Shown piece by piece: positions 1 to 24,446 of a DNA stretch of 24,446 bases. Under the pieces are notes generated by a model. It was not told the origin of the DNA and made no database searches. It saw only the letters and a list, made by a program, of their open reading frames with translations. The translations under genes were made by a program, and so were the position numbers. The number at the start of each line of letters is the position of its first letter. The stretch's first letter is position 1. The DNA is from a virus: positions 1 through 24,446 of the IMG/VR virus record IMGVR_UViG_3300028418_000027. One strand, written 5' to 3'.

Positions 1-220
1 ACCATAAAGGATTCTGATGATAAGACTCATTTGATGTTCTATGATGATGTGGGCATAAAGGTATGACCTCATAGTTAGATGCTCGTTTACCCATCATTCC
101 TTTCTTAATATGATGCAGTTCTGCTGGTGTATCATAGAAACCGAGCTTTCGACAAGCAATACAACCTAATTCTGCAACTTTTTGCATATGTTTCTTCTCA
201 GCCAATGTTTTTGACTTCAT
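1..220 (-). CDS. HNH endonuclease, N-terminal part (runs off the left end)
   Basis: Partial minus-strand gene; 73 residues are visible from an ATG at 220-218, which overlaps the portal stop codon as TAATG. Visible motifs are a CxxC pair (C20, C23), an AELHHI segment (H36, H37) and a CPHHH segment (C56, H58-H60). This is the zinc-binding and catalytic layout of small HNH nucleases, with some resemblance to the Ref/DUF968 type. HNH proteins encoded beside terminase and portal in HK97-like phages often assist genome cleavage during packaging, so a packaging role is inferred from position. The C-terminus is outside the window, so a missing catalytic residue cannot be excluded. Confidence 0.8.
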   Translation of the reverse strand, partial: MKSKTLAEKKHMQKVAELGCIACRKLGFYDTPAELHHIKKGMMGKRASNYEVIPLCPHHHRTSNESYHQNPLW

Positions 221-2268
221 TATAACTTTCTTAAAGTTTTAAACCTATGTCCAACTATTGTATCTGTCGGCTCATCTCCACGATAAACCTTAATCAAACA
301 AGCTGGATTATCTTCTGTAGCATTTAAAGTGAAACTTGTTTTAGGTACAGCTAGTTTACCTGACCTAACTATTCTTGTTATTTTCCCTTTGGCTCTACCA
401 CCTGATGAATCCCAAGAAACCATATCGCCTACTTTTAAAGCATCTGATTCTGCTTTACTTTCTCTTTCTTTCATTATTTGGTTTCTTTTAGATTTTGACC
501 AACTAAAACCAGCATCACCACCCCAAAGCAACCATGCTATTTTACCAGCACTTGGATATCCCTCAGAACCTGAATTAAATCCACGACCTTGCTTATCTAC
601 TTCGTGTCTACTGAAGAAACTATACATTCTTAAAACAGTATCAGGAGATAGTCTTTGTTTATTAACTAACTGATTGGCTCTCGTGACTCCTACTTGTGTG
701 CCACCACGATTAAATTCTTTTCTTAACTCTAATCCTCTTTTCGCATTGTTAGCCATAGTATCTGTCGGCACTAATTTCAAATCGCTTAATGCTTTACTAT
801 CTGCTAACAAAGATTCATACTCCTCATGAGTTTCACAAGGCATATAAACTGTCTGACCATCTTCTGTATGTGAATGAATACCAACACAACCTATTTCTTC
901 GGCTCTTTCTTGTGCCTCTTCTTCAGTAGTAAAGGTATCGACATCAACTGCCTCTTTTTTACCATAAGCTAACTCAAAGTCTTTTTCATTTCCCTCTGCA
1001 TCTACAGGTTGGTCATTATCCTGAACACTAGAGGCATCTACTTCGCCAATAGGGAATAAGTTGCTTGGTATATATAACTCATCAGCACCCTCTATTTCTT
1101 CAAGTCCTAACTTCTCTCTTGCCTCATTACGAGTCATAATACCATTCTGTACTGCTTGTGAAACATTGAGATAAACTTGTTTAGTCTTTTCTGCCATAGC
1201 TGGTATGCTGGTTAAATCATATTCAATTCTAATATCGCCATTATAAAGAGGCGATAAGAACTCATTTAAGTCAGATTGAACTCTAGTCAATAGAGGAATT
1301 ACTGTTTCTTCATATAATGCTAATTTTGCAGTTTCCATATTGCTGTAAGTATTAGCCTCAGGAATACCAATTAATTGTGCTGGAACTCCGAAACATAATG
1401 CTATTTCCCTTGCAGATAAGTTAAGAAGTTCTAAGAAGTCCATGTCTTTTGGGTTTAATCCTAATTGTTTATATTCAAAATTACCCTCTAGCAACATGGG
1501 TCTGCCTGAATTTGAACTACCTTGAAATCTCATTTCTAAATCTTCTAACAGTCTTGCTCTTTGGTCATCTGTTAAAGTAGCAGACATTCCTGTTTCATCT
1601 TTTGGCTCAAACTTTAACATACCACTTGGAGTGCAACCATTTTTTAATAATGCAACATTATGTAAACCAGCAAGATTATGTTGGTCAATATTGTAAGCAC
1701 TTGCCAATATTGGACTTAATCCATAAAAGTCATCTAAAGGATTCCATAATTTAATTTGTTTTAATTGTGAACGACCATTGTCTTGGTCTACAGGATATTC
1801 TTTAATAATTTGACCATCTACTAAGTAGCAATAATAATCAGGAATCATTGAAGAACTTGATTTAATTTTAATTCTGTCAGGTCTTAATAAATATAATTCT
1901 CTTGGTGGTGTATCGTTTTCTGTATCTCTTAAAAGATATGAGTTTCCTGAAATAAGTAAGTAAGAATATAATGAGGCAAAGTATTCACCACCACTTTGCA
2001 AGGGATTGGGTCTTTCTAGTAGAGATATTAGCTCATGGTTTTCTAATTCAATATCGCCATCAAATACTTTTATTTTTACTGCACTTGCTGAATCAGCAAT
2101 TAATTTTACACATCTATGTACGATTGCATTGTCTTGATAACCCTCTTTGGCATAATCTTTATATCTTCTAGCAGACTTACCCATGTATGCCTCTAGTCGA
2201 TTAATCATAACTGTTGGCGATTCTTTTTTCTGAATACTTCCTTTAAAAAATTTATCAAATATACCCAT
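220..2268 (-). CDS. HK97-family portal protein with a long multi-module C-terminal extension
   Basis: 682 residues. Residues 1 to about 410 read as an HK97-type portal, including the helical CFGVPAQLIGIP stretch near 292-303 and the typical N-MTRNEAREKLGL segment near 379-390. The portal ring occupies one capsid vertex and is the DNA channel and head-tail junction. The remaining 270 residues are unusual. About 445-488 is a TEEEAQERAEEIG..HSH....YMPC module. About 498-600 is a basic helical module with PTDTMANNAKRGLELR and HEVDKQGRGF. About 612-682 has the GDMVSW...G..KGKI...ATEDNPA pattern of HVA1/DUF2945 tudor-like SH3 domains. Family portals are usually 380-500 residues. It lies 8 nt downstream of the large terminase in one operon. 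Confidence 0.88.
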   Translation of the reverse strand: MGIFDKFFKGSIQKKESPTVMINRLEAYMGKSARRYKDYAKEGYQDNAIVHRCVKLIADSASAVKIKVFDGDIELENHELISLLERPNPLQSGGEYFASLYSYLLISGNSYLLRDTENDTPPRELYLLRPDRIKIKSSSSMIPDYYCYLVDGQIIKEYPVDQDNGRSQLKQIKLWNPLDDFYGLSPILASAYNIDQHNLAGLHNVALLKNGCTPSGMLKFEPKDETGMSATLTDDQRARLLEDLEMRFQGSSNSGRPMLLEGNFEYKQLGLNPKDMDFLELLNLSAREIALCFGVPAQLIGIPEANTYSNMETAKLALYEETVIPLLTRVQSDLNEFLSPLYNGDIRIEYDLTSIPAMAEKTKQVYLNVSQAVQNGIMTRNEAREKLGLEEIEGADELYIPSNLFPIGEVDASSVQDNDQPVDAEGNEKDFELAYGKKEAVDVDTFTTEEEAQERAEEIGCVGIHSHTEDGQTVYMPCETHEEYESLLADSKALSDLKLVPTDTMANNAKRGLELRKEFNRGGTQVGVTRANQLVNKQRLSPDTVLRMYSFFSRHEVDKQGRGFNSGSEGYPSAGKIAWLLWGGDAGFSWSKSKRNQIMKERESKAESDALKVGDMVSWDSSGGRAKGKITRIVRSGKLAVPKTSFTLNATEDNPACLIKVYRGDEPTDTIVGHRFKTLRKL

Positions 2269-2276
2269 TACAACTC

Positions 2277-3566
2277 CTAACTAATCTTAAATATTGCTTG
2301 ACCACTATTCTGTAGTGATGTTATTGCCCAAACTAAGGCATCAACCCTATCATCATGATATTGTACCCCATTTCCTGTAAACTGGCACATCTGTTCTTCT
2401 AAATCCTTGAATACTCCTACATGGTGAATCCGATTCTGCTCATACAGTGCTGATATCGGCTCGGCTCTAACAATTTTTCCTCTACTTGCTCTAACACTTG
2501 TATAAGGAATTGATTGATTCTGTGTTCTTAATAATCTCTCAATCAAATCGCCACCATTATTAACCTCTGCTACAATCCTATCACATTCATATTGTTTATA
2601 AAGTGATATGGCTTTCTTAACCCATACATCAGGCGAACTCACTTGGCTACCATCATGCAATATGTAGTAATGATTATTAATATCACGACCAGCAACTATC
2701 ATTCCTGTTTCATCTGAGTTCTCGTTACTGGTAACTGCTGGGTCAATAGCAACAACAATTCTTTGTAAGTCTATTGGATAGTTTGTTAATCTATTTTCTT
2801 CAATGTTTTTATAATTAAATAATGCACCCTCAATATCTTCTAGGATTTCTGCATAGAGTTCTTGTCTACCCATGCGAGTACCCTCATATCTTTCTTTTAA
2901 CATTTGGATAGATGATTCTGCAAGGTTGTCAATGTTCTCAAATGTTGAGCCTGTGATTAACTTGGTATCACTTCTTTTAGCAAGAGTCTTTATTATCTTG
3001 GTCGGTCTAGGTGTTGTGGTAATAATGCACTTAGGATTTTGACCTAATCTTAATGCCATCATTAAGTTATCGAAAGTTTCTGTGTATCTCCAAGAGGCTA
3101 ACTCATCACACCAAACCCTATGAAACTGAACACCACGAAGTCTGTCAGGCTCTATTGCTGGGAATCCAATTATCTTTGAACCATTATAGAAATGTATTTC
3201 ATTATCTGATTTATTATATCCAATGTTACTGAGTAATCTTTTATCAATTATATTTATAAAACCTGAATCACCAGCAAATACAACTCTTTTTAAATCTCCA
3301 TATGTTGGTGCGACTACACCACAAACTACATTATCATTTCTTAAACAGTATTCTACAATGTCGTATGCACCTGTTAAGGTTTTACCCCAACCACGACCAG
3401 CAAGGAATAAATGTATATTAAATTCATTAGTGTCCTCTACTAATTGTGTTGGTCTTGCTTTATCGTACCAATCAATGAGTAGATTCGTTGCTATCTGATT
3501 TAATGGATTTAGTTTGTCGAAGTGATTTGAGCAAACTCTCGAATCGTTCTTTTTCATCTGATACAT
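2277..3566 (-). CDS. terL: Terminase large subunit (packaging ATPase-nuclease)
   Basis: 429 residues, a normal TerL length. The ATPase half has Walker A AGRGWGKT (56-63), Walker B VWCDE (151-155) and coupling motif TTTPRP (183-188). The RNase H-like nuclease half has candidate metal ligands D275 (AIDPA), E334 (VAEVNNGGD) and D406/D409 (HDDRVDAL). It pumps DNA through the portal and cuts it. A GGAG ribosome-binding site lies just upstream of the ATG at 3566, which supports this start even though it lies 95 nt inside the upstream small-terminase gene. No internal in-frame start before the ATPase domain looks better. Confidence 0.95.
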   Translation of the reverse strand: MYQMKKNDSRVCSNHFDKLNPLNQIATNLLIDWYDKARPTQLVEDTNEFNIHLFLAGRGWGKTLTGAYDIVEYCLRNDNVVCGVVAPTYGDLKRVVFAGDSGFINIIDKRLLSNIGYNKSDNEIHFYNGSKIIGFPAIEPDRLRGVQFHRVWCDELASWRYTETFDNLMMALRLGQNPKCIITTTPRPTKIIKTLAKRSDTKLITGSTFENIDNLAESSIQMLKERYEGTRMGRQELYAEILEDIEGALFNYKNIEENRLTNYPIDLQRIVVAIDPAVTSNENSDETGMIVAGRDINNHYYILHDGSQVSSPDVWVKKAISLYKQYECDRIVAEVNNGGDLIERLLRTQNQSIPYTSVRASRGKIVRAEPISALYEQNRIHHVGVFKDLEEQMCQFTGNGVQYHDDRVDALVWAITSLQNSGQAIFKIS

Positions 3567-3855
3567 TGTTTATCTCCACAACATCAGTTTCTTTCCAACC
3601 AGCTTGAGTTTTAAGCCAAAAAATAGATGCAGTTAAAGCCTCTCTACCTGTTCCTGTTGCCATACGATATAAATTATTAGCGATAGTTGCTGTTGATGAT
3701 GCCTTGCCTAGTTTTAATTCAGAATCATAGTATTTGTATAAGGTAGGTTTTGATATACCAGCTATGGAACAAATCATGTCATGAGTTATACCAATCCCTG
3801 ATAGTTGTTTAACCATCTTTGCTATCTCATCTGTTTTCTTTACTATTTTTGGCAT
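3472..3855 (-). CDS. terS: Terminase small subunit (DNA-recognition, helix-turn-helix)
   Basis: About 127 residues from the ATG at 3855-3853 (MPKIVKK...). The frame is open to an ATG at 3894, but the 13 extra residues are hydrophobic and run through promoter-like AT sequence, so the shorter start is preferred. The helix-turn-helix GITHDMICSIAGISKPTLYKYY near residues 23-43 is the form seen in small terminases that recognise the packaging site. A helical middle and a polar tail follow, as expected for an oligomerising TerS. It is the first gene of the packaging operon and overlaps terL by 95 nt in another frame. A TACTCT/AGAGTA inverted repeat covers the region just upstream of its start. Confidence 0.8.
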   Translation of the reverse strand: MPKIVKKTDEIAKMVKQLSGIGITHDMICSIAGISKPTLYKYYDSELKLGKASSTATIANNLYRMATGTGREALTASIFWLKTQAGWKETDVVEINNVSDEKERFESLLKSLRQTKSIKSDSNESTH

Positions 3856-3858
3856 ATA

Positions 3859-3876
3859 TACTCTTTTTATAGAGTA
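3859..3876 (-). promoter_or_regulatory. Inverted repeat over the small-terminase translation start region
   Basis: TACTCT at 3859-3864 and AGAGTA at 3871-3876 form a perfect 6-bp inverted repeat with a 6-nt spacer. On the minus-strand transcript the downstream arm contains the purine-rich AAGAG that would serve as ribosome-binding site for the ATG at 3855. A hairpin could therefore mask it, or the repeat could be a repressor site. It may be chance in such AT-rich DNA. Confidence 0.3.
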
Positions 3877-3917
3877 AAAATAAAATAAAAGCAAGATATT
3901 TAATCAAATCACTTTAT

Positions 3918-3950
3918 TATATTATTAGTATAATATATACTTATAGTATA
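3918..3950 (+). promoter_or_regulatory. Promoter/operator of the isolated gene at 3970
   Basis: The palindrome TATACT-TAT-AGTATA lies at 3936-3950, with one further pairing base on each side. An overlapping copy with one mismatch (TATATT-ATT-AGTATA) lies at 3918-3932. A perfect TATAAT at 3929-3934 can serve as the -10 box for the plus-strand gene starting 20 bp after the palindrome. The same palindrome recurs at 11815, 12323, 12346 and 17175, always just upstream of a small gene, which argues for a phage operator. Confidence 0.65.
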
Positions 3951-3969
3951 TTAAATAAATGAGGGTATT

Positions 3970-4170
3970 ATGAAACCATTAAACAAATCTCACAACTGGG
4001 AACTTAGGGTAGAAAAAAGCAATATTGAATGTGATTTGAAATCTTTCTTAGGTAATCATAATTGTAGTAAATCAAGCGATTTAGAAACAGCAGACAAAGT
4101 TCGATATATGATGATGAAAGAGAGAGTATCAGCTATTGAAACTAAATTTAAAAAAGATAATTATAAATAA
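3970..4170 (+). CDS. Small protein of unknown function, isolated plus-strand gene
   Basis: 66 residues, charged and soluble, with no recognised domain, signal peptide or membrane segment. A GAGGG ribosome-binding site lies just upstream of the ATG. It sits alone on the plus strand between two minus-strand operons and is convergent with the glycosyltransferase gene, 2 nt away. It has its own promoter and TATACT-N3-AGTATA operator. That is the layout of a moron gene, an extra gene with an independent promoter inserted between phage modules. Morons often act in the lysogen or as early anti-host proteins, but nothing in the sequence says which applies here. Confidence 0.7.
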   Translation: MKPLNKSHNWELRVEKSNIECDLKSFLGNHNCSKSSDLETADKVRYMMMKERVSAIETKFKKDNYK

Positions 4171-4172
4171 AT

Positions 4173-4946
4173 TTATTGTTTAATTCTTTTTCTTTGGTCA
4201 GTCAACCTGATTTGTGCAAATTTACCTTTCCTAGCATTATTTATTTTGCAAAACATTGGATAAGTTTCAAGCATATACTGTGCTGAATCTTTTTCAGAAT
4301 CAGGTGTTCTATATTCTTGTATGCCACCTTTTTCTGTATATATCTTGGTTTTAGGTGCTAAATAATTAAATCTAATTATACCACCATCTTTTTTATAATA
4401 TTTGATGGTTCTCTCGTAATCTTCTTTTGTATGATATCTTTCATTGAGAACATATGCTTTATCCTCATGTCGATTAACCCACCCATAAAAACAAGCAATA
4501 ACAAATTTCAAATTAAATGAGATGGTCGTTTTCATAAAAAATGGATTAAATGATGCATTGATTCCCCATAAATCTAATTTATGCTCAGTACATAATGAAA
4601 AAGCTTGTTCACCTAGTCCGACCAAATCTGTCACAGGGAAAGTTTTTTTGTCATTCATTTTGCTTTCAAGACTCATGATATCATCATCAATACCCATAAC
4701 AAATTGACCTACTGGGTAATAATCTATCATAAAATTTCTTTGAGCATTGATACTATTGTTATTTGCTACAATAATATTCAAAGGATAATTTTTTAATTTA
4801 TCAGTATATTCTTCAAGCTCATCTGCTCTGCTTAAAAAAACATCAACATTTTTAAAATCAATATTAGTAGTAGATAGATATTTTATACTTTTATTTAACA
4901 ATGTATCTGACCTACCACAACTGGGTATCGCTATTCTAAAATTCAT
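4173..4946 (-). CDS. GT-A-type glycosyltransferase linked to the TET/JBP dioxygenase
   Basis: 257 residues. The opening IAIPSCGR (5-12) and the acidic GIDDDI (85-90) match the nucleotide-sugar and metal-binding sites of GT-A fold glycosyltransferases. A WGINASFNPFFMK segment (127-139) and EDYERTIKYY (175-184) follow, the latter at the usual place for an acceptor or catalytic acidic region. There is no signal peptide, so it acts in the cytoplasm. Its ATG overlaps the dioxygenase stop (ATGA), so the two are translationally coupled. Comparative work (Iyer, Aravind and colleagues) described phage TET/JBP-associated glycosyltransferases, TAGT, proposed to attach sugar to hydroxymethylated bases in DNA. 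Assignment to TAGT rests on linkage and motifs, so family membership is likely but not certain. Confidence 0.75.
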   Translation of the reverse strand: MNFRIAIPSCGRSDTLLNKSIKYLSTTNIDFKNVDVFLSRADELEEYTDKLKNYPLNIIVANNNSINAQRNFMIDYYPVGQFVMGIDDDIMSLESKMNDKKTFPVTDLVGLGEQAFSLCTEHKLDLWGINASFNPFFMKTTISFNLKFVIACFYGWVNRHEDKAYVLNERYHTKEDYERTIKYYKKDGGIIRFNYLAPKTKIYTEKGGIQEYRTPDSEKDSAQYMLETYPMFCKINNARKGKFAQIRLTDQRKRIKQ

Positions 4947-5869
4947 TTATCTCTCTCTAAGGCTATGTTTAATTCTTCTTTGGCACTTCCACATTTAATC
5001 ATTTTTTCTCTTACATAACATACTGCTGAGATTCTTTCACAATCACCATGTTTTACTATCTCAGTATTTCCATGAATCTCATGAACATCAAAGAACCCAA
5101 CATCAGTATTTCTTACATTTAAACCAATTCCATATTTAGGGATAACAGTATAAGCACCATCATATCTTCCTTTTTCTAAGACTGCTAAATTACCAATGCC
5201 ATCTTTAAAATCTCCTTTATCAGTATGACAAGCAGTTCTGAAGTTATTATTCAGGGTAACTGTCGTGAATGCTGTATTGTCTATTTTAAAATCTTTGTGT
5301 ATTTTTTCCCAGTATGTTTTTTGCAAATTATATTTTTCAGGAACAAATGTTTCATAAAGTTTAGAAATATATCTAATGTATGGCAATGTTTGTTTATACT
5401 CATCAAAAAATCTTTGGCTAAACTCTGTCATTCTACAATATGGAATCCTAGCATATCTGTCCATATAACCTATCACAGATGAATTTACTGCTATTGCTTT
5501 AGGCGAATTAGATAAAGTGCCATCTTTTTTTAAAGGTATAAATCTCCCACCACTAAGAACTTTACCAACATACATACCATTAATTTTCATGCCCACTTTC
5601 ATTTCATCAGTTTGACCTGATGCCATTCCTCTGTTATTAGATTCCCTGAGTGATGCTTTTCTCAGAAATGGAAATGCTTTTTTACAAAGTTCAAATGGAA
5701 CTATTTTGTTCAGATAGACTGCAACAATATCTCCTTTCTCATTCTTGAAAGTAGTATCATCTTTAGGAATAGGATATTTTATATAAGACTCATCAAGATA
5801 TGTGCCTTTTATCTCATCTAATTCTTCTTTTGTTTTATGCTCTTTAACTGTTATTACTTTCATATTCAT
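4943..5869 (-). CDS. TET/JBP-family Fe(II)/2-oxoglutarate DNA-base dioxygenase
   Basis: 308 residues. The catalytic core has H215-x-D217 (ACHTDKGD), a distal histidine in DVHEIHGN (H263 or more likely H266) and R279 (ERISAVCY) for 2-oxoglutarate. Upstream are SNNRGMASGQ (78-87) and a RIPYCRMTEF segment (141-150), both typical of TET/JBP proteins. TET enzymes oxidise 5-methylcytosine and JBP enzymes oxidise thymine, so the product would be a hydroxymethyl base that the next gene could glycosylate. The gene overlaps the ParB-like gene by 26 nt and the glycosyltransferase by 4 nt. Neither ATG 5869 nor the ATG two codons on has a strong ribosome-binding site, which suggests coupling to the upstream gene. 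Confidence 0.85.
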   Translation of the reverse strand: MNMKVITVKEHKTKEELDEIKGTYLDESYIKYPIPKDDTTFKNEKGDIVAVYLNKIVPFELCKKAFPFLRKASLRESNNRGMASGQTDEMKVGMKINGMYVGKVLSGGRFIPLKKDGTLSNSPKAIAVNSSVIGYMDRYARIPYCRMTEFSQRFFDEYKQTLPYIRYISKLYETFVPEKYNLQKTYWEKIHKDFKIDNTAFTTVTLNNNFRTACHTDKGDFKDGIGNLAVLEKGRYDGAYTVIPKYGIGLNVRNTDVGFFDVHEIHGNTEIVKHGDCERISAVCYVREKMIKCGSAKEELNIALERDK

Positions 5870-6449
5870 TTTTAACAGCTGTCATAACTGCATCTGTTAT
5901 ATTTTCAGAATTATAAACCTGTTTCAATTTTTCTATTTGTGTTCTAAATATTGGCTCTGTTTCTGAACTAAGAAATAATTGTATCATTCTTACTTGTGAT
6001 GGTAAAAAATCATCTCCCTCACCTGTGAACTCATTATCAACAGCACTCATTGTTTCGTTTAACTCTGCAACATTAGAAAAATTTAATTCTTTAGAATCAA
6101 ATCCCCAGTCGACCAAATTATCAACATCAAAAAAGTTTGCAAGGTTATCAAAATTCCATTGACCTTGATTTTTATTAAGTCTTACATTCAATTCTTTCTC
6201 TTGTTTTTCATCAAGATTAACTTCTACACAGGGCGCAGTTTTCAAACCCATATCAATAATAACTTGTAGTCTTTGATGACCACCAACCAATATGTTTTTC
6301 CTGTTTGGGTGTATATTAACTATCAATGGGTCTACAAGACCGAATTTATCAACACTTTCTTTGATTTCAGCGAACTGTTTCTTGGTTATTTCTCTTGGAT
6401 TGTAATTAGCTGGTATGATGTCAGCTACATTTTTTTCTACTACTTTCAT
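5844..6449 (-). CDS. ParB/sulfiredoxin-like nuclease-fold protein
   Basis: 201 residues. The N-terminal half is a ParB/Srx domain: NPRE at 17-20, a LVDPLIV strand, LVGGHQRL (54-61) and RLNKNQGQWNFDNLANFF (90-107), followed by LVDWGFD. The C-terminal 60 residues are helical and charged. In phages this domain is often linked to DNA methylases, TET/JBP enzymes and other base-modification genes, where it is thought to work with them on DNA or nucleotides; its exact chemistry is unknown. There is no ParA partner here, so a partition role is unlikely. It follows the helicase gene in the same direction and leads directly into the dioxygenase gene. Confidence 0.85.
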   Translation of the reverse strand: MKVVEKNVADIIPANYNPREITKKQFAEIKESVDKFGLVDPLIVNIHPNRKNILVGGHQRLQVIIDMGLKTAPCVEVNLDEKQEKELNVRLNKNQGQWNFDNLANFFDVDNLVDWGFDSKELNFSNVAELNETMSAVDNEFTGEGDDFLPSQVRMIQLFLSSETEPIFRTQIEKLKQVYNSENITDAVMTAVKNEYESNNS

Positions 6450-6457
6450 ATTGACTC

Positions 6458-7312
6458 CTAAAATTTATTCATTAATGAATCATAACACTTTGTGTCATTA
6501 TTCCAACGAAGTGTTATTTCTCCTATGTTTCCTTGAACATCTACTTCCCTAACTTTAGCAACTCTGACCTTAGTTTGACCTCTCTCAAAATCCCTTGTGA
6601 CTATAACACCGATATCAGCTTTATTATTCCAATGACTTGAACCACTCACATCATACAAAGACTTGACCTCAAATAATCCATCAGCATTTCTGATTTGTTT
6701 TGTAGGGTGTGCAACCATGAAACTGATTACATCATTCTCACGATTGAATCTTTTAATCTTAGAAATAAGAACTGATATATGCTCATCTTCTCTTAAATTG
6801 GCTCTAGCTGGATTTATTTCATTATATGGGTCAGTGACAATACCATCTATTTGATAATTATCTACACAGTATTTGGCTCTATCTAATATCCAATCTATAT
6901 CAGGTGAATCACCTTTTTTATCTATGAAATAAAAATGCTCATTGATAAAACTAACTGCCTCTTGAACTTCATCTATCGTACATCTATTCTGAAACATAGC
7001 ATCAAAAGGTTTATGCACATACTTTTCTATGAGTCTTTTAAGATTGACTGCCAAAGAATGTTCAGGCGAATAAATCATGTATTTAAAACCATGCTCTTTA
7101 GCAGTTCTCATTATGATATCGTATGTCAAACTAGACTTACCACAGTTTGGTGTTCCAGTCATCAATATGAAACTTGGTTTCACTAACTGCATGATAGGGT
7201 CTAAATCTTTGAACCCTGTCGAATATCTTTTGCAAGTCTTTCCCTCATACAGTTCCCATAAATCATCATACAAACTTTTGGCAGTATGAATACCATCAAT
7301 TTTTTCATTCAT
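6458..7312 (-). CDS. DnaB-type replicative helicase (RecA-like ATPase core)
   Basis: 284 residues, corresponding to the C-terminal ATPase half of DnaB/gp4-like helicases; there is no N-terminal primase-binding domain. Walker A is GTPNCGKS (53-60), Walker B is GIVTDPYN (157-164), the sensor is VAHPTK (200-205) and the SGSSHWNNKADIGVIVTR segment (223-240) matches the arginine-finger region of the hexamer. It would unwind the phage fork, with the small HTH initiator encoded upstream acting like lambda O/P. A 39-bp promoter/operator-like element lies just before its start, so it may start a transcription unit that also carries the modification genes. No phage DNA polymerase is visible, so host polymerase is probably used. 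Confidence 0.9.
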   Translation of the reverse strand: MNEKIDGIHTAKSLYDDLWELYEGKTCKRYSTGFKDLDPIMQLVKPSFILMTGTPNCGKSSLTYDIIMRTAKEHGFKYMIYSPEHSLAVNLKRLIEKYVHKPFDAMFQNRCTIDEVQEAVSFINEHFYFIDKKGDSPDIDWILDRAKYCVDNYQIDGIVTDPYNEINPARANLREDEHISVLISKIKRFNRENDVISFMVAHPTKQIRNADGLFEVKSLYDVSGSSHWNNKADIGVIVTRDFERGQTKVRVAKVREVDVQGNIGEITLRWNNDTKCYDSLMNKF

Positions 7313-7334
7313 TGTTTTTAGTCCTCATTGTTAA

Positions 7335-7373
7335 AATACAATACTATACTTTTGATATTAATAAGTAAAGTAT
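7335..7373 (-). promoter_or_regulatory. 39-bp promoter/operator element, copy 1 (upstream of the helicase)
   Basis: Read on the minus strand from 7373 to 7335, this element matches 33 of 39 positions of the element at 7989-8027, including an unbroken 19-base match at its 5' end (7373-7355). It contains inverted half-sites ATACTTT and AAAGTAT separated by 14 bp, then a TTGTA block. TATAGT inside it can serve as a -10 box. It begins immediately at the stop codon of the HTH initiator gene and ends 22 bp before the helicase start. A control role is inferred from position and triplication. Confidence 0.65.
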
Positions 7374-7732
7374 CAACCAGCAATGAAATTTTTATTCCTA
7401 GTCTTTTGTCTAACAAATTTTTTATTATTTGTTATATTAGTATTACCAGTCATATTGACTATATCATTTTTAGGGCATTGAATAATATAATTGTTATTTT
7501 TTCTAATGCCTTTTCCTGTTTTAAAAACTTTTATCAATTTAGAATTAATGAGTTTTTTTATGTATCTTTGAACACTACTCTCAGAACAACAACATATTGT
7601 TGCTAAATGACTCAGGCTCGGATAACATTTATTTTCATCATCAGCATAATTAGAAAGCATAAGCAATAATAATTTACTACCACCACATTGTGTTTTCTGT
7701 TTAGTCGCCCATGATAATGCTGAAAAACTCAT
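7373..7732 (-). CDS. Winged-helix DNA-binding protein, probable replication initiator (lambda O-like)
   Basis: 119 residues. The N-terminal 70 residues form an HTH_36-type winged helix as found in phage O-like replication initiators: W-ATKQKT, GSKLLLLMLSNYADDENKCYPSLSHLA, then recognition helix SESSVQRYIKKLINSKLIKV. The tail is basic and Asn/Lys-rich. Three consecutive cysteines (about 47-49) precede the recognition helix. O-like proteins are usually 200-300 residues, so this is a minimal version lacking most of the helicase-loading half. Its start overlaps the stop of the Cro-like gene (TAATG), and the helicase is the next gene. The family call is reasonable; the initiator role is inferred from gene order. 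Confidence 0.65.
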   Translation of the reverse strand: MSFSALSWATKQKTQCGGSKLLLLMLSNYADDENKCYPSLSHLATICCCSESSVQRYIKKLINSKLIKVFKTGKGIRKNNNYIIQCPKNDIVNMTGNTNITNNKKFVRQKTRNKNFIAG

Positions 7733-7914
7733 TAATAAAAATCATTTGGTTGAACTTCACTATTAGTGAACTCAACGATTTTTTCCATGTTTTTTTTAGT
7801 AGGAATCTTCTGACCATACTTCCAAGAATTGACTGTGACCTCAGGGACATCTAATACTTTAGCTACCTTGCTAACGCTAAGTGATTGATTTTTAAGGTAT
7901 TCTTTAAAATTCAT
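7732..7914 (-). CDS. Cro/CI-type helix-turn-helix regulator
   Basis: 60 residues consisting almost entirely of one XRE/Cro helix-turn-helix: SVSKVAKVLDVPEVTVNSWKYG (about 13-34) with the usual basic GQKIPTKKN after it. It has no self-cleavage domain, so it resembles Cro more than a full CI repressor. A GGAGAT ribosome-binding site lies upstream. It is the first gene leftward of the divergent 7915-8053 control region, the classic place for a Cro/CI switch protein. It is the best candidate in the window for binding the AGTATA-type palindromes. No second full-length repressor or integrase is visible, so a temperate lifestyle is not established. Confidence 0.8.
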   Translation of the reverse strand: MNFKEYLKNQSLSVSKVAKVLDVPEVTVNSWKYGQKIPTKKNMEKIVEFTNSEVQPNDFY

Positions 7915-7977
7915 TTAATTTATCTCCATGTTTGTTATGCCATTATGGATTATTTTATATTAAAAGTAAATATAAAA

Positions 7978-8027
7978 AAAGTATTTTAATACTTTACTTA
8001 TTAATATTTAAAGTATAAGGTTGTAAT
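7978..8027 (+). promoter_or_regulatory. Divergent early control region with palindrome and 39-bp element, copy 2
   Basis: A perfect 8-bp inverted repeat, AAAGTATT-TT-AATACTTT, lies at 7978-7995. It overlaps the 39-bp element at 7989-8027, which ends in AGTATAAGGTTGTAAT. Half-sites AAAGTAT therefore occur three times in 39 bp. TATAAG at 8014-8019 is a possible -10 box for the rightward operon starting at 8054. The Cro-like gene starts 63 bp to the left in the other direction. This is the expected layout of an early switch operator. Confidence 0.65.
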
Positions 8028-8053
8028 CATATTAACTTAACGAGGAAAATATT

Positions 8054-8299
8054 ATGAAAAAAGATAAATTTTTAAATGGTTATAATATCTCTAACCCTAA
8101 AACTCAAGCCGAGAAAGTGTTAGTGCATTTATTAAAAAAGAAAGCAATCACATCTTGGGATGCTATAGAAACTTTCAGAATCACAAGATTATCGGCAATT
8201 ATATTTAATCTTAGATGTCATTTTAATATTGAGTCTATCGACACAACAATAAACAATAAACATTTTACAACTTATGTTTATAGAGGAGAGATGTCATGA
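8054..8299 (+). CDS. Small helix-turn-helix protein, first gene of the early operon
   Basis: 81 residues. The middle reads TQAEKVLVHLLKKKAITSWDAIETFRITRLSAIIFNLR (17-54), the winged-helix pattern common in small phage proteins where a WDAI...TRLSA helix pair precedes a beta wing (about 58-77). It has a GAGGA ribosome-binding site and lies 27 bp after the 39-bp control element. Its stop overlaps the next start (ATGA). The DNA-binding role is well supported by pattern; its target is unknown. It is a second candidate regulator of the phage operators, alongside the Cro-like protein. Confidence 0.75.
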   Translation: MKKDKFLNGYNISNPKTQAEKVLVHLLKKKAITSWDAIETFRITRLSAIIFNLRCHFNIESIDTTINNKHFTTYVYRGEMS

Positions 8300-8637
8300 A
8301 ATTATTTTTAAAAGCACAAAGAGATAGATTAATAAAAAATCACATAGCCCACAAAAAAGAATGGAATTCTGAACATCCCACAAGTGTTGATTTCAAAATA
8401 GTTGTTAAATTATTTAATCCTACTGGTATTGGCACTTGGTGGCTAACTGAGTTAGACCCTGAAACAAATATAGCTTTCGGTGTTGCACAATTACACGAAA
8501 GAGAGGCTGGTTATATTGACCTTAATGAACTTAAAGAGTTTAAAGGTGTTATGGGTTTACCAATAGAACGAGATATGTATTTTGAAAGCAACAAACATAC
8601 TATCGAGGATATTCTAAATGGTGGTAGTGTTCTATGA
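8296..8637 (+). CDS. DUF2958-family protein
   Basis: 113 residues matching the DUF2958 family found on phages and mobile elements: a KIVVKLFNPTGIGTWWLTELDPETNIAFGVAQL core (35-67), then ELKEFKG..GLPIERDMYF (about 78-97). Function is unknown. The invariant-looking FNP..GTWWLTE stretch suggests a small alpha/beta enzyme or binding fold, but no catalytic role is established. It is coupled on both sides: ATGA overlap with the HTH gene upstream and with the nuclease gene downstream. That places it among early DNA-metabolism genes. Confidence 0.85.
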   Translation: MKLFLKAQRDRLIKNHIAHKKEWNSEHPTSVDFKIVVKLFNPTGIGTWWLTELDPETNIAFGVAQLHEREAGYIDLNELKEFKGVMGLPIERDMYFESNKHTIEDILNGGSVL

Positions 8638-9299
8638 CTAAGCAAGAAAAATGGAAAACGATAGCAAGTGCCGAGATACTTAAAAAAAAGAATCTCGGTT
8701 ATCAAAGTATCACTAGCATAATAAATGCTAGACCAAATCGTAGTTTGGAAAAGTGGAGAAAAGAATTGGGTGAAGATGTTGCTAACTTTGAAATGAAAAG
8801 ATGTGCTGAAAGAGGTTTAAAAGTACACTCAATGATACAAGAATATTTTACAACCGAATATAAACACCTTTATAGCAGTTCTGAAGAGTCTATGCCTACA
8901 TCACACAGATGCGATAGTGTTTTAGCAAATGGCTTATTCATGAATATGCTTGGCTATCTAGAAATGATTGATGATATTGTTTTTATAGAAACTGAACTTT
9001 ATTCTGACACTTATAAAATTCATGGTCGAGTAGATTGTATCGCTAAAATTAAAGGATATAACCATGATGAGGGATATTTAGCTGTTATAGATTTTAAAAC
9101 TTCTAATCTTCCAAAGCAAAGCATCAAAGATAATTATGGTGTGCAATTATGTGCCTATGCAGTTATGTATAACGAGATGTTCAACGAGAACATAGAAAAT
9201 GTTGTATTGATAAGTGCTGATGAAACAGGTGGCTCACAAATGATAAGGCGAGATGTTAAGAAGTTTATGCCTACATTCGAGGAGTGGGTGGTATTTTGA
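8634..9299 (+). CDS. PD-(D/E)XK nuclease, RecB/Cas4/MGME1-like exonuclease
   Basis: 221 residues. Motifs of the RecB-type nuclease fold appear in order: H65 (GLKVH), acidic E119/E121, GRVD with D134, VIDFKTS with D153 and K155, and QLCAYA with Q171 and Y175. This is a complete catalytic set with two-metal ligands and the QxxxY motif. Such proteins act as single-strand exonucleases in phage recombination or repair, comparable in role to lambda Exo beside an annealase. The ERF gene follows about 450 nt downstream. The start is an ATGA overlap with DUF2958. Exonuclease polarity cannot be read from the sequence. Confidence 0.85.
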   Translation: MTKQEKWKTIASAEILKKKNLGYQSITSIINARPNRSLEKWRKELGEDVANFEMKRCAERGLKVHSMIQEYFTTEYKHLYSSSEESMPTSHRCDSVLANGLFMNMLGYLEMIDDIVFIETELYSDTYKIHGRVDCIAKIKGYNHDEGYLAVIDFKTSNLPKQSIKDNYGVQLCAYAVMYNEMFNENIENVVLISADETGGSQMIRRDVKKFMPTFEEWVVF

Positions 9300-9517
9300 A
9301 AGATAATATAAATCCAAAACACTACAAACAAGGCAAGATAGAAGTAATTGACTTTATACTTGACCAACAAATGAATTATCTAGAGGGAAATATAGTCAAA
9401 TATATTTCTAGGTATAAACACAAGAATGGTATTGAAGATTTGAAAAAAGCACTTTGGTATCTAAGTAAACTTATAGGAGTATGGGAAAATGACAAAAATA
9501 AAAGTAAAAAAAGATAA
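9296..9517 (+). CDS. DUF3310 protein (T7 gp1.7-like small phage protein)
   Basis: About 73 residues reading PKHYKQGKIEVIDFILDQQMNYLEGNIVKYISRYKHKNGIEDLKKALWYLSKLI, the DUF3310 signature seen in many phages and related to the T7 gp1.7 nucleotide-kinase group. The frame is open to a GTG at 9284, but the GAGGAG at 9279-9284 overlaps that codon. The TTG at 9296-9298 stands 11 nt after it and is preferred. The gene overlaps the nuclease stop by a few nt. A role in nucleotide metabolism is possible from the family; no P-loop is seen. Confidence 0.85.
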   Translation: MKDNINPKHYKQGKIEVIDFILDQQMNYLEGNIVKYISRYKHKNGIEDLKKALWYLSKLIGVWENDKNKSKKR

Positions 9518-9680
9518 TAAAAATGTTAAAGGTATTGAGAAAAGAATCGGAGAACTTGTTAATGAACATTTTATATTTAGTGGAATGAGTCCTAAATTTG
9601 AAAAAGCATTAAAAAAGAAACTTGTAAAAGATTCTGTCAAAGATACTTTAAAAAGAAATAATATAGAAATAGATAAATAA
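9489..9680 (+). CDS. Small lysine-rich protein of unknown function
   Basis: 63 residues, about one third lysine plus arginine, predicted helical, with no recognised family. It overlaps the end of the DUF3310 gene by 29 nt, which suggests translational coupling. The strong positive charge would suit nucleic-acid binding, but that is only inference. It is the last gene before the control element at 9680-9718, so it probably ends the first early transcription unit. Confidence 0.6.
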   Translation: MTKIKVKKDNKNVKGIEKRIGELVNEHFIFSGMSPKFEKALKKKLVKDSVKDTLKRNNIEIDK

Positions 9681-9718
9681 TACTATATTTATATATATTT
9701 ATAGTATATAGTTGTAAT
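9680..9718 (+). promoter_or_regulatory. 39-bp promoter/operator element, copy 3 (upstream of ERF)
   Basis: The sequence agrees with the element at 7989-8027 at 32 of 39 positions, including ATACT at the start, ATATTTA in the middle and the terminal AGTATA-N2-GTTGTAAT. An inverted ATACTATA/TATAGTAT pair frames it. It starts at the stop codon of the small lysine-rich gene and lies 28 bp before the ERF start, mirroring the spacing at the other copies. Confidence 0.65.
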
Positions 9719-9746
9719 ATTAAACAATGATAATGAGGAAAATCAA

Positions 9747-10241
9747 ATGGAAAGTAAACACTTAAAATCTCATAATGAGGAAAAAAGAAAAGAACATAAT
9801 GAGCTTGGTTTAATTACTGCTATGCACGAATATCAGCAATTAAAACTAAAATCAGATGCTACTGGTAGAAATAGTCGGTTTAAATCAGAAGAAAATCCTA
9901 AAGGTACTCCATACTCTACATTAGAAGATGCTATTGAATGTGCTAATGAGGGTTTGAAATTTGGTCTAATATTCACACAAAGTGTTATTTGCGAAGATAG
10001 TCAGCAGTATTTACATACTGTGGTAAGACATATAAATGATACTGAAACTTTACAATGTAAATACCCATTATTTGTAAATAATAAAGAAAACCCACAGGCA
10101 TTCGCCTCTACAGTTACATATGCTAAAAGATATTCTTTGCATATGTTATTTGGGTTCGGAAGTATTATTTCAGATGATGATGATGGGAATGTAGCAAGTC
10201 CTGTTAAGGCAACTAATAATAATCAAACAAATAAATTTTAG
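9747..10241 (+). CDS. erf: ERF-family single-strand annealing protein
   Basis: 164 residues. The ERF core is visible: GTPYSTLEDAIECANEGLKFGLIF (53-76), a central strand pair with TVVRHINDTETLQCKYPL, and the signature TYAKRYSLHMLFGF (124-137) followed by the acidic DDDDG (143-147). ERF proteins anneal complementary single strands in phage recombination, double-strand-break repair and genome circularisation. Its likely partners are the PD-(D/E)XK nuclease upstream and the SSB-like protein downstream. A GAGGA ribosome-binding site precedes the ATG, and it has its own control element at 9680-9718. Length is at the short end for ERF proteins. Confidence 0.92.
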   Translation: MESKHLKSHNEEKRKEHNELGLITAMHEYQQLKLKSDATGRNSRFKSEENPKGTPYSTLEDAIECANEGLKFGLIFTQSVICEDSQQYLHTVVRHINDTETLQCKYPLFVNNKENPQAFASTVTYAKRYSLHMLFGFGSIISDDDDGNVASPVKATNNNQTNKF

Positions 10242-10249
10242 GAGATGAT

Positions 10250-10426
10250 ATGCAATATTTAGTAATAGAAAAAATTAATAATTCTTATTATTTGGTAGGT
10301 AATACACCATTTGATACAGAAAAACAGGCACACATGATGTTGGACTTACAAAGAGAATGTAATCCACATAGAAAATATCAAACTGTGTCTATTTTAGAAG
10401 AAGAAAATTTGGAGGTGGTAAAATGA
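10250..10426 (+). CDS. Small protein of unknown function between ERF and the SSB-like gene
   Basis: 58 residues beginning MQYLVIEKINNSYYLVG and ending LEVVK. The ATG at 10250 follows a GGAGATGA ribosome-binding site, and its TGA overlaps the next ATG (ATGA at 10423-10426), so it is coupled to the SSB-like gene. The pattern of short beta strands then a helix suggests a compact fold. No family was recognised. The position inside the recombination block suggests a helper role, which is not shown by the sequence. Confidence 0.7.
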   Translation: MQYLVIEKINNSYYLVGNTPFDTEKQAHMMLDLQRECNPHRKYQTVSILEEENLEVVK

Positions 10427-10851
10427 GTGAATGGGATAGAACTGATATCGAAAATGAACTAGCTGAATCAGATAATCAAACACCTAAAGAAGAAATGGAC
10501 TTAGATAGTTTGTTTTGTAAAGGCTCATTATCTGACCCTGATGGTTTAGAGTTATTTAAGAAAGGAAGTCTTAAAGATAGTAAACCATATACCAATGAAG
10601 ATGGTAGTAGAATACCTGACAGGTTTCCTAAAAAAGTAATTGTCACAAAGGCATTATCTTCCAAAGGAACAGAATATTTTACTGTATATGCAGAGGTGGG
10701 TTGTTTGTTCGACCCAAAAAGTCCTGACTCTAAAACAGTCAAAACTGGATTTATTAATATAGATGGCAAAGATAAAACTTTGAATGTATATGATAATGAA
10801 TCATACTATGGATTAGAGATAAGAGAAAAAGATGATAGCACACCATTCTAA
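10423..10851 (+). CDS. Probable single-stranded-DNA-binding-like protein (SSB-type acidic tail)
   Basis: 142 residues. The N-terminal 50 are acidic and probably disordered. Residues about 65-125 (KKVIVTKALSSKGTEYFTVYAEVGCLF...KTVKTGFINIDG) alternate as beta strands, compatible with a small OB-like barrel. The last residues KDDSTPF closely resemble the bacterial SSB tail (DDDIPF) that recruits repair partners. The gene follows ERF and a coupled small gene, where phages commonly encode an ssDNA-binding protein. No full OB-fold signature can be proven by eye, so this is a supported hypothesis. It could instead be an unrelated early protein. Confidence 0.5.
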   Translation: MSEWDRTDIENELAESDNQTPKEEMDLDSLFCKGSLSDPDGLELFKKGSLKDSKPYTNEDGSRIPDRFPKKVIVTKALSSKGTEYFTVYAEVGCLFDPKSPDSKTVKTGFINIDGKDKTLNVYDNESYYGLEIREKDDSTPF

Positions 10852-10888
10852 TGTTTTCCTCATATAGACATTCGGTGCTTTTCATCAA

Positions 10889-10916
10889 GTGGGTAGTTGT
10901 AGCTTTGACTACCCAC
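10889..10916 (+). terminator. Hairpin between the SSB-like and hydroxylase genes (no U-tract)
   Basis: GTGGGTAGT at 10889-10897 and ACTACCCAC at 10908-10916 form a perfect 9-bp stem with a 10-nt loop, GC-rich against this background. No T-run follows, so it is a poor intrinsic terminator. It may be an mRNA stability or processing element separating the recombination genes from the oxygenase gene, which starts 20 nt later. Confidence 0.55.
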
Positions 10917-10935
10917 GACCAAAAGGAGTTTAATT

Positions 10936-11526
10936 ATGTCTTTAACAATTCTAAAAACTAGTTTTTTTCAATCACATGGTAATCCTGATATGGATAAGAT
11001 ACCAAACTATGGTGTTGTCAAACTTCCTATCAATCGTGCAGATTTAGTTTCAGCAAGAGTGGAATTATCGAGTGGTGTTGGAGTTCAACAAGATGCTAAA
11101 GTTAATTATGGTGTTGATGATAAACTCACTAGAAAAGTCAAGATGTGGAGAATACCTTTAGATTCTAAGATAGGTGGTTTGTTTCATGTTTATGCAGTTG
11201 AGCTTAATAAAATATTTAATTATAGAATATCAGCTATACAAGATATTCAATATTTAGAATATAGTGTTGGAGATTTTTATAAAACTCATACCGATATAAA
11301 TTGTGAGATAGGCTCTACTAGAAAAATATCAATCTCTTGGATATTAGATGATAATTTTGAGGGTGGAGAATTAAAAATAATGAGTGGTGGTGAAGAAGTA
11401 GTTATAAAAAATAATGATAATGAATTAGTAGCATTTACAAGTTTTATGAATCATTGTGTCACACCAGTGACCAAAGGAACTCGTAAAGTTTTAGTTTGCT
11501 GGGTAAATGGCGAAAGCTGGAGATAA
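10936..11526 (+). CDS. Prolyl-4-hydroxylase-like Fe(II)/2-oxoglutarate oxygenase
   Basis: 196 residues. The double-stranded beta-helix core shows H118-x-D120 (YKTHTDI), ISISWILDDNFEGGEL (131-146), distal H173 (MNHCVTPV) and a basic residue R183 in TKGTRKVLVCWV, the 2-oxoglutarate anchor position. The pattern fits the P4H/PKHD hydroxylases common in marine phages. The substrate may be a protein side chain or a nucleic acid and cannot be told from the sequence. It is a second, clearly different 2OG enzyme in this genome, besides the TET/JBP protein. An AGGAG ribosome-binding site precedes the ATG, and the next gene starts 4 nt after the stop. Confidence 0.85.
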   Translation: MSLTILKTSFFQSHGNPDMDKIPNYGVVKLPINRADLVSARVELSSGVGVQQDAKVNYGVDDKLTRKVKMWRIPLDSKIGGLFHVYAVELNKIFNYRISAIQDIQYLEYSVGDFYKTHTDINCEIGSTRKISISWILDDNFEGGELKIMSGGEEVVIKNNDNELVAFTSFMNHCVTPVTKGTRKVLVCWVNGESWR

Positions 11527-11529
11527 ATA

Positions 11530-11811
11530 ATGAACAATAATGAATATCAAGAAAAATTAAATAAACTTGGTGAAGAAGAACTAAAAAGAAGAGTGCAAGA
11601 AGTTGGTAAAGTAGTCAGAGAAAGAACCAATTATCATGGAATAAATATTATAAATCAGCTCATATCTGATAATTTTGACAGATATAATATTGATGAAATA
11701 TGTACCAGTATTGATGCTATAACCAAGTCAAATGACCATTTAAGATATGTAGACAATGGTATAATTGACCCTTTATTAGCTCAAAAAAAACATCAAAATA
11801 ACTCAAAATAA
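11530..11811 (+). CDS. Small charged protein of unknown function
   Basis: 93 residues, mostly helical and charged (EELKRRVQEVGKVVRERTNYHGINIINQLISDNFD), with no membrane segment or recognised family. It starts 4 nt after the oxygenase stop and is probably co-transcribed with it. The tandem operator of the next gene begins 4 nt after its stop, so it ends this transcription unit. Confidence 0.65.
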   Translation: MNNNEYQEKLNKLGEEELKRRVQEVGKVVRERTNYHGINIINQLISDNFDRYNIDEICTSIDAITKSNDHLRYVDNGIIDPLLAQKKHQNNSK

Positions 11812-11814
11812 ATG

Positions 11815-11852
11815 TATACTTTTAGTATAAGTTAGTTTATACTGTATGTATA
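11815..11852 (+). promoter_or_regulatory. Tandem palindromic operators/promoter, pair 1
   Basis: TATACT-TTT-AGTATA at 11815-11829 is a perfect palindrome. A second copy at 11838-11852 (TATACT-GTA-TGTATA) has one mismatch. The two centres are 23 bp apart with an 8-bp gap. If the second TATACT is the -10 box, the first sits exactly at the -35 position with a 17-bp spacer, so the protein that binds here would cover both promoter boxes. It lies 48 bp before the gene at 11900. Confidence 0.75.
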
Positions 11853-11899
11853 AGCTAATAAAACAGCTTATAAATTTAACATAAAACGAGGATATTTAA

Positions 11900-12310
11900 A
11901 TGGAACTACGAAAAGATGGAAGTATGTATTGGGAAAAATCAGATATGAGAGATATCAAAGATGGAAACAATGAATACTTTAAAAAAATAGATAATATAAG
12001 TCTTGAAGAACTAAATATAGTTGCATACGAAGATACATCATGTGATAGACCTAATGCTATATTATTTTCTACTAGAAAAGATGCTAGAGGTGCAAATCAT
12101 ATGTGGTGGTATACTGGATTTGATTCTAAAGAAGAAAGAGATTTGGCTATTAGTCATACATATAATCTTGCTGAATCACGCTGGAAACATACTGCAATAA
12201 AACTTGAATATGTTGCACCTCAATCAATGGTTGGTAGAGGTTATAGGGTCAGGAAAGGTTATTCAGAAGATATGATTAACTGGGAACATGCTAAATATAT
12301 TACTAAATAG
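11900..12310 (+). CDS. Protein of unknown function with its own operator (moron-like)
   Basis: 136 residues, soluble, with no recognised family. It contains a conserved-looking RPNAILFSTRKDARGANHMWWYTGFDSKEERDLA region (51-84), then SRWKHTAIKLEYV, and ends in a tyrosine-rich tail. An ACGAGGATA ribosome-binding leader precedes the ATG, nearly identical to that of the next gene and of the isolated gene at 17125. It is preceded by one pair of palindromic operators and followed by another, so it forms a single-gene transcription unit. That layout suggests an accessory, separately regulated product; an anti-host or immunity role is only a guess. Confidence 0.7.
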   Translation: MELRKDGSMYWEKSDMRDIKDGNNEYFKKIDNISLEELNIVAYEDTSCDRPNAILFSTRKDARGANHMWWYTGFDSKEERDLAISHTYNLAESRWKHTAIKLEYVAPQSMVGRGYRVRKGYSEDMINWEHAKYITK

Positions 12311-12322
12311 TAAAAATAAAAC

Positions 12323-12360
12323 TATACTATCAGTATAAATTAATATATACTGGTAGTATA
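12323..12360 (+). promoter_or_regulatory. Tandem palindromic operators/promoter, pair 2
   Basis: Two perfect palindromes, TATACT-ATC-AGTATA at 12323-12337 and TATACT-GGT-AGTATA at 12346-12360, have centres exactly 23 bp apart and an 8-bp gap, the same geometry as pair 1. The second TATACT can be a -10 box and the first falls at -35 with a 17-bp spacer. The spacer triplets differ while the arms are invariant, as expected for selected binding sites. The gene at 12386 starts 25 bp later. Confidence 0.8.
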
Positions 12361-12385
12361 AACAATAAAAAACGAGGATATAAAT

Positions 12386-12688
12386 ATGAAACTAACAACA
12401 GAACAACTTTTGGAGAAACTAGAATTTGCTTGTGAAGATGGAACTTGTGAAGAACAAAGAGGTCATTGGTATCTTTATTCTACTACAGAGAAACCATTTG
12501 ATAGTTATCCAAATGATAAATACCCTGAAGACTGTTACGAGAGATTTAGGAAAGCATACAAGCTACCTAAAGGATATCTTAAATTATTGACTGATGCTGG
12601 GTATCTCGATAAATACTACCTAGATGATGGAACTCTACACTTTCATTTTTCAGAAAATTGTAGATTGGGTGGATTGTTTGAGGAATAA
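12386..12688 (+). CDS. Small acidic protein of unknown function with its own operator
   Basis: 100 residues, acidic and aromatic-rich, with three cysteines in the first half and one near the end. Its middle, DKYPEDCYERFRKAYKLPKGYLKLLTDAGYLDKYYLDDGTLHFHF, is distinctive but not recognised. An ACGAGGATA leader precedes the ATG. The tandem operators at 12323-12360 lie directly upstream, so expression is probably switched together with the gene at 11900. The following small genes are tightly spaced and probably read from the same promoter. Confidence 0.65.
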   Translation: MKLTTEQLLEKLEFACEDGTCEEQRGHWYLYSTTEKPFDSYPNDKYPEDCYERFRKAYKLPKGYLKLLTDAGYLDKYYLDDGTLHFHFSENCRLGGLFEE

Positions 12689-12693
12689 ATAAA

Positions 12694-12924
12694 ATGAAGA
12701 ATACATTAAAAAGTGGGATTACTTTAACAAAGTTTTTAGGTTGCATAAAAAAAAGTGCAATGTCTAAAAGAAAGAGTGACATAGGTTCAGCAATCTATGA
12801 CATAAGTCTTTTTATAGATAAAGTAGATGCCACCGATATAGATAGTTTTGACTCAATGATTTTGATAAAACTAGATATGGTTAAAAAATTAATTATCGAA
12901 TCTAAAAAACTAAGAAATGAGTAG
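12694..12924 (+). CDS. Small protein of unknown function
   Basis: 76 residues with a basic N-terminus (KFLGCIKKSAMSKRKSD) and an amphipathic C-terminal half (SMILIKLDMVKKLIIESKKL). There is no clear membrane segment and no recognised family. It lies 5 nt after the previous gene and overlaps the next small gene by 8 nt, so it belongs to the same operon. Confidence 0.55.
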   Translation: MKNTLKSGITLTKFLGCIKKSAMSKRKSDIGSAIYDISLFIDKVDATDIDSFDSMILIKLDMVKKLIIESKKLRNE

Positions 12925-13072
12925 AACATATAACGAGCAATTCTTTAGTACTTTAGAGTATATACAAAAGTTTAGAGATACACTTGCTAAAAAAGAGTTG
13001 CTCAATAACATACAAAATAAATATCAATTAACAGAAGAACAAGCAAAGGATATGGTGGACAATTATGAATAA
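12917..13072 (+). CDS. Small helical protein of unknown function
   Basis: 51 residues (MSRTYNEQFFSTLEYI at the start, EEQAKDMVDNYE at the end), predicted to be mostly helical. Its ATG overlaps the previous stop region and its own TAA overlaps the next start, a chain of coupled small genes. No family was recognised. Confidence 0.55.
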   Translation: MSRTYNEQFFSTLEYIQKFRDTLAKKELLNNIQNKYQLTEEQAKDMVDNYE

Positions 13073-13313
13073 AGATTATCTAATACCAAGTTTTATAAGA
13101 AAAGGAGAATTAAAAATGGACTTAGAAAAGGCGATAAATAACTTGGAAAATGAAATAAAAAGATATAATAATGGAGATAAAGAAATTACTCTTTTATCAC
13201 ATGAAATGAACTGTAAAACTTTACAACATTTTAAAAGAGTAAAAAAAGATAAAGAGGTGGGCAAATGCAAAGAGAATGTAATGAATACTACGAGGATAAC
13301 GAAGTGTGGTTAG
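13065..13313 (+). CDS. Small lysine-rich protein of unknown function (start uncertain)
   Basis: 82 residues from the ATG at 13065, or 65 residues from the ATG at 13116 (MDLEKAINNLENEIKRY). The inner ATG has a clear AAGGAG ribosome-binding site 7 nt upstream and is the more likely start. The protein is charged with a probable coiled-coil N-terminus. Its 3' end overlaps the next gene by 49 nt in another frame. No family was recognised. Confidence 0.5.
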   Translation: MNKDYLIPSFIRKGELKMDLEKAINNLENEIKRYNNGDKEITLLSHEMNCKTLQHFKRVKKDKEVGKCKENVMNTTRITKCG

Positions 13314-13576
13314 ATGATATTATAGAGTTTAAAGATGCAGTTAAGACTATTGACCTAGCAAAATATTCTCACAGTCATAGAGCATACTGCGAAGAAGTAG
13401 AAAGATTATTTAAAGAAATAGTGTTGTCTGATGTAGATGAAATAAAATTTATGCAAAAGTCATATGCAAATTCTATGGCTAAAGAAATAATCTATGATGA
13501 ATATGGCGATACTAAAAAAGAAAAAATTAATGAACATGGTGATGTAATCAAAGAGGAGAAAAACAATGATAGATAA
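13265..13576 (+). CDS. Small acidic protein of unknown function
   Basis: 103 residues, acidic and helical (EVWLDDIIEFKDAVKTIDL, HRAYCEEVERLFKEIVL), ending in a polar DTKKEKINEHGDVIKEEK tail. A GAGGTGGG purine stretch precedes the ATG. It overlaps both neighbouring genes. No family was recognised; the composition resembles small early phage proteins that bind host factors, but that is not evidence of function. Confidence 0.6.
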   Translation: MQRECNEYYEDNEVWLDDIIEFKDAVKTIDLAKYSHSHRAYCEEVERLFKEIVLSDVDEIKFMQKSYANSMAKEIIYDEYGDTKKEKINEHGDVIKEEKNNDR

Positions 13577-13670
13577 GTTCAATGAAATATGGGATTCAAT
13601 ACCTGATATTGCACAAGCAATAATAGTCATGTCAGTCATTTCTATATTTTGGATATTTGTATTAGGGTAG
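13566..13670 (+). CDS. 34-residue single-span membrane protein
   Basis: A short gene with an AGGAG ribosome-binding site, overlapping the previous stop by 11 nt. The first 17 residues are polar (MIDKFNEIWDSIPDIAQ) and the rest, AIIVMSVISIFWIFVLG, is one hydrophobic span that ends the protein. This is a tail-anchored topology. Position at the end of the early operon and just before the terminator and the holin-like gene makes a lysis regulator or antiholin possible, but this is unproven. Confidence 0.55.
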   Translation: MIDKFNEIWDSIPDIAQAIIVMSVISIFWIFVLG

Positions 13671-13726
13671 TCAATCTTTTAAATTACTGAGTACTACAGT
13701 ATAAGTTTGACATTCATCTGCCCTTG

Positions 13727-13770
13727 AGAGTCGCTAAGTTCACCCTCGTTTACTTAGTGGCTCTTTTTTT
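13727..13770 (+). terminator. Strong intrinsic terminator before the lysis/envelope block
   Basis: AGAGTCGCTAAGT (13727-13739) pairs along 13 positions with ACTTAGTGGCTCT (13752-13764), with two G-U wobbles, around a 12-nt loop. The stem runs into seven T residues (13764-13770). This is a textbook rho-independent terminator on the plus strand. It ends the early operon and stands 49 bp before the next gene. Confidence 0.88.
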
Positions 13771-13818
13771 ATGTCTTTTTTTCTGTTAGATTGATGATAT
13801 AAACTATGTGAGAATATT

Positions 13819-14253
13819 ATGTTTCCAATAGAATTAATATCAATGCTCGTATCTACAGTTCTCGGTGGTGTCTTATCAATTATGGCACAGAAATCTAAAG
13901 ATAAGGCAGATGAACAAAAGATGCTTATGCAAAGAGCAAATTTTGATGCAAAACAAAAAGATAAGGCGAGAGCAGTTGATGACCCTTTCACTAAGAATAC
14001 TAGGCGATGGATAGCATTAATTTGTGTGGTTGCTATTTTGGTATTGCCTAAGTTAGCCCCATTCATTGATTCTGATATGCCAATTTATGTTGGTTATACA
14101 GAATCGGTGATGCAAGGTTGGTGGATATTTGCCTCAAGCACAGACATAACTCAATGGAAACCAATGACTGGTCTAGTTATAACTCCATTAGATACACATG
14201 TCGTTTCTAGTATCGTAGGTTTGTATTTTGGTGGTAGTTTGGTAAGGAGATGA
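13819..14253 (+). CDS. Holin-like protein with three membrane segments
   Basis: 144 residues with hydrophobic spans at about 4-22, 63-83 and 126-141, joined by a charged helical linker (QKSKDKADEQKMLMQRANFDAKQKDKAR). It ends in a short basic tail (LVRR). Size, three spans and basic tail fit class I-type holins and resemble 3-TM holins of alphaproteobacterial phages, which perforate the inner membrane at lysis. No endolysin gene is next to it. It is the first gene after the terminator and overlaps the next gene by 4 nt. A structural or superinfection-exclusion membrane protein is the alternative. Confidence 0.55.
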   Translation: MFPIELISMLVSTVLGGVLSIMAQKSKDKADEQKMLMQRANFDAKQKDKARAVDDPFTKNTRRWIALICVVAILVLPKLAPFIDSDMPIYVGYTESVMQGWWIFASSTDITQWKPMTGLVITPLDTHVVSSIVGLYFGGSLVRR

Positions 14254-14858
14254 GAACAATGTTCGCTTTTTACAAAGAGGTTATTCTCATTATGTTATTT
14301 ATAATATTGGCTTATGGCATATCTGATGCTTTAGCTGATGTCACATCGAGTGGCTCAACAACCAATACTCAATCTAATAATGCTGGTTCAAATACTGCCA
14401 TAACTGGTGGCTATGAAAGTTCGACCACCTATCAATCAGGGTCTAGTTCTAACAGTACAACGAATAATGAAACTAATAATTCTACGAATCAAAAAACAGC
14501 AGTCAATAGTGCATCAGCACCAAGCATGAGTGTTTATGGTCAGGATAGTTGTGTCGTTCCTCTAACTGCTGGAGTTACACTGATTGGATTCTCAGGAAGT
14601 TTTGGCTCTTACCATTTGGACTTAGATTGTCAAAGAAGAAAATCAGTCAATATGCTTTTTCGTTTGGGCATGAAAGTGGCATCAATTAGTCTTGCCTGTC
14701 AAGATGAAAATATTTGGAAAGCCATGATGAATGCTGGAACACCTTGTCCTGTTGATGGATTAATTGGCGATAAAGCAAAAGCAAGGTGGATTGAAAAAAG
14801 AAAAACTGAACTAAAAAATACTGGCGATAATAAAACCAGTATGACTTGGAATGATTAG
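14250..14858 (+). CDS. Secreted protein with Ser/Thr/Asn-rich linker and four cysteines
   Basis: 202 residues. A signal or anchor segment (VILIMLFIILAYGISDALA, about 11-29) precedes a possible cleavage after ALA. Residues 31-90 are low-complexity Ser, Thr, Asn and Gly. A folded C-terminal domain follows with C101, C127, C150 and C166, suited to disulfides in the periplasm, then a basic helix. No catalytic motif is recognised. It is coupled to the holin-like gene, so it probably acts at the cell envelope in lysis or in the host surface. A peptidoglycan-active role is possible only by position. Confidence 0.6.
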   Translation: MRTMFAFYKEVILIMLFIILAYGISDALADVTSSGSTTNTQSNNAGSNTAITGGYESSTTYQSGSSSNSTTNNETNNSTNQKTAVNSASAPSMSVYGQDSCVVPLTAGVTLIGFSGSFGSYHLDLDCQRRKSVNMLFRLGMKVASISLACQDENIWKAMMNAGTPCPVDGLIGDKAKARWIEKRKTELKNTGDNKTSMTWND

Positions 14859-14973
14859 AATATTGCTATTATCATTGATATTATCTAGCTGTGCGAGTCA
14901 TTCTGTGACTTTAGGCGAGATGAAAGTGTATGGGAGTAACGAGAATTGGGTTTACGAACCAACAAAAGAATGA
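14851..14973 (+). CDS. 40-residue lipoprotein, candidate outer-membrane spanin
   Basis: MIRILLLSLILSSCASHSV is a complete lipoprotein signal: positive n-region, hydrophobic core and lipobox LSSC with cysteine 14. The mature part is only 27 residues (CASHSV...NWVYEPTKE). Serine follows alanine rather than aspartate at +2, so outer-membrane sorting is expected. It overlaps the previous stop by 8 nt and the next start by 4 nt (ATGA), so it is well embedded in the operon. Tiny lipoproteins in phage lysis blocks are usually Rz1-like outer-membrane spanins. Known Rz1 proteins are often proline-rich, which this one is not. Confidence 0.6.
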   Translation: MIRILLLSLILSSCASHSVTLGEMKVYGSNENWVYEPTKE

Positions 14974-16604
14974 GATACTTATTTATATTCATTTGTTTTC
15001 CTATAACCCTGTTTGCCGAGCAGACAGGGAACTTGGTTATTAATGGAGATTTTGAAAATAACAATTCTAATAATTGGACTACATCAGGCGAAGTCCAAGT
15101 TCTAAATGATTGTTGTGGCTCAAACTATGATTTGGAGTTTGGTCTGCAAGGAAGTATCGAGCAAGACTTTAATTTAACAAGCAACAATATAAATCAGTCT
15201 ATGCTAGATAATGGCATTACTTTAAACAGTTCTGTCTTAATGCAGAATGGTGAATGTGGTGTATCAGGTTGTTGGGGTGGTCAAGGTGGTGCTGATTCTT
15301 TTACAATCAGATTACAAATAAAAGACTCTGATAATAATATATTATCTACGACAACACAGGAGAGATATAATGTCACAGGAATTAATGGCAAAATTTTTGA
15401 AAATAGTGTCACACATAATGGTTCTAGCTCGAACATTGGAAATATTCATATTAGTGGTTCCGATACTAATGGTGTTGCTGGTGGTCTTGGTGGTGCTAAT
15501 GTTGATGATATAGTAGTCAGAATGACTTACGACCCTGTTGTCTTATCGACTACACAAACTACTCACATCGCTACAACCTTTCAAGAGATAGAAGAAGTAT
15601 TATTTAGCAGTGTTGAAACAGTAGAGTTTATCCCTATAAAAGAATTTACTTTTGAAGTTTATGAAGAGCCTGAAATAATTTTAGAAGTATTTGAAGAAAT
15701 ATTTATTGAAGAAATTAAAAAGGAAGAAATAAATACAGGGATAATAAGTTTATTTTTTGAGCCTGTAGAAACAACAACTGAGATACCATCAATAGAAAGT
15801 TTTGAAGAAATATCAATGGAGAGTATAATAGAAGTATATGAAGAACCAAAGACCCTCGAATCGTTCACAACAGAAGTCGAAATCGTTGAAGAAGAACCTA
15901 AAGGAACAGAAGTCGTTGCTCTCGCAGAAGAAATTACAGAAACCCCAAACTCTGAAAGAGTCACTGAACGACAACCTGTTCGAGAAGAAGTTAGCACAGC
16001 AAATAGTGAATCAACAGAAGAAGAAGTTGTTGCCGAAGAAACCAACGAGTCAAATGAGCCATCAGAAAATAATGCTAGAGAATCAGTTGAAGAAACAGAT
16101 GTTCAAGAAACAGAAACAGCTCAATCCGAATCTAGTAACGAAACAAGAACAGGAAGTGAAGAATCTAACTCAAGCGATAACGAAAGCGAACAAGAAGTAT
16201 CAGAAAGCAATGTGGATAGTGAAACTGATACTAACAGCACAGAAGTTTCTGAACAAACTATCGAATCTATTTCAGTGGAAAAAATTGCAACAAAAGTTGC
16301 CGAAGTGGTTAAAGAAATTGATAAGCAATTAGTTGTGACTAATATTATTGTTGCTAAAGCTATGCAATCAAAGATAAATATTGACAGTTACAGTTCTATC
16401 AATAATAATTTATTTAATAATCAAACTATTATGAATGGTGGAAGTTATGATGAGTTCAGAGAATATGTTGATAACAGAAATATATATCAACAAAGCCAAG
16501 TCATTTATAATGATGAATTTAGCCAGTATCAAGAAAAGATTGATGAGGCTAAAGCAAACACCATAAGAGCAGTTGAACATTTGAGGAAGATTCGTGGATA
16601 TTAA
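14970..16604 (+). CDS. Large secreted protein: lectin-like N-domain, acidic repeat region, helical C-terminus
   Basis: About 544 residues from the ATG at 14970. A TTG at 14946 is possible but would add eight polar residues before a clear signal peptide (MRYLFIFICFPITLFA). The mature start GNLVINGDFENN..NWTTSGEVQVL is the NGDFE...W beta-sandwich pattern of carbohydrate-binding or surface-adhesion domains and runs to about residue 185. From about 195 to 430 the protein is very rich in Glu, Ser, Thr and Val, with irregular repeats. The last 100 residues are helical with SSINNNLFNNQ and IRAVEHLRKIRGY. It may be a surface or periplasmic protein made by the infected cell, and a virion role is possible. 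Function is unknown. Confidence 0.65.
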   Translation: MRYLFIFICFPITLFAEQTGNLVINGDFENNNSNNWTTSGEVQVLNDCCGSNYDLEFGLQGSIEQDFNLTSNNINQSMLDNGITLNSSVLMQNGECGVSGCWGGQGGADSFTIRLQIKDSDNNILSTTTQERYNVTGINGKIFENSVTHNGSSSNIGNIHISGSDTNGVAGGLGGANVDDIVVRMTYDPVVLSTTQTTHIATTFQEIEEVLFSSVETVEFIPIKEFTFEVYEEPEIILEVFEEIFIEEIKKEEINTGIISLFFEPVETTTEIPSIESFEEISMESIIEVYEEPKTLESFTTEVEIVEEEPKGTEVVALAEEITETPNSERVTERQPVREEVSTANSESTEEEVVAEETNESNEPSENNARESVEETDVQETETAQSESSNETRTGSEESNSSDNESEQEVSESNVDSETDTNSTEVSEQTIESISVEKIATKVAEVVKEIDKQLVVTNIIVAKAMQSKINIDSYSSINNNLFNNQTIMNGGSYDEFREYVDNRNIYQQSQVIYNDEFSQYQEKIDEAKANTIRAVEHLRKIRGY

Positions 16605-16821
16605 AACAATAGCAACAGGGATAGGATTAGTAATTACATTTGCTGGTTTGTTCGTATTTCAAGGGCAACTAATACAAAGGATTGATGTACTTGAATCTAA
16701 ATCAGCACCTGATATTAAACCATTAGAACAACAAATCGCTATCAATGAGGCAGAAATTAAAGTCCTCAATGCGATAGTATCGGAGATGAAAGCAAAAAGG
16801 GATAATCCATTATCCCAATAA
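16594..16821 (+). CDS. Short membrane-anchored coiled-coil protein, candidate inner-membrane spanin
   Basis: 75 residues from a GTG with GAGGAAG ribosome-binding site 6 nt upstream. An N-terminal hydrophobic span (TIATGIGLVITFAGLFVF, about 5-22) is followed by a heptad-like coiled coil (QLIQRIDVLES..IKPLEQQIAINEAEIKVLNAIVSEMKAKR). This N-in, C-periplasm layout is that of Rz-type i-spanins, though it is shorter than usual. It overlaps the previous gene by 11 nt and closes the plus-strand block. Its partner could be the lipoprotein at 14851. Alternatives are a generic membrane scaffold or virion accessory protein. Confidence 0.5.
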   Translation: MDIKTIATGIGLVITFAGLFVFQGQLIQRIDVLESKSAPDIKPLEQQIAINEAEIKVLNAIVSEMKAKRDNPLSQ

Positions 16822-16831
16822 CTATTATTTA

Positions 16832-17125
16832 TTAGTTTACTTTTTTGCCTACCCAATCTCCATCAAATGAGCCATCTTTATGAAGTTTATTCCATGAATC
16901 ATACTCCTCTATCAATACTTGATATGTATTCCATGCATATATCTCAATAGGTAGATGATTTGGATTTGCTCCTAAGTATATTTCCTCGTAGTTATTTATG
17001 TACCAAGCTTTTAACTGCTCTACTGCCTCATCTCTGTTATCGTACACACAATTTGATACAGCATTTCTTCCTTTCCTATCTCTATACATAAGTTTGGTTA
17101 TTATATATTTTTTATTTTTTTCCAT
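16832..17125 (-). CDS. Small protein of unknown function, isolated with its own operator
   Basis: 97 residues from the ATG at 17125-17123, which has an ACGAGGATAAATAA leader. The frame is open to 17161, but the upstream extension lacks a ribosome-binding site. The sequence starts MEKNKKYIITKLMYRDRKG and has tryptophan-rich segments (LKAWYINNYEE, YDSWNKLHKDG) and a C-terminal GDWVGKKV. Soluble; no recognised family. It is convergent with the lysis/envelope block and sits alone before the tail operon end. Its control element has the same palindrome as the genes at 11900 and 12386, so the three are probably regulated together. Confidence 0.7.
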   Translation of the reverse strand: MEKNKKYIITKLMYRDRKGRNAVSNCVYDNRDEAVEQLKAWYINNYEEIYLGANPNHLPIEIYAWNTYQVLIEEYDSWNKLHKDGSFDGDWVGKKVN

Positions 17126-17151
17126 TTTATTTATCCTCGTTTTATTTAGTT

Positions 17152-17189
17152 TACAATACAATCATATCATACTTTATACTAAAAGTATA
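17152..17189 (-). promoter_or_regulatory. Palindromic operator/promoter of the isolated gene at 17125
   Basis: TATACT-AAA-AGTATA at 17175-17189 is a perfect palindrome. On the minus strand its position acts as the -35 region, and TATGAT (17166-17161) follows with a 17-bp spacer as a good -10 box. The region 17152-17166 is a degenerate second palindrome (8 of 12 arm positions match) at the same 23-bp offset seen in pairs 1 and 2. Confidence 0.7.
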
Positions 17190-17299
17190 TAGTTATTTTT
17201 ATTGGGTTAGATTTGAGGTGTTAATTTAGAATTAATATCGTGTGTGAGGCTCTTAATAGACTCATTTTGACTGTTTTATCTTAAATTAGTATGAATATA

Positions 17300-17926
17300 C
17301 TATATAACTTCGCTACAGCTAAAAGAAATGCCATATACAGAGATTTGGTCTGCTGTCCAAGATAATTCGTTAGAGTCCATTCTCATAACAGCTTTTGTAT
17401 TTGCATAAGCTATTGAAGAATCATTTGCTAATGCTGTTTTTAAAGGTGGCTCAATTTCTACTGTAGCTTGACCACTTCCATTAGAAGTGCAATCAGCAGT
17501 TATCATATGAAGTTTTTGAGTAGCACCTGAACCGAACTGTATGTAATCACCAGCTTTAAAAATGACTGTACTCGCAGTAGCATTTTCTACCGATATCGAA
17601 TAAGCACCAACCGAATGAACTCCATTGACATTAATTACTGAATTTAATCCACCACGAATTGTTTTTGAATCAGGGTCGCCCAATAAAAATGTTCCAGCAC
17701 GACCATGAAGTTGCATAAAAAATACTTGCCAAGCATATGCCTCATCTCTTTTCATGGGTGGAAGTTCTACAGTAGTAGTCCACATCGCACCACCATAATC
17801 TGCACTCTGACTAGAATAATTGAAAGGAGATGTGCTTACAGCTACAGTTCTTACTATTCTCCATTCTGAAGTTCTAAAATTACTCGGACTGGTTGGCATG
17901 GTTAAAGGATAACTTGGTGCTGTCAT
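17300..17926 (-). CDS. Distal-tail-like minor tail protein
   Basis: 208 residues. The N-terminal 100 residues (SNFRTSEWRIVRTVAVSTSPF..SQSADYGGAMWTTTVELPPMKRDEAYAWQVFFMQLHGRAGTFLLGDPDSKT) match a marine-phage family encoded directly after the tape measure, where distal tail or minor tail proteins sit. The second half is a beta-rich domain. It would cap the tail tube near the baseplate. The ATG overlaps the tape-measure stop (ATGA). It is the last gene of the visible tail operon; no tail-hub or central-fibre gene follows. Exact identity with Dit proteins is not proven. Confidence 0.7.
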   Translation of the reverse strand: MTAPSYPLTMPTSPSNFRTSEWRIVRTVAVSTSPFNYSSQSADYGGAMWTTTVELPPMKRDEAYAWQVFFMQLHGRAGTFLLGDPDSKTIRGGLNSVINVNGVHSVGAYSISVENATASTVIFKAGDYIQFGSGATQKLHMITADCTSNGSGQATVEIEPPLKTALANDSSIAYANTKAVMRMDSNELSWTADQISVYGISFSCSEVI

Positions 17927-19890
17927 GAGCCGAATGTCCTAGCAAATGCACCACCGCGAGATTTAGCCTCTGCTACTGCACCTACTGTTTCTTTTTTAAT
18001 TTGTGGCATTAGGTTCTGTACTTCTGCTCTAACTGTGGGTACGATTCCTGTTGAAAAATTTAATGATTGATTAATGGTGACACCACCACTACCCATCTTA
18101 TCGTTTGGAATAATTGTACCAGCAGACTTAGGCATAAACATCTCTGCACCTTTTTCTCCTACCATATAAGGAACATTAGGAGATACAAAACCACCACTGG
18201 CTCTACCCATTAATGCTGTTCTTGCACTTTGTGACCAACCAAAACTTTGATTTTGAGCTCCCATACTAACTGATGAACCAGCTCCAGCAGTAGATGGTGT
18301 ACCAAGTCCAGCAGTAAATAATGTCACTGCACTACCTAAAATTGTATCTAAAAAACTACCACCACCTCCACCACCACCCATTTGAACTAACTGCGCCATC
18401 TCTGATTTCATAGCTTGTAATTTTTTTGTTAAACCTATAATCAATGGTTCTATAATCAATACATGAGTAATTGTTGAAACTATTTGTGTGATAACACTTC
18501 TAAATATATCTTTCATTGCATCTCTAAAACTACCACCTGAAACGATTGCTGTAGCAAAAGCATCTGATATTGATTTACCAGCATCTTCGAATGATTTTTT
18601 AACTTCTATTAATATATCTTCTACTTTTTTCATAGTTTCAGCTAGTGCCATAGCTTTCTTTTTATTCTCACTCATTTCTTCAGCACTTTCTCTGACTGCT
18701 ATGCTTTTTAAATTATAAGCACTCGTAACACCTTTAACTAAAGATTCTTGTAATTCAAGTTGTTTAGCATTTTCATCTAATGTGTTGTTGTATTTATCTA
18801 ATGCCATGTCAATGCCTACGAATACTGCTATTGCAGTTGCTAATTTTGCAATCAACATAGCGATACCACCAATACCAGTCGCAATCAAAGCAGTTTTTAG
18901 AGCAATCAATGATTTAGTCACACTCATGACTCCTTGTTTTATTTTAAATAATGCAACTACCATTTTTACACCAAAGGTGGCAATCATTAAAGAAAATACA
19001 GCTTTTAAAGTTGTGCCTAAAAAAGATAATGCAGTTCCGAAACCCTCTACTGCTGATGCTAATACACTTCCGATATCACTTGCGAATGCTTTTATTTTGT
19101 GTTCGTTTTCTTCTAATGCTTTATTAAAGTCATTCATCTTATCTTTTAACTGTGCGAAGAAACCATCGCCTACTGCTCTTTGAAAAATAAAAAACTTATC
19201 ACCAATCATTGATACTGTACCAGTCAATGTCTTTGCTAATTCATCTGTAGCATTACCAAACTTACCACCCTTGCCGAAAACTTTTGAGAATGCCTCGGCA
19301 GTTTCCTCAATACTCACAGTAGCACCCATTTGGAAACCCAGCATTTGTCGAACACCTTTTTCTCTAAACATATCAGCAGATGCGATACCACCAGCGAATG
19401 ACCTTTGTATTTGTTCTGCTGTTGCTTGAAAAGATAATCCTGTGATTGAGGCAACATTACCTGTTATTTCCATGAGTTCAGCTAAATGGTCAGCATCATC
19501 TGATACTACAGCTAACGAACCTGACCCTCTTTGTATTTCTGCTAGACTGAAAGGCACTTTAGATGCGAATGTTGCCATGTTATCAAAGGCTCTAGCTCCC
19601 TCTTCTGCACTACCAAATAATGCTTTTAATCTTACATTCAGATTTTCTATTTGAACTGCAACATCTACAAAACCTTTAACAGCGATAACACCAATAGCAC
19701 CAGCAACTACTGAGCCAACCTTTAAAGCAGTCATTGCGAATTTATCTAAAGATTTATTGGCTCTGTCAAAGCCACCTGACATTTTTTTAGATGCACCTGT
19801 GACAGCAGTATTTGCCTTTGCTAATCCTCTTTGTAAATCGCTGATGTCAGCTTGGACTTTTACAATTAACTTATCTAATTCTGTTGCCAT
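17923..19890 (-). CDS. Tail tape measure protein
   Basis: 655 residues. The N-terminus (DKLIVKVQADISDLQRGLAKANTAV) is the usual tape-measure start. Helical coiled-coil stretches are interrupted by hydrophobic segments around 290-360 (TLKAVFSLMIATFGVKMVVALF, ALIATGIGGIAMLIAKLATAIAVFVG). A glycine run (GGGGGGGG) near 505-512 and the C-terminal GRASGGFVSPNVPYMVGEKGAEMFMP motif are typical of lambda-H-like tape measures. It sets tail length; by the usual 0.15 nm per residue the tail would be roughly 100 nm. It follows the two tail-assembly chaperone frames, as is standard. The ribosome-binding site is weak. Confidence 0.92.
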   Translation of the reverse strand: MATELDKLIVKVQADISDLQRGLAKANTAVTGASKKMSGGFDRANKSLDKFAMTALKVGSVVAGAIGVIAVKGFVDVAVQIENLNVRLKALFGSAEEGARAFDNMATFASKVPFSLAEIQRGSGSLAVVSDDADHLAELMEITGNVASITGLSFQATAEQIQRSFAGGIASADMFREKGVRQMLGFQMGATVSIEETAEAFSKVFGKGGKFGNATDELAKTLTGTVSMIGDKFFIFQRAVGDGFFAQLKDKMNDFNKALEENEHKIKAFASDIGSVLASAVEGFGTALSFLGTTLKAVFSLMIATFGVKMVVALFKIKQGVMSVTKSLIALKTALIATGIGGIAMLIAKLATAIAVFVGIDMALDKYNNTLDENAKQLELQESLVKGVTSAYNLKSIAVRESAEEMSENKKKAMALAETMKKVEDILIEVKKSFEDAGKSISDAFATAIVSGGSFRDAMKDIFRSVITQIVSTITHVLIIEPLIIGLTKKLQAMKSEMAQLVQMGGGGGGGSFLDTILGSAVTLFTAGLGTPSTAGAGSSVSMGAQNQSFGWSQSARTALMGRASGGFVSPNVPYMVGEKGAEMFMPKSAGTIIPNDKMGSGGVTINQSLNFSTGIVPTVRAEVQNLMPQIKKETVGAVAEAKSRGGAFARTFGS

Positions 19891-19955
19891 ATCTTAGTTT
19901 TCGTTCATTTCTATAAAATTTACTGGGTAATTACCTTGACAGATTAACACTAGAG

Positions 19956-20171
19956 TTAGTAATCAGGGTACATTTCTTTCAATTCTTCTAGTTCTGACTT
20001 CTCCATAGGTTTGTCATTATTTCCATTATATTCTTTAAAACCATTGATTGCCATAGTGATTTCTTTAATTGACATATTCCAAAAGCACTTAGGAGATAAG
20101 TGCATCATTCCAACACAGACTTCAAACCATCTTTCTACAGGAAGAACTTCACTTCCTTTTATGACTCGCTT
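19956..20171 (-). CDS. Tail assembly chaperone, downstream frame (reached by -1 frameshift)
   Basis: A 71-codon frame from the A9 run at 20170-20178 to the TAA at 19958-19956. It has no ATG, GTG or TTG before its conserved part; a TGA in this frame lies just upstream of the A-run. It reads VERWFEVCVGMMHLSPKCFWNMSIKEITMAINGF, the R-W...G...LSP..FW.MT..EI pattern of the small tail chaperone (DUF2376/TAC_6) of alphaproteobacterial phages and gene transfer agents. Fused by frameshift to the 20500 gene it gives about 181 residues, like lambda gpG-T. Internal ATGs would remove the conserved ERWFEV part. Confidence 0.75.
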   Translation of the reverse strand, partial: KRVIKGSEVLPVERWFEVCVGMMHLSPKCFWNMSIKEITMAINGFKEYNGNNDKPMEKSELEELKEMYPDY

Positions 20172-20500
20172 TTTTTTTCATCTTCCTTTTCGCCAGTGTC
20201 TAAGGCTAATGTAAGTAAATCTCCAGCAGTTTTAATAGATTCTATAAGTCCTAAATCAGAAACTAATTTTTTTACATCTGAATCTTTTATATCATTTCCA
20301 CCAGCACGAATGCTTAAAGTCATTATAGTTATAATTTCCATAAGACTTAATTCACCAGTAGATAATTTATTAGCTACTTTAAGTATAGAAGTTCCTAAAG
20401 CACTCTCAATCCCCATGATAGTATCAAGCGACATTTTCGCTTTATAACTTACATCATTTGGAAATTTTAGTGTCGTTTCTGCTTTTAATAGGTTTGTCAT
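20159..20500 (-). CDS. Tail assembly chaperone, upstream frame (GTA-gp10-like)
   Basis: 113 residues. LKFPNDVSYKAKMSLDTIMGIESALGTSILKVANKLSTGELSLMEIITIMTLSIRAGGNDI matches the GTA gp10/Phage_TAC_11 family of tail chaperones, which coat the tape measure before tube assembly. It lies between tail-tube and tape-measure genes, as expected. A GAGGATA ribosome-binding site lies inside the end of the previous gene. Its last codons pass through GAA-AAA-AAA-AGC, where a run of nine A residues would allow a -1 shift into the next frame, three codons before the stop. Confidence 0.85.
   Translation of the reverse strand: MTNLLKAETTLKFPNDVSYKAKMSLDTIMGIESALGTSILKVANKLSTGELSLMEIITIMTLSIRAGGNDIKDSDVKKLVSDLGLIESIKTAGDLLTLALDTGEKEDEKKSES
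20170..20178 (-). other. Slippery A9 run for programmed -1 frameshifting
   Basis: Nine consecutive T residues on the plus strand give A9 followed by G in the message. In the zero frame the codons are GAA AAA AAA AGC. A -1 slip on AAA-AAA leads to AAG CGA GTC and on through 71 codons of chaperone sequence. The zero frame ends at a TAA about 10 nt past the run. Confidence 0.75.
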
Positions 20501-20714
20501 TGTTTTTATCCTCGATTGTTATTTTTAAAGTTTCTTCTCTTTCTCCTACATCTTCTATAGATTCAATTTTATAATCTTTTGAATCTATCGTAACATTAGT
20601 AGATTTAAGAAGTTTCAAGTCAAACATCATTTCTATTTCTATCATGTCGTTTGACTTATTAACTTGTGCATTAACTTTCTTACCATTTATAGTAATTTCA
20701 GTTTCTTTCCACAT
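20454..20714 (-). CDS. Small tail-region protein of unknown function
   Basis: 86 residues, beta-rich with alternating charged and hydrophobic residues (EITINGKKVNAQVNKSNDMIEIEMMFDLKLLKSTNVTI). It has a TAGGAG ribosome-binding site. It lies between the tail-tube gene and the chaperone gene and overlaps the latter by 47 nt. No family was recognised. The position suggests a tail-assembly accessory or tail-tube-associated protein. Confidence 0.65.
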   Translation of the reverse strand: MWKETEITINGKKVNAQVNKSNDMIEIEMMFDLKLLKSTNVTIDSKDYKIESIEDVGEREETLKITIEDKNNDKPIKSRNDTKISK

Positions 20715-20724
20715 TACATTACTC

Positions 20725-21138
20725 CTAGACTGTTGCTATAGTTATTGCACCAGCAGATTCAAATGATAAAGAATATTGAGCTGAATCATTGTATTCACCT
20801 GAATATTCCATACTTGTTATCTGAAAAGCACCAGTAAAGGTGTTGTAGTCAGGAACAAGGAATTGAAAATTTGAAAATGTTGAGGCACTAAAAGCAGTCA
20901 ATACTGATTGATGTGTAGCACCATCATCAAATATTCCACTTCCTGAAATACTAAATGATTTGATACCAGCACCAGCTAATAATGTTCTTACTCTTGATGA
21001 GTCTTTGTTTGTTATGTCTATTTGTTCAGAATTAATTGTGATAGATGTACTTCTTAAAGCACCAATGGTAGTAAATGTTTCTGGACTACCAGCATTACCT
21101 ATCTTCATTAAAACTGCACTACCTTTTTGGACTGCCAT
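20725..21138 (-). CDS. Major tail tube protein (TP901-1 family)
   Basis: 137 residues. MAVQKGSAVLMKIGN...FTTIGALRSTSITINSEQIDITNKDSSRVRTLLAGAGIKSFSISGSGIFDD is the classic TP901-1-type major tail protein opening, and the C-terminal strands (GAFQITSMEYSGEYNDSAQYSLSFESAGAI) complete the tube fold. Hexamers stack to form the tail tube around the tape measure. It has a GGAGT ribosome-binding site and sits between the tail-terminator-like and chaperone genes. The presence of this protein with no sheath gene nearby supports a non-contractile tail. Confidence 0.92.
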   Translation of the reverse strand: MAVQKGSAVLMKIGNAGSPETFTTIGALRSTSITINSEQIDITNKDSSRVRTLLAGAGIKSFSISGSGIFDDGATHQSVLTAFSASTFSNFQFLVPDYNTFTGAFQITSMEYSGEYNDSAQYSLSFESAGAITIATV

Positions 21139-21152
21139 TTTATTACTCCTAT

Positions 21153-21563
21153 TTAGTTGTCATATACAGTAAAGTCTATATTCACTATACCATGTCTTGT
21201 GATACCATCAACCTCTGTCATTGTTGTTGCATTATTTACATAACTCATAACAGATGATGCCCCACTTACAGATATTGTAGCATTATTGACTAAATTGTAA
21301 ATTCTTTCCATAACCTCTTTGATTTGCTTTTGACCACGATATTGTGACCAAACTTCTATATTTATGTTATATATATTGCCATCTAAAGTTGTAGTTCCGA
21401 CATTAGTTATTGATTCAGTTCCAATAATTACATAAGGATATGCTGTATCTTGGGGTGCTGTAGAATCAAATATTTTATTATTTCCTACTAAACCATCTAA
21501 TGTACTATCTCCTGAAAGTAAACTAAAAATCGCAGTCTGTAAGTCAAAAGAGTGAAATCCCAT
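21153..21563 (-). CDS. Tail completion / tail terminator protein (DUF3168-like)
   Basis: 136 residues. The pattern LQTAIFSLLSGDSTLDGLVGNNKIFDSTAPQDTAYPYVIIGTESITN is the DUF3168 (gp17-type) tail-completion family. The remainder has EVWSQYRGQKQIKEVMERIYNLVN, also typical. It forms a ring at the head-proximal end of the tail and fixes tube length. It overlaps the previous gene by 1 nt and lies 14 nt before the tail-tube gene. Confidence 0.85.
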   Translation of the reverse strand: MGFHSFDLQTAIFSLLSGDSTLDGLVGNNKIFDSTAPQDTAYPYVIIGTESITNVGTTTLDGNIYNINIEVWSQYRGQKQIKEVMERIYNLVNNATISVSGASSVMSYVNNATTMTEVDGITRHGIVNIDFTVYDN

Positions 21564-21979
21564 TATTTAATTCCTAAGTTCTTAGCAAACATCTTACCGA
21601 ATATCTTTGTATTTCTGTATGCTTTACTTTGTTTACCCATAAAATATCTTTTAAATTTAGTTTCTAAATCTTCAGCATAATCCATATTAGTGCTGACTAA
21701 ACCTAGACCCTGTCTAATTCTTTTATACTGTATGCTACTTCTTAACATTCCTGTATCTACTCTTGGTGGATTTCCTACTGATGATGAAGTATGTCTAACA
21801 CCATTTTCTTTTGTTCTAGTTTTACCAGTCGCTGGTGATAATGTCATTTCTAATGCTATTTGATTTCTAAAATAACTGCCTGTAGCATCTACCCAGCGAT
21901 TCTGTCTAGCATTATATTTTTTGCTGACAGCATTAACTCTCTTACGAATATCAGATTTTATTTCTACTCTAATTCCCAA
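21563..21979 (-). CDS. HK97 gp10-like head-tail/neck protein
   Basis: 138 residues, basic (VEIKSDIRKRVNAVSKKYN at the start), with TGKTRTKENGVRHTSSSVGNPPRVDTGMLRSSIQYKRI. The PPRVDTGMLRSSI part is the hallmark of the HK97 gp10/minor-capsid neck family. It connects head and tail and is usually encoded between the head-closure and tail-terminator genes, exactly as here. It overlaps both neighbours by a few bases. Confidence 0.88.
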   Translation of the reverse strand: MGIRVEIKSDIRKRVNAVSKKYNARQNRWVDATGSYFRNQIALEMTLSPATGKTRTKENGVRHTSSSVGNPPRVDTGMLRSSIQYKRIRQGLGLVSTNMDYAEDLETKFKRYFMGKQSKAYRNTKIFGKMFAKNLGIK

Positions 21980-22301
21980 ATGCTACACCTTCTGTTGCGG
22001 TTATCTCTTGATATCTTTCTTTACCTTCATCTAATATTTTTATGTTTGTGATGTCAAATGTTTTAGAACGATAGAGAAGTCTGTACTTGGTTGTGAGTGC
22101 CGAGTAATATCTTATTGTGAATTTAAAAGTTCCTGTGGCTCTTACTTGGTCGCCAAATAAACCCTCTGAACCTGTTGTGTTCTCTACTTTGCTCCAAACT
22201 GTTGTAGCAGTAGACCATGTTGTTGATGTACCACCACCAGCATCAATACTACCACCGAGAGTTTGTAAAGCGACTCTGTTTCTAAACTCGCCGAGATACA
22301 T
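21969..22301 (-). CDS. Head-closure (head-tail joining) protein
   Basis: 110 residues. MYLGEFRNRVALQTLGGSIDAGGGTSTTWSTATTVWSKVENTTGSEGLFGDQVRATGTFKFTIRY is the head-tail joining family (Phage_H_T_join, SPP1 gp16-like): a small barrel of R.R...Q......D..GG....W pattern. It closes the portal-connector channel after packaging. It starts 2 nt after the connector stop and overlaps the next gene by 11 nt. Confidence 0.88.
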   Translation of the reverse strand: MYLGEFRNRVALQTLGGSIDAGGGTSTTWSTATTVWSKVENTTGSEGLFGDQVRATGTFKFTIRYYSALTTKYRLLYRSKTFDITNIKILDEGKERYQEITATEGVAFGN

Positions 22302-22303
22302 GA

Positions 22304-22978
22304 TTAGCCGATAACTCCATATCTATATGTTTTATTCGTTTTATAAGGATTCGTAGATAATTGAGTGACTACGAAAGGTTGTAATAATGCTGTAGCAGAA
22401 TATGGTGCTTTGACTGATTTTTCATTATCGCCTCTATTTTCAAATAGATAACTACCATAAATAAGACATGCTTGTTTAATTTGCATAGGAACAGCAGTAT
22501 TATCTCCATAACCAGCAACATATTGTATTTCAAACCCATTGACTGGTCTGAGTCCTGTTGGATATGTTTTTCCTGTTTGTAATGTGAATCTACTTGGAAC
22601 ACTTGCATTATCTAATCTGTAATTTGATGTCGCCCATGTTGTCGCTGTGTCATCATCTGAATAATATTTAGCATGAGTTATTGATGCGACAGGAGAGAAA
22701 GGTAGAAGTATCGGTCTTTTATTATAAACTAAATCAATCCCATCATACATTCCCTCTTGTATTGGAACATTAGAATCTGATAAATCATCAATAAATAATT
22801 GATAAGTAGTAGTACATAAAGTTCTATGAGTGTATTCTTTTGCCCATGAATCTACTGTTTGCTTAATAATATTTAAAACTACATCATCATCTGATGAATC
22901 TACTTTCAAATATGCTTTTAGTTCAGCTAAAGTAATTGCAGAATCAGTTTGAGCTGTGTGTATTTTAAGTCCAGCCAT
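22304..22978 (-). CDS. Head-tail connector (phiE125 gp8 / gp6-like adaptor)
   Basis: 224 residues. The opening ITLAELKAYLKVDSSDDDVVLNIIKQTVDSWAKEYTHRTLCTTTYQLFID is the phage adaptor family that forms a ring under the portal. The middle gives the usual LPFSPVASITHAKYYSDD and the C-terminal helix MQIKQACLIYGSYLFENRGD. An AGAGGT ribosome-binding site precedes the ATG. It would normally follow the major capsid gene, yet here it follows fibre-like genes and a small membrane protein, an uncommon order. Confidence 0.88.
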   Translation of the reverse strand: MAGLKIHTAQTDSAITLAELKAYLKVDSSDDDVVLNIIKQTVDSWAKEYTHRTLCTTTYQLFIDDLSDSNVPIQEGMYDGIDLVYNKRPILLPFSPVASITHAKYYSDDDTATTWATSNYRLDNASVPSRFTLQTGKTYPTGLRPVNGFEIQYVAGYGDNTAVPMQIKQACLIYGSYLFENRGDNEKSVKAPYSATALLQPFVVTQLSTNPYKTNKTYRYGVIG

Positions 22979-22981
22979 ATT

Positions 22982-23164
22982 TTACCTCTGATAAAAATAT
23001 CCTATTATGATAGCAACAATGCCACCGAGCCATGCTAACAATGTTACAGCACCACGACCTCGATTCATGACTGCCTCTACGACCATTATTCTATCTTCTA
23101 AAGCTGTCATTTTATTATCTAGTTTGACCATCATGTCAAACAACTGTTCGTTAGTAACTTTCAT
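22982..23164 (-). CDS. Small coiled-coil membrane protein (XhlA/holin-like)
   Basis: 60 residues. The N-terminal 33 form a probable coiled coil (NEQLFDMMVKLDNKMTALEDRIMVVEAVM), then a short basic RGRG, then one membrane span (VTLLAWLGGIVAIIIGYFYQ). This order resembles XhlA-type hemolysin/holin accessory proteins. The start overlaps the previous stop (ATGA), and the connector gene follows 3 nt later. It lies in the middle of structural genes, away from the lysis-like block, so its role as second lysis protein is uncertain. Confidence 0.55.
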   Translation of the reverse strand: MKVTNEQLFDMMVKLDNKMTALEDRIMVVEAVMNRGRGAVTLLAWLGGIVAIIIGYFYQR

Positions 23165-24213
23165 GTTGCTAGTGATATTGTTCCATTAGTTCCGACCATG
23201 GGCATCTCAGCAAAAGCCATGTAAATATATTTGCCACCATCTGTATTTGCTTTACCATCGCTAGTTGTAATTCTAAATCCATTGCTTTCAAAGTTTACAG
23301 TACAGTTTGTTGATGAGGTGTTATCACTAACTTTAACTGTTCTTGTTCTTGTACCACCAAGACCAAAACCTGTTAATCCTGATACTTTTGTAAACCAATC
23401 CTCAGTTTGACCCCAGTTTTTAACCATTATCCATTTTGGTCTAAATCCACAATAAATTCTAACTCCTATGGCATTACCATTACCTATATAAAATCCAAAC
23501 TTAGAAAATCCTTGTTTTTCTGCAAAACAATAAGCGATACTTGCCACTCCACTAGTATTGTGATGTGTTTTATTTCCTATAGACCATACTGAGCTTGTAG
23601 GTTTTGTGTCATTCCAACCACCAGCATCATCTTGAAAAGCACCTGTACCAGCAAACTGTATTAAGTCTGTTTCAGTATCAGAATATATAGTTGTGCCACC
23701 ATTAAATATATCTCCATTATCTGCAACAGTAGTAGATTTTGCTATTATTACTTTTGGAACTGCTCCTAATCCATGTCCGATTGTGCCATTAGCACCTGTA
23801 CCTGTATAAGTGCCAATAGAAATTCCAGCAGTTGTATTTACTTGTAGTGTTGATGTTATAGAGCCATCTGTATTCGAGCTGGTTGTTCCACCATTAGCTT
23901 TCCAACAAGCACCTACATAATCATCACCATCATTGTTTGTATTTTCTATATTGCCAGTTAAAGTAAATCCATCTGAGGTATAACTTGCTACATAAGTTGT
24001 TGTATCATAGGCAGATGAGCCACTTGGAACCCAGTTTTTTGCTGTACCCTCTGTAGAATTATTTAAGACTGGGTGTCCATTACCATTATATCTTTTAATC
24101 AAAAGAGCATCAGGTTTGAAACCCATACCAGTAATTGTTTTTGTGCTATCACTTCCGTCCCATGTAGGGCAATCAAAGTGGTCTGATACTTTTGCTATTG
24201 TTGTAAATGCCAT
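23161..24213 (-). CDS. DUF7483-like fibre/host-recognition protein
   Basis: 350 residues, Gly/Thr/Asn-rich and beta-strand dominated. Repeating motifs typical of marine-phage fibres appear: ITGMGFKPDALLIKRYNG, VGACWKANGG (about 105-114), SIGTYTGTGANGTIGHGLGAVPKVIIAKS, a central HHNTSGVASIAYCFAE, and the C-terminal KYIYMAFAEMPMVG. These agree with the DUF7483/SPRY-like beta-sandwich proteins attached to virions. No signal peptide. It is preceded by an AGGAG ribosome-binding site and by a second fibre-like gene. The GHGLG.VPKVIIAKS element is the clearest family mark. Confidence 0.75.
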   Translation of the reverse strand: MAFTTIAKVSDHFDCPTWDGSDSTKTITGMGFKPDALLIKRYNGNGHPVLNNSTEGTAKNWVPSGSSAYDTTTYVASYTSDGFTLTGNIENTNNDGDDYVGACWKANGGTTSSNTDGSITSTLQVNTTAGISIGTYTGTGANGTIGHGLGAVPKVIIAKSTTVADNGDIFNGGTTIYSDTETDLIQFAGTGAFQDDAGGWNDTKPTSSVWSIGNKTHHNTSGVASIAYCFAEKQGFSKFGFYIGNGNAIGVRIYCGFRPKWIMVKNWGQTEDWFTKVSGLTGFGLGGTRTRTVKVSDNTSSTNCTVNFESNGFRITTSDGKANTDGGKYIYMAFAEMPMVGTNGTISLAT

Positions 24214-24224
24214 ATTATATTCTC

Positions 24225-24446
24225 CTATCCATAATCCTTAATGTTCTTTGTGCAGATTGCATAGAATCCAGCTGGTACATCATATTCAAATATACCGACT
24301 CCATTATCATCTGCATTTCCACTAGCTACTGCTGTTGCTCCAAAATACCCATTACCGAAATTACATAACATTCTAGCTGTTGCTCCAGCATTATTACTCA
24401 CTGCTGTAACAGTAACACCCCAAAAATCATCTCCTTTAGCAAAAGT
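24225..24446 (-). CDS. SPRY-like fibre protein, C-terminal end only
   Basis: Partial gene: 73 residues remain from the right edge to the TAG at 24227-24225. They read ARMLCNFGNGYFGATAVASGNADDNGVGIFEYDVPAGFYAICTKN, the NFGNG.FG....AS....G.FEYDVP.G.YAICTKN ending of SPRY/B30.2-like fibre proteins in marine phages. It lies 11 nt ahead of the DUF7483-like gene in the same direction, so the two are a fibre pair. The N-terminus is outside the window. Confidence 0.7.
   Translation of the reverse strand, partial: TFAKGDDFWGVTVTAVSNNAGATARMLCNFGNGYFGATAVASGNADDNGVGIFEYDVPAGFYAICTKNIKDYG

Follow-up and report, generated by a model that had tools for sequence, protein, structure and literature searches.

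A marine phage genome in which genes for a ParB-domain protein, a TET/JBP dioxygenase and a glycosyltransferase overlap one another raises the question of whether the three products jointly hypermodify phage DNA and, if so, which 5-methyl base they start from. The window analyzed here spans an entire viral contig (24,446 bases). On the grounds of protein families and folds, intact and conserved catalytic residues, and selection, the three genes very probably form a DNA-hypermodification cassette. The fuller reading, in which the cassette hypermodifies phage DNA and thymine is a likelier base than 5mC, is somewhat likely.

We infer the enzyme activities, the substrate, the sugar, the role of ParB and the protective effect as follows. 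The ParB-domain protein would probably recruit the modifying enzymes to phage DNA. TET, an Fe(II)/2-oxoglutarate dioxygenase, would act on a pyrimidine of the phage's own DNA and hydroxylate its 5-methyl group; the TET-associated glycosyltransferase (TAGT) would then move a sugar from a host nucleotide-sugar onto the new hydroxymethyl group. With thymine as substrate, the series would run from T to 5hmU to glycosyl-5hmU, a chemistry like that of base J, and the attached sugar should protect the DNA from host restriction or CRISPR nucleases.

The locus and its genome

The original prediction of three overlapping genes at 4173-6449 is confirmed by three open reading frames (ORFs), all on the minus strand, which overlap by 26 nt (ParB/TET) and 4 nt (TET/TAGT) (Table 1). 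The same cassette is present in a longer contig of 35,694 bases (35.7 kb; G001), which is 99.6-99.98% identical to the window. Because the ends of G001 overlap by about 496 bases (91% over 498 columns), its genome closes at about 35.2 kb; the assembly contains some strain mixing. Its remaining genes are mostly for head, tail, replication and recombination functions or are small unknowns, and no obvious methyltransferase was seen among its unassigned ORFs. Between the window and its relatives, dN/dS is 0.03-0.08 for ParB, TET and TAGT each, which indicates that the three genes are under purifying selection and maintained.

The nearest terminase is that of a Roseobacter phage (43%) and the nearest capsid that of a Rhizobium phage (46%), which suggests an alphaproteobacterial host; the GC content is 33%. 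A scan of bacterial genomes with the TET alignment found no TET and gave no host link.

Table 1. Features of the cassette and its surroundings in the window.
Feature	Position	Strand	Evidence or remark
Terminase large subunit (TerL)	2277..3566	-	PF03237 8.5e-21, PF17289 1e-16
Probable terminase small subunit (TerS; HTH)	3472..3894	-	sits before TerL; weak HTH match; TerS-TerL after slot in relatives
Segment without nucleotide similarity to L009/L010	3897..4949	.	blastn match ends at 4950 and restarts at 3902/3896, the slot edges
TAGT, predicted GT-A-fold glycosyltransferase, 257 aa, in exchangeable slot	4173..4946	-	PF20691 6.2e-13
TAGT D87-D88-D89 nucleotide-sugar/metal motif	4680..4688	-	invariant in 13 relatives
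TAGT N-terminal I-P-S-C-G-R motif	4911..4928	-	P8, R12 invariant in 13 relatives
TET, predicted TET/JBP 2-oxoglutarate/Fe(II) DNA-base dioxygenase, 308 aa	4943..5869	-	PF12851 (Tet_JBP) 1.5e-25
TET R287, by spacing at the position of base-contacting TET2 H1904	5009..5011	-	register from TET2 chain
TET 2-oxoglutarate-binding Arg R279	5033..5035	-	invariant in 27 relatives; R-I-S-x-V-x-Y frame common to TET2
TET distal iron-binding His H266	5072..5074	-	invariant in 27 relatives
TET D220, by spacing at the position of N4-contacting Asn1387 (TET2)/Asp234 (NgTet1)	5210..5212	-	D+3 position
TET iron-binding HxD (H215, D217)	5219..5227	-	invariant in 27 relatives
ParB_N-domain protein, 201 aa, first cassette gene	5844..6449	-	PF02195 1.2e-7
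DnaB-like helicase	6458..7312	-	PF03796 9.1e-13; directly upstream, 8 bp gap to ParB

The dioxygenase and the glycosyltransferase

The predicted dioxygenase matches the Tet_JBP profile at 89.7 bits (curated cut-off 34.9), and the complete HxD...H...R site ascribed to it is borne out, with H215, D217, H266 and R279 all intact and invariant among the relatives compared. Its AlphaFold2 model (pLDDT 91) has the double-stranded beta-helix fold seen in DNA-bound TETs. The best fold matches are NgTet1-5mC-DNA (E 1.6e-11), CcTet, TET2 and CMD1, and the first 26 are all TET-family DNA oxygenases, although searching solved structures by sequence alone yielded no relative. TM-scores against NgTet1 are moderate (0.57/0.65) and the identity is 14%; the modelled match is one of fold and family, not of close kinship.

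The TAGT product scores 49.6 bits against a curated profile cut-off of 27.5 and matches phrog_842, a beta-glucosyl-HMC-alpha-glucosyltransferase, at 1.1e-10; by adjoining the TET gene with its 4-nt overlap it is also TET-associated in position. Its AlphaFold2 model (pLDDT 84) matches GT-A enzymes, TarP and TarS among them. The GT-A assignment with an IPSCGR/DDD layout is thereby sustained, P8, R12 and D87-D89 being invariant; the acidic motif reads IDDD, likewise invariant. Profile searches and structure prediction, proposed at the outset as checks, thus assign the TET to the TET/JBP family and place the glycosyltransferase above the TAGT cut-off. Together with synteny in cultured phages, they put the genes in the families expected if a 5-methyl base is oxidized and then receives a sugar, as first supposed. 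The T6 TAGT acts on glucosylated hmC, and a 2026 paper, which found TAGT but neither an alpha- nor a beta-GT in 288 of 753 phage genomes, suggested novel transferases (PMC13216743).

That the TET/TAGT pair acts on a target other than DNA, such as RNA, protein or a cell-surface glycan, is very improbable. TarP and TarS are wall-teichoic-acid glycosyltransferases, and 2-oxoglutarate oxygenases and GT-A enzymes are broad superfamilies, which would be compatible with such a target. However, the top 26 fold matches of the TET are DNA-base oxygenases, the position occupied by TAGT also accepts ADDT, an amino acid:DNA transferase, and the partner ParB is related to DNA methyltransferases.

The ParB-domain protein

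The first gene had been assigned to a ParB/Srx protein, and its ParB_N match (32.1 bits; curated cut-off 26.3) upholds the ParB assignment. It also matches phrog_620 (ParB-like, 5e-32) and phrog_498 (ParB-DNA methyltransferase, 6e-32), and its best matches among sequenced phages mostly bear a DNA-methyltransferase annotation. No ParA was seen among the annotated genes. ParB lies immediately upstream of TET in all 69 relatives having enough upstream sequence; the six others begin within 520 bases of TET. Judged by annotation and gene order, phages associate the ParB domain with DNA-modifying enzymes in two ways: as part of methyltransferase proteins and as the partner of TET.

Since ParB domains are common in phages, the protein might be a packaging- or partition-linked neighbor outside the pathway, with only TET and TAGT cooperating in DNA modification. 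This is rather unlikely, because ParB keeps its place 5' of TET throughout those 69 loci though the genes past TET vary, and because the closest matches to it from sequenced phages form part of DNA methyltransferases. It also precedes the divergent TETs of Mycobacterium phage Acadian (NC_023701) and Arthrobacter phage Altadena (OR521058), in the latter with one small ORF between.

An exchangeable slot after TET

An alignment search of viral contigs gave over 570 relatives of TET, and 80 of them were retained. TerS and TerL come after the TET-adjacent slot in many of these loci, and the TerS candidate of the window is the next minus-strand gene past the slot. The contents between TET and TerS vary: several TAGT subtypes, an FkbM methyltransferase, TAGT and FkbM together, a P-loop kinase alone, an amidotransferase-GNAT-ADDT-kinase array, a second ADDT-kinase array, or a gene that matches no Pfam family. 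With slot classes taken from the best blastp match to reference genes, and therefore approximate, at least 17 class changes are required on the tree of 55 slot-typed TETs, and 22 when TAGT subtypes are split. Shuffled labels need 28 and 32 changes, respectively, which points to some inheritance but frequent exchange. TET pairs with differing slots are as much as 94% identical (L040/L041, two TAGT subtypes), with further pairs at 85% (TAGT/kinase) and 81% (ADDT/TAGT); closely related TETs with different finishing enzymes span 76-94% identity.

One exchange falls within the phage group of the window itself. Its contigs L009 and L010 are 82-83% identical to the window in nucleotide sequence around the slot, and similarity is lost at the slot edges (Table 1). 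The replacement is a TAGT of 254-258 aa with an IDDD motif, which blastp with the window TAGT does not find at 1e-5. The dissimilar segment of the window also contains a small plus-strand ORF (3970-4170). The extent of slot exchange is, as far as can be checked, new.

These observations allow a broader and more tentative proposal, to which we give slightly less than even weight: ParB-TET may be a methyltransferase-free platform that hydroxylates thymine directly, with a plug-in slot gene decorating the same 5hmU differently among close relatives. The groups added would be several sugars, methyl, phosphate and amino acids, the chemistry being switched by exchange of one to four genes. If this is true, the platform would be a modular system for outrunning host defenses, common in marine phages. 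The slot is in effect a natural experiment, in that the base choice of a phage TET becomes directly testable in cultured phages, among them Acadian on M. smegmatis mc2 155 and Pelagibacter phage HTVC112P on SAR11, and the slot-swapping cassettes supply a set of candidate DNA-modifying tools.

Source of the 5-methyl base

Characterized phage TETs oxidize 5mC made by a C5 methyltransferase, according to the accounts of Burke 2021 given in other papers (PMC12730594; PMC11404850). No C5-cytosine methyltransferase (PF00145) was found in the window, the closed genome G001 or ten further related records, in any of the contigs (6 to 54 kb) of 50 further window-type relatives, or in the genomes of HTVC112P, P12024L, S-CBWM1, Cr30, DLP6, C48C1, Acadian and Altadena, eight complete isolates without a methyltransferase-linked TET. 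A divergent TET clade of the Melnitz type serves as a positive control: PF00145 is present in 49 of its 50 contigs, which are of similar sizes, and the one contig without it breaks off next to TET. The TET tree requires a single change between having and lacking the methyltransferase, so that the difference between 0/50 and 49/50 amounts to one evolutionary event, not fifty. The clean split between the two clades, together with the pocket residue described below, is also new as far as can be checked.

A thymidylate-synthase-type hydroxymethylase, as in the T4/SPO1-type nucleotide supply, was found in neither G001 nor HTVC112P, PF00303 being absent from G001, G007 and G010; a weak match of 40 residues in P12024L, below the cut-off, was taken as chance. 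A C5 methyltransferase scores above the cut-off in only 29 of 114 genomes of the genus Pelagibacter, and therefore a host enzyme cannot be relied on. Thymine is the only 5-methylpyrimidine certain to be available.

The base-binding pocket and the choice of base

In TET2, Y1902 and H1904 contact 5mC (PMC6424975), whose N4 amino group is bonded by Asn1387 in TET2 and Asp234 in NgTet1 (PMC11040006). Counting on from R279 places Y285 and R287 of the window TET in an RISxVxYxR frame, the same frame as R-I-S-L-V-F-Y-Q-H of TET2; the register was set by motif spacing, not by superposed structures. The position equivalent to H1904 is Arg in 81/81 window-type TETs and Asp in 56/56 methyltransferase-linked TETs, and the D+3 position (D220) is Asp in every member of both groups. 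In principle, thymine could receive a hydrogen bond at O4 from the Arg and give one from N3-H to the Asp, but this Asp would suit cytosine equally. The evidence of the pocket is mixed, since R287 stands against D220, which as the N4-contact residue of 5mC oxidases favors cytosine and counts against thymine.

Thymine is nevertheless likelier than 5mC to be the TET target. This choice is favored by the lack of a C5 methyltransferase in window-type phages as against its near-constant presence in the separate clade, by the lack of the hydroxymethylase in G001 and HTVC112P, by the small share of Pelagibacter genomes with a C5 methyltransferase, and by Arg rather than His or Asp at the H1904 position. 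In addition, window-type TETs preceding ADDT arrays interleave on the tree with those preceding TAGT, and the published annotation of Rhodococcus phage Tonitrus (PMC11955845) reads a ParB-TET-ADDT-kinase layout as thymidine hypermodification. Nearby ADDT and kinase genes as such are no proof of thymine chemistry, because the kinase family also occurs in C5-methyltransferase-carrying Melnitz phages; the 427-aa Melnitz gene that separates TET from the kinase matches no Pfam family, by which ADDT is neither shown nor excluded there.

The same cassette could instead oxidize 5mC laid down by a C5 methyltransferase of the host or of a co-infecting phage, TAGT then glycosylating 5hmC; the modification would be sparse and confined to host methylation sites. 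We regard this as unlikely. D220 fits it, as do the 5mC activity of the characterized phage TETs, the action of the T6 TAGT on hmC sugars, and the minority of Pelagibacter genomes that do have the enzyme. The phage would, however, depend on an enzyme absent from most potential hosts tested, the TETs linked to a methyltransferase branch in a clade of their own and have another pocket residue, and neither the 50 relatives nor any complete isolate of this TET type carries its own 5mC supply. If thymine is the substrate, widespread marine viruses would possess compact enzymes that oxidize thymine in DNA independently of a methyltransferase, and these phages would make base-J-like or new bases.

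Comparison with known systems

The cassette is of a type already known, and the window adds a further member. Prediction of TET/JBP-linked modification systems in phages reportedly goes back to Iyer et al. in 2013. Genes 1-6 of Acadian encode ParB, TET, TAGT, a PIG-L deacetylase, TerS and TerL, the ParB-TET-TAGT order and the terminase that follows being those of the window, and genes 60-64 of Altadena keep the order ParB, TET, TAGT, PIG-L but without an adjacent terminase. Both lack PF00145, as the window does, but differ from it in the extra deacetylase, in their actinobacterial hosts and in a highly divergent TET (Pfam 1e-4 to 3e-3) with Leu/Ile at the R287 position. PIG-L deacetylases have N-acetyl sugars as substrates, and one beside TAGT fits the addition of a sugar.

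Closer in sequence is Pelagibacter phage HTVC112P (MN698246; gp17-gp19), whose TET is 55% identical to that of the window and in which ParB-TET is followed by a slot gene and, a few genes on, by packaging genes; its slot holds an FkbM methyltransferase in place of TAGT. Nonlabens phage P12024L (NC_018272; gp26-gp28), a 35.6-kb phage without a C5 methyltransferase, has TAGT directly after TET, but an N6/N4 DNA methylase comes next, no ParB is annotated directly before TET, and the terminase is further off.

As far as the accounts of Burke et al. (2021) describe them, the C5-methyltransferase/TET 5mC systems, represented by Methylophilales phage Melnitz and 49 contigs, share with the window the hydroxylation step by a TET-family enzyme. 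They differ in an adjacent HhaI-like methyltransferase, a separate TET clade and Asp at the H1904 position; the window cassette, having no PF00145, stands outside the methyltransferase-TET-glycosyltransferase type so described.

In Tonitrus, compared by its published annotation, ParB is followed, as in the window, by TET, annotated by the authors as a TET-like J-binding protein. A 2025 paper (PMC11955845) described the five-gene ParB/TET/aGPT-Pplase2/kinase set as a possible system for thymidine hypermodification, and the finishing genes of the set are aGPT-Pplase2 (ADDT) and a 5-hmU DNA kinase where the window has a glycosyltransferase. In the kinetoplastid base J pathway (JBP1/2 and JGT), hydroxylation of T is likewise followed by addition of a sugar (PMC8616854), and the window would be alike if thymine is the substrate. 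The organisms and protein architecture are different, and the comparison is made at the level of the pathway.

Gene content between TET and TerS in related phages

The TET and the terminase small subunit (TerS) genes of seven related loci (L046, L059-L063 and L106) are separated by one gene only, which encodes a P-loop kinase. Because this kinase is the sole gene from TET to TerS, the arrangement suggests that a phosphorylated hydroxymethyl base is the end product at these loci. Methylophilales phage Melnitz has, side by side, a C5 methyltransferase, TET, a 427-aa gene that matches no Pfam family and a relative of the slot kinases; hydroxymethylcytosine may therefore be a further substrate of this kinase family. 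At three other loci, including that of Pelagibacter phage HTVC112P, an FkbM methyltransferase is the lone slot occupant behind TET, with no glycosyltransferase alongside. Possibly this FkbM enzyme adds a methyl group straight to the hydroxymethyl base; the product would then be an unusual base.

In marine phages, ParB-TET followed by genes for a glutamine amidotransferase, GNAT and ADDT (amino acid:DNA transferase), often also with a kinase, is a probable multi-gene hypermodification array (L049, L092 and L099). At L085, a Dam methylase (PF05869) additionally lies between TET and the amidotransferase-GNAT-ADDT array. In Caulobacter phage Cr30, a thymidylate synthase family gene co-occurs with TET, ADDT and a kinase relative, and therefore this phage may have two sources of 5hmU.

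Annotation and other genes

In public records, the phage TETs of L184, L025 and L028 bear the names queuine tRNA-ribosyltransferase or SNF2 DNA repair protein, apparently in error. A further, unrelated 2OG-Fe(II) oxygenase of the window lies outside the cassette. The C-terminal extension of the window portal protein contains the domains DUF3721 and Hva1_TUDOR. The tail genes of the closed sister genome G001 include a HlyC-like acyltransferase domain protein, and HTVC112P gp46, in the tail module of that phage, likewise bears the annotation RTX toxin acyltransferase family protein.

Coordinates of slot genes, arrays and other features in the window and in loci of related phages (L numbers)
Feature	Locus	Position	Strand	Family or domain
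P-loop kinase between TET and TerS	L046	10818-11426		
P-loop kinase between TET and TerS	L106	10942-11475		
P-loop kinase between TET and TerS	L059-L063			
FkbM methyltransferase, slot after TET	L043	2376-3068		
FkbM methyltransferase, slot after TET	L053	3604-4302		
FkbM methyltransferase, slot after TET	L025 (HTVC112P)	8497-9195		
ParB-TET and ADDT array	L049	3302-5530		
ParB-TET and ADDT array	L092, L099			
C5 methyltransferase, TET, 427-aa gene, kinase, consecutive	L027 (Melnitz)	3803-7883		
TET, ADDT, kinase relative, thymidylate synthase family gene	L029 and L033 (Cr30)	10436-11665 (L029)		
TET, doubtful public annotation	L184	813-1691		
TET, doubtful public annotation	L025	7599-8507		
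TET, doubtful public annotation	L028	3729-5165		
Second 2OG-Fe(II) oxygenase	Window	10936-11526	+	PF13640, phrog_61
Portal protein with C-terminal extension	Window	220-2268	-	DUF3721, Hva1_TUDOR
HlyC-like acyltransferase domain protein	L013 (G001)	1665-2084
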